This document shows positions 1-64,000 of a stretch of DNA of 64,000 bases, in pieces; position 1 is the first letter of the stretch; every line of letters begins with the position of its first letter. The position numbers were made by a program, and so were the translations under genes. This stretch comes from Coprinus comatus. Lineage: Eukaryota > Basidiomycota > Agaricomycetes > Agaricales > Agaricaceae. The notes beneath the pieces were generated by a model that was not told the origin of the DNA, did no database searches, and saw only the letters and a list, made by a program, of their open reading frames with translations. The stretch lies in NCBI GenBank assembly GCA_034638255.1, contig JAWPGT010000012.1:434001-498000 (forward strand), read 5' to 3'.

Positions 1-1336
1 TGGCACTGTTGCACTCTCTGCCCTTATACTCACTATGATTCGACTGCTCACGTTGTTCACTTTGTTTCTCGAACGCCTGCCGTTGTATATTCCTCCTCGT
101 GCCTTCTTCTTAGTCAATGGAATTCGACTTACCGTCGGCTACCTTGACGGTATAACCACTGCACTCAGCAAGTATGCTCTAGTATATGCAGGATTGACTG
201 GTGATCCTTTCATGCCCAGTGCAAGGAGGGCAAAGGCGTTGGCTGCGAGTGCTGAAGCAAAGGCAAAACAGTCCAGCGGAAGGAGAAATTCCAGTTCTGA
301 ACGTGGGCCCTGTTTCACCACTGCTTTTACATTCTGCTAATATGCCAAACTTTAGCTCCTCTAACCCTTCTTACTATATCACCCCTAACCTTATCTTTCC
401 CTTTTGCGTTAATCACCTACCTCTTCGTTGCACATACCCTAGATGCTCCTGATCAGGCACTTGGAGCTGCGGTGCTCGCTGCCGGTGTCACTTCTCTTGT
501 CGGCTTGTTTTGTGTTGGTTTAGTGAAGGATACGTATGTTATCACCTAATATTTTCAAACATATAGATGCTGATGCTTGAATCTAAATAGTGCCGATACG
601 TTATATCTATGCTATTGTATCGACAAAGATGTTGGCGAGCAGCGGAGGGAGGAAGTTTTTATTACGGTCAGGATATAACAATTATCCCCCTGATCAAATA
701 CTAATGTTCTCCTAGTTCGAATTTGATCACAATGCAAATCAAATTCCTTCTCGTAATCGCAATAATCGTTCTCAACCCTCGCGCTACCCACAAGAGCATG
801 TTCCGCTCTCACCCCGTTCACCTCCACAAACCCCTCCCCCTCGCAGACAAACGCGACTTCCTGTACAAACGAATCCTTCAGCTCATTCACAGTCGCAGCC
901 TCGTCAGCCTTTGGCGCAATATGAACAAACGCATTCACGCGCTGTTTCACAGGAGTCCCAGCCTAGCCTACCTGCTGCTAAGGGCATTTCAAGGACTCCT
1001 GTTCAAACTCCTGCCGCTCGTTCCAAACCTTTGACAAATCTTCAGGCAACAACAGACCCCGATGATCTGGATCCATTCCATCACAGTTTCGCTGAAGAAC
1101 ATCCAGAACCGCCTCGATCACCGTCACCTTCCTCTAAGCAGATCAGGAAGATGACTAGTGCAGAGATGAACATGAAGAGTCATGTTTTCGACCCGAAGAA
1201 ACGTGCACAGATGTACGATGATTCTTCAGATGACGATGAAGGCCTAAGGCAGGCCTATAGGTCTCAAGTAAGCGATGTGCCATCGGACAGTATGCAAAAA
1301 TCATCACAAATGTTCCCTGGTTCCGATATCTTTTAG
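1..1336 (+). CDS. PNS1: Pns1-like choline-transporter-like (CTL/SLC44) membrane protein, 3' part
   Basis: The gene is cut by the left window edge. Reading from base 2 and removing introns 303..355, 534..590 and 667..715 gives 391 C-terminal residues and a stop at 1334-1336. The first part contains GTVALSALILT, then KYALVYAGLTGDPFMPSARR, a hallmark of the fungal Pns1/CTL family. A hydrophobic stretch (LTLSFPFALITYLFVAHTL) and GLFCVGLVKDTADTLYLCYC follow, ending in the family-typical CIDKDVGEQRREEVF. A disordered Pro/Ser-rich cytoplasmic tail of about 200 residues follows, longer than in yeast. Family members are polytopic plasma-membrane proteins. The yeast protein is not clearly a choline carrier, so the substrate is inferred. 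The intron before the tail has a good branch-like sequence (actaat). Family call is firm; substrate is uncertain. Confidence 0.9.
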
Positions 1337-1875
1337 GACGCTATGCTTCCCTTATCTTAACTGGAGAGATATGATAATGTGTACCTGATATATGTTGGTA
1401 TTGTTCTTTGCCAGTCTTCTTCCAGAACGATCGTTTTGCACCATACATATTTGGTTTTTCCTTTTCCTTCTTGAGATTTAGAGTATGTGGTGACCACACG
1501 GCTGAGCTACTTGGCATCTTCCATTTTTTTATTTCCCAAGTTTTTTGTGTCTTTATGTTTGTGTTTTTCTTTCTATTCTTTGTACATATATCCAATTTTT
1601 CTTGCACATGATTATTATGCCATTTCTGCATGTATTTACTGCAATCCTGACGTTTTCTAGTTACCTTGCTATACCTACCTTACACATATTCCCGTTTATT
1701 CGATTTCATAACAGAATTCTTAAGAATGAGCTAGAATCTCCTGAGAAAAAAGCAAAAATACAAGGTTCAGTCACATGAACGGAAAGAGGAAATCGCTCTT
1801 AGAAGCGGAAAGAAGTATTTGTGTTTGTGCCACGCAAGTCACACATTACACCGCCCACACTTATAATTGATTGCC
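1337..1875. other. intergenic, T-rich 3' flank and promoter
   Basis: This stretch lies between two genes on the same strand. It is pyrimidine-rich around 1440-1620, typical of fungal 3' flanks. I see no conserved ORF or RNA. Confidence 0.5.
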
Positions 1876-4250
1876 ATGACTATCGAAGTAACTCCATCCC
1901 CACCTTCAGCGTCTATATCTATGAACAACAACTCTACTGCTACTAAGGAATATCTCATCCGATTTCCTCCTTTTCCATCCATCCCATCTGGAGCCATCAT
2001 CATACCATTCAGTGAATACAAAGAATCAGGTATCATGATCGCTCCTGGTGGCGATGGTACTGGTGATATTAACATGGATAATGGTGATGGTGATGGTAAT
2101 AACAACGATAACGATACTAGTAATGGAATAGGAACAGGAACGGAAGTAGATGGATATGGAATTGCTACCATCGTATTAGCGAGTTCACATACTACGGATT
2201 GGTGTAAAACTAATACGAAGAGACAAAAGTATAATCAAGAAGGAAGAATGGGTGGTTTTAAGAAGAGGAGAAAGAGAAAGAGTGGTGCTGGTGGAGGTTC
2301 TGGTCCTAATGGTGATGATTGGGAAGAGTATTGGGAGGATAGGGAAGCTAGGTATAGGATTAATGCTAGTTATGATCCGTATGTGTCTTTTCTTTCTTTC
2401 TCTCTTTCTTTTATGTTGATGGTTGTGGTGTTTTATTAGGCTTTCGGAACCGTTTGAAAGGTTTTATGCGGGTGCTTTTGATTTTAAGAATGGAAGACCT
2501 TGGCCGATTGCTCAGAAACAGAGAGGTCCGGTTTATGTTTGGGGAGAGGTTAGTGATTTTTTTCTTTGTTTGATCTAGTAATTCATATTGATCGATTCTT
2601 CTATCTTTCTCCTCATTCTGATACTTCTTCGTCTTCACCCTTGGATAATAATCCAAATACAATTCTAATTTATAATAAAAAAAAACACAAACCAAATCAG
2701 TTTTGTCGATTCACCGGAATACCTACAGGTCCAGGTAGTGACACTACCCCAGCTCCCAAAAAAGAAAAAGAAAAAGTCGAAGGAAATGATTCCGATTCCG
2801 ATTTCGATGACGGCGACGATGATGATAATGCTGGAATTCTTCATCCTTCAAATCTGGTCGCTGCGGATGTAATGTTGAAAGCTCAAGTCAAAGCGGAATC
2901 ATTCTTGAAAGATCCTGCACAAATGCTTAAAGTCTTTCTTTCTTCTTATGCACGCGATCGTGGTATTATCTGGTAAGTATCATTTTTCTTGGAATATTCG
3001 TAATATTATCAAAAAGCATCAACTTACAAATATATCTTTTTTCGTTTAATCGTTGTAGGACTAAAGAGAATTTAAGAGGAGCACCTGTCCTCATACAATT
3101 CTTCATCCACTTTTTAATCAATAATCACATCCTTCCCAAACGTGAAGAAAACGCTATCAAACATGATTCTACACAACGAGTTCTGGAAATGGCACTTAAA
3201 GAATTGCCTCTTACTGCTGAAATCGCTAGAGCATGGCCAGACGATTTTAGTAGAGCGTGTAAAGATACTTGGGGTTCTAGAGCTGAAGTTTATAAATTCC
3301 GAGGTTTGACTCCTGAACCTGTTCAAGAGCCCAACGAAGTACCTCCACCGCCTGCGGATGAAGGTTGGATACATGAAACTAGAGAAGGAAATGAGAATCG
3401 TTGGGGAACTGTGAACGATGATGGAGATGGGAAGAGTGGTGGTAAAGATGGTGATGATGATGATGTCAAGTCGGGATGGCCAACAGGAGATGGTACTAAT
3501 GGATGGGAAGATACCGTGGTTAGTAGAGTTGAAGAAATAAAAGAGGCTGACGAAACTACTGCTCCTACTACTGAAGCTGATGAAGTTGTTCAAGCTACTG
3601 TTGAAAATGTTAAAGTTGGTTCTGCTCTTGCTCAAACAACCACAGAAGATGAAGCTTTAACTTGGGTATATAAACCATCAACTTTCTTCCAAATTCTTGG
3701 TCCTACAGCTCTTCCACTCACTCATACACCTGGAATCGTCGAAAGTTCTGTAAGACGTATCAAAGCTGTTCATCCAGTTTCAACCGATCCTGCGAAATTC
3801 CCGGTCACGAAGGACATCAGTCCTGATGCTGTTGAAGGAGCTTTGAGGAAGAATTTCGGTATTGTTGTTTTTGAGCCTTGGCTTAATTGGAATCATGGAG
3901 AGGAGGGAGGGGAGCATTTATCTAATCCCAGGATTTTGGATACTTCCAAGGGTTTGGTGGTACCTGAATATCAAAATCCTTCTATTGCTCAAGATCCACC
4001 AGTCACTAGTACTTTACCTACATTCGACCCAAGCAAGGATGAGATCAGCGTTATTGTTGGTGTCGAACATTTGAAATACTTTTCTGTTGGGATGGGATGT
4101 CACTGTACTTGGGTACAATTGGCTCGTGTTGAAGATTTCCAACCACAGCAACCGGGAAAGAAGAAGAAGAAGAATGCGAAGATGGATAGGTATTGGTATG
4201 TTGAAGAATCACTTTTGGTGGTTCCCAGTTATTATGCAACTGCGCCTTGA
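1876..4250 (+). CDS. conserved-looking protein, possibly Arb1-like
   Basis: Four exons (1876..2378, 2440..2548, 2701..2972, 3059..4250) splice in frame to 691 aa. The ATG at 1876 is the first in frame. The N-terminal ~110 residues are Asn/Gly/Asp-rich. A basic patch follows (FKKRRKRKSG), then a YDP..EPFERFY..F segment, VYVWGEFCRFTGIPTG, an acidic run (SDSDFDDGDDDDN), and long folded segments ending VVPSYYATAP. The layout loosely recalls basidiomycete proteins annotated as Arb1-domain subunits of the Argonaute siRNA chaperone complex. That is only an impression from the WGEFCR region and I would not assign function on it. Acidic inserts (about 3415-3480 and 3530-3600) break the folded part. 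Intron phases are consistent, so the gene model is more certain than the name. Confidence 0.6.
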
Positions 4251-4439
4251 AGAAACCAACTCGAGTGTGCCTTCGTCGAATCGGATGTTGGTCTTTCTTT
4301 ATAATTCATTTTTTTCTCACAAATCAAAGATGTAGTAACAAATACCTTGAATTCGTTGTACAACCAAAGTCTCTTTTCCATACCCTAATGAAAAAAAAAC
4401 ATCCTACTTGTTGTCACCTACGAATAACTTTCCAGTCCA

Positions 4440-5834
4440 TTAGTCATCTGGAGTAGAAAACACCAATGTCCTCTTTGGACTAATCCACATTTTATCATCA
4501 ACATTCCCTTCTTCCTCTTTCCAAACTTCTGATTTCATCAAGTTTATCCCTTCAGCATGACCACTAGCAATCCACACATCCGCAATTTCAGGACCCAGCA
4601 CAATCTTTTCAATCTTCCTTCCTTGTTCCTCCAACCCAGGTAAAATCATAATCAGATTCTGAGCATCCCGTTTATCAATCGACCTAATCACCAATGTTGT
4701 TAAATCCGGAAAAACAATCGGTGGTTTCGTAGGTATTCCACCTTCTTCATCAAAAGGTAAAAGTAAACTTCCAATAGCAGCCGATTCCGAAACACCCGTA
4801 TCAAAGATAATTTCTTTGATAGTAATACAAGTTTGAATGATATGAGGATGTAAAGAAGGTGAAATTTCGCAATTGTCGAGTAAATGTAATGTTTGAAGGC
4901 TCGGTAAAATTTCGGGTTGACGTGAATCTATATCTGTTGGTGAATCATCTAAACAAGTTCCAACAACATTTTGAAGTAATAATGTATGAAGATTAGGACA
5001 TGAAATTGTTCCTAATATTCTGATTACTTCAAAATCACTCCCATATTGACCTGAAATACCCAAATAACGTAGTTGGGACATAATTATGCGTTCTGGGTAG
5101 ATAAGACTTATATCAGGTATAAGTTCCCAAAATTCGGTTAAGAGAGTGATTGTGATGAGGTTTGGGATAGTTAATATGGATTGAAGTTCGAGTGGTGTGA
5201 GTTCTAAATCGTTGAAAGAACTGTGGAAATGAACTGTGGTGAGAGTTTCGATATGGATAGGTCGCATGTAATATACTGAGGAATTCCATAAATCCAGGTA
5301 GGTAAGTTTAGGTGTTCCTCCAGTGAATATATGCCATGATGGTTGATTGGCATGTAAAGGTGGTGGTGGCGGTCCAGAAGTTTCTTCTGGATCTCTACCG
5401 TTTGGTATCGATGTGGCTTGGAAGGATTCGAGGTTTGGTACGGGTAGTTTACGTAGCCATACGCTTAAATAGCGTATTACGGTGTGATTGCAACGAAGAG
5501 AAAGGTGTTTCCATCGTGTAGAATGTTCACAGATGATTTGAAAACCTTCATCTGGAATGTTAGAGATGTAGAGGTGCAGGGTTAAGGAGCGTGGATTGGA
5601 ACGAGCGAGATAGGTCATTAGCTTTTGTAAGGCTATGTAGTTCCGGTGATAGCCAATAGGAGATTGGTAGGTTATACTGGCCCATAGAGACGGCGAACCA
5701 AGAGCTAGTCGACGCCAGGACTGACTGATATGAGATAGACGGATTGTGGTTAATGTATCGTTGATATCGTCCGTAAAACACGAGAGTTTGAATATCATGA
5801 GCAAGAGCTCAGTTGGAAGATTATCAATAGGCAT
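4440..5834 (-). CDS. F-box-like protein with LRR-like C-terminal region
   Basis: Single exon of 464 aa. Residues 3-55 form an F-box: DNLPTELLLMIFKLSCF, then TTIRLSHISQSWRRLALGSP and a conserved LW, the Skp1-binding pattern typical of Agaricomycetes. The rest has irregular leucine-rich segments (for example CPNLHTLLLQNVV and LPSLQTLHLLDNCEIS) expected for an LRR-like substrate-binding face. Such proteins are inferred adaptors of SCF ubiquitin ligases; the substrate is unknown. It ends 189 nt from the convergent upstream gene. It is not close in sequence to the other F-box genes here, so it is not a recent duplicate. Confidence 0.85.
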   Translation of the reverse strand: MPIDNLPTELLLMIFKLSCFTDDINDTLTTIRLSHISQSWRRLALGSPSLWASITYQSPIGYHRNYIALQKLMTYLARSNPRSLTLHLYISNIPDEGFQIICEHSTRWKHLSLRCNHTVIRYLSVWLRKLPVPNLESFQATSIPNGRDPEETSGPPPPPLHANQPSWHIFTGGTPKLTYLDLWNSSVYYMRPIHIETLTTVHFHSSFNDLELTPLELQSILTIPNLITITLLTEFWELIPDISLIYPERIIMSQLRYLGISGQYGSDFEVIRILGTISCPNLHTLLLQNVVGTCLDDSPTDIDSRQPEILPSLQTLHLLDNCEISPSLHPHIIQTCITIKEIIFDTGVSESAAIGSLLLPFDEEGGIPTKPPIVFPDLTTLVIRSIDKRDAQNLIMILPGLEEQGRKIEKIVLGPEIADVWIASGHAEGINLMKSEVWKEEEGNVDDKMWISPKRTLVFSTPDD

Positions 5835-6105
5835 TGTCTAGATAGGGGAATAAAGAGGTTTATTACGATAGGTGCTCAGAAAAGAGTGGAAGCGCTCACC
5901 AGTAAGGACTGCTCAAGAGTGGAATGGTGGGTAATTGTTTGACATCAAGAATGTTCCCAGGCATTAACAGATGAGCGAGTCCCAGGGTCGTGATATGTCG
6001 GCAACTTCGGAATAATATCCATATAGAGGAATGGACGATGAGGCTCTTTTGTTCAGGATTTGTTGAAATATTGAGCATGCAGATACGGATACCTGAAGTA
6101 TTAAA

Positions 6106-7586
6106 TTACGAAGTCTTCTCTATAATACCACAACCAAGACACCAATTTCCACTGTATAACACTGCAACTTGACCTGGAGAAACAGATTTCTCAGGTTGGT
6201 CAAGTGTAATATTGAGATGCCCACTTTCTTGATTCCTGTCGGTGCCTGAAATCAGCGACAACATGCGAATGAAAGAACTGAAAAAACGTGCCTGTGCACT
6301 GTACAAGGAACATCTATCATGCGGTAACGATGCATTAACCGAGCTTGGAAGCCCTCAGCCGAGTCAATCTCAGGTGGTGGTGAATTGTTCCATATCCAAG
6401 TGAAGTCTGGGACGTGGATGGTACCACAATATAACTTGTTATGATCCGTCCCGGGAACTACGTAGATAGTGTTGGTGACAGCATCTTTCGAAGAAACGAA
6501 CATCTTTGTAGGCATTCCAGGAATTCTGGCATTCTCGCCAATAGTGTAGTTCCACAGACCGGAATGCTCGGAAATAGTTTTCCCAGTTATTTGATCGACA
6601 ACGGAACCGGGATTGGGAGGAATATATGATGCTGTGACGATTGTTGAGTCAAGAATCTTAAAAGATTATAAATCCAGACTCACAAACGAATTTGTTGAAT
6701 TTCGTTTTTTCTCCGACAAAACAGATTCCCATGCTCTCAGGGCGTTCAGCAGTAGGCAACTTGAACTCTTTCGCTAGTTCCCTTACATGAGTCTTATTCA
6801 AGCCACCCAAAGGAAAAAGTGCTCGGTTGAGTCCATTTTCAGATATTGCAGATAAATAGTAGGATTGGTCTTTATGAGGATCGAATCCTCGTAGAAGTTG
6901 GGGTCTTTGAAGTCCATTATGTTCTGAGTAAGATTTACTTGCATAGTGTCCAGTCGCGAACCAGCTGTTGCCTGATGCGACTGCCGGTAGACGCTCCAAG
7001 AGGGCACCAAACTTGATTTCTCTACAAATATATAAGATAACTGTCAAACTAAAATAAAACATAAAACATACTTATTACACCATACATCTGGATTAGGGGT
7101 TACCCCCGACTCCCAAAGGCGTAATGAAGGTTCGAAAACATTATTCCAATATTCACGGGAAAGGTCAATCTATACACATTGTCAGAAGAGTAACACTAAT
7201 TCGGCATAGAAATGTATACCATTTGACAAGGTATATCAAGTTTTTTGCAAACGCGTTGAACATCCTCCCAGTCCTTCTCCCATTCACACCCTCGGTCAGT
7301 TCCTGACTCGTCTCGAGTATCCCAGTTACGCATGTATACCGCAGAAAGGTCATAATCCTGTTCTAGAGATGAATAGATGTAATGCAAACCAAGAAATTAT
7401 TTACCTTGTCTGCCAATAATTTTGCGGTTACGGATGAATCGACACCACCAGACATGCCAATGACAACTGAAAACCATTAGCGTTTGCATTGTAAGTATTG
7501 TAATAATTACCTTGGTCGCCTTTGTTCGGCACATGTTGAGTAGTTGTAGAAATCCAGCGACGAATATTCCGTCCTAGGTGTAGCAT
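6106..7586 (-). CDS. SLM3: mitochondrial tRNA 2-thiouridylase (MnmA/Slm3/MTU1 family)
   Basis: Seven exons (7511..7586, 7405..7466, 7220..7357, 7072..7169, 6684..7021, 6305..6631, 6106..6245) give 392 aa, the usual family length. The enzyme thiolates U34 of mitochondrial tRNAs for Lys, Glu and Gln. The N-terminus (MLHLGRNIRRWISTTTQ) looks like a mitochondrial presequence. Visible motifs: the PP-loop VIGMSGGVDSSVTAKLL, MRNWDT, SGVTPNPDVWCNKEIKFG with the first catalytic Cys (WCN), TGHYA, KDQSYYL, and MGICFVG with the second catalytic Cys. A C-terminal barrel follows (YTIGENARIPG, then SVSPGQVAVLYSGNWCLG). The last splice donor is weak (GTACAG), but it is the only choice I found that keeps frame with a GT-AG intron. 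The start lies about 30 nt from an ACGCGT pair, so it may share a divergent promoter with the decayed CENP-C copy. Confidence 0.93.
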
Positions 7587-7610
7587 TAACAGACGAAATT
7601 AATCTTGGTG

Positions 7611-7993
7611 ATCAGACGCGTGACGCGTGGTGTTTGGCTACACCCTTGTAGCCAAAGTACATGTTGAACTTTGTTTATTGGCAGTTGTCCAGTGCCCCCT
7701 GTTCTTAACCATCTCCTGAGCTTTTCAGTGCCACCGTGGGCCAGGAAAAACCAGGTTGGTGCAATCGCCGTAGAATTGAACGGGCGTGCATTTCTGATAC
7801 AGCGGTGACTAGTATCACCATGTAGTAGAAGTACACACAGTTGGTACGCCGATCCGATGGTTTCGAGCCAAGTTCCGAAGGTTTTCCTGGAACAAATTTC
7901 CATGAAGCCAAAGAAAAAGAAGTGCTCAAAGACCAAATTTCAGCCGTCTTATTTTGACGAGGACAGGGCGCTTTCAATGGTTATTGACGATTA
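7611..7993 (+). pseudogene. decayed duplicate of CENP-C promoter and exon 1
   Basis: This segment matches 10155..10538, the promoter and first exon of the intact CENP-C gene. Shared blocks: ACGCGTGACGCG then GTTTGG, tgtagccaaagta, a gtgccaccgtgggccagga block versus atgccatcgtcggccagga at the start codon (ATG to GTG), and a block coding RSDGFEP (intact MSDGFEP). The end, tttcaatggttattgacga, matches the intact exon end at tttcgatggatattgacga. Frameshifts and stop codons break it. No later CENP-C exons follow, so only the promoter and exon 1 were copied or kept. The open stretches on the opposite strand are shadows. Confidence 0.8.
7616..7628. promoter_or_regulatory. paired ACGCGT (MCB-like) elements
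   Basis: Two ACGCGT hexamers lie one base apart. ACGCGT is the MluI cell-cycle box bound by MBF/SBF-type factors in fungi. They sit 30 nt before the SLM3 start codon (opposite strand) and 115 nt before the dead CENP-C start. A copy of the same element lies at 10160. Function is inferred from motif and position. Confidence 0.5.
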
Positions 7994-8312
7994 AAAATTA
8001 AAAAGGATATATGATCGTCATTTTTATGAAGGACTCGGAGATAGCAATATTACTGAAAAGGGTGTTGTGATCACTAAGTGACGGTGAACTAGGCATTCGA
8101 GATAATTGTGTTGATGTTTTCTAGCAGCGCACCAAGTTTGAACTTCTTCAGATATCAATACATGTACAATGTCGTATATTCAGTATACACTTCATGATGA
8201 CTGACTAGTTATAACGAAGCCAATGTTGTTTGTAGTCTTGGCTAACTATGTCCAAAACAGAATTTATAAGAACACTGCATCCGATTTGAATCACAAAGAA
8301 AAGATCATTTTC

Positions 8313-9975
8313 TCATACGACATATCCATATTTCGCCCTTGAAATCAAGCGCATAATGTCATATATTTCTGTTAGAGGTTGTGATGGACCATTTCCATTG
8401 AAAAGCGGCGTGATAGTGGGAGTAGAGGCGGAGAAGACCGCTCTAAGAAAACAAGCAACCTCCATCTTGCCAGTATGCGTTATTGGAAATTCTGTTTCTT
8501 CAGGGAAACGGAACTCTCGTACGACGCATGATTGGGTGGTTGAGAACCCTACTGCTACTTGTGAGACATCGGCGGTCATTTCGAGAGGGAGGGAGAGGAG
8601 TTTAAGGGGTTGATGAGAAATACGTGTGATCGTGAAAAGTATTGAAGGAGGAAGGGGTACCGAACCTCGTCCACCAATTTCCAGGGATTGAAGTTGAGTA
8701 AATGCGGACAGGATATCTACAATGTCCTGTGTCACGACTTGTGATTTCCCGAAGAGTGATAGGTTGGTAAGATCTGTCAATGAAAGAATTGAGTTGATAT
8801 CCGTTCCAGAAAATTTAGCATTGTTTTCAAACTTCAAGAGCTGAAGTTTAGGAAAGCTGGAAGCTGCGTTAAAAAGAGGTTTGAAGTTGTGATTTTGGGT
8901 AGAGATGCTGAGGTTTAGAAGCTCAGGACATGCCAAATGTTTAAGTAATTTATATGCATATGCTTTAGTGTATGAAAATTCCAGCGTTGTTAATTTGTTA
9001 AGACCGTATTTCTGACCAATAGGGAGATTCCATGATTGTGCGTCCTCTTCGAACGAGTGGGTAACATAGAGGTTGGAGAGGTGTGAAGATAGACTGAGCG
9101 CATTTAATATTCCACCGACATTCTCCTTCTCCTTCTTCAACTCAACATATTGTAATGAGAGAATTGTGGTATCTCCTTCGAGCAAGGATACAAGATGCGT
9201 TTGCCGCAACGCTTCAACGTAGGCCAAGCCGAGAGCGCAAAAAGATTTATAAGATCTCTGTGCCAATATCAAAGCATGGAGAGGAATTAATTGGGTACCC
9301 GATACATCATGATAAGCGATATTCTCGCTTGTTGAAGAAATCAAGGTAGTTAGCAGCGTCCAGTGGTATTCGAGTCGACTTGAATGGTACCCTCCCACGA
9401 TGAGATACAAGGTTGAAACTTTTGACAGTATATTATGAGCTCGGATGGCAAGCGTTATGATTGGCCAGATGGTGTTTTGAGATGACGAAGGTGAGATGAA
9501 GATCTCGTGAACATACGAAAGGTACATTTGTACTCTTTCGCAGGCGGATTTTGGTAATTGCCTTCGGAGCGTCTGTCACTGAAGATTAGTTGACCAGTGT
9601 TATGTCTTTAACAAAATACATAGCTACCCATGTATCGTCTACAAACTCCAGGTATTTGGTCTCTCCGTCTAGAACACCAGCATTCACGACGTGAGCTAAC
9701 GCGATTTGGTTTGCCATCGTCGCCGTGAGTTTGTCTCTAGTCCCACAGGAAAAAAACCTCCACAGGCGGCACATTGCAAGATCAGTCAACCATTTCGAAG
9801 TTAATGCTATTGCAAGGAGGTCTGGTCTCCAAGTTTCCCAGATTTGGGGGACGCCCGAGGGAGATAGATAACTAATGATTTCGATCCAGATATCGCTATA
9901 TAGGGCGACGTGATCATTGCTTTGAGGTGGTGGGCTCACTATTTGAGAAACCGAGGTCTGTGAGTATTGGGCCAT
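8313..9975 (-). CDS. F-box-like/LRR-type protein
   Basis: Two exons (9628..9975, 8313..9572) with a 55-nt intron give 535 aa. The intron acceptor is the second AG (ctgacag), because the first would put a stop in frame. The N-terminus carries an F-box-like stretch: LYSDIWIEIISYLSP, then LLAIALTSKWLTDLAMCRLWR. The rest is leucine-rich with LRR-like strands (LNKLTTLEFSYTKAYA, LACPELLNLSIS, FPKLQLLKFENN, LTDLTNLSLFG, FTQLQSLEIGG). It is a likely SCF substrate adaptor; the target is unknown. It is divergent from CENP-C, with 277 nt between start codons holding the ACGCGT elements. Confidence 0.82.
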
Positions 9976-10159
9976 TGTGAAAGGATATTGAACAGCCAGG
10001 AGTTGTAGTACTCAGGTAGTGCTTACTACCTGACTAGTTGACCATCTCGTGGGTACCAGCAGTATCTCACGAAGAAGTTACTTGAGAACGTGAATGTTTT
10101 AATTTCGTATCTTCGCTGATAATCGGCCAAGTTGAACGTTAAGTTTGTTGGTAGACGAG

Positions 10160-10172
10160 ACGCGTGACGCGC
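10160..10172. promoter_or_regulatory. ACGCGT/ACGCGC (MCB-like) element of CENP-C
   Basis: ACGCGT followed one base later by ACGCGC, 81-93 nt before the CENP-C start codon. The element is also retained in the decayed copy at 7616, and another single ACGCGT occurs at 13066 before the paralogue. The repetition suggests G1/S (MBF-type) control of the family. This is inferred, not shown. Confidence 0.55.
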
Positions 10173-10252
10173 ATTGTTTGGTTCCAAGAGTGTAGCCAAA
10201 GTACGCGGTGAGCTTGTTTAATTCTCACGAATTAGCCATCCCAAGACCCACA

Positions 10253-12325
10253 ATGCCATCGTCGGCCAGGAAGAGCAGTGTCGGTGGTGCACGCCGTAGC
10301 ATCCAGAAAGCCCACATTCCATACAGAGGCGACAATCCAGAGGTTGGAAAGAAGACCGGCATCGCTGTCCAACATGTAGAACGTATGTCCGATGGCTTTG
10401 AGCCTTTCGAGGAACTCCTTCAACAGGCAGATAAACGCCCCCCACCGAAGCCTAAAGGAAGGAAGAGCACAAAACCCAAGTTACAGTTGCCAGAATTCGA
10501 CGAGGAGGATGGAGAACTTTCGATGGATATTGACGACAGTGAGTGTTATCTTTATTCCTTGGTTCCGAATGACAACATTGTCCCTTTTCGTAGGTCCCGT
10601 GAGATACCTTTCCAATGCACGCATTCCTTCTACTCCAATATCAAAGTTTTCAAATGCATCTACCCGCGCCGTCTCTCGAACAATCAACGTCGACTTTGAA
10701 GAGATCCCTTCCCCTCGTCCCCGCCCTTCAATATCCCGTATTGCTGCAAAGGCGGGACCATCCAGACTGGCAAACCGAATGCCTGAGAAATTGATCGAAC
10801 CAGATTCGGATTCGGACAATGAGCCAGCAGACTATGATGATGATATGGATATGACTCAAGTGCTAGACGGACAACATGATTATGGAGACGAAGAAGAGAG
10901 AGACGAATCCCCCCCTCGACGAAGTTCTCCCCGGAGGAAAAGCTTTGCTCAAATTGATGAGGAGAATATGAGCGAGGGTCAGCTAATATACCCTGAAGAC
11001 GATCTACCAGAAGAACCAGAAGAACCAGAAGAGGAGCCCCAGAGTCCAGCAAGGGATAAGGGAAAGAGAAAGGTACGCCTAGAGGATATTGAAGAAGAGG
11101 AAGAGGTGGAAGATGAAATTGTCAATGGACAATATGAATCTGAACATGAGCAAGAGCCTTCGCCACCGCCGAAGAAGAAACAGAAAAGAGGACAGGAAGA
11201 GCCAAAACAGAAAAAAACAACATCCACATCAAAGAAGGAGAACCGCGGTGAGTTCATTTTTACTAACAGACTTCACCTTTCTAAATCTGTCTACGTGATA
11301 GAAATAAGGGAGGGCGTGCGGCGAAGTAAACGTGAACATTATAAACCTCTGGAATGGTGGAGAGGCGAAAAGGTGGTTTATGGAAGAACAAATCACACGG
11401 GTCCAATCCTTGTCCCCACCATCAAAGAAATTCGACGAATACCAACCGATGCACCTCAACCTCTGGGTGCTGCTGCCAAGAAGAAACGGCGAGGATCAAC
11501 ACGAGCACGCAGCAAGAGTAGAGCGAGGGAAGAAACAGTGCCCCTGGCTTCCATAAATCCCGAAGAAGGTTGGGACGATGATACAGAGCCATTTGGCGAG
11601 GTCTGGGATGTGGACAAACAGGCGTTCGTCAGGAGACGTAAGTCCCTGATTACTTGTCTTAGATGGACCATACTCATCTACCCCAGGCATCGCATGGACG
11701 ACTTCCAGACTCAAACTCTCACAAGCCGGAAACAACGAATGGCTTTTCGAAAAGGTTTTTGGAGATTCGGATTTTGTGGCTGCTGGGCACTTAGTAATCC
11801 CTCCTGGTTCCCGTAAACCAACAAAGGCGACGAAAGACAATACATATGTGAGTCATTTTCCCAATGAACGCGCATTCCAATTCTGATTGCATTCGTTTTC
11901 AGATCTTCCTTGTCATGCAGGGCGCTGTAAACTTTAAAGTTCACGACGTCAGTAAAGTACTGTCTACAGGAGGCATGTTTATTGCTCCCCGAGGTGTGCC
12001 ACAATTCTTTGTCTTTTCAACGTGATCGCTCAAAAAATTCACAGGCAATACGTATTTTATTGAGAATATTTCACAACGGGATGCGAAACTCTTCTTCACG
12101 CAGGCAAGAAAGGTACCTCAAACTGATGAAGGTGTGGGAAGCGTTGCACCTACAACTCCTACGCAAAGGGCAAAAGCAAGAAAAGATGTAATGGAGGTTG
12201 TACGTTCTTCAAGCCCAAGCCATCCACCTGCTTCTTCAGCTGGTGGGAGAGTAGCAAGAAGTCTACCTCCAGCTTCTCGTAACCAAACCGGGAAAGGGAA
12301 ACGTGCACCTTCTGCGAAAATATAA
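10253..12325 (+). CDS. MIF2: CENP-C / Mif2 inner kinetochore protein
   Basis: Six exons (10253..10538, 10594..11247, 11302..11637, 11687..11847, 11903..11993, 12045..12325) give 602 aa in frame. CENP-C binds the CENP-A nucleosome and nucleates the kinetochore. The N-terminus (MPSSARKSSVGGARRS, then AHIPYRGDNPEVGKKTG, DGFEPFEELL) fits the Mif2 N-terminal domain. A long acidic and Pro/Ser-rich middle follows. The CENP-C motif is at residues ~314-340: GVRRSKREHYKPLEWWRGEK, the CENP-A-contacting Arg and Trp-Trp signature. GEVWDVDKQAFVRRR leads into the C-terminal cupin dimer domain (KVFGDSDFVAAGHLVIPPGS, STGGMFIAPRGNTYFIENIS, DAKLFFTQARK), with a ~55-residue basic tail. All hallmarks are intact, so this is the functional copy. 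A tandem paralogue lies 852 nt downstream. Confidence 0.96.
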
Positions 12326-13177
12326 ATCATCTTCATTGGGTTTTTTTTTGTTCTCCAAATTTTATTTCCATTATGCATTGTTCTTGTTCTTACTCTCATA
12401 GGGACCTTTTTGTTACCCTTTTGGTAATGGGTTTTATGGATATGTTTTTCATTTGGCAATATGTTTCTTCTCACAATCGCAATTTATGAACTTCGCTCTC
12501 TTCCCCCATTCATATATACTTATTTGTTCAATAACTTATTCTTTTTCTTATGTGTTTCTTGTTTGTTACTCATAGCAATTTCTCTCTTGGTTTAGATCAC
12601 ACGCCAATTGACAACCCGCAAACAGAATTCTTCTGACTTCAAACTTTTGAGCCTGTTTTGATGTTCAATCATCATTCATTCGTACACATTGTTATACCAT
12701 AACCCTTTTTTTTTTTTTTGAAAAACACCATTTGTAGAAATACGATATACAAATATGATAACGATGAAAAATGTGTTATTTATTGGGGATATATGCTATT
12801 CTTCTGTATGTATTTTCTTGCAAGTGTTCTATTTCTATTTCTTTTCTCTTTTTCTCTTTTTTCCCCCCCTTTCTCTCTCTTTCATGTGCATACACACACA
12901 TTGGGGAGTATTTCTAGCTCTAGTACTCATAGTCCTGCAAGGCGACAAAGGTTCGACTCGGAGCCGTTGAGCTTTTGATTACCCTGTAGGGTCTATAAAT
13001 TTATTGTTCAAGTACTCACTCAACCTGAGTCATTCTGCCTTTTCATTTCGAAGTTGGCTGAAATCACGCGTTCTAATCTTATTCAGTGGCTCACTTATTT
13101 AAAATAGCTACTCTCTCTCTCTCTCTTATATTGAATCTTAATGCACTAAAATCTTCAAGAGAATCTCAAAGGACAAC
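12326..13177. other. intergenic between CENP-C and its paralogue
   Basis: T-rich 3' flank with poly-T/C runs (about 12700-12720 and 12830-12890) and a CT microsatellite (13111-13126). A single ACGCGT lies at 13066..13071. No ORF is supported. Confidence 0.5.
13066..13071. promoter_or_regulatory. single ACGCGT upstream of CENP-C-like paralogue
   Basis: One MCB-like hexamer 107 nt before the paralogue's start codon. A six-base motif can arise by chance. It is listed because the other two CENP-C-family loci here carry the same motif at a similar distance. Confidence 0.3.
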
Positions 13178-14437
13178 ATGGAAATGGAGACAATGGAGGC
13201 ATCAATCGTAACGATCAAATCCGAACTTCAAGATCTTCATGACAGTAACATTCACAATTTGAAGATACCAGCAGGTGGAAACGATATAAACATAACAACA
13301 ACAACTTTGAAAGACGAAAAAGAGGAAGAGATGAAACCGGCGGCATTGTCAATGGTATCCACATCCACAGACCAAAGTATTACCGCAGGAGACAAAATGA
13401 AAAAGTTAATTGAAGAGGGAATGAAGGAGGTTGAAGTAAATGGGAATGAACTTGAAGAAGTGAAATTAGGAGATGTAATTCTTGAAAAAGATAAAAGGAT
13501 GGATGAAGCAAAGCAGACATTAGAAAACAATGATATTACCTTCCTAGGAGCTATACCTTCAAGACAAGAAATCCAAGATTCGTTGATGAAACTTGCGAAA
13601 CATAACGCAGTTACTGGGGAGATGGCAAAATTACTCGAAGCATTAGCAATTACTATTGGGACGGAGGAGTCTGAAAAGTCAGAACTAAATATGCCACCGA
13701 AAGAGCGTCTGAAAGAGGTGGAGGAGGACGTCGTTCAAAGTACAGGCTTAGGAAGTGACCTTGTTTGTTCTCCCAAGGGGAGACGGCAAGAATCAATCAG
13801 CGATACCGTTTCAAGTGACGGAACCCAGCCTACTGGTGGCATCGACATTCAGAGAAGCCGGGACGACGAAACCGATCTCATTGGCGAAGTCTGGGATGTA
13901 GAGAGGCAAACAATTGTCAGAAGACGTAGGCTAAGCACTTCACAATTAGTATACTCATATCTGCTTACATTTACCAGGAATTGTATGGCCCACTTCCAGG
14001 CACATCTGTTTCACACACACAAAATCGGGTTGGATTTTCGAGAAAATTTTCGGAGATTCGGATTTCATGGCTGCTGGACAACTCTTAATTCCCCCTTGTT
14101 CCTCTAAACCAAGAAAAGCCACGAGAGATAACACATATGTTAGTAGATTCTTCATAAAAACATCCTCTCATAGGGCCTAACAAATGGTCGGTTCTCAGGT
14201 TTTTTTCGTCATTGAAGGTACTGTGAAGTTTGTTATTGGCAATAACAACAAGGTGTTATCTACAGGAGGCATGTGTTGGGTTCCTCGAGGTATGTCATGA
14301 TTTCTGCACATTTACATTAAACTAACTCTTCTGCAGGCAATACATATGGAATTACGAATATAGGTCGACGAGATGCAAAGCTCCACTTCACACAGGCTCG
14401 GAGAGTGCCAGAGCTATTATGTGCAACCCAAATATAG
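13178..14437 (+). CDS. CENP-C-like paralogue: novel N-terminus plus cupin domain, no CENP-C motif
   Basis: Four exons (13178..13925, 13978..14138, 14199..14289, 14337..14437) give 366 aa. Exons 2 and 3 are 161 and 91 nt, exactly the lengths of CENP-C exons 4 and 5, with the same intron phases. The C-terminal half aligns with CENP-C: LIGEVWDVERQTIVRRR, FEKIFGDSDFMAAGQLLIPP, VFFVIEGTVKFVIG, STGGMCWVPRGNTYGITNIG, RRDAKLHFTQARR. The tail is short (VPELLCATQI). The N-terminal ~240 residues are unrelated, charged and partly helical, with TFLGAIPSRQEIQDSLMKLA, and lack the RRSKR...WW CENP-C motif. It therefore keeps the dimerisation fold but not the CENP-A-binding motif. It could heterodimerise with CENP-C or do something else. 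The splice structure is intact, which argues for a live gene. Confidence 0.85.
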
Positions 14438-17400
14438 AGAATATTGTGGACCTTCCACCCAACAACTTGACACTGCTGCACTAGCCGAGTCTCTCGTTGT
14501 AGATACAATATCCGCAGTATAAACCTGACGGACAACTGTCTGTACTGTCAGTACTTCAAGCTACAAGCTCATTTATAACTACACCAACGAAATCCTAAAA
14601 GCGAATAAATTTCCTAAATTCATGTTCCAGTGATAATTCAAATATTCAAGCTTCTGTTGGATATTACATCATATGACATAGTTGTAGATATAAATGTATG
14701 TACCCATCGACAATATAACTCGTATATATCATCATCTCTAAATTATTCTATATTTACTAGCTGATGCATCCAGCGTTCGGTATCAAACGAACATGTCAGG
14801 GATGCAAGAATATCACAGATGTTTGACGAAAGTAATAAAACTCCAAATCGAAGCCAACTAGTTCCAAGAGAGACCTCAACGATGACATCAATGATGAAGT
14901 GTGAATGGAAACCTTGCCAAAAACATGAACGTTGAACCAAAACCGAGAATGTCGGTAAATCGGTGAAGTCATAGGAGCGACTGGAAAGCCTACACGAAAA
15001 GAGGCGGAGAGTGTTCATATTTATGCTCTGTAGATAGGTGGTAATAACTGTGCGGGGTACTCCAGAGGTACCCACACTCCGCACGAATCTATTTTGAGGA
15101 CAATGATTCCGGAGGGTGTGGAACCTTCTAGTCACAGAATACGACACCCATTTTCTCAAGTGTCGCACTACAAGACGTCATAACAGCGCCCTTTGACTTC
15201 GCCAAGTTTCCCATTGTTGGAGAAACGAAGCGTCGGGAACAACAAGCATATTTCGGAACGATGGTGCTTGTGGAATAATGTGTGTTCTTTCAAGCCCGAC
15301 TCCATTGGCGTGAAGGAAACTGCCAATTATGTTCTATTTTTTGCTTTTTCATCACCGGGGCTTTCATCAAGATAATTCCCGATGTCATCGAGATATCATC
15401 AAGAATTACGGAGGATTGGGCGTACTGATTAACAGATAGACCTAGCGTGAGACGATATTTCAAGGATGTGATTCGGTAATTTGTTTAAAACCAATGGCGA
15501 TCATTTCCGGTGTTCTTCCCTTCTATGTTGACATTGTGTTGTTTTTGGGATAACATAGAAGCTACATATGATCAAGAAGCAGTCTAGTCCAGACCATCAT
15601 AGAGCTCGGTCCACCTATGTGAGAGAACGATGAGTTATAGCATATGCAAAAGAAAAGGCCGTTGAGGAAGTGGATTGTTCACCGGTGGGTATGGGATCTT
15701 GATAAGCAACTCCCATGATCGTGATGCGGGGTTAACAGAAACTTCAATGCTGTACAGTCAGCTGAAGTTCGACCTAATAAACTATTCTTGTAAGCAACAA
15801 CTTCTCACTGACAGAACATCAGACAAGCCTTACCAACCCATGAACTTCTTATTCATCCCATCGGACAATCCAGCTCACTTGCCAACTCCCGACCAAATTC
15901 GAAGTTCTTCTCCATCTTGATAACCCAGGCGCACCTCGGCCTCTAGAACCCAACTGGATATCGATAATGATGCTACCATTCATCAAACATATTCATCAAG
16001 TCCTATTTTTGGAAAACAACAAGGGAGCTCGGAACGAACGTTAGTGTAAGGAAACCCCTCCACCCTAGACCTAGAACATATACTAAAGCGTGGCTTCAAC
16101 GAGACTATGTGGGTCGACTATAGTATTCTCATAGCATGAACGTGGTGTTTGGAAGTCTGTTACCACCAGCTTCGACTCTAGAGCCTCATATAACATCTTA
16201 AGCCACAGAAAATGGAACAAGGCCATTCGGGAGAAGTCAAAGTCTAAGAGAATGAAAGTTGTAGAGCTTGTACCCATTTCGGATGGCATCAAAATGTATG
16301 CTTTAATAAGTGTGCCACTTATTCACGGTGAGGCACAATGAGAGTCTTCGGGCTATGCATGCAATAATTACTTGACGAGACCAAGTGCGAGCGAGGCATA
16401 CTCTGAGTTGCACTTTGATTCGCATAACGTTCATATATAAATTGCAACTCGCCTTGCTTTATTAATCACCATCATACGAAAAAATGCGCAAAAAAGTGGT
16501 CCTATTCTATTATCCATCAACATCGATAACTTAAACGGAAACTCACTTTCCATGCTCAAGAATCGACCCGACTAGCTATTTTAGGATGCACAATGATTTC
16601 TCCCGATTTCTCAGGCATCAATAGGATAGAGAAGACCTCCATTTACACAAAGCGCATAAAGCCAGCCTCAGGAGACCCGACAACCTCGCCAGCTTGTGTG
16701 CTATGGTGCAATCAGCTGCAAATTTCTAATCATCAATTTGCTGATTCACCCCCAAAGAGAATGAATCGTGTGACGTGGGAGAGAAAGTTGGCTCACCGCT
16801 GAATCATCACATTGTTAATGGCCCATCCATCACCACGATTACATCCCTGTTTTTTCTACCTTATCAAGTTCATATCCGCAACAATATCAATCGCAATACC
16901 TAGGAGCTACCAATAATAGTGACCCCAAGAATGAAGAGGAATACTAGCTCTAGCCAAGAATTAATCAAAGATTGCGAACTTTCCTAGGGGCACATCAATG
17001 ATTCACGGAAGAGAATTACTGATAGTGATAAGATGAAACGATATGGCTTTCATAGGCTTTCACAAGGATCGTTATATCGTTAACCGGTACGGTAAATAAA
17101 GTCAAGTCCGGATGAGTACCCCCGTCGACTCGCGTGGCCGGTTATATTGATTAGATTTGAATTTCGGACATGATCACGGTATTCCGAACCAGTAGGAATG
17201 AGGAAGGTTTGTGAACGGATCAGAATCGGAGAATGAGTATTGGGGGTCCTGAAGCCAGGGAAGAAAAAGGGTCAGTGATAAAATGCTGGGGACGAACTGG
17301 GGAGGTGGTTCAAGTCCATGATTAGAACTTTTAGACAACAAGTAGTGATCGGTGACCATCGTTGATCGACGGTCAAGTTGGAGATGAAAGTGTTGAATAA

Positions 17401-20400
17401 GATTATAATCTGGTTATTTTGGTGATTAGGCGTCACATTAGTTCTCTCTATTATATACTACACAGCTCACAAGGAGTTGCGTATGCTTTTCTTTTTCGAC
17501 TTTCCTCTCGTCATGTTACTATTTTTGGAGCGACGAGAGAAGGCCTTTTGAAGTCAGACGATGTGTCACCCCATCCGTAAGGAAGACGAATTCCATTTTG
17601 AATCTACGAACCAATTGAGAGAACGCTTAGAGTAGAGGAAAGAAGGCAAGCAAGCTCCCCTACGGCGCAAGAATCTTTTGTATAACCACCACAGTGCACA
17701 ATAAAACACGTGTAAGGTTGCATACTTCAAGCAACCCACATCAGACCCATAAGCCTCGTGTTTCTTTTTAATAAACCCCAACTTCTTCCATATACTCTCC
17801 AGCAATTACGACGAAGGCGCCGCTTCAGGTTAACAGCACCTTGTACTTTCTGATCGAAGCCTTTACTGCCTACTTGCCTTGAGCAAAACAGGTGTTCAAA
17901 GGCGCTGAACCATTAACACTGCACCAGCAAGGCAATGCTCCTGCACCTAACGCACCGCGCAAAGCTGTTGAAGTCGATATTGTGTGGTAGTAGTACCACT
18001 ACTATGTCATTGAACAATAACATCCCCACAGCCACTATTGTCAATAAGTTGGCATAGTTGTCTAAGTCAAGTTTGTGAATCCCACACTCTAAATCCTGAA
18101 ACCAGTTCTACGGCGTCTCCAATGACCAGGGAGGTGTCCTATATAGAACATTCTTCCGGAGTCATAGAATAAGAATACTTTTGTATGGATGGATGGTGGC
18201 ACAATATCCCTATAACATACGAGCACAGCCAGCAGGGTACTGGAAACCCCCGAGGGATCGACTACGTCGCAACGCCTTTTATTCTCAAAGAAAAAGGGAC
18301 CACAGGGACCAGATAGATATTAGATTTCGTCTGCAATGCCGAAATTGAAAATAGGGTGTTGTTTTGGGGGGAAGTGCGAGTGGTTCAGATTTGATTCACC
18401 GGTGATAAACGCAAAAACTCGTTCATTTGGTACGGGGCTCGGTTGTATCGCATTAGACACCGTTAACGATTCGAGCTGGTCGTAAGAGTGGAAGGATTGG
18501 CTCTGGCTTGTGTAAAGATAGATTTCGTGCCTACACAACGTTTGGGCCGGCTCGGTTCCATGCGTGAAGCTCGTTGAAGATTTGTGAGAGAAATGAAAAT
18601 GACATAGCTACACGCGAAAACCGCGATAAGATAACATATGTGTTTCATCAACCTAGAAAAAAAAACGTGTACTGCGCAACCTTAATCTGATACGTCTGTC
18701 AATAATGAAGCTTCTGGAAGTAATTATGGTTAATAAGTCTGTTGCAATAGTACACGTTCCACGATGAAAGATGCTCGTGGCTATTACACGTGGGGTTTGA
18801 TCATGATAAAAGAGCGCTAGATAATATGTGATTTATCAAATAAGACAAAAATAAACGAACCCACTCGCAATCATAATCGTAATCTTGATCAATTGGCAGC
18901 GGATCAGTTGAAGCCCCCACAATACCTAGATTTCGTCGCCTTATTTTCCTTCCATCGATCCCATTTTTCATCTCAAACACAGTGGGTCGTGGTTAAAGAA
19001 ACCATGGGGGGAAGCAAAAGCCAATAAAGATACCGTCAACCCCGCGTTATTTGTGACAATGAATATTTTTGTGCAATCACAAAAACCCTCAACCACCCTG
19101 CATGTACATATTTCTTTATAATGAAATGGGAAACCAAACCAACGTGTTACGTCCGCCGTCACTGTAATCAATGATCCCCTGAGACCATTAATGTACTATC
19201 AATGACGCAACACGAAGTTGTCCCCTGTGGGATATTTCAGTCGTAGTCACGGTTATAGGAGATGTGACATCATCGCAGGTATGGACAGATATCGGACAGA
19301 TATCCTGGAAATCGATGTGGACAGTGATAACGAGAAAATCTAATCACGGAGAAGGCACCGGGCTGATATGACGACAGGTAAAGGTAATTGATGGAGCACA
19401 ACAACAGAAGGAAATACCATGGCATAGAACATGCTTTTCAGGTGGATTGCCGAGGAGACCTTGTATTGTATGGCACCTGCCCTTCGAAATGACCAACTAG
19501 GATGATTCATGGACTATAAATGCCTGTCTAAGTTTCCTTTCTAACTGAATTAAGTTTTGTAATGAGTGTATGAGCAGCTTTGTTCCGGATATTGGCGAAG
19601 ACTCAATGAGGCCTTATGTTGTATATAACTCTAACTCACCATGAATTAACCCTTTCACCTTTGTATCAGAGACAAGACCCGCGGAAAACAAGAAGAATGA
19701 ACCATATGGACAATCAGAAACCCTCAGTTCAAAAGAACCTAAAATAGCTTCCTCTCGCAGGTTCAAGGTGAGCCTGAGCAACTAGAAGTAAGCTCCTGTT
19801 GTTCAACGTTCAGATGGAAAAAAGAATCCATGAAGATGAATGATGGAATCCCTACATCGACATCGAATCCGCTTGGCGTGCGGTACGTTGGGTCGGACCA
19901 TGGACCATGTCAATGTTAGATGGAGGTGTGTGCGGGAAGGGGTAGTGGTCTACACACATAGCCGGAGCGCTTGATATAATCATTTCTGCAGACCAAGTTG
20001 TATAGTATCATAAATGACAACTTAAGCGAATAAAAGACGAAAGTTGGAGTGATTAGATATGATTTTGGAAGCGACTAAAACTAGAAGCCTTATCTTTGTA
20101 TGGGACCAGCGCACAAGATGTGATTGTATCCATTGCGGTATTCTAGAAATAAGTATAACCACTATTTGATTTGGGAGTATCATTTATGGGTGTACATTTT
20201 AAAGACAGTCGGAGGTTTAGTTCGTTCGAAGCATTGTGGATCGGTGTAAGTATGAGGTGGAGTCGAGTATCCCGACACATTCACATTTCTTCTGTAGTCG
20301 GAAATAGAGCTGAAGAGAGTAGAACGTAAGTTCGGGGTGGATACCATCATCGAAACTTCGTACTCCCGACCTCCTGTCATGGTTCTATTCCAAAAATGCA

Positions 20401-23400
20401 TTCGCTTTCCGCGTGTCTCCCGAGTTTCCAAAAGGTTAGGAGTACAGGAGGTATGAGCGCCGAGCATAGAATCAATATATGCGCGCGATACCCCGCATAT
20501 ATGCAGTATGCGGGGATTTGGGCTGAGAGTTGTCTTCCAAAATAGGATAGGTGGGTGGGGGTACGGACTTCGAAGGGAAGAGTTGATAGTATTTTCTCAA
20601 CTAGAACGTTCTAAATCGCCAATGAACAAATTAAGAGCCACGAGATGATAAACGTGATGGTAGCACTCACTCTTTACATATTCTAGTGGAAAAATGTAGG
20701 CGGGAAGGGGATTTAACTATTGGCGTTTAAATGGCAAGAGAAGAAAGGTATTAAGCGGCTTTCTGAGGTGCTGAAGAAGTTGAGGCTAGCACCCAATTTC
20801 TAAAACAGAAAACGTATCATCCGGAGAGTTTAAAGAAGTCAGAACACAGATAAGTCAAGTTATGACTTATAGACGAGTATGTGTGAGTGGTTTAAAGAGA
20901 ATACCACGCGCCATATTGCTTATTGTTAAAGAAACCCTAACCTGAACCGCTGCCATAAGAGGAAATGGCGAGAGATTCGGACGAATCAACGACCTGGTTC
21001 ACTATTTCCTAATTGGGCCCAACTCGTGTCTCACACATTTGGATTTATTTCTCATCCATCAAAGCGCAGGGCGCTTAGATTATTGATACTTACAAGTATA
21101 AATCACTAATCACCTCAATACTTATTTATCAGCGTAAGGAATGTTACAGATGCTTATGCGAGTGTAGACTCCGCGTTGGACCCTTTCTCTTTAATCCGAG
21201 GTTGATTCTCTCACCCTCGCTTCAAAGAGCTTCGGGGCTCAGTTCATGGAGAAAAGCCAAACACGACTCGCGACACCCGGTATACCTCCTCGTATTCTTC
21301 CTTACCCTTGAGTACCAGTAAGCTCATTCTAGGTGTGAGACGAAGGTCGGTGAAATGAAAAGGCGAGCGTACAGAATGATTCTTGATAGTTCGGCAATGG
21401 ATGAGCCGCTGGTAGAGGAGATAAGATAAGATATTCTCGAACGGATAAGATTATCAGTATCCCATTCCAGAAATGAGATAATCACACCGAACTCATCCTT
21501 GGATCCGTTCATCGCTGCTTTTCCCCACATTCCCAAACAAGTCGAGTTCCAATAATCCATTCTCATCACCACATTTTCACAGCCTTTGCCTCATGTACTA
21601 CCACTCTATGAGCAATTGCGATAACACAAAAGCCTGCTTCACCTACATTTGCTCGGTTCGCGTACAGCCACAAAGCTCAACATCTGACCCTCATAAAAAC
21701 AACCATGGAAGTCTTTCATAGAATGTCTCAGCAGAACATCGAAACATACCCGAGTCACTCCTATGAGCATGACTAGGAAGCAGATAACTAGACCGTATCA
21801 TAAGACCAGTAGATCCGTGAGTGAATGACTCAGTTGAATACTGCTTCTGCAGAGCCTCGAATCGAATCGAAATTCTTGATACTGATACTAGCCAACACCT
21901 TTCCGAATCCCGAGCCTCGAGGTCGTGGGCTAGGGCTTGTTTCCCATGACAGAGCGATCGCATCTATAGCTTTGTTCCTACAGTCTATGGCCACATGGAA
22001 CACGACCTGTGGAAGTCATCCTTGAGGCTACCACGATTATCTCTTTCTCGTGTTATACACCTAGGTAATCATGGTAGATATGGTATGATAGGAAATGTGA
22101 TACGCGTTTCTCTCCAACGAAGGTGAGATTGAGAGTAGATTGCGACTGGTCAATCAATGATACATGCTTAATCTACGTAGTAAATTATGGTGGTGCTCAG
22201 ATGCTTCGAAGGCATCTCCCGGTGAATGTACTATTAACCTGCAAAGAGATTATTGAAGTAAAGCATGATGCATGGTAATGTTCTGACCTGGGAGATGATC
22301 ATCGACGCGATTATCTATTAGATTAATCAAATGATCGTTAATTTTTGCTGTTCATTTGAACAATTCGAAACACAGAAGCTACATACATAATTACTTCTTC
22401 GTACTCTCCGGCAGCACTGACATTGTACCCCAAGCCCTGCTACATCATAGCCTTACTTATGGAGTCCACAACCGTGTTGTTCAGGCTCATCAAATAATAA
22501 TATTCAAATTCAATAATGCTTCTATGTATACAGCTCCAAGTTCTAGATTCAGGCTGTATGCAAGTCGTAACTGTAATTGTAGAGGAATAACACCTAATTG
22601 AGTGCCCCCTACTCTTACTTGGGACATTTCCCATGAGCTGCTTCCACGACCGCTGAACTCTCATCGTGGAAATACACCTGCTTCGATGTGAACACCAATG
22701 GCATGATATAGATACATCATATATTTTTGTGTGATAATATCCAAGTGCGGGAGTCGAGCCTTGTGATTTCTTGTAGCATCATCACATTATCCGCATATCG
22801 TGAAAAGGTACATTAGGGTACATTCGAGTGAGTATTGGAAATTTGCTTCAAGACTAGAAAAGTCTATATCTATATTTGCAATTTATCTGCGTGTCGTCAG
22901 TGGTTGATGTTTTATTATTAGCGCAGAAGAGACAATAAGTAATGACCTAGGCCTGTAATAACCTTCTGTGATATACTGGTAACATATTGAAGGTCACTGG
23001 GTTTCGTGGAATATAAAATTGGTTTTACGAGCTTGTAATTGTTTGCAGTGTGCTTAGCCCATAAGCAACTCTTGGCATATTGGTTTAACATTAAGAAACA
23101 GCAACAGACTGTGCTAAGTAGTAACGTAGCCAAAGTCGCCATATATGACGGTGATTCTAGGCTCCAAACGTGTATGGTCTATGCATCCTCGACGAAAATG
23201 AGGCAAAAAGTCGAAGATTACATCATATATGATAACAATGTCCCTCGAAAGAAATCTCCTAAATTGTTCGTACTCCAGAAAATACTGGACTGCAAACGGT
23301 ACTTCCTAGCAGTACGGAGGTCATGCAAGAATGACTCTATCCATGGATACTGATACCGTGTAGGTTTATTATTCAGGAAGATTGCTGAGAAAGCACCGAG

Positions 23401-23881
23401 GGTGAACCGCCGAGCGAAGGACAGATGGGAACGGACAGAACAACTTGGAAGAATCTGCAACGGGATGGGCCTCCGACTGAGTCAGACATATTTCCACCGT
23501 ATGATACGGCCGCTGATATTCGTTGAATGTTGCGGAGGTCGGCACATATCGGGTCGCAGGTAGAGAAAAAGTGTACAGATGGGATATTGCCGGACCGGAG
23601 GGAATATGATATTGTTGATTTGGCGAAAGAGAGGATGACTTGCAGGATGCCGGTGAGTATTCGTAGGTCTGGGTGCGTGGTGCGATAACTGCGGGTGATA
23701 TCGATACACGCAGCAAAAGCGAGATGGGCCAGGTGACATAAACCGAGCAGAAAACGCGGAGTGGGGGAGGCAGGAAGTGAACCAAGTCGGGGTGAGCCGG
23801 TTCAGGGCGGGGGGCGATCGAGATCTGTTGATTGGTGGTTTATATAAGGAAGAGTGAGTGATTGTTGAGTGACCATACACC
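14438..23881. other. gene-poor region (~9.4 kb)
   Basis: No convincing protein gene on either strand. Open stretches are short and of random-looking composition. The longest (14743..15168, minus, 141 codons) has no recognisable domain. I found no transposase, integrase or reverse-transcriptase motifs and no clear long terminal or inverted repeats by eye. Small direct repeats occur, such as ggacagatatc twice near 19283-19304. It is probably decayed repetitive or intergenic DNA. Confidence 0.5.
23841..23849 (+). promoter_or_regulatory. TATA box (tatataagg)
   Basis: A strong TATA match begins 41 nt before the start codon at 23882. It implies transcription starting very close to the ATG. TATA promoters in fungi often mark inducible genes. 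Confidence 0.5.
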
Positions 23882-24631
23882 ATGGCCTTCCTCTCCTCAA
23901 AGGTTAAGCGTCAGGCTGCCCACGAAGATATCTCCCGCCTTCTCGAGCCAGAATATGCCCCAACTCCTCGTCCCTCATATCAGCTAACTCTCATCCGAGA
24001 CGAGAATGGCGACTTCCATGACCCAGACTACCGTCCATTTTCACCCCTACCCAGACCAAAGTCTCCCCCACGCAGACAACAACCCTCTCCCAGACCCTAC
24101 TGGGAGACAGTATTGCCTCAGACTCAAGTCTATGACGAGGAAGACTCAGATGACGAAGAAGAAGAAGTACTCGAGCGAAGGCTCTCAGATGGATATGCCT
24201 TCTCTCCCAATTACGCTCAGCGCCGCTCTGCACAATTCCGTCGCGAACAATATCGCTATTCATCCTATTCACCCTCGTATGTTCCCTCGTACACATATCC
24301 TTCTCCTTCTACCACAGAGTACTCGTCACCACCGACATCGTACGACTCGGAGGTAACTGTACTTGATGAAAAGTGTGGAGAAAAGGAAAAGCATGGTTGG
24401 GCTTGTGCTTTGAGAAACAGACTAGTGAATGGTGGATCGGTGAAGGATGTAGAAATCACATCGGAAAAACAGAAGGAGAAGAAATTATTAGGAAAGGTCG
24501 ACGATGTCCCCACTTGCGGTGAAGTCTTGAAGCGCCGTTGGGTTATTCTCCGTCTTTCCATGCAGTTCAGCATGTTTCGTGCCCAACGGCGCATGAAACG
24601 TGTGCAATCACTCATGACGACAATTCATTGA
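23882..24631 (+). CDS. hypothetical protein, Pro/Tyr/Ser-rich, isolated
   Basis: Single exon of 249 aa starting MAFLSSKVKRQ, 33 nt after a TATA box. Residues ~27-80 are Pro/Arg-rich (RPFSPLPRPKSPPRRQQPS). An acidic run follows (DEEDSDDEEEEVLERR), then a Tyr/Ser/Pro-rich segment (YRYSSYSPSYVPSYTYPSPS). The C-terminus is more ordered and basic, with HGWACALRNRLVNGG and a helical tail of bulky and basic residues (RRWVILRLSMQFSMFRAQRR). I do not recognise the family. There is no signal peptide and no clear membrane span. It is the only intact gene in about 22 kb. Codon choice and the promoter favour a real gene; function is unknown. Confidence 0.65.
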   Translation: MAFLSSKVKRQAAHEDISRLLEPEYAPTPRPSYQLTLIRDENGDFHDPDYRPFSPLPRPKSPPRRQQPSPRPYWETVLPQTQVYDEEDSDDEEEEVLERRLSDGYAFSPNYAQRRSAQFRREQYRYSSYSPSYVPSYTYPSPSTTEYSSPPTSYDSEVTVLDEKCGEKEKHGWACALRNRLVNGGSVKDVEITSEKQKEKKLLGKVDDVPTCGEVLKRRWVILRLSMQFSMFRAQRRMKRVQSLMTTIH

Positions 24632-27600
24632 ACCTCCTCATTTCCTTTCATATTTCTTTCGCATCCTTTCGCCTATCTCATCATCGGACTTCATGCCATA
24701 CATGTCTCTTCATGCATCACATCTATTATTCACCATCATGCACACCCACAACTACCATTGACCTCGTGATACCCATCTGCATTTCTCTGTTCGCATCTTC
24801 ATGCTTCATCTTCTCATATGTGTATTTCTATGTGTTTTCTTTTGTTTTTGTTTTAGCTCTCGACGTCAGGTTCAGTTATGGGAACCCTTGCATTGCTTTT
24901 CATCTGTATATGTTTGTCTCTGTTCTTCATCACTCCACACTCCTGCATCTCATTTTTTTTCGTTCACCATTTCCTGATCACGATTTCGGTTTATACGAGT
25001 CGCTAGTCGATCTCCTGTATTATTAACTTTCACGAGCTTTACGTCCCAGTAGCTAGTTGCGATAGGTATTCTAGCCACTTTATTTAGATTCCTCACGGTT
25101 TGACTACATGCATTGATGAATCTATTGAAAATTTTGTGGACCACGAATTTTGGACTGATTGTGAGATTAATTATTCCTACACGAGGCATTGAGAGATAAT
25201 CTCGGGTTGGTGCGGCATTACTTGTGAAATAACCTGGAATAACGATATCATTGGTTCCATGGGGACATGTGGCCAGTCAAGAAATCAATGTTTGATCAAA
25301 AAAGGAATCTGCTAAAGGTAGTCGTGAGTCGTCCCTTTTTCCGGTGACTCTGCGGCGACCTATTACGTGCATTGTGTTACCATCCGACGACCGACGCTAC
25401 TAGTGAACGGCATATTTAAAAAAAATGGGGTGCTCAGTTGCATGTGGTGTCAGGAGCGAACTCGTGGGCCTTCTAGTTATTGACCACAAACCTTTTTAGG
25501 AACCGGAGTTCGGACGACGGTGTCCGGCAAATTTTTTACATACAAACCGCACTCGCATCTTACATCCTGGAGCCTGAAATTATGGAATTGCAGCGTGCGC
25601 GAAGTTTGTGTTTGATAAGTCGCTGAGCAGGGTTGCCTTCGGTTCAATTGTTAAAGCTTGGAGGACTGGGGGCTTTTAGACATGGGTTTGTGGCATCTTG
25701 ATGTCGGTAAGGGAAGGTGTCATTTTTATGTCAAAAAAAGATGGTCGTAAGGGTCTTCGACTCTCAATGGACTCTTGTTCGGACCTCTTTTTGATAGTCT
25801 TAAACAGAACGCGTGATGCATGAGGCCTTGAGTTTTTTTTGGTGGTTCTCTTTGATAAATTGTAGGAATTTTTAGATTATCTGTATGGAATTTCTGGCGA
25901 GACTGGAAGCGACGCTTGTATCTCATTACTCAAACTCAAGCCGGGCTTTTTGCCTTCTGATGCGAGTTACGCTTGAATACCGCTGAATGTTGAGCAATTC
26001 TATTATATCATACCAGTTATCGTCTGACAATTTTATATTGTAGTGTGGTGTTAAAGTGTCATCTCACACAAGAACGCAATGGAGTTATGGCGGGTAGGCC
26101 CCAACCACGCCTTGACCTCGCCTATCCAGTAAGTGGGTAGTAACCGGAAGGAGCAAGTGATGAGTTCTGCTTGAAGGATGATATCTACTTTCCGGCGCTT
26201 TGACATGTAGAATAATAGTTGACTGGTAAGGTGTCCTCTAATAATATACTATCAGGAGACTTGGGTTACAGTGGAGCTATACAGTCAGATACTTCCGTAA
26301 AATGGAGGTATAGCAATGACGTAATGCATCTATTCTGTGCAAATTTCTGTGGTAAAATACGATTTTGCACGGCATTTTCCATTGAAAAAATTTTGCGATG
26401 CGAACAGGGTTCAATTTGGTTTGTGAGGAAATACACTATAGTCGAGCCCGACAAGAAACTGTCGCGAGTATATTTGAATGCTCGACACAGCACAATTGTC
26501 GCAGTATACTACTTTCCAAAGAATTAGAGAATTTAACCTTCTAACTGTCTTTAACTCGATTTCAAACAGGTGATGGTGACAAGAAAAGGAAGGTTCATTA
26601 CCTGAATAGGATGTTTGTTCGCCTGTCGGACTTTATAACTTGGACAAAACAACCTGAACACACGGTTGCCTCTGTACTACAGCACCACCTTCACGATACT
26701 TTGAAACACTTCTTCAATGCACGCCCAGGCCTCTAGCAAGGAATAAGGTTCAAGTTTTAGGATACTGGGCACTATGTATGTATTTTTGCTGATTGTCATG
26801 AATTGACATTGGATTGCGGTCGTCCAGTTCTCGCTCTCTCTGATATGCTTCCTCCTCGCGAAAGGCAGAGTGTACTGCGGGCTCAATATTAACAGATATT
26901 TGACATCCCCCGAGCTCTCTGGTGGGCTGAAAACCACGTTGCCAAATGACTAGCGGATTGGAACATTTTGTGACGCATACAACCAGTCTTCTACTTGGAT
27001 ATTGGATCGTTAGGCGTAAAGTCAGGTAATACCAGTCAGGAATCGGCTTACGATACTGTACATGTAGCTTCAAACCAAACTATGGCTTGGAAATGTTCAT
27101 ACAACCTACACCAAATGTTCACGAAATACCTCTTGCATCTTCAACTACATTTCCTATACATTTCCAACAAACCGGTACATCAGCTTCATAGTTTGCGCAC
27201 AGCAGAATCACAGCATACAGCCTTCCAGGTATTGAAACGTCCATACTTTCCCTGGTTCCAGGTTGCTGATGTCTCAGATCGCATTTTTGATGATTCTTAC
27301 CCTACTGTATTCGATGTTCAGCTTTTCCGATGTGCACGGTCACTACCCTTGAACATTTGTTACACAGCCCAGTCAACAGACACGAAGTTGACTCGTTTTT
27401 ACCCAGCATCACCGTGTCGAGAAATTCATGACATCACCTAGTGGGGGGGATCGTACCCTATGAGACCTGGTCTCTACAACCAGTGATCATTTTTATTCAC
27501 TTATTGGTCTTGACTCAGTATCATTTGTTAGACTTTCTCTCATCGAGTTGTGTTACGGGAAGCACCGCATCGGATACTTGTGCCTGTTGTATGCACCGGC

Positions 27601-30600
27601 ATACTTATGTATCAATCCTCAAGGCAATCTTCTTCACATCAACTGATAAGATAGTGAGCAAACCCGATCAAGACTATGTCTATTTCAAGTCTATTCTAAG
27701 GCTGCGGGCTTGAAGCTGGGTTGTTCCGTTTCCCCAACCCTAATCCAATAACCGATAATGACGTCTTGAAGCTGTTTACGATATTTTCTATCAATCAGAC
27801 TTGGGTCATCGATAACCAATCCAATCCCTTTGTGATCACCATAAAGCTTCTCTGAGCCCAATATCAGCAACGCGGCAGCATCACCTCCATAACCTACAAT
27901 GCGAATATCTAACTCAGATCATCACCTGGTATGTATCGTGCGCATGATAATCAGCTAGATCTTATCGTAGTGCTGCTACTTGCTGGGAGGTGACTATTAC
28001 CCGAGGATAGAAGATTGTCACTCAGCTAAAAGTGGGGGTAAGAGAAAGTTCTTTAAGGAAATTAGCGTGCACGGGGATCATTGCGAAGGTAGTATGGACT
28101 TGTCACACGAGTAGTCATATGTACACACAGTTTGCGGGGTTAGCCTCGAGGCTTGAGCGCTTCAACTTGGATCATACTTTGACTATGTCTTGCCACATAT
28201 GCTGCGCGCTGTATTACTCCGAGATTCTTTTTTTCCAGCTCTCTAGTGCAAATCTCTTGGTTATATCAGATATCGGGCCGAAGAACATGCTAACGACTAA
28301 TATTTCTTTAGCTACAAACACAATGTTTAAAAATATAGAGAATGTCCCATTCCTCGCGACGGAACTTCATCGGAAATCGTCTATAGGATCAGTCAGGCGT
28401 TACAATTGATCGCGGGGTTAATACGAGTCATGTCCAGGTGAAAGAGACTTATATTATTTATTCATGAGAATTCACTACTGATATTGATATGTACAAACCG
28501 GGCCTTAAGTGCGATGATTTGTCGGAATAATACATGTCAACAGCAATGAGGTTTGTGACGATGTATGTTATGTGGTTACTTGTGTAGACGTGGATGAGGA
28601 AGATTCGGTGAGGACTTGAAAGTTGTGGAATAATCCCGACTTTTGTCGACTTATATATGACAAATGTTCCGGAGAATTCTCCAATAATTTGGCTGTTGTA
28701 AATCTTGATTTGTGAATTGGGTTACTGAACCAGTTTAGTAGTGTTCTAGTTACTCATATCTCACTCATAGGAGACTACAATTGCTACACAGGAAAATACA
28801 GCCCAGAAATGACTAACGCATGTTCCCCGTCACTCCAGCACACCATCCGCTCTTCCGCCAGTCCCTTTACCATTCCAACAATAATACCTTATTTATCAAT
28901 GTAGTTACCTGCTGGGGTAAGAGTCCGGAGTGATTGTATCTCTGTATCTGAAGTGCCACCAGTGCGATACTTATGCTTGATGAAGAGATATAGACGATTA
29001 GATGACGTCATCGTAATATCATCATCCTCACATTGCTTCTCTCAGGATCCAGCAAGCCAGCACAGTAAATACTGAGCGAATCTTATTTCGCTTACTCTTG
29101 CATGCATAAAAAAAGTTCCACCTTATACCCCAACGCCCCAATGAGGTCAGTATGTCAGTATGACTGACATTATCTGGCTTATGACGACCATATCATTAAG
29201 CACCAGCGCCACGCACCGAAAACACTCTCACTTACTGACATCATGATGTCGCCATTCTCATTCTTGCTGATTGTCAGAGGTAGCCCAGGCCGTATGTTGG
29301 GTCTGAAATCGGATACTTCTTGACATGTTCGATTTGGTTCACTACAGAGACCAGTTTGAATAGGCAGTCGATCATACTCGAGGCCGCATAATTGACAACA
29401 ACTCTTCCCAAGAGTCCAGACAGCACCTACCTGGAATCTTGAATTGGGAGTCTGGGACTCGGGTGTAATGTGCCGGAATTAATATATTTTCCCATCTCTT
29501 ACATCTTTTCTTCCCAGACTTCCACTTTCTAATTTATCCCGCCCAGAGTAAGATCATTGCCAATGACCCCATCACAGTTATGCGTGGAATGTTTTCCTTT
29601 TCAGTTTGTTCAGTGCCTGAGGTGCACAGCTTATTGCTTAGTTTGCGATGCGGCATGGGGCTATTTTGAGAATTTGATTTGGATTTGGTTAGAATGCCTT
29701 TGTTCTATACTTCGTTTCCTCCCCAGACTTACCCCAGACCATGACAAGCCCCTGTCTGTATGGACGCGCGAAAGCTGTTCTGGTCTTTTCCCCTTGTTTG
29801 AGCGACTGTTCGGAATGTGCCTTGAGTCGTAGGATACAACAAATTTCAAGTTGAACAGGGGGAATCAGGAATAGGCGATGTCATCCGCTTTATCGACGTC
29901 ATTGGTTACAGCGTATATACGAATAAAGTATGCTCGCTAATAGTATTGATTGACCCCACATTAGGAGAACCCTTCGAGTCGGAAAACACGACGAAGTTAT
30001 TATCAGCCTCAATGTTTCAATATTTAACGCATGCTCGCGAATCTGATTGATTCTGAAGAGGCAATTAATTTATCTGAGCTATGGGAAATACTTATTGAGA
30101 GCAGATGGAGATTGATTTAGCATCTACTCAAGGTGTCGTTATGTTTCATGTTTAAATGATTCCCGTGTGCCAATTTGCGGGTGTACAAAACATCTTAGGA
30201 ACATAAAGATAAGATTAAATCAATTGGTCAAGTTATTGTGATTGTTTCTAATCGAGTGATATTAAGCCCCTACCCGACATAACGTATTATATATTGTACA
30301 TATGTGTATACATATCAAGCCACAGCTAACATTATATTTCATCTTCGATTCCCACATCAGTTACTAGAGTAATACGAAGCCCGAAGGTCATGGGGTAGAT
30401 ACCCTTCAAGTTTTGGGAATGGTCTAATGGAACTTTCTGTTATCTCAACAGTTAGGAGTTGTCTACGTACGCGGACCTTGGGGAACTCAAACCGTTCATA
30501 CGAATGAACGAACCATCTATCTATAAGCGCCAAGTAGGTATGTAGTAATTCTAGAACATCGTTCCCTCCCACTAAACAGTTTCGGGCTCTTGTGAAAATG

Positions 30601-33600
30601 TGGTTCTTATAGTGGGGTTAAGTTGTAGCACCATTCGCAAATAAGTGATACATTATCTGAATTGGATTTGTAAGGATAGAAGCTCGAGAGCATGTTATCA
30701 GGCTAGCGCGTGAGTTCTTAAACTTTACCCATGACCTCTACCCTTCGAATTTTTACAGTTTAAAAAATGAAGTGCATGTCACTGACTAATCATGAGATAC
30801 ATAAGATGTCGAAGATGAACATCGGACTTGGGTGGAGAACTTTGATAACCAGACTCCTACTACCATCAGACATCGGACTACGGCGCTAGAATCGAATGGA
30901 GCAAGCTCTTTCTTTAGCCTTGAAATATGGCTCACAAGAACTGGAATTGTACACTTCTCTGGGTCTCAAAGTCGGTAATGAAGTACATCTATATCCTTTT
31001 ATTGCTACGTTCTATGATTAAGACTTCATATTCTTACTCACTGTATATCTTGTGGTATCTATCATCTTTTTATAAGTAGTAGTAACCGACAATGGCAACC
31101 CTTGATGTCGTGTCAGGTCGAGGTTACCCGAGCCCGACCTATCTCAGAAATTAGATGTTTTAGTCGATCTTTCTCCCAGGAGAAGCACTGTGGTTTCTAA
31201 GAAGTACTAGAGAAAAATACAGAACACCAATAAGCAAGTTTTCTGACAGCAATCATACTATGCCGAGTCAGACTTCGACACAACTTCCATTTCCGAGTCG
31301 ACTTTGGACCACATAAAGTTGGCATTACCTTGGCAGTACTAATGAGTTAGTGCAGTCGATATAGTGCACTTCTCACCCTTCATATTCTGATATCCGGAGC
31401 AATATTACAACTTGGATAACACAAATAGTAATATATGCAACACAAGTAATTACAGTAAATACCAGTTCGCATCGCTTAAAGCAAACCGTTCAGTAACAAC
31501 CGAGGCCGCGCGCTAGGCTACCCTAGTTGGAGAGTCGGGAGACTTGAGCGGTGTGAATGAAATGGGCTAAATAGGAGTCGTTAGAGTTTGTGTCACCTAT
31601 GTTTAAAATCCCGAGAATACATGGTGAACCACTCAGTGTATTTTTAAACTACTCCGTGTTCTTAGGACTGGCGCGACAATAGCGTCAAAAGCTGGGACTC
31701 AGGGTAATTATAAGATTAGGCATGATCCTGAAGTAGTCCCACAGCTATTGATGTGATTACCAAGTCGAATAATAATGGCATACTCCTCAAATGCTTTATA
31801 ATTAGAATGGAAACAGCCGCTTGGAGTATAGTGGTCAATTGGAACAGTATACTCTGACCCACAAGAAAGAAGTTTGTTTCCCATATTGAATGGGCGTCTT
31901 TGAGCATTCAAGAAGTACTGCAGCCTGTGACGAGAAATTCAGTACTATATCCGAAGATGACATTGTGAAAATAGTGATAGTATCAGACAGTCCAACCATA
32001 GTCGCAGTTGGAGAGCCTTGAAAACTCTCAACGGAAACAAAACTATGGGGTTTCTTGGCTGCACATTCTCTAATGGCGTAGTCAAAGTCGTACTATATTT
32101 ACTTATTCGCACCCCATTAGAAACAGTTTGTAGTACACGTTTCTAACTTGGTGTGACGTTTTCCATACATGAGTGGTAAGAAGGTAAATGATGAATACCG
32201 AGAGGCGAAGTCTTAATAAAGTTTTAGCAGCTCCACTCGATGACGACAGCAACGATGTGGACGTTAATTGACGTTAATTGACCCCACCATTCACATTGGT
32301 TACTTAACACTCTTGCAACTGTATGTATTTCATTCCGTTCGACACCATGTATACCTACGATCGACTTGCATGAAGGTGCCCTCTTGTGGGTGTGACCGCT
32401 CTTTCACAGGCCGAGCACGTTGGCAGTAGTATGTCTGTGCTGTTCACCCTGTTTCATATTAGAATGACAATGTGAAGAGTTCTGAAAACCTGAAGTCGAC
32501 GCAAACTCCTCGGGGGGACATACCATCCCAGGCAGATATAGAGCCTAAGGTAAGTCATTCCACTAGAGCAATTGGAAGCGATAGCAAGAAACGATGTTTA
32601 CAGGAGGTATATACGCAGATGAGATTATCTGTGGAGAAAGGAAATATGTCACCGAAAGAGGGGAATGAACCAATTACAACTACTGGTACCTACTCGTGGT
32701 ACCAACACCAAGGAAACCCCCAAGAAGCTCATGCTGCAAGTCTCGAGGCTAACTTGAATATGTATGACAGAGAAAGACCAGTATGATCATTGAATACCGC
32801 CTTGGCGGATTACGAATTACGCTTTCCAGGGTTTCTGAATCGTTTCGAATCATAAACCAGTGCCAACAAAAGAGGGAGAGCCAACTCGAATACAAAGGCA
32901 AACCCCATCTGTTCCCGGGAATTATAAGCACCTCGTGTACTCAGCAAGTTTCAGTGGTGCCAACTGTGTAAATGATATGCTTCTATTCGGTGGTGGTGGA
33001 TGAAAGCATAACACCAACAGATTGGCTAATGTTTGGTTACTCTTCCAACTGCGATTATCGTAAAGGATACCGGAGACCACGTTTCAATCTTGAGCTGACC
33101 ATGACCAAACATTACTTGCAAGGATTGACAACATTCGAATCGTTAATTATACCAGTGGCATTGAGAAGTATAGACCCTTGTGTACACCGGTGTGTGATAT
33201 TTTCCGTGCCTCGAGTTAGATACCGCAGTCGCACGACTACAGTATGTAGTAATGCTTTTGATAACATACGACCGGGTAATTATTCAATCTTGGAGTTGAA
33301 AGCGGTATGTCAAGGAGAGGGTCTCGTCGTTTTCCCACGACATCGGCGTCTTCCTTAGAACCAAGTTAGAACTGGATAGATCCCGACCCTGGCTGCCTTG
33401 CTCTTCTCTAATCATCGCACTCCAATGGACAGTTTTTGATTTCAACCTATGCGGGTAAAGGTTTCAAAACTATATACGTATTTATCAAAGCGTTGTCCAA
33501 CTCGTGCATCATGGTCAATTGAGAATATCATTGGCCCTGGTAAAGCACTGCAGATGTACAATAGGCAGTGCACGCGGCAATCCTGATTTGTCGAGCTCTG

Positions 33601-34167
33601 CACGTACTTTGAACGCTTGGATGATGACGGCTTACTTCCTTTAGACCGTTCCTATTTGGTTCCTGCTGATAGGCACATGTGTGGTAATACTACCTCCTGG
33701 GATCAGAGAACGGCAGGGGACTAGACCTTCGTCTACGGTTAAGAGATTGCATATATACGACATAGAGGTATGTAAGACGAACATGACGGATATGAATTCC
33801 TCCTCAGCGCATTTAGATTTCGTAATGCACGTCTTCTTAAAGGCGCTTCAGCACACCCAGTAGTAATAACATGTATGTAACAGAAGCGCTATTTGAGATA
33901 GCCCTGTATGATATTGGGACTTAGGCGAGGATAAATCGAGGCCGGCAGATTGCATGCCATCTCCCGAGGTCATTGAATATGTAGTAAGAGTTCAAAGTTA
34001 TTACGATTAAGAAGTTCCGGATTTGCGAATACCTCCGCTACCATCAAGAGATTCTCCAACTTCAGCGCGTTTGACAATCCTTTGTTACGATATCTGTTCT
34101 CGGATCTTTTCCAAGTAGTGCAAAAAGAAATTGGAATATTCAAGCCAAAAGATTGAACACGTTTATT
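24632..34167. other. gene-poor region (~9.5 kb)
   Basis: The first ~400 nt are a pyrimidine-rich 3' flank of the upstream gene. Beyond that I see no supportable gene. Open frames of 80-150 codons (for example 26995..27441, 28032..28409, 32472..32786, 32972..33358) carry no domain I recognise. A 10-nt tandem repeat (acgttaattg twice) lies at 32261..32280. No tRNA, CRISPR-like array or transposon protein was recognised. Confidence 0.45.
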
Positions 34168-35590
34168 TTAAGAAATGTCTACGATAACATACTGTTTTTC
34201 TTCAGCTATACCTGACCCTTTTAATCTCGGCCAAGAACTTGTCACGTCCCATGTGTAGGATATGGCCTCAGTACACCAACCGTCATGTAGAGCAACAACG
34301 ATTCCAGGAAGTACGATGATACTATCTATTACCACTATAAGGGAACCACCATAGATGTTCAACTTCCACAATTTCAGTAGCAACCGGGTCGTTAGCCTTG
34401 GTCGGTGACATAGCTGGAGTTTATGATAGTCTAATGTTGTGACACTGGTAATCTAAAGCATATTCCGGTGCATGAAAGGGAAAGGTTGACAATTCCACCG
34501 CATCTCGATTCCATCATCACTAACGTAAACCGGTGTAACGGAAACAAATGTTGAAACGGTTTTTGATCTTCAATCTGATGCACCGTATATACCCCAGTGT
34601 TGTCCAGTGTACAGAATTAGTTCATTCGAAGGTACATAAATTTTAGTATTATTGGGTATTATTATCCTCAATGCAGAGAAATAATAGATACCAAACTTAC
34701 TTCAGCCCACTATGATGATAGCGGCAAAAGAGTGACTTGTTTTTCTCCCTTTTTATCTAAGGTATCCGTATCTTTATTCTAATGAAGTAGAGACAACATT
34801 CTGTCACTTCTTTCTGTCCACATTTTTACCAGGACAGAATTTGATGTAGTGGTACACCTGTGCAGCTTCGTGGTTTCAAGAATTCCAAGTAGCTCGGTCC
34901 CCAGAGAGGCTGTCTTTCCATGTCCAATCACGTCAACTCGAAAGAAAAATGATTGATATATCACTTCCTCTTGATCATCCCCTACGTCTGATCATCTTCA
35001 GAGTCCATAAATAGGCGAGATAAAAAAAGATAATCCACCCCCGAAATCATCATCTCTCCGCATATTTGTAGAAGGAATAATAGCACCTCGCGTTTCGAGC
35101 CTATTACAACTCGCATACCACCGCTTCTTGCCGATTCATCAACATCAGCGAGGGATTGGGCTATCTTGTTTGGATAGTCCAAGTAATAATATTCGATCAT
35201 ATTATCCTTCTAAACAAGTAGCCATCGTCCTCCCGGAACCAACTGATGATCTGCATGAAGTTCCGATTTTGGAATTAGAGTTTTCTTGAACCGAGATCGA
35301 GTTGTCTGAGAACCAAGTGTCTCGAACTTGAAGTCATATGTAATGACCCATTGTTGTAGTTCATCTATCATATAGTCCTCGATTCTTCCTTCCAGTCTTA
35401 TCTATGTTGGTTCAATGGAAGAGAGGTCATTGGCTAGCTTGTACCATAACTGCCGGGATTGTGTAATTATACCAAGAAGTACAGACCAACCCCATAATTG
35501 CCAGGTGGCTGCGAAATTTTCAGAATATTGCTCTGATTCTTGTTAGTACATACAGGTTTAGCTGTTAACAGACTGCGCCAACCCATAAGA
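34168..35590 (-). pseudogene. decayed F-box gene, copy A
   Basis: On the minus strand, frame-broken pieces read as an Agaricomycete F-box protein of the type with a WD-like C-terminal half. In order: SRQLWYKLAND, IEDYMIDELQQWVI, LVPGGRWLLV followed by a TAG stop, a strand-rich piece (MIEYYYLDYPNKIAQSL), FRVDVIGHGKTASL and LKLWKLNIYGGSLIVVID. LVPGGRWLL is typical of this F-box group. Several stops and frameshifts mean no single reading works. The same gene is present as copy B at about 58.2-59.5 kb, with matching blocks such as gaattacaacaatgggtta (copy A gaactacaacaatgggtca). Boundaries are approximate. Confidence 0.7.
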
Positions 35591-37211
35591 TTCTCCAGCA
35601 CTCAAGTACCAATATTTTACACGGGTAACCCTAAATGTACTAGAAGTGTATATCCTGAAGGGCTGGAAAGAATGTTCAAACGTTCACCGTCCAATTTACT
35701 ACTAGTAACGATCACTCCGGTCGCTTCAATACTATACTGGCCTCTAGGGCCTAACCGACCGACTCAACCCAAGTCAAATTAACCTTTGACCTCCTCTGAT
35801 GTGGTACCATAATTACATTTCCATTCGAACCACACCGATCACTGTGTATCATTATGGTCTTACACTGCCTCGCAAGCCGAAAAAAATACAATCACGGCCT
35901 TTATCACATATGTGTGTGTGCATTGGTAGAAGAACTAGTAGGAACTACACTCATTCGTCAAAAAAAAAAAAAAAAAAAAAAAAAAGAGAGAACTTACTTT
36001 CGAAGGTTCCAAATTTAGAGCCAAAAGCTAAAGTCAAAAGTCAAAACTTGTTGAACCCACATCGGAGGGTTTAACTCTGGCTTACACCTTGCAACAATTT
36101 GCTTTTTAATATATGAAATGAAAAAAAAAAATGAACATGAAGCTTGAGAAATTGATAGCTAGACTCAAACTTAGAACTGGATTCTTTTCTTCCTTTTCCT
36201 TTTTTTGTTGTTGTAATACCCTTGATCTATAAAAGCAACCACACGAAAACGGACTTGTGATTTCGAGTACAACCTATCCTTTCTCCAAACTTATTACATA
36301 GTATCAAGTTCTTACATTTGAAGCCTGAACACACATTAGTTGTTCTCTTCTGAGGGCATGCCTCGTAGCCAACATTACGAAATTCCCATTTCTAAAAAAA
36401 AATACATAATTCACATCATTCAAATAGGGCTTTTTTGTAGGAGTCCCTTGAGCTTGTTTGCGTGCTCCCTTGACCTCTTGTTATACAAACTTCCCTTCCC
36501 CTACCAATAGTAATAGTAACTCGCTGTTCAACTCGGCATTTGCCAATACTAAATCAAAAAAAGGCATGGTTTATATTCCAACTTTAACGACATGAAACTT
36601 TGACCCCTCCAACTTTGAATAACCTCATCCTTTTTTTTCCTTCCATATGGATTCTTACTTTAGTTTTCTACTACGAAGTTCATTGTTAAGTACTACTAAT
36701 AGGAGAGGAGGAGAGAGAGAGAGGGGGGGGTCTAGACTCTCGAGAGTGTATTGAAGTCTCAGTTTCTCAAACAGTGGATCCTTCCAAAATTATGAAGTGC
36801 TTACAACGTACAACGAACATGATTGTCATACTATTTCTTTTCTTAAAAATCGAGAGAAGAAGAAAAAAGTTAAGAGATAGATATACGATACGATATAAGT
36901 CACTAGAAACATGATAACATCACATCTATGTATATACATTATAACTTGAACGACCCCTTCTAAAACACTCTTTTTTCCCCATTCCTCATTCTTTCCAAAA
37001 TAAAAAAAAATAACTTTCCAAGAAAAATATACCCAAATTCCAAATATGTCAATTCACTTCTTCTCTTCGTGTTAAAATAACGATTACATTTCCCAACCTC
37101 CAACTTCCACTTTGTATTCCAAACTCTTCGTACCTTGGAATTTTATTGATCATTCCATTCTAATCCCCCCCTCTCCATTTATCCTCAGGATCTAATCTCC
37201 CTCTTCTTTCT
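35591..37211. other. intergenic, with A-tract and purine microsatellite
   Basis: Contains a 26-nt A run at 35960..35985, several shorter A/T tracts, and a GA/G-rich run around 36708-36729. Between about 36.1 and 37.2 kb it is AT-rich. No gene was identified. Confidence 0.5.
35960..35985 (+). repeat. A26 homopolymer tract
   Basis: An unbroken run of 26 A followed by gagag. It could be a retroposed tail or simple slippage. I see no matching upstream element body. Confidence 0.8.
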
Positions 37212-37495
37212 CTAGTTCGCCTTTGGCAACTCCTTCCTAATCATACTTTCCCTACCAGGACCAACACCAATCCATTCAACAGGAACACCAAGTCTTTCTT
37301 CTATAAATTCAATATACTTCTTACACTTCTCTGGTAACTCTTCATACGCCTTAACTTCCACAATAGATGATTTCCATCCTGGAAGTGTAACATATTCAAC
37401 TTTGACTCGACTTAATAATTCAAGATCGGCTATAACAAAGGAGAGGAGGGGGAGAGATTAGATATATCAGTTATCACAATGTTAGTTGTTAAAGA

Positions 37496-37532
<37 letters not shown>

Positions 37533-38897
37533 GCGTACCTGGGAAACCTTCAAGTTTCTTTCCATCAACTTTATATTCTACACCAACTTTAATTTCATCA
37601 AGATCATCCAAGATATCAAGTTTGGTAAGGTTAAAAGAATCATAACCATTTATCAAACAAGAATGTTCGAGTACGACGAGATCTAACCATCCACAACGAC
37701 GTCTACGACCTGTAGTAGTACCCCATTCTCTTCCAACTTCTTGTAAATGGAGTCCAATTTCCTATATATACATGAAATAAATAAATAAATAATAAGTAAA
37801 ACCGAGAAAAAAACAAACGTACATTGAGTTGTTCAGTAGGGAAAGGACCACCACCAACACGAGTAGTATAAGCCTTAACAACTCCAATTGATTTTCCAAT
37901 CAATTTAGGTGGAATTCCAAGACCAGTACAAACACCACCAATAGCAGTTGAACTTGAAGTAACATACGGATATGTTCCAAAATCCAAATCCAACATCAAA
38001 GCATTAGCACCTTCAACCAAAACTCTCTTTCCAGATTTAATAGCTTTGTGAGTATAAATAATACTATCAATAACATAGGGACGTAGACGTTCCGCGAGAA
38101 TTTTGTAACGTTCGATTTCACCTTCGGTATCATATTCGAAATGACCGTAACGTTTGAATCGACCTTCGACTATACGACGGAATTTTGTGGCAAAGTTTTC
38201 GTGATCGAATAGATGATGAACTCGAAGACCTGAACGTGAGGCTTTACCAGAATAAGCTGGACCAATACCTCTCTTGGTTGTACCAATGCTGTTGAAAAAT
38301 TAGTGATACGATTCTATTAATGATTAGAATGTGAGGTACATACCTGGAACCTCCAAGTTCAACTTCTTTGAGACCGTCTACAATTTGATGAAAATCGAAT
38401 ACTAGTTGTGCACGGTCGGAGATGAAAAGGCGACCAGTGCAGTCAAGACCTGACAATCGAGTATGAGTATACGTCTTAGTAGAGATGTGACATAGAGAAA
38501 ATACCTTGTAATTGTAGAGCATCTAGTTCTTCAAAGAAGGAAGGTACATGAACTACAACACCTGATCCAATGATTCCAGTACAAGCAGGATTAATCAAGC
38601 CTAGAACATGATGAGAAATGATGCGATTGTGTGAATTGATTTGAAGCATACCACTTGGAAGAAGATGGAAGGCAAAAGTAGTTTTAACCTTCTCTGGACC
38701 CATGGGAACGATGATTGTATGCCCAGCATTATTTCCACCGGCACACCTTGCACACACATCAGCCTCTGCAGCGAGGACATCGACAAGTTTGCCCTTTCCC
38801 TCGTCGCCCCACTGTGTACCGAGTACCACGGTAACTGGAATAAAAGATGAATACTTGGTAATATTGGGAAATAAATGGGAGACAGCATACCGCTCAT
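37212..38897 (-). CDS. ADE12: adenylosuccinate synthetase
   Basis: Seven exons (38891..38897, 38652..38834, 38505..38600, 38344..38449, 37823..38288, 37539..37761, 37212..37429) give 432 aa, normal family length. It joins IMP and aspartate using GTP, the first step from IMP to AMP. Signatures: [20 protein letters not shown] (GTP loop with catalytic Asp), GGNNAGHTI (catalytic His region), [70 protein letters not shown] and a complete C-terminus ([14 protein letters not shown]). The first coding exon is only 7 nt (ATGAGCG). A purine microsatellite fills the intron at ~37430-37538. It is divergent from COX16, with 124 nt between start codons. Confidence 0.97.
37486..37533. repeat. GA microsatellite in an ADE12 intron
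   Basis: An imperfect (GA)n run in the intron between the last two exons of the adenylosuccinate synthetase gene; CT-rich in the transcript, close to the splice donor. The open frame across it is an artefact. Confidence 0.8.
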
Positions 38898-39021
38898 GAT
38901 TAAGTTGGTTTACGAGAGAGAGATGAAGCGAAGTTTGAAGAGATTATCACTATGTCCATATATGGTAGCCCAGTCGATCGGTCCGGGTTTATCCGAGGAG
39001 TTTCGGACGACAGACAACGAT

Positions 39022-39471
39022 ATGCCTTCCTTCAACTCCCGTCCACTCAATGATTCAAATCTCAACAGAGCTGTAAAACGCAATCCCGCTCTCTTCGGAG
39101 TCCCCTTTGTCCTCCTCATGGTCGCTGCCTCCTATGGAATGGCCACCTTTACGCAGACCAGGTATGACTTGCAGGATCACAAGGTTAAGCAGGTAAATAT
39201 ATACTTCCATTTGTGAAGAATTTTATCTGACTAGGTCTAGGTCACTAAGGAGCAGGAGCTGAGGCTGGACAAGAACAGGAAGAAGTTTGACATCCGAGAG
39301 GAATACTTCGTGCGGCTTCCAATTTCTTATTTATTTAATTATTCCTCAAGTCTTTTCTAGCGTTTAAGTGCAGCAGCTGACGAGAACTGGGAGCCAGTAC
39401 GCATTAAGCGACCTGATGGTTTACCAGAGTGGGGCGTACCACCAACAGAACCCCCTTCAAAACAGTCCTAG
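39022..39471 (+). CDS. COX16: Cox16, cytochrome c oxidase assembly factor
   Basis: Three exons (39022..39192, 39241..39309, 39361..39471) give 116 aa. Cox16 is a small inner-mitochondrial-membrane protein that helps assemble Cox1/Cox2 into complex IV. Features: a single hydrophobic span (GVPFVLLMVAASYGMATFTQ), then the family-typical TRYDLQDHKVKQVTKEQEL and a C-terminal stretch with ENWEPVRIKRPDG and EWGVPP. The chosen start (MPSFNSRPLN) gives the usual short N-terminal arm. An in-frame upstream extension would add about 49 atypical residues and overlap the presumed shared promoter with ADE12. Confidence 0.93.
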
Positions 39472-39817
39472 ACTCTACCTTATTAATGTATGATATAATC
39501 GATTTTTTTTTTTTCAATGAATGGGATATGTTGATTCCGGGGCACGAGTAATAAGGACAACCGAATGGATTATAGTGCATGCGTCTATTCAATGTGGAAA
39601 ACAGTCAACTCGCAGTTTAGTGTAGAGACTCCTTGGCGAGTTAAGCGTAAGTATCACCGGCAACGACGACGACAAGTACAAGCTCACAAAAGTAATAGTA
39701 AAGGAGAAGGTGAGTTGTTCGGAGAGGACCGTTTGTAGTGATGTGGTAAGTCGTGGGAAGAACCTTCCTCTTTAGATCACATATACCTCATCAGCTTGTT
39801 GCTCGTCGACCACGACG
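39472..39817. other. intergenic between COX16 and VPS11
   Basis: 346 nt with a T-tract at about 39502-39513. It is the presumed COX16 3' end and VPS11 promoter. Nothing else is recognised. Confidence 0.5.
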
Positions 39818-42800
39818 ATGACCTCGAATCTTACGACACTGGCTGCAAATGTGACTTCGAAGGCTACTGGAGCTGCGGGATCAGCTGCACCTGCTGTGAG
39901 TATCTGCCATATTCTTTAACGTATGTCCCCCCAGAAACTGTAACTATATGTGCTCGCGTATTGTTCAGTATTGCTGATTATTGAGAACTTTTGTAGTGGC
40001 GACAGTTTCCTTTCTTTGACGTCGTTACAGTCAAAGACGTTCATGACCTAAATAGTACACCAGATGTATTCAAGGTGAGTAACCCTGCATATATTTGCAA
40101 AGAATCGCGTCGGTTGATGGTATATTTGAAAGGCAACACCTGAAATCTCTACCGTTATATCTTCATCATCAGGGGTACTGATAGCAGATATTCATGGTAG
40201 CATACATCTGCTTAATCGCGATTTTGAGTCTGTCAGCAGTTGGATTGCACATACTTCCGGTCGAGTAACGCATATGGTTGAACGGAATGATATTCTCATA
40301 ACATTAGGGGTATGTTTACGCTCGAAGTTTTTGTGGTGTGTTTGCTTATATATGTATAGGAAGAAGATTCTGTTCGCTCTCCTCTTTTGAAGATCTGGGA
40401 TATGCAGACATATGACAAGAAAACTAGTACTCCTCTATTGCTGCGCTCAACAAAGATTCAACTTAGTAATCGCCCTCACCCTGTACGTGCTCTGAAAATG
40501 TTATTTGAGTATATTGACCCCTTGTTAATACCAGGTTACAACTGTTGCGTTGTCTGCCAACCTATCACATCTTGCCATTGGTCTTGGGGACGGCACAGTT
40601 ATTCTCTACCGACACCTTGATCAATCTCTTGCTTCTTCCAACTCCCTAACCACCCTACCCAAAATACGTATTATTCATGAATCACCAACAGAACCTATCA
40701 CAGGCCTTGGCTTCCGTGAACCCACTGAAGAAACACCCAACTTGTATCTATTCATAGTGACGACAAATCGCGTACTTTGTTATCAAGCCTTAGGAAGAGG
40801 TAGTGGAGGTACACCTAGCGTAGTTGATGAGATTGGTACAGGGCTTGGGTGTGCTATCATGGATTGGCACGCGAAAGATGTCGTGGTTGCTAGAGATGAA
40901 GCCATTTATGTGTGTAATACAGAAGGCAGGGGAGATTGTTGGGCATACGAAGGTGAGTTATGATATCACTAGTACTGAAGTAGGATTTTAACTCGACTTC
41001 GTAGGTAGTAAATCATCCATTCATACCCACCTCAACTATATTGTCATTGTATCACCGCCATTCATACCAACTGCTGCTGCCGCATCTGCGACCGTCAGAA
41101 ATTATGTGGCTCGATCCGGTTCTGACGAAACAGACATCACGAAAGTGACAGTGTTCGATCCTGAAAATAAGTTTGTCGCATATTCGGGACCTTTCAAGCA
41201 AGGCGTACGGGAAGTGATATCGCAGTGGGGGAATATATATGTTCTGACTACAGATGGACATGTATGTGAAACAGTTACATCTTTTGGTTAATTACTGAAG
41301 AAAAAAACAACCAGCTTCTTTGTCTGCAAGAGAAGAGTACACATGACAAGTTAGATATGCTCTATCGCAAGACATATTTCCTTTTGGCGCTCAATGTTGC
41401 TAAAACACAACATTTGGACGATTCTAGTGTGGCTGATATCCATAGGCAATATGGAGATCATCTGTACTTGAAAGGCGACTATGATGGCGCGATGCAACAG
41501 TTTGTACAAACTATTGGACATTTACAACCGAGTTATGTCATTCGCAAGGTATGTTTTCCGTTGGACATTTATTTCTTTGTTATGACTTATGATGCCATAT
41601 AGTTCCTTGATGCTCAACGTATACACAACCTTGTCACCTACCTGCAAGAACTTCACTCTTTAGGCCTTGCAAACTCAGATCATACTACTCTCCTATTGAA
41701 CACGTATACGAAACTGAAAGATGTTTCGAGACTTGATAATTTCATCAAGACGGAATCGAAACGGAATGCGGATAGTTCTGGGGAGTTACCGTTTGATTTG
41801 GATACTGCTATTAGGGTTTGTAGGCAGGCTGGATATTTTGAACATGCTGCCTATTTGGCGAAGAAGTATGAGAGACATGAGGATTATTTGAGAATTCAGA
41901 TTGAGGATGCGGGGAATTATAAAGATGCTTCGGCATATCTGAGGAAGTTGGGTCCTGAAGCTGTAGGTTTCCTTCTTTTTTTTTCTCATTGTATGTCTTT
42001 TACTCAAAAGTCACATTAGGCGGAAAATAATTTAGCGAGGTATGGACGTGCGATGTTGCATAGTCTACCTGAAGAAACGACCCAACTGTTGATTGATCTG
42101 TGTACGACGACTGGGTCTTTCACGGAACATGAAGAGATTGATACGACAATGGCGAAACAATCATCTACTTCTACCACCGCTACCACTTCGACAAGTGCAA
42201 CATATCTTTCGTACCTCGCACTTAATCGTAATACACAAGCATCTGAGGTTTCGGACGTGTCACCACCTTCACCATCCAATAAGACAATTATACCAGAACC
42301 CGGATCTCGAGGAAATGCGTCGGGTAGTTCGACTCCACCGTTACCTACTGGATCGTCGTTAAGTGGTATTCCTACTACTGCTTCTACAAAGTCAACACAA
42401 CTTGCACAACCACCACCACCGCCGCCACCGCCACCGCCACCACCACCTGAGAAGTTACCATCGCCAAGAGTGTATTTTGCACATTTTGTGGATCATATGG
42501 AACAATTTGTGACATTTTTGGAGACGGTTGCTTATAGGAGGTATGGATTGAGTGTGGATATGGATGATGGATTGTCGATTGTGGATCATGTTTTGAATGC
42601 GCATACAAAGGTACCTGGATCACCAGGTCAGGAAGAACCTGAGGATAAAGAGGATCAAATGGCGATTTGGAATACATTGTTGGAATTGTATTTAACATTA
42701 CCTGGAGAGGGTTCGAAAGTTGGAAATAAGAATAAAGAAGGGGAGTTGAAAGGGAAAGCTATGAAAGTGTTGAGAAGTCGTTTGTTACCTTATGATCATA

Positions 42801-43890
42801 CGCACGCATTGATTTTATGTTCGACACATGGATTTACGGAGGGACTTGTGCTTTTGTGGGAGAAATTGGGGATGTATGAGGATGTGGTTAGGTTTTGGAT
42901 TGAGAAAGCGAAAAGTGGTGATGATGATGGGAAGGCTTCGAGAAAAGTTGTGGAGGGACTTTTGAAGTATGGTGTGTTTTCGAATGAGGATGATGAGGAT
43001 AATAATAACAACAACAACAACAACAACAACAACAATTTTAATGATAACAACAACGACGATGATGATGAAGTTGGTAAGAGGAAGAGGAGAGAGGAAATTG
43101 AGAATAGGAAAGGATTGTATCCACTTGTGTTGAGGTTTTTGACTTCTACACCGGAATTATTGGGGAAGCATAAAGAGGATTTGAAGAGGATTTTGGAATA
43201 TGTGGAGGAGAAGGAGATTATGCATCCTTTGAGTGTTGTTCAGTTGTTGAGTAGGAATGGTGTGGCTAGTGTTGGGTTGGTTAAGGATTGGTTGATGTTG
43301 AGGATTAAAGAGAGTAGAGAGGAGATTGAGAATGTGAGTGTCTTGGTTTTCGTTTTTTTTTTTTTCCTTCCCCCCCCCCTTTTTTTTTTTGTTTGTGGAA
43401 ATATGGATATGGATTGTTGATGGGGATGTTTTTTTTTTTTGAAGGATAAAAACTTGATTAGATCGTATAGATTGGAAACGGCAGAAAAGTTGAAACAGGT
43501 GGAAGAATTGGAAGATAGGGAACATCCAAAGGTTTTCCATGTTACAAGATGTGCGATATGTAAGGCACAATTGGATTTACCTGCTATACACTTTATGTGT
43601 AATCACAGTTATCACCAAAGGTACGTTGTCCCCCCTCCTCTCTGTCCCTTTCACTTATAATAATAACAATAACAATAATGTACTATACAAGGTGTGTACA
43701 AGAACGTGATACGGAATGTCCGATTTGTGCTAGCGAACATTCGGTTATTAAGGAGATTAAGAGGAATAATGAGAGGTTGATGGATCAACATGAGGTTTTT
43801 ATTGGAGAGGTTGAGGAACGTGGATTTGAAGCCGTTGCTAATGCATTTGGGAGGGGTGTTATGAATTTTGGGAATGTGGAGGTTGTGTAG
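39818..43890 (+). CDS. VPS11: Vps11/Pep5, core subunit of CORVET and HOPS tethering complexes
   Basis: Multi-exon gene starting MTSNLTTLAANVTSKA (exon 39818..39895), then WRQFPFFDVVTVKD as in Vps11. The N-terminal half is a beta-propeller (for example SANLSHLAIGLGDGTVILYR). A clathrin-repeat-like alpha-solenoid follows (YLKGDYDGAMQQFVQTIGHL, YFEHAAYLAKKYERHEDYLR, LTSTPELLGKHKEDLKRILE). The C-terminus has a RING-H2: CAICKAQLDLPAIHFMCNHS, Y-H, C-VQERDTECPICAS. The family acts in endosome-vacuole tethering and fusion. Two low-complexity inserts are unusual: a run of 12 Pro near 42411-42448 and a long Asn run near 43000-43060 followed by acidic residues. The last introns are poly-T/C rich. Internal exon boundaries are not all assigned. 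Confidence 0.93.
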
Positions 43891-43993
43891 GATAAGTTTA
43901 TATTAGGTTAGTTTTCATTATAGTAGCACAGCCACAAAAAGTTGGACGCATCTGGAGACTCGCTTGTTTTTTGCTTTTTGTCTTTTGACAAAG

Positions 43994-46900
43994 ATGAGCA
44001 TTTTCCAACGTATACCGAGAAAGTCGCGAAAATGTAAGGTATGTTTGGGTTTACTTTTTGGCTATAAGATGGGTCAAGTTTGTATTAATGCATTGGTTGT
44101 GTTTTGAAATAATTAAAAAGGGATTCGATGTGAGAGGGGATGAAACGGATACGCCTTGTGATAGAAGTGCTGAAGATTGTCATTTTGTACATCCTGATGA
44201 TGGAGAAGAGGTTTGGGAGAGGGCTGTTGATTCGTTTTTGAAGAGAAGGTTTAAGGATAGGGAACGTGATTATGATGATAGGGATAGGGATAGAGAGACG
44301 AATAGGAATAGGAATAGAGAAAGGGAGAGGGATAGGGAAAGGGAAAGGGAAAGGGAAAGGTCGAGATATAGTAGAGGAGGGTCGAGGTCAAAGTCACCTT
44401 CAAAGAAAAGAAGAGTGAGTGGGAATGGAGATTATTCTTCGACTGCTTATCGAAAACAACGTGGTGGTGGTGGTGATGGTGAAGAGGTTATTAAGAAAAG
44501 AAAAACTTGGGATTCTTCTGTACAGTCTATGTCTACTAATCCTACTCAAGGGTCTCCACCTTCTTCACCTGATGTTTCATTTCCTCCTCCTCATCCTCCT
44601 CCTCCTCCACCTCTTCATTCTCAACCTCATCATCTTCATCAACCTCAGCATCAAAGATCGGGATCAGGAACTTATTCTTCAACGACTTCTACGCCTTTGC
44701 ATAGTCCTGTTTCTCATAGGGAATCTACTGGTACTCTTAAATCAAGATTTGGGTTTGGGTTTGGAGAGTCGAGTTTGTTTCCACTTGGTCCACCTCCACC
44801 TCCACCACCACTTACTGCTTCTGGTTCTGGGACTAAACCTGGGACTGTTAATGTTGTTATTCCTGGTGTTGGAAGTAGGTCTGGATATGTCAGTGTTGAG
44901 AGTAATAGTGGACAAGGCCAGGGTCAGGGTCAGGATCAAGGATTAGGATTAGGACAGGGACAAAGTCAAGTTTCAACTTCGAGTCCTTTAACGGCATCAA
45001 CTTCTTCTGTTGCAACTGTACCACCACCACTACCACCTTCATCATCATCAATTGGTTCTGCTTTGTCGACGGGTACTTCCGTGAATCCGAGTTCTGCTAC
45101 TACGCACACAGCTATAACTGTAACTCCGACTCCGACTCCAACTCCAACTACGACTACGACTGCTGCTGCTGCTACTACTACTACTATTGGTGCTGCTACA
45201 CCAAATTGGCAAGATCAAGCACTTAATATAGTTCAAAATCAAAGACTACAACAACAAAGACGAGATTCTTTGATTGACGCCACTACTATTAACGCTACAT
45301 CTACACAAACAGGAATTCCGAGTATTAGTACTCAAGATACAAATATTTCTTCTGTGATAGCTTCGAGTTCAGGTTTAGGTTCGGGTTCGGTTGATCAAGT
45401 TGTTGTTGGTGGCATTGGTACTGGTACTGGTACTGGGATTCGTACTGGGATTCGCACTGGTACACAAATCGAGAACGTAAACGTGTTTACGGCCACTTCT
45501 TCCCCTTCTATTCCCGGTTTAACGGCTGGTCAGATACAACTGCAATCACAATCACAATCACAATCACAACTACAACTACAATCACTACCACTGATGCAAT
45601 CTCTACAACAACAAGTGGCTTCGTCTTCTAGTCAAGGAGGAAAGAATTTGAAAAAGGTACCGGATGTACCTGAGTTACCGAGTTTGTTGAAAGATGTTGG
45701 TGGTGTAGGTTCTGGTGTTGGTGAGGATGGAGGAGAGGATTTGGAGGTTATGATGGAAGTGTGGAGGGAGCGTGCTAGGTGTGTTTTCTTTTCTTTTCTT
45801 TTTCTGTTCGTTCGTTTTTTTTCTACTGCTGCTTCTTTGGATTCTCTGCTCGTATTTGTTATTCATTTTCAAAACATTGGATTGGATTTTTTTTTTTTTC
45901 TCTTTCATATGAAACTAAATCTGATACCAAACTAACAATAACTTTCTTTTCTTTACAGTTTATTAGCAGACATCATATTACAAGAAGAAAAATCAAGAAA
46001 ATATAAAGAAGACATCGAAGATCTTAATCGTTATTCTTCATCTCCATGGTCCCAATTAGAAGAAGATGAAAAACAAAAAGTGAGAAATGAAACTGAAGAA
46101 TTGGGTAAGAGAGAAGAAGAGTTGAGAAGGAGTGTTGAAAGTCATTTGATGAAATTGAGTTTGTTGGGGAATAATAGTATCAAGGGTAAAGACAAGGGTA
46201 AGGGTAAGGGTAAAGAAATGTATATGAATATGAATATGGATATGGGTGATGGTGGTGGTAGTGGTGGGTGGCCACAAGTACCACTTGAAGAGGAAGTGGA
46301 AAAGGAGAATGCGAAAGTTAGGGGTGGGTTACAGGAGTTGAAGGATAGTATGGGTGAAGTTAAGGGTTTGTTGACGCATTTGGTGGAGTTCTACAAGGAG
46401 GATAGGAAAGGGAAAGGGAAAGGGAAAGGGAAAGGGAAAGCGAAGAAGGCTAAGAAGAAGACAAAGAAGGGTGGTAATGATATGGAAGTGGATGATGGTC
46501 TAGTAGAGAAAGCGAAGTCTGCGGAAGAAGAGAACGTCGAAGAAGAAGAAGAGGATGAAGAAGATGATGACGATGAAGACGAGGAACGTTCTAGTAAACG
46601 AAATGAAGAATATAAGGAGTTACGGGAACGTATTCAATCGTTAAACGAATTCTGGAATCATCTTCAAACTACGATGGAACAACACGAAGATACAATTCGA
46701 GAAGAACTTAGAATTCATATCGAAGAACTCACAGCTGAAAAAGATTCCATTTCCCGAAAACAATCCAAACGACAAAAACGATTAATCGATTCCCATGCCG
46801 AAGGATTAAAATCATCATTATCAACACTCGAAACAAAAGTCTTGAATACCACTTCGGTTTCCGAAGATATCGATAAAGAACTTCAAGAACATTTCGCTCA

Positions 46901-47842
46901 AGTTCTTACTTTATCACAGAACGTAATCAACTTCTTGAACGACAAGCACAATTTTTCGATGCCAATAATGGGGAATTTGTGAAGATTCAAAAGAAGTTGG
47001 AAGAATCTACTGCTATGATGGATTCTCATATTAATGAACGTAAAACGTTTGAATTGGCATTGGAAGCTTATAAACGTTCTTCTCCACCTCCTTTTTCTTC
47101 TTCTTCACCTCCTCCTCCTGCTGTCTCTTCCCAACAACAACAGCAACAAGAATTACCTTCAGTACTATCAACAACACCAACACCAACAACAACATCATCA
47201 TTATTATTAACACATCCCACACCAATCACAGCTACAATACCAATACCAACAAACGCAATATCACCAATGGCAGGATACATCCTAAAATCACTTGAACCTA
47301 TCATTCTTGAATCAATACGTTCACGTGTTAAAAGATGTTATTGAAATATTTAGAAATGATGTTCAAAAGATTATGGAGAAACAGAATCAAGATGTTTATG
47401 GAAGTGCTTGGGAAAAGTTACAAATGACTTTGGTGGTATTGGATAAGGTTTTTAGTTATATTACGGCTATTGTTCCTGGTGCTATTGTTGGTTCTGGGAT
47501 TGGTGTTGGGATGAGTGGAAGTGGTAGTGGAGGCGGAGGCGGAAATGGAAGTGGAAGTGGAGGTGTACCGTTACCTCTTGGTGGAAGTTCAAATGGGAGT
47601 TCAGGTTCAGGTTCAGGTTCAAGTGCTGGAGGGAGTGGAAGTGGTGGAGGGAGTGGAAGTGGAGTGGGAGTTCGATTTTTCAAATGTATAGACCGAGACT
47701 TGGTCAATCGCCTTTGAGAATGGTGATGGGACCACCACCACTACCTGAAAGTGAAGACGTCGATAGTACAAGTACAAATACCAATATGGCAAACAGTGTA
47801 TCTGGACCGGGATCAGAGAAAAGGGAGGATTGTAAACCATAA
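43994..47842 (+). CDS. CCCH zinc-finger, low-complexity and coiled-coil protein (reading frame disturbed near 3' end)
   Basis: Exon 1 (43994..44038) and exon 2 (from 44121) encode MSIFQRIPRKSRKC, then GFDVRGDETDTPCDRS, CHFVHPDD. The cysteines and histidine form a C-x13-C-x6-C-x3-H finger split by an 82-nt intron. An Arg/Glu/Asp dipeptide stretch like RS/RE splicing factors follows, then ~450 residues rich in Pro, Ser, Thr, Gly and Gln. After an intron (45779..45959) comes a charged coiled-coil region (QLEEDEKQKVRNETEELGKR). Past 46920 the natural reading changes frame: ERNQLLERQAQFFDANNGEF, then HVLKDVIEIFRNDVQ, then MYRPRLGQSPLRMVMGPPPL, with a stop at 47840-47842. At least three frame changes are needed. 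Probably a nuclear RNA-binding protein by finger type; family not identified. Confidence 0.65.
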
Positions 47843-48456
47843 TAATCGATCGATCATTGTGCTGTGTGTGTGGCGTTTTAATTTTTACGGTGTCATGTGT
47901 TATGGAATTCGGTTTTATTGTGGTGGGGTGTTGGTTGGAATACAATAATTGTGGGTTTATGGTTGGACGCTGACACTGGTTCAACGTTCAACGAGGACTA
48001 TTACTATTTGACATTGGTCAACTGTGACTGGAGAATTTGGAGTGGCTGGGTGTATTGGATATTGATTTTCTCTATTTCTTTCTCTTTTTCCTTTTTCTTC
48101 TCACTTGCTGTAAATGAAGGACCACACTCTTCTTTTTTTTGTTTTGCGTTTGGGTACATATGCGTATATTTTTGTGTCTAATTATGTTTAACGGTTCAAT
48201 ATTCAATGTTGCTAACCTGGTTAGTGTTGGTTATATCATACTACAGTAACAGTATATAGTTGGTGGTACGTATAGAAATAATGCAGGATTGTGCCAGTAC
48301 ACTGCGTGGGTGACTCAATATAGATTTGGTGGTACGAGTAAAGTAAAGCTTAGATAAATACTCGATAGTATGATAATCTGTGTGGATTACCAAGTCACTG
48401 GCACAGTGAGTAGGGTTTGTTGTGGATAGATAAGTTCCTTGCATCTATCTTATCAA
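47843..48456. other. intergenic, 3' flank of the CCCH gene
   Basis: T-rich 3' flank to about 48180, then the tRNA 5' flank. No ORF supported. Confidence 0.5.
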
Positions 48457-48528
48457 GGCCGCCTGGCGAAATGGCATCGCGTCTGACTACGAATCAGGAG
48501 ATTGCAGGTTCGACCCCTGCGGTGGTCA
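48457..48528 (+). tRNA. tRNA-Arg (anticodon ACG)
   Basis: A full cloverleaf is visible. Acceptor stem GGCCGCC pairs with GGTGGTC plus discriminator A. The D arm is GCGA...TCGC. Anticodon stem TCTGA/TCAGG has loop CTACGAA, so the anticodon is ACG. The T arm is GCAGG-TTCGACC-CCTGC. The A box (tggcgaaatgg) and B box (ggttcgacccc) fit pol III consensus. There is no intron. A T6 terminator begins at 48536. Confidence 0.95.
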
Positions 48529-48535
48529 TTATCAC

Positions 48536-48541
48536 TTTTTT
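48536..48541 (+). terminator. pol III T6 terminator of tRNA-Arg
   Basis: Six T residues 7 nt after the tRNA end, as expected for RNA polymerase III. Confidence 0.8.
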
Positions 48542-49136
48542 GATCTCTTAGAGTGGTTTTTCCTGTACATAAGAACCAAGGACGTGATCTTCTACTGCGC
48601 AAAACCCTTCCAGTGGGAAGAGTATGTAGCAATGATTGATATCACAGGTGGTTCTATGTAGAAAGAAGTCCTTGTTGGGATGACAGTAAATGCCGATTCT
48701 AACAACTTTTATATGTAACATAGTAGACAACCCTCGCTCGTTCTCGAGTGTCTGAGATCATGGTGAGGCCTCCGATCAAAACACAACATATGTGTTTACA
48801 GTTGTGACGTCACTCATACCAGACCAACACTTTAACAGCCATATTGCATTTGCAACGAGCGTTCAATGCAAAGACATCGTCACCCTTCCACCTTCACTCC
48901 GCTCGACATCAACTCCAATACAACGCATGCAATGAAACCCCACGTTAACAATAGAACTAAAAATATTAGTGCCTTGCGTTTGTGGGTGCCGTGTACTCGT
49001 GGCATGATCATCTTCTGATAGTGATGAGACCCTTTTGTTGTGTACCCTTTTTAAGGTAACCTGCTCAGTGGTGCTCACATATCAGGTTTCTCAATATCTT
49101 TGTTTCCTGTTTCCCCTAACAGACACAGTGATATAG
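48542..49136. other. intergenic upstream of the NLR-like gene
   Basis: Nothing conserved recognised. A TAG in frame directly precedes the NLR start codon (49134-49136), so the start cannot be extended without splicing. A ctaacag sequence at 49117-49123 resembles an intron end, so a 5' untranslated intron is possible. Confidence 0.5.
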
Positions 49137-52100
49137 ATGGCGAGAACGAAACAAACTGCAAGAAGGTCGAGAAGTGGACCACAGTTGTTATATAAGAGTC
49201 GAAGAAAGAATGAAGAAGCACAACGCGTCAATGTTCCGAATAGTAGAAAAAAGAAAGTGGTTTCATCATTGGTTTTGGATTCTGGTACAAATGCAAATAC
49301 AAGTGCTCATAGTAGCAGTAGTCGGAAGAAGAAAATAGGAACGAGTATGAGTATGAGTATGGTTGTGGATGAAATTCAAGGAACGACGAAGAGAGGAGGT
49401 TCAAATGCAAATTCAAATTCAAAATCGAGATCGAATCCGGTGAAAGATACTTCGATATCTTCACTTACGGATGCTTTGTCGAAACTTGGGACTTCATCGT
49501 CTTCCTCATCATCTTCTACGTCTTCATTTTCCAGTCTTGGTTCGGATTATGCTACTTCACAGTTTTTCAGTAATTCGTCGAGGGCTATGGGTATTATTAA
49601 GGATGTATGTGAGGCTTTTGATGGATTACCTTATGTGAAAGCCGTTGCGGGGTTGGTGAAGCATATCATTGAAATTATCGAGGTACATTTTAAGCTTGTT
49701 TTTTTTTGTGAACGCTTACTCATGGACGAGTTTCTTTTTATTGAATAGGAAGTTCAAGCATATAAAGATCGATGTAGAGCACTTGTTAATAAGGTTGTAC
49801 TCTTCTCACAAGGAATTTTTGAAGGGTTACTCAAGTTATCGAGGGTATTACATTCGTGTCCTGATAATCGAAGTGTTGCAGTCCAAGATCAACTACAAAG
49901 TTTACAAGACGAATTAGTTGATTTCTTTCGGTATGTTCGTTTTTAACTCGTTAGTTGTTTTGAGTAAATTGATTTTTTTCTTCGTTTGTTTAGTGTGCTA
50001 GAGTGCATGTATGCTATTCTGCAGAGTTTGACAACGTCGAAAGTTACTTCAAGATTTCTGCGTTATGTTTCTCGAAGGGAAATGCTTGAATCGATTGAGG
50101 AACAAGACAGGAATTTGGATACGTATATCCAATATTTTAATGTATGTCTTTATTTTTTATTTTTTGTTATGGATTGTTGGGTTTGTTGACGCACCATGTT
50201 GGTAGACAAAATCGAGTATCGCCCTTCGAATGGGTTTGTTTAACCCGTCTTCTGATCTGGTGAGAATAGAAAATATAGCATTCTATGGATGATGTTAACA
50301 AAGAACTTAGGGCCCGCACCAGCCGAGAGTATCGACAAAGATAAAGCAAATGTCCAATTCTACACCGCTCTATGGTCGTGAAAATGAACTGGAAACTCTT
50401 GTGGCACATTTCACGAATTCCAATTCTCAAACTAATCTTGCAATCCTCGGACCAGGAGGAATAGGCAAAACCGCACTCGCACTCTCATTATTCTCTTCTC
50501 AACAAATCATCTCTAAATTCGGTGCAAACCGTTACTTCGCCTCATGTACAGACACTTCTTCTTCATCTCTTGATCTCTTCATTCATGAACTTGCATCTTC
50601 TCTCAATATTCCTAGTACCGATGGACATAACATTTCCGGTGATAAACTCTTTAAAGTCATTCTTTCCTATCTTCAACAATCCACTCATTTACTCATTTTG
50701 GATAATTTGGAATCAATTTGGGATCCTATTGATACGAGGACACAAACTGAATTCTTATTATCGTCATTATCTTCCATTCCAACAGTCAATTTACTCATAA
50801 CAATTCGAGGTTCACAACATCCATCAAGAATATCATGGTCAACACTTTTACCTCCATTAAAACCATTATCATTTCTATCCGCACAACAACTTTTCACAAA
50901 AATTTCACATAAAGAAATTACAAATGATGAATATGCGAATAATTTAATTAAAGCTGTTGATTGTGTTCCTTTGGCTGTTAGTTTACTTGCTCATCTTGCA
51001 AGTGTTTATGGAGTTCGTACAGAAGAACTTTGGGAACGTTGGATTGATGAGAAGACTAAGATGATTAGTGAAAAAGGTGGTCCTGGTATTGGTGGTGGTG
51101 GATTTCAACAATGGGATAAAGAATTGAATTTGGATAGTTCGATTAAGGTTTCATTGGATGGACCTAGAATGAAATATGATAAAGATGCGATGGTGTTGAT
51201 TTGTGTTGTGGTGGTTTTACCGAATGGGATGTCGAAAAGAACTTTGATGAGTTTGATGGGCAAGTCTGGTGGTAGTGGAGAAAAGATGAATTGGAATGGG
51301 AATATGAATGTACGTGTTAGGGGGGGTGGAGTTAATTTGAAAAAAGGGTTGAATACGTTAAGACAATGTGCTTTGGTTTATGATGATGAAAACGATGATG
51401 ATGAGGAAGGCAAGGAAGGATTAAAGTGTTGAGTCCTATAAGACATTATGTTTTGGATCATTATCCATTACCATCTACGTCTACTACATCTCAGATTAGG
51501 AAGAACTTTAGCGATAGGAGTGAAGAGTTTGAGGAGAATGCTGGAGAGATGTATGAGAGGATGAAGGAGTATTTTTTGGAATTGGCTAGTAAGGGTTCTG
51601 AGAGAGTGGCGTTGGTTCATCAAGTTTTGAAATGGGAAATTGGGAATGTGGAGGAAATGGTGGTTAGAGGGTTGAATGAGTCTGTGTTTTTGGAAGAGCA
51701 TGATGAGGATGAGAGAATGGATGACGGTAGTGATGGTGATGATGAAATGAATGGAAGTGGTGTTGGGAATTGGAATTGGAATTGGAGAAATGTGGAAGAT
51801 GTTGTTGGTGGTGCTGTTTTGGGATTAGCGGAATATGTGTATGTTTCGGGTGTTGGAAGTTGTCAAGTACCTTTGGAAAAAGCGATTGAGAGGTTGGATG
51901 AGTTGTTGATTGAGATTAAAGCTAAAAATCGAAATCGAAATCTGAAGACTAAGGAAGAAACGAAAAGTTTAGGAATGAAGTTGAGAAGGTTTTTACTTGG
52001 TAGAACTCTAAACATCAAATCAACATTCGTATCATCTTCAACAACAACAACTCGACAAAGAACTCGAATCGAAGATCTTGAAATTCTTAAAGCTGATTGT

Positions 52101-53396
52101 CTTGGTTGTTGGGGTCAATTACTCAGTCAACAAGGAAATTACACTCAAGCTAAACTCAAATTCGAACAAGCATTAAAAATCCATATCGAACTCGAAGACT
52201 TGACAGGACAAGCAGCAGATTTATACAATTTAGGATGTTTATTAAATGTTCTTGATGAAGCTATCGAAAAATTCAAACAAGCTTCGAAAATTCATGAATT
52301 AATTGGAGATAAAGTTGGATTAGCTTATGATATGTTGGGTTTAGGTCAAGTTTATTTGCAAAGATGCGAATTGGCAAAAGCTAAAGAGGTTTTTGAAGTT
52401 GGATTGGGGAATTTGAAAGAATTGGGAGATGTGGTTGGACAGATAAGTGCGTTGAATAATATAGGACATACATTGAGTATGTGGAATAAATTTGAAGAAG
52501 CGGAGAGTTGGTTTGAAAAGGCTTTGGAGATAAATAAGGATTTGGAGGTGGGTGATGTTAGAGGGAAATCGGATAGTTTGTGTGGATTGGGTTCTACTTT
52601 GTTGTTGAGATCTAGATTTAAAGAAGCGGAGGAATGTGTTTTGAAAGCTATTGAATTGAAGAAACCTTTTGAAGATGCTGATCAGTATCATGTTCTTGGT
52701 AGGATTTTATGTGCGAATTGGAGATTGGAAGAAGCGTTGAAGGTTTTTGAGGATTTGAAAAATAGGGTTAGGGATAAGAAGGATGTGGTTGGGTGTGCAA
52801 ATGATTTGAAGTATTGGGCTTATACGAGATCTTTGTTGGGTAATTTGCAAGGTGTATTGGAAGTATTGGAGGATGTGGAGAGAATGTATGTGGAGGTAAA
52901 GAATGAAATTGGAGTTGCAGAGGTTAGGGTCATTAGAGGTGAAGTTTTGTTACGGTCGGAACGAGCTAGGGAGGCGGAGGAGAGTGTTATGGTGGCACTT
53001 GAAAAAATGAGAAATATGGATTGTAAACTTGGAGAGGCACAAGCTCTTTACGTGCTTGGATGTATTGCGTTGGAAGAGAAAAAATATGAGGAGGCTACCA
53101 AGAGATTGGAAGATGCGCTGATACTACATAAAGAAGTAGGAAGTGTGCAGGGAGCGGCTGATGATTTATTAAAGTTGGCTGAAGTGGTTATGAATGACGA
53201 TGAAACAAAGGCAATAAGAAGGATTGATGATGCTATGAAATTGCATATAAAAATCGGGGACAAGGCTGGACAAGGAGACGGGTGGTATTTGCGAGGATTA
53301 ATATACAAAGATAAGGACATGATTATTAGGGCTGTAGAGCTACATAGGGCTGCGCAGGTAGTGTACAAGGAGGAGCGGGACAGGAGAAGTATGTAG
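49137..53396 (+). CDS. NLR-like protein: histone H3-tail mimic, MLKL/HeLo-like bundle, NB-ARC, TPR
   Basis: Exons 49137..49682, 49749..49930, 49994..50141, 50206..50259 and from 50311. The protein begins MARTKQTARRSRSG; residues 2-9 equal the mature histone H3 N-terminus (A1-R8, with K4), and S10 is kept while K9 is Arg. Basic NLS-like patches (SRRKNEE, SRKKKVV, SRKKKIG) and a Ser-rich linker follow. Residues ~147-310 look like an MLKL_NTD/HeLo-type four-helix bundle (PYVKAVAGLVKHIIEIIEEV). The NB-ARC starts STPLYGREN with P-loop GPGGIGKTAL (~357), LLILDNLESIWD, LLITIRGSQ and CVPLAVSLL. From about 52,100 there are at least eight TPR-like units (YTQAKLKFEQALKIHIELED). The frame changes near 51,410 between NB-ARC and TPR; either a 53-nt intron (51355..51407, weak donor) or a 1-nt indel. 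Likely an intracellular non-self/cell-death receptor; the histone mimic suggests nuclear or chromatin action. Confidence 0.85.
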
Positions 53397-53599
53397 AATT
53401 CGCACGGTTGTGATGGGCTGGTTTATTTGTATTCGGAGGCTGTGACAAGGCGGTCTCCAACTCCCGTCACTGTCCGTCACGATATTGTCACTGAATCCCC
53501 CCCAAGCCAGTTGCGCAGGTCACGCCAGGCATCAGAACGACAGGCCGACAGCGTGCCAGTGGTCGACAACGAGTTAAATAGAAAATATCGTGTAGTTTT

Positions 53600-54744
53600 A
53601 TGGACAGCGGCATGCAGACCTCGAGTGGATCATCCTCTCGCAAGCGGCCGCGCGAAGGTGAAACGGAAAGTCAACGAATCAAGAGGGAGAAGGCTGCTGA
53701 GCGGCAGCGACGGAAACGGGAACGAGACCGAAATGCAGCGGTCGGGATGATTTCGTACAACACTGACAGCAACCAACAACACCCACAACATCAGCCACAA
53801 CATCCACACCACGCCCTACAGCAGCCACCACATATTCCGCAACCACCACCACCACCCCAGGACATCCAACAGCCAGACCTGACGCCCGAAGAATTAGCAC
53901 GAAGAGACCGAGTGCGGGCTGCGGCGAGGGAGCGGCAACGCAAACACCGGCGGATGGTCAAAGAGCGCAAGATGCGGGAGCTGGGGATTGACATGGGCAA
54001 TGAGATGATGCAGCCCATGGACGACGTCCACTACCGCAACCCTCCAGACTCCCAGTACCAGCAGGTCCTCCCACACGATCTCCAGCAGATGCCTCCCCCA
54101 CACCCTCCGATTCCTCACGAGCCTCCCTTCCCTCAGGGCCCACCCATCGGTGGCCAAACCTTTGCCTCCACACTCCTCCTCTCCTTCTCATGTGCACCTC
54201 TCCTCAAGCAGCATCTTCTACGCACCCTCAATATGACAAACGAAGAGCTCGCCTCTCTCGAGCCTATTATTGCAGAGGCCTGGGATCGCTGGGACCACCA
54301 GGTACTGTTTGCTTTACACAAATCTTTTATTCGCGTGCGTAACGCTAACACTGTCTGTCTGTCACAGCGTCGCATCTACCATGCTGAACAGGCTGCAAAG
54401 GGTGCTGGGGCTCCACAAGGCCCCCCGCCAAACCTAGCTCCTCCATATGCCCTGCCAGCCATGCCACACGATGAGCACGGTAATCCTACCCCCTTTGGCG
54501 CACCTCCACCTCAAGGTCCTCCAGGAGATCCAGACGCCACCGCCTTTCGTGCTCGATTCCATCGTCCCCTATTAGCTCAGCCACCTTTCAGAGCATATGC
54601 TGCAGAGGCTCACAACAGCAACAGCAACAGCAACAACAGCAACCGACTGCGACTGGAACTCCAAATGCGGCTTCATCAGAAGCAATCGATCCTCACCTAG
54701 GCGGGCAGCCCACAACATCAGGGTCTGCCAAGAGTGGGTATTAA
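53600..54744 (+). CDS. basic-region, Pro/Gln-rich protein (putative DNA-binding)
   Basis: Starts MDSGMQTSSGSSSRKRPRE. Two basic helical regions are visible: SQRIKREKAAERQRRKRERD and RRDRVRAAARERQRKHRRMV. Each resembles a bZIP-like basic region but no leucine zipper follows. Between them lie His/Gln/Pro repeats. A folded helical segment (PLLKQHLLRTLNMTNEELAS, then EPIIAEAWDRWDHQ) precedes the intron 54302..54367. After FRAYAAEA the natural continuation is a Gln run (10 Q), then PTATGTPNAASSEAIDPHLG and a stop at 54742-54744. That reading needs a frame change near 54,606; the unshifted frame stops at 54700. It is possibly a transcription regulator. It starts 203 nt after the NLR stop on the same strand. 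Confidence 0.65.
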
Positions 54745-55089
54745 CCCTTTCTTTCTCTGCCTTGCAAGCAGTGTTGTTGACTCTTTCGTTAGATGACAAT
54801 AGGAACTAACACATCCTTGGACAATTATATTCCCCACATCACAAGTACCTCTATGAAATTCTTTTTTTTTTCTGCATTAGCTACTCTGACCCTTTATTTT
54901 CCGGATGGTTTCTGCTCGCACACTGGCACTGTTGTTACATTGTTGTTACAGTACTTTTAGCAGTATATTCATTTATTTGCGCATTTTTTATTCGAGTCGA
55001 GTCGGAGTTTGAAATTACGCAAGCGAGTATCGCCACAAAACACGTCAACACGCGTCCCTTGCTCCCTCCTCCCTCCTCCCTCCTCACAA
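54745..55089. other. intergenic between basic-region gene and LSM14/SCD6
   Basis: 345 nt, with a T-tract near 54862 and ctccctcctccctcctccct just before the LSM14 start. Nothing else recognised. Confidence 0.5.
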
Positions 55090-56804
55090 ATGGCTCACAG
55101 CTTCATAGGGTTCGTACTCTCATACCCCACAGCACAACCCCTGCTCATCTCCAAATCATTAGAAAACCAATCTCTCTTATTTCTCATTCAGATGTAAGGT
55201 ATAGAGGTATTCTTGCTGGTATCGACCCAGTAGCCTCTACAATCCAATTATCCAATGGTATGTATCTTCGACTCTTTTCTACAGATTTAACCATGTTCAT
55301 CATCAAATAGTCTATTCTATGGGCACAGAATCTCGTCGGTATGTCTTGATCACAAAACAGAAACACGTTTTTTTTTGTGGCTCATACATTATGTATTAGA
55401 CCTCCAGCCGAATTCATACCCCCAGTACAGGATCCTTATCAGTATATCATTTTCAGAGCTTCAGAAGTGAAAGACCTGGCTGTTGATGAACCTGTTGCTC
55501 AACGAAGTGTTCATGATGATCCTGCTGTTCTTGGAGTGAGTGTTTTTTTCTTCTATCTGAATGAGAAAGATGAAACCAATTTCGGATGTAAACAAATTAC
55601 TTTGTCCAAGAGCGCAAAAACCATGTGGAAATTTCCGTTGCCTTCCTTCTGATCTTGTATAAATCATCATTGTGTCGTGTGCTAACGATTTTTCTCTCAT
55701 TCTAAATAGGCTTCTGCTCCTGTAACTGCACCCGCTGCCGCTCCATACTCTCCTTACCCTGCACCTGCCGAAGCAGTAGCTTCCGTTCCACCTCGACAAC
55801 TCGTTCCACCTCAACAACCACCACCTATTCCTCGTCAACCCCAACAACAAACCAAACCTCAAGCACAACCACCTCATGTTCAACAACCACCACCACAACA
55901 ACAGCCACCACCATCACAATCTCCCCAACCTCAACGTGGCAACACTAATAACAGAAGAGGTAATAATCCCATTCAAAATGCTGCCGCGTCTTTGGAAAGT
56001 GTCGAACGTGCTTTAGGTGATTTACGTGTTTCCAACAATCCTATTCCTAATCCTCAAGTTGCTCTTCCTACTCAAGGTCATCAACAAGGTCAAGGTCAAA
56101 GTAGTCGTGGTGGTAGACGTGGTGCTGCTCCTGGTGGTTCCGGTGGTGGAGGAAGAGGAGGAAATGGTAGAACTGGTGGTGCTGGTACGAATGAAGTTGA
56201 ACAAATAAAAGTTCCAAAGACGGATTTTGATTTCGAGAGTATGAATGCCAAGTTTACCAAGGTTGCTCTTGCCCAACAACAAGCGCAACTAGTTGAACAA
56301 AATGGAAATGATAGTAATGGTGAAAATAAAGAAAATGTGGAAGGTATACCTAATGGTACTACTTCATCAACATCGACATCGACATCTACAATAGGTACAA
56401 CAACAACAACAACAGAAAAACCAGAACCTGCATATAATCCACAAAAATCATTCTTTGATTCACTTTCATCATCTGCTTTAGGTGGTGGTCCTTCCGGTTC
56501 TGGTCCAGGATCAGGAGGTTTTAGAGGTGGTAGAGGTGGTGGTAGAGGTGGTGGTAATGGTAATGGTAATGGTAGTGGTAGAAATAGAAGAGAAGAGGAA
56601 AGAGAGAGGAATGTGGCTACTTTTGGTGAACCAGGTGGTGTTGGACTTATGGGACCTGGTGCTTATGTTGGTGGTTGGGGTGGTTATGGAAGGAGAGGTG
56701 GTAGAGCTAGAAGAGGTGGTGGTGGTGGTAATGGTGTTAATGGACATGGTGGGTATCAGAATCAAGGACAAGGGTATCAACAGGTTCAGGGTCAGGGTCA
56801 GTGA
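55090..56804 (+). CDS. SCD6: Lsm14/Scd6 family mRNP translation repressor
   Basis: Five exons (55090..55109, 55163..55257, 55311..55338, 55400..55535, 55710..56804) give 457 aa. Scd6/Lsm14 binds mRNA, eIF4G and decapping factors in P-bodies. The LSm domain is at residues 1-~90: MAHSFIGKPISLISHSDVRY, RGILAGIDPVASTIQLSNVY, SMGTESRRPPAEFIPP, YIIFRASEVKDLAVDE. A Pro/Gln linker follows, then the order DFDF motif (KTDFDFESMNAKF), FFD box (AYNPQKSFFDSLSS), TFG box (ERNVATFGEPGGVGLMG), with RGG repeats between and after. All family landmarks are present. The first coding exon is only 20 nt and exon 3 only 28 nt. Reading frame is clean throughout. Confidence 0.95.
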
Positions 56805-58229
56805 AGTGTTGGTTGATACCTTGATGAGAGAGGGTGTTTGTTGCTTTGATTTGATTTTCTTTTTTTTGTGAGAGAGAGTTGTGAAAATTTGTTGGTGTTA
56901 ATTATAACTTCTCTACTTTCTACTTTACCCTTTTACTTCATGTCCTTTTTTTAACGTGTGTTTTTTAACGAGCCGCTTTTCTTTTCCATTCTTTTTTTGG
57001 TACCTTGGTTTCGTTTTGTGGCTTTGAATGTCGTCAAGTGCTTGATTGAAATTCTAGGCTACGCTATTTGAACAAAATCCACTACTTTGTTCATCGTCGT
57101 TGTGTGTGTTCTTTTTTTCCTTTTCTTTTCCTCCTTTTTTTCATGATGGTTTTCCTGCTGTTAAAAAAAGTAAACGAACATTAGGGGTTATTTTTTTGAA
57201 TGAGTTTATTCATTCAAAAAAGTTGTATGATCAACTTACGCTCGCGCGCGCGCGTGTGTGTGTGTTGTAAAATGTGAAAAGAACAATAAATTATAAAATG
57301 GGGTGTACGAGTCGGTATATAGAATGATGTGATTGTGACGTGTGTGTGTGGGCGTGTGTTGGTCCCAGCTAAAGTGAATGTTTTGAACCTTGAGAAAACT
57401 TTTTTTTTTCTTTTTTTTTTTTTTGTGTGTATGGAGTCTTGGTTTTTTTTTATATGTTATATCAAACGATTGGGTGTTCCTAGCTTTGTTCTTGATTCTT
57501 GAGCTTGATCAAGGGAGAGATTAAAACATCTAAAAATCAATAACCAATAATAATGATAAAAAAACAATTTTATTTTTTATATATATAGGTGATTAATTAT
57601 AAATTGGCCGACGCGATCTCTAACACTCATATAACCAGACCTTTTTAAAAAAAAGTTTTTAGTATAATTCCAACTCTTCTCAACAACAAGTTGATATATC
57701 ACTTGTTAGTAGGTTCTGGGGAGAGATTGGTGCACAGTTAGGGATTACTTTTCCTATATATATATAGATAGTAGCAGTTGTAACTCCTGGAACAATATGA
57801 AAGCATGAAAAATGATATTGAAGACAAGTCATAATTCACTAGTGGACGTCCATTGTCCATTGTCCAGTAATCTTAAGAGTTGCTACTATAGAATGATTAT
57901 TTTTTTAATTTGAATACATTTTTGCTTCGAATTTTTTTTTTTTTGTGTGTGTGTGTGTGGGGGGGGGGGGGATAGATTCTTATTTCATCGAATGTGCATG
58001 TATACAAAATCACACAATTACCATCACCTACAAACAACATTCGACCACTTCCTACATCTACCCCCTCAGATTGCCAATTTTAGACAAGGACCCCATCCTC
58101 TTCGTCAATCCTAGTTCCTCTTTTATGAAAATGCACGATAGTTCATGTTTGCATCATATTTATATGTTACAATGTCAATTAACCTCGCGCGTCTTTAATT
58201 AAAGTGATAGTGGCTGATGGAGTAATCCA
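56805..58229. other. intergenic, 3' flank of LSM14/SCD6, simple repeats
   Basis: T-rich 3' flank, then (CG)n(TG)n at 57242..57264, several T tracts, and (TG)n G12 at about 57944-57971. No ORF is supported. Confidence 0.6.
57242..57264. repeat. alternating CG/TG purine-pyrimidine tract
   Basis: tcgcgcgcgcgcgtgtgtgtgtg: strictly alternating purine and pyrimidine, a potential Z-DNA former, downstream of the LSM14/SCD6 stop. Confidence 0.8.
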
Positions 58230-58233
58230 GTCG

Positions 58234-59530
58234 TCATAATTCAAAAATCACCAGAATGATCCAGAAGACTGAGAGTACGAGTGCTGATTGCTTTTCCAGT
58301 TGAATCGAATTGCAATCGAATTTGGGATCAGTGGATGATGAAGTTATAAACCAGATCAGATTCTGGTACATGAACGGGTCATGAAAGATTGGAAGTGATT
58401 TAATGGTGTAGTCCAATGGAATTCGGTGTGATGGTAGTAACTCGCAAGAAGTGTTGTGAGTCTCGATCTGTTGAACAGTTATATAGCTCAATCAGACTTA
58501 GCCCTATAAACATGACCAATTCGTCAGAGGGTACATATATCTTATAGTACTAAGATGATATTCAGAAAAGAAAGTCTACCAGAAGAGACGGGAGAATGAA
58601 ACCTACCTCTTCTGTTTCTGGGTCCGATTCGATCATTGAAGGTGAGAGTTGAAGTTCTTTACCGTTCTTATCCAAGGTATGGTTTTCCTTCCAGTGACAG
58701 AGATTCAACATCCTTGTCGATTTTATTGACCATGTCTCTGCAAGAGTTCAATATGAAGTGGCGAATCCCCAGTCCTGTCTAGTGTTTCCTAGTGTTTCAG
58801 TCGGAGATCCCTAGCTTTGAGATATGCGGCTTCTCCATATCTAATCACATCAATAGGGTAAAATATTGTGGTTCCTAAGAGACTATCCTCAAGATATAGA
58901 AATGGGTAGAGGGAAGAGACGGCGACCCCCATCGTGGTTCCGAAGCTGAAGACATCAAAATGTATGTAACAAACGGCACTGTTGTAATCAGCCTGTGTTG
59001 TAACGAGAGTTCGTCGTTCCATAGTTGGAGAATTGAGATCATAACAGTTTATCAAGTGGTTATCCCAATGCAGTAACCATCGTCCACCGGGAACTAATGC
59101 AGCATATTCGTTATTAGAAAATGCCGCTGGAAGACCTCTTGCATTGATTGAGAGTGAGGAGGAATCTCATCTGAAAACAAAGCCTCTCGAACTTGAAGCC
59201 GTTTTATAACCCATTGTTGTAATTCATCGATAGTGTAATCTCGGATGTCTCCTTCTGGTCTTATATATTCGGGCCCAGAACCAAGGTACTTGATGAATGT
59301 GTATCACAGTTGGCGGGTATGAGTAGCTTGGTACCAGGCGGTGCAGACCTAGGGGTTTAGCTATCAGAATATACCTTATCATTACCAGGATGAACTCGAT
59401 GACATATAAGTTTGTCCGTCAACAAACTGCGCTAGTTGACAAGCTCAAGAGTAGCAGAGATAATCTCAAGAGGAACATCGTTAGAAGTGGCGTTCATGGT
59501 GTCGCTGTTGTGTCGGTTGGAATAATTTGT
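58234..59530 (-). pseudogene. decayed F-box gene, copy B
   Basis: Homologous to copy A at 34.2-35.6 kb. Minus-strand pieces, in order: NDVPLEIISATLELVN (F-box start), RSLLTDKLICHRVHPG, THTRQL then TGA where W is expected, YTFIKYLGSGPEYIRPEGD, IRDYTIDELQQWVIKRLQVR, ALVPGGRWLLHWDNHL, NCYDLNSPTMERRTLV and YPIDVIRYGEAAYLKARDL. The first half is hit by a stop and frameshifts; the stretch 58789..59055 is still open. The 3' end is unclear. It is less decayed than copy A. It is distinct from the three intact F-box genes. Confidence 0.72.
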
Positions 59531-59755
59531 CAGGGAATTTCTTATTCCAAATCAAGGTATAAGAGCTTTTATCCTCAAAGCAATTGTAAACTCTCTTTAT
59601 TGGTTCGAACGTGAAGAGGATAGAAAGAGTATAGATACAGCATAGGAGAAGTCTCCACTATACTCACAATTGTAACCCATCAATAATTATAGAGCTATGT
59701 GGTGACAAGTGTAATTCGAGCTCACCAAAAACATAAATAACAGATAAAAAAAGTT

Positions 59756-61345
59756 CTACGCATCAGGATCCATAACAAGAGTATGAAAATTCGGAAACAC
59801 AAGTTCCTCTTCAACAGTTTTCCTAATCACATCTTGAATAAACCTTTCCACCCTAGTCACATTTTTCAAAACATGTTTATCAGCTTGTCCGATTTCGCTT
59901 TCGATAAATATAGAAGGTAATAATCTTTGACCGATTGGTAACAAGGGTTTTGTTGGACGGGAATAAGTTGTTGGGTTGTAACCGAATGGATTGTTGTTGT
60001 TATTTGTGGAGGTAGAGGTAGGGTTGGTTGATGGGATAGTTGAAGTTGTTGTGGACGTTGATGTTGAAGGTGTCGATAATTGAGGAGGTGGTGGTATATA
60101 AGAAGGTAAAGTTGGATTTCCAACCCCCAACGATGAATTAAATCCACCAAGTCCAAGGCCGGCGGTTCCCATAAGTATAGAATCATCCATTAATTCTGGC
60201 GGTGTAACACCAACTCCTTGACCATCAATAATACCGAAATTTGGATTCGAACTCGGATTGGGTTTGGGATTCAGAGGTGAGTTATTTGTGTTCGTATTCG
60301 ATGAAGAATCGGAATTAGATGCATTTGCGTTATTGGTATTTATATGGTTTGAGAGTTTCCTAGCTCCAGCAGGTCCATATGGATCAAGGTCGTCAAGAAT
60401 ACATAAATGAACTCGTTTACGTTCACCTTCATAAGCCACCGCTAATTCACCATTAAAAACCAAACCTGTTACTGATAATCGGATTGGAAGTGACATAAAC
60501 ATTGGGGATGGATAATTGATGAGAAGGGAGGTTTGTAGTGAGATTCGGAGATTTGAATGCCAATTTACATGGAAGGTGAAGTTGGAGATTGGGATGAGGA
60601 TTCGGTGGTGGAGGTGGTGGTTCTTGTTGAGGTGGTGGTTGCGGTTGTGAATGCCGAGAAGTAGAAGGGTAAGGTTTTCCAGCAGTGAATGTATGGGGAT
60701 TACCAAAACGAGTTCTTCAGCAGAACGTCTTTGAATAGGACTAGGTGGTGCGAATGGTGTTGACGGAGAAGGACTTCTGTAAATTGGAACTTCTACCGCA
60801 TTTCTATACGGTGATGAAGAACCATGCCCATGTCCATAATCTGCGAAGTTTGGTGGTCGACCTAACCCAGCGTTCCAAGTATCGGTAGAAGCTGGAACTG
60901 ATGCAGTTGCAAAGTAATCACCAGATCCTCCTCCAAGACTACTACCACCGGGTGGTGATAGGTATTGAGATGATGGTTGACGGGGTAGACTCCCAGTTCC
61001 AGATGAATTACTTACGTCGTACACCAGCCCTTCTAGAAACCCATTCAAATCCATCATCATCGTCCATACCCATACCTCCTTCAGTAACTTTTACAGCATC
61101 TCCAAAAGTTCCTCCACCACGTTCACGTTCCAGTTCATCCTCATCGTCTTCCAAAAAATCCGATAAATATCCCGTAGGTCAACAAGCTCTACATCTGGTG
61201 AATTTGAACCAAAGTCTAAAGATGTGACTTTGATAGGACCTATGAATGATGGCCTATCTGCTGTGTCTAGTTGCCTGTTAAGAAGAGTTACGAGGTTTGT
61301 GGAAAGTGAAGAATCGAGTTTGAGCCATTCGAGGTCTATTGACAT
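59756..61345 (-). CDS. MDM12: Mdm12, ERMES complex subunit (frame disturbed)
   Basis: Mdm12 is an SMP-domain lipid-transfer subunit linking ER and mitochondria. The N-terminus MSIDLEWLKLDSSLSTNLV, RPSFIGPIKVTSLDFGS, PDVELVDLRDIYR is unmistakable. The C-terminus is also conserved: INYPSPMFMSLPIRLSVTG, VFNGELAVAYEGERKRVHLC, ILDDLDPYGPAGARKL, SIFIESEIGQADKHVLKNVT and TVEEELVFPNFHTLV. After DIYR the conserved DFLEDDEDELERERGGGTFG continues in another frame, so one base seems missing near 61,160. An intron with a GTAAGT donor (from ~61,015) can restore frame before the Gly/Ser/Pro linker. A Pro-rich piece (HTFTAGKPYPSTSRHSQPQP) around 60,590-60,700 also reads in a different frame from its flanks. 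Two Asn/Ser/Thr-rich inserts lie in the C-terminal half. Confidence 0.88.
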
Positions 61346-62039
61346 TGTTAAAGTACCTGGTTAACAATTGTTGTAGACCCTAACCTTAACCATCACGCAT
61401 CATTCATGTGCTCAACACCATCAAACGTTTTGAGAGTTCTTTAGAGAGATAACCTGCTAGCGAAGTGCTTCGGTTGCAACACGGAATTTATACTCATCTC
61501 ATCAGAGTATAAGCTATTTTTTTGTGTTTAGAGGTTTAACTTAACAATATCACACTGCAGGGACAGTAGGGTATCCGATCCTCAAATACTTTCAAACAAA
61601 TTTCCATGAATTCTAAAGAACCAACGTTATCATCTTGTCGTCCACTCTCATCACATCCATTGTCTGCACTTTAACAATTTCCTTGTGTAAAAATGTCACC
61701 TTTAAACATCCAATGTTGTACGAATGTCAAATGTTCTCCTTTCCTTTTTCTTCAACTGGAACAATTTCGAAGGCGGTGTAGTTACCCACACATGAGACCT
61801 ATTCGTTGACCCTATTTCTGACTGGATAGACACGGCACACCACAGTAAGTGTCCAATTGTTCACTGTTTCTTTTTTGAGTACACATGTTCATTTTACTGT
61901 CTAGTGGTCCATCATTTTCCGTGGATTGCATTGTTCATATTGCAATAGTTGTCTAAACTCTCTAGTCAATAGAATTTGGGAGAGTTTAAAAGGGAGGGCG
62001 CACTACCTGTGCGAGAGTGCATCTATTCTTCTCTTGAGA
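61346..62039. other. intergenic, divergent promoter of MDM12 and F-box gene
   Basis: 694 nt between divergent start codons. No gene or clear motif identified. Confidence 0.5.
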
Positions 62040-63762
62040 ATGAATCCCAGCAATGTCCAAAGCGAATGCGAAGGTGTTCCGGGGTGCAATTATAGGAATT
62101 CGGTTATGGGCGTAAGTTACTCTCCATTCCCTCAAGCCCTCGTCTCTTGAGCTTACACAATCTCTTCTTTTTTTTTTTTAGGAAACATTTTGTACATGCG
62201 TCCTATACAAACCCGTTTCTTCTACTCTCCTCAACAACGACGGGATTCCAAACGAGATACTGGCAGAGATATTCTCTCTTATCGTAAAGAACAACGTCAA
62301 GAGTCCTTCGAGAGGTCTTACTTACGACTGGAAACTTCAACCAGCTGAAAACCGCGCTTCGTTCACTTTGCGTAACGTTTCTAAACGTTGGCGTTCGGTC
62401 GTTGATGATCCTTTATTATCGACTACATTCTCCAACCTACCCTATCCAATGATAGAGAAATACAAACCTGGAAATTCCACATCCGAAATTCAGTCTTTTC
62501 TTGCAAGGTCACGACAAGTACCACTCAGCTTGTACCTCCAGCCAATCCCATACGGTCATACTGAACGTCTATCACATACCGCGTTATTCGAGTTATTTTT
62601 GGGAGAAATCAATCGTTGGAAGACTTTAGATCTTGTCTTGGACCGAGAACTTCTCGAACGTCTTCTCTCTTTGGATTGTCAGAGTCTCCCGCCCCTCTCA
62701 TTGACTTCATTGGCAATTGGCGTGGTATCGGAAGATCTCTTTGAACCTCACGGAGCTTTAGAACAATTCACGAAACATGTCTTCAATTTATTTCCCAAAA
62801 TCAAACGGTTGGAATGGAATATTCATGGTCCTAGAGCTGCCGAGACTAATATTAACTTATTAATTCCTTGGAATCAATTGACGCACATCACCTTGGACCA
62901 TTCATCTATCCATTTCACTCAAGCGATCACATATTTATTGCCTTATTGCACTAACGCCATCTCCATTACTCTCCGTATCATTTGCGATGAGAAAAACCAC
63001 ACCGATAACTTGACCAGCATTGGACATGAAGATGATGAAAACGAAGACGAATATCTCAACTTTCTTTCCACAGGAGATATACCGGTTTTCAACTTTCCCA
63101 ATCTGATCAATTTCAGACTCTTCATCGATAGAGACTGCGCACAGTTCATTCAAGTCGTGAACGCCTCCAAACTTCGAACGTTTAATTTAGTCTTCACGGG
63201 TCGGGATGGTATCAATCGCTGGAAATTAGGAATGTTGACTCAGTACCTCGCAGGAACAAAACCTGGAAATTTGACGTGTGTCAGGGTATACGATCCGGTT
63301 TGCGCGCTCAGCTTTGACAATGACAATGATGATGATAATTCCACCGCCCAATTTTTCTCCTTCTGTCTTCAAAACCACATTACTGAATTCGAGTTCGTTT
63401 CAGCGCAGAAGTCTTCCAGAAAGTTGTACGATGCCATCGAAACGATTATTCCATACATGGTCACTAAAGAAGAGTATACGAGATTTAGAGAAAAATTGCA
63501 TGTAACATATGGCTTGGTAGGGGACGGGAACGAGATGACGACGGTATACTCGTGGGGGGTTGGACCTGAAGATCGACTCTCTGATAGTCGAGAGCTATTT
63601 GAACACACCCGTAAACGCAAGGTCCTAAAGCTATCAAAACCGCCGGCGGAATGGATGCAAACTGGTAACAAACCTTCCTTTTGGAAGTTCAGAGAGGGTT
63701 GGGCAGAGTTTCAAGTCGAGAATCCCATAGACTGGTGGGTTGAACATTTGTTTGTTTCATAA
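62040..63762 (+). CDS. F-box-like protein
   Basis: Two exons (62040..62111, 62182..63762) joined by a 70-nt intron with a T-rich end give 550 aa. The start MNPSNVQSECEGVPG is the only ATG in frame before the intron. The F-box is at residues ~43-100: GIPNEILAEIFSLIV, then FTLRNVSKRWRSVVDDPLLS. The C-terminal part has irregular leucine-rich segments (LPPLSLTSLAIGVVSE, FPKIKRLEWNIHG, WNQLTHITLDHSS, FPNLINFRLFID) and a Trp-rich end (GWAEFQVENPIDWWVEHLF). It is an inferred SCF adaptor with unknown substrate. It is not closely similar to the F-box genes at 4.4 kb or 8.3 kb. Confidence 0.82.
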
Positions 63763-64000
63763 GTAACAATCAGTCGGTATTGTGTCCAATTTAGATCTTC
63801 TAGTCCAAGTAGGGTGTGCAAGATAGCTAGTCTGTAACAGTTAGCAACACTGGAATAGAATACAAGGGCCTAAAATGAACCACTGTTCCTAGATATACAC
63901 ACTGCTCGAGATTTGAGTTCATTGATGGAGGTGATAGTGTTTTGTTTCAAAAATCTGTTTTATTATTTTCGAGAAAACAAGCTACTATTCACCCGAGATA

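What the first reader, a model, noticed from the sequence alone, without database searches (positions are those of the whole stretch)
49137..49178. NLR-like protein begins with the histone H3 tail sequence ARTKQTAR
The first coding exon of an MLKL-like/NB-ARC/TPR gene starts MARTKQTARRSRSG. After Met removal, positions 1-8 are identical to histone H3 (including R2, T3, K4, Q5, T6, R8), S10 is kept and K9 is Arg. Eight identical residues exactly at the N-terminus are very unlikely by chance. It could bind H3K4 readers, writers or erasers (PHD fingers, SET1/COMPASS, LSD1-type enzymes), either as a decoy guarded by the receptor or as a chromatin anchor. Basic NLS-like patches follow directly. H3-tail mimics are known from viral and SNAG-type proteins; I know of none on a fungal NLR.
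Basis: partly seen in the sequence, partly recalled or inferred. Interest (0 to 1): 0.92.

Follow-up and report, generated by a model that had tools for sequence, protein, structure and literature searches.

The report
Fungal immune receptor wearing histone tail
A mushroom-type fungus, and a distant mushroom relative, carry an immune-receptor-like protein whose very first amino acids copy the tail of histone H3, and the copy looks preserved by selection, which suggests that the receptor docks onto proteins that normally read or modify histones.

Summary
In detail: an ORF with a stop codon directly upstream starts at 49137 with MARTKQTARRSRSG and leads into an NB-ARC/TPR receptor. A homologue from Leucocoprinus leucothites, found by whole-length search, starts MARTKQTARKSGSG, identical to H3 1-10.

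Context changes the picture. Nineteen other orthologues start at the same Met with an older motif, roughly MGR-x5-R-x-S-x-SGAVIFYG, and none has ARTKQTAR. R3, R9, S11 and sometimes T4 therefore predate the H3 match; A2 and K5-A8 are the clade's own.

The two tailed proteins are 48% identical overall but 8/8 at residues 2-9; the best of 209 other pairs is 6/8. Site-wise rates elsewhere give about 5e-6 to 2e-5 for 8/8.

Most likely this is a selected mimic of the H3 N-terminus (K4 side) on a receptor that is the only NB-ARC match found in this genome. Partner and role (guard, bait, anchor) are unshown. Weak points: two tailed sequences only, no binding data, and a window copy with a frame break near 51.40 kb and a shortened C-terminus.

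The parts
49137..49163 (+). Start codon plus H3-identical tail, MARTKQTAR (H3 residues 1-8 after Met removal)
   Evidence: identical at all 8 residues in P0003
49164..49193 (+). Rest of the N-terminal motif, RSRSGPQLLY: S11, S13, G14 and Y19 of the family motif kept, A15, I17, F18 lost
   Evidence: column counts; alignment
49137..49682 (+). Coding exon 1: tail, low-complexity Ser/basic linker, start of the helical (MLKL-like) domain
   Evidence: tblastn of P0003
49749..49930 (+). Coding exon 2 (helical domain)
   Evidence: splice borders located; agreement with orthologues
49994..50141 (+). Coding exon 3 (helical domain)
50206..50259 (+). Coding exon 4
50311..51432 (+). Exon 5, NB-ARC domain with P-loop GPGGIGKT; this frame ends at a stop at 51430-51432
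   Evidence: PF00931, 39.5 bits, cut-off 23.5; only NB-ARC match found in this genome
51405..53396 (+). TPR region, open in another frame from about 51.40 kb; ends at the equivalent of P0003 residue 1200 of 1249
   Evidence: TPR_12, 98.7 bits; tblastn frames and end point

Best explanation
The protein is an orthologue of an Agaricales receptor family (disordered N-terminus, probably MLKL-like helical bundle, NB-ARC, TPR). In the clade of the window species and Leucocoprinus, an older N-terminal motif (MGR-x5-R-x-S-x-SGAVIFYG) was rebuilt into a mimic of the histone H3 N-terminus. Inferred steps: Met is removed as in H3, exposing A1-R2-T3-K4-Q5-T6-A7-R8 on a flexible tether of roughly 110-130 residues; this free end is bound or modified by a protein that recognises the K4 side of the H3 tail (PHD, SET1/COMPASS, LSD1 or haspin type); that docking places the receptor at, or makes it guard, the H3-tail machinery, so that tampering with the tail or its binder lets NB-ARC oligomerise and the helical bundle act on membranes. 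Shown here: the sequence, the start, the orthology, the older motif and the conserved tail. Inferred: binding, nuclear site, guarding, cell death.
For: Exact tail at the start in two species: window and P0003. P0003 was found by whole-length homology, so its tail is an independent test of the window's. Residues 2-9 are 8/8 identical at 48% overall identity, while linker residues 25-141 are 25/89 and the longest identical run in residues 15-141 is 3. The best of the 209 other pairs is 6/8 for residues 2-9 (3 pairs) and 3/5 for residues 4-8 (5 pairs). Expected 8/8 from site identities in the 19 others, taken as independent: 4.7e-6 (171 pairs) or 2.3e-5 (36 pairs at 0.45-0.60 identity). The column that is G in 19/19 others is A in both, H3's first residue. 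The tree puts both in a 7-row clade (100/100), the window on its first branch and P0003 nested, path 1.55 changes per column. Five of the 8 tail codons differ from those of the two intact-tail H3 genes, so it is not a recent copy (sequences). Precedents: PAF15's H3-like N-terminus is recognised by UHRF1 (PMC7060239, passages); Sgo1's N-terminal tail is proposed to mimic the H3pT3-survivin interaction (PMC12420818, passages).
Against: Only two sequences carry the tail, one divergence apart. The other five clade members' records start downstream of this region; if they are counted as lacking it, the tree needs two changes of the label, and 0% of 200 bootstrap trees need only one. All 19 comparable orthologues outside the clade lack it. 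The drop in the SGAVIFYG half (3/7 in this pair) is not unique: 10 of 171 pairs among the other 19 also share 3 or fewer. The window row's amino-acid make-up is flagged as unusual in the tree. No binding, localisation or expression data. K9 is not conserved. The window copy has a frame break and a short C-terminus, so it may be decaying or mis-assembled. The MLKL-like reading is weak: PF22215 appears in 1 of 4 orthologues scanned, at E 0.024 and below cut-off, and in this genome matches another place (contig C9), not this gene; fold matches to MLKL are no better than to unrelated bundles.
Confidence: 0.55

Rival explanations
1. Coincidence on an older motif. The N-terminus does a family-wide job unrelated to histones (short basic start plus SGAVIFYG, perhaps a docking or amyloid-type element), and one lineage drifted to a form that equals the H3 tail and then kept it for reasons unrelated to H3.
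For: R3 in 16/19, R9 in 13/19, S11 in 10/19 and T4 in 5/19 of the other orthologues; Psilocybe rows reach GRTVNTARR and GRMANTARRS, a Crucibulum row GRTKSAPRAS, i.e. 5, 4 and 4 of H3's first 8. About five changes are needed.
Against: A2 and Q6 are absent and K5 (1/19), T7 (3/19) and A8 (3/19) uncommon at these columns elsewhere; the exact 8-mer has probability 10^-7.8 to 10^-8.9 under the family profile; strict retention across a path of 1.55.
Confidence: 0.25
2. Origin by recombination: an ancient gene-conversion or template-switch event pasted the 5' end of an H3 gene (about 11 codons) onto the receptor, using the similar start codons. This concerns how the tail arose and is compatible with the mimic.
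For: All of H3 residues 1-10 appear together in P0003; two H3 genes in this genome have the whole tail in one exon.
Against: The best blastn match over the tail is 19 of 23 bases, E 0.25, little beyond what shared residues impose. Likeness stops after S10. Too old to test with one DNA sequence; P0003's DNA is not held.
Confidence: 0.15
3. Fossil: the window copy is a decaying gene, and its tail has merely not yet mutated.
For: Frame break near 51.40 kb, C-terminus about 49 residues short of P0003, long low-complexity insertions; long terminal branch 0.89.
Against: The frame after the break is open for 663 codons, so the break is recent or an assembly error. P0003 is 1249 aa long with the same tail.
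Confidence: 0.15
4. Splicing or annotation artefact: 49137 is an internal codon and the true start lies upstream.
For: A CTAAC and several AGs precede the ATG.
Against: In-frame TAG directly upstream; start at the same Met in 20 of 21 database rows that keep this end.
Confidence: 0.02

Closest known systems
Basidiomycete MLKL-like (BaMLKL) NLRs, PMC9815663 (passages and section 28 read)
   Same: Agaricomycete NLRs with an MLKL-like helical domain; some TPR types
   Different: The parts read discuss amyloid-like motifs in agaric NLRs and BaMLKL proteins; the word 'histone' occurs 0 times in that text
PAF15 H3-like N-terminus read by UHRF1, PMC7060239 (passages)
   Same: A non-histone protein uses an H3-like N-terminus as ligand for an H3 reader
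   Different: Vertebrate replication-linked factor, not an immune receptor
Shugoshin 1 N-terminal tail and survivin, PMC12420818 (passages)
   Same: Non-histone N-terminus proposed to mimic the H3pT3-survivin interaction
   Different: Mitotic protein
SNAG-domain proteins (GFI1/Snail type) and LSD1 (listing and abstract starts only; the mimicry itself is recalled)
   Same: N-terminal peptide that recruits a histone-tail enzyme
   Different: Different sequence; transcription factors
Plant NLRs with integrated decoys (recalled; listing only)
   Same: Receptor carries a copy of a pathogen target
   Different: Those are folded domains; here it would be an 8-10 residue histone peptide
H3 and CENP-A-like genes of the same genome
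   Same: H3 begins MARTKQTARKS
   Different: No histone fold here; the CENP-A-like gene starts MAQTVQS

Membership tests
Fungal NLR / STAND receptor | NB-ARC or NACHT domain with P-loop | tested here: met
   PF00931 39.5 bits over cut-off 23.5; GPGGIGKT
Fungal NLR / STAND receptor | C-terminal superstructure repeats | tested here: met
   TPR_12 98.7 bits, in a second frame of the window copy; in one protein in P0003
MLKL-like (BaMLKL) executioner | Four-helix MLKL/HeLo-type bundle at the N-terminal side | tested here: inconclusive
MLKL-like executioner | Membrane permeabilisation and cell death on activation | not testable with these tools
   needs expression in cells
H3-tail mimic | H3 sequence at the true N-terminus with Met followed by Ala | tested here: met
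   transcript start not tested
H3-tail mimic | Conservation beyond the surrounding sequence | tested here: met
   two sequences only
H3-tail mimic | Binding to an H3-tail reader, writer or eraser | not testable with these tools
   needs peptide pull-down or structure
Histone H3 / CENP-A | Histone fold domain | tested here: not met
   No Pfam match in exon 1; none of the 16 PF00125 matches in this genome lies on this contig, C12
Amyloid signalling motif (for the older SGAVIFYG half) | Matched motif on a separate cell-death effector in the same genome | tested here: inconclusive
   G-A-[IVM]-I-F-Y-G coding pattern absent from this genome, whose own receptor has lost that half; other fungal genomes not held

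The most novel reading that the evidence does not exclude
A conserved fungal NLR has swapped an ancestral N-terminal motif for a histone H3 tail that serves as an integrated bait or docking peptide. The receptor thereby monitors the enzymes or readers of H3K4, its own or an invader's, and triggers MLKL-type cell death when the tail is cut, modified or displaced.
Probability: 0.28. Interest if true: 0.9.

Novelty: new variant of a known kind. Interest (0 to 1): 0.7.

Why it matters
If the tail is read by H3-tail proteins, it would tie a fungal cell-death-type receptor directly to chromatin machinery and give a concrete case of histone-tail mimicry inside an immune receptor. The work also brings out a short N-terminal motif shared by receptors of 15 mushroom genera (the string GAVIFYG is in no paper of the library), with one clade in an H3-like state, so the job of that N-terminus can be tested by comparing both states.

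Tried and rejected
Histone-gene artefact: rejected; no histone fold here, and the H3 and CENP-A-like genes lie on other contigs. Recent copy of the genome's own H3 5' end: rejected; 5 of 8 tail codons differ from the two intact-tail H3 genes, and blastn against L002, L003 and L009 gave nothing significant (best E 0.02, away from the tail; tail E 0.25). Splicing artefact: judged unlikely. N-myristoylation of the MGR start: dropped, because R directly after G is disfavoured in the usual consensus (recalled) and position 6 is not consistently Ser/Thr. Intron across the frame break: ten GT-AG pairs of the right phase were listed; nine would remove the conserved CALVYDD segment, and the tenth ends before a stop in the second frame, so a frame change (mutation or assembly) is more likely. 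Search with P0003 residues 1-60 (101 candidates, only P0003 at E <= 10) has no power: at that database size the window protein would score E 1.6e4 and a tail-only control E 2.4e3, so it says nothing about other tailed NLRs. Literature searches; held 0 papers, the others were seen as listings, of which three papers were then read in part. Tried without use: PF00931 and PF22215 counts as a measure of the whole NLR repertoire (lower bounds only).

Full report
What is there. Reading window:49137 on the + strand gives MARTKQTARRSRSG. The preceding codon is an in-frame TAG and the stop-to-stop frame is 49137-49748. Four introns with GT/AG borders join this to an NB-ARC exon at 50311-51432; Pfam gives NB-ARC 39.5 bits and TPR_12 98.7 bits. 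The degenerate coding pattern for ARTKQTAR occurs 3 times in the 35.7 Mb genome: here and in two H3 genes, with 0 for the reversed control. Base composition predicts 0.007, or 0.00013 behind an ATG. Two lesions must be told: the frame changes near 51.40 kb, and the C-terminus stops at the equivalent of residue 1200 of 1249 in P0003. The frame after the break is open for 663 codons, so this is a recent change or an assembly error; I cannot tell which.

Relatives. A whole-length search (46 proteins at E <= 0.001 among 7978 scored) gave P0003 of Leucocoprinus leucothites, 1249 aa, starting MARTKQTARKSGSGATLFYSRRK; Agaricaceae by the taxonomy. A search with a five-row alignment gave 355 proteins at E <= 1e-5, 120 listed. 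Of 45 closer relatives (P0002-P0009, P0048-P0084), by eye 21 records keep the N-terminus and 24 start downstream of it; the 24 were dropped. Dropping also P0056, whose annotated start differs, leaves 20 rows plus the window. The more distant listed rows (P0010-P0047, P0085-P0157) were not used for the motif.

An older motif. The 19 rows other than the window and P0003 share a start that can be written MGR-x5-R-x-S-x-SGAVIFYG without gaps: G2 19/19, R3 16/19, R9 13/19, S11 10/19, S13 14/19, G14 14/19, A15 18/19, I17 18/19, F18 16/19, Y19 19/19, G20 18/19. They come from 15 genera (Lyophyllum, Asterophora, Hypsizygus, Sphagnurus, Collybia, Laccaria, Phlegmacium, Hebeloma, Gymnopilus, Psilocybe, Agrocybe, Crucibulum, Infundibulicybe, Hohenbuehelia, Amanita; names, their placement in Agaricales recalled). 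None has ARTKQTAR; the nearest, two Psilocybe rows and one Crucibulum row, match 4 or 5 of the 8 H3 residues. So part of the likeness (R2, R8, S10, often T3 in H3 numbering) belongs to this motif.

What is special to the tailed pair. The window and P0003 are 48% identical overall. Residues 2-9 are 8/8 identical, residues 4-8 5/5, residues 14-20 3/7. In the other 209 pairs of the 21 rows, residues 2-9 reach at most 6/8 (3 pairs) and residues 4-8 at most 3/5 (5 pairs). Among the 171 pairs of the other 19, 124 share at least 5 of 7 at residues 14-20, but 10 share 3 or fewer, so the loss in that half is suggestive and not unique. Column by column, the window lacks A15, I17, F18 and G20, and P0003 lacks I17 and G20. 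Multiplying site identities seen among the 19 gives 4.7e-6 for 8/8 (171 pairs) or 2.3e-5 (36 pairs at 0.45-0.60 identity), treating sites as independent; the longest identical run in window residues 15-141 is 3. A maximum-likelihood tree of 29 rows places the window as first branch of a 7-row clade (100/100) with P0003, Macrolepiota, Leucoagaricus and three metagenome proteins, with a path of 1.55 changes per column between the two tailed rows. The window row's make-up is flagged as unusual there. If the five members whose records start downstream are counted as lacking the tail, the label needs two changes; since their N-termini are unseen, one gain in the clade's ancestor is the simpler reading but is not shown.

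Origin. Five of the 8 tail codons differ from those of the two H3 genes with an intact tail, and the best blastn match over the tail is 19/23 at E 0.25; no recent copy. An old gene conversion and stepwise convergence cannot be told apart. The CENP-A-like gene (MAQTVQS...) is not the source.

Mechanism. Because A1 through R8 and S10 are kept but K9 is not (R in the window, K in P0003), and because likeness ends there, the conserved surface is the free N-terminus and K4 side of H3. That is the part read by PHD, WDR5 and survivin-type readers and used by SET1, LSD1-type and haspin enzymes (recalled). The A at an otherwise invariant G column is H3's first residue. I infer that the tail docks the receptor to one such protein. 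Whether this is a guard, a bait or an anchor is open. H3-like N-termini as ligands of H3 readers are known from PAF15 (PMC7060239, passages) and proposed for Sgo1 (PMC12420818, passages).

Verdict. Observation confirmed; interpretation partly supported and sharpened. The weak points are the number of tailed sequences (two), the lesions in the window copy and the lack of any binding data. The short-motif database search has no power, so the wider distribution of the tail among NLRs is unknown.

Noticed in passing
window 49137-49196 and N-termini of P0007-P0009, P0048-P0052, P0054, P0055, P0057-P0060, P0064-P0066, P0068, P0070: N-terminal motif MGR-x5-R-x-S-x-SGAVIFYG on NB-ARC/TPR receptors of 15 mushroom genera, with Y19 in 19 of 19; the string GAVIFYG is in no paper of the library. 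Function unknown.
   Followed up: partly
window about 51400-51432: Frame break between the NB-ARC and TPR parts in an acidic GA-rich stretch; downstream frame open for 663 codons.
   Followed up: partly
window 53396: C-terminus ends about 49 residues short of the Leucocoprinus protein.
   Followed up: partly
L002 and L003 (G000 contigs C33 and C60): Two H3 loci identical over the first 45 coding bases and differing at one of the 60 bases upstream; on C33 the H3 lies beside a divergent H4 gene.
   Followed up: no
L009 (contig C9): A further H3 gene whose tail appears interrupted by introns: MARTK / QTARKSTGG / KAPRK.
   Followed up: no
L011 (contig C2): CENP-A-like gene starting MAQTVQSRAGPS with an internal TARKSTGG segment.
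   Followed up: no
G000 contig C9:936482-936616: The only PF22215 (MLKL_N) match in the genome at E <= 0.01, 26 bits, below cut-off: another possible MLKL-like gene.
   Followed up: no
whole genome G000: Only one NB-ARC match found in 35.7 Mb, the gene studied here (a lower bound).
   Followed up: no
window 48457-48528 (+): tRNA-Arg (acg) about 600 bases upstream of the receptor.
   Followed up: no
window 55710-56804 (+): FDF-domain protein with Arg/Gly-rich stretches, probably Scd6/Lsm14-like (FDF; the name is recalled).
   Followed up: no
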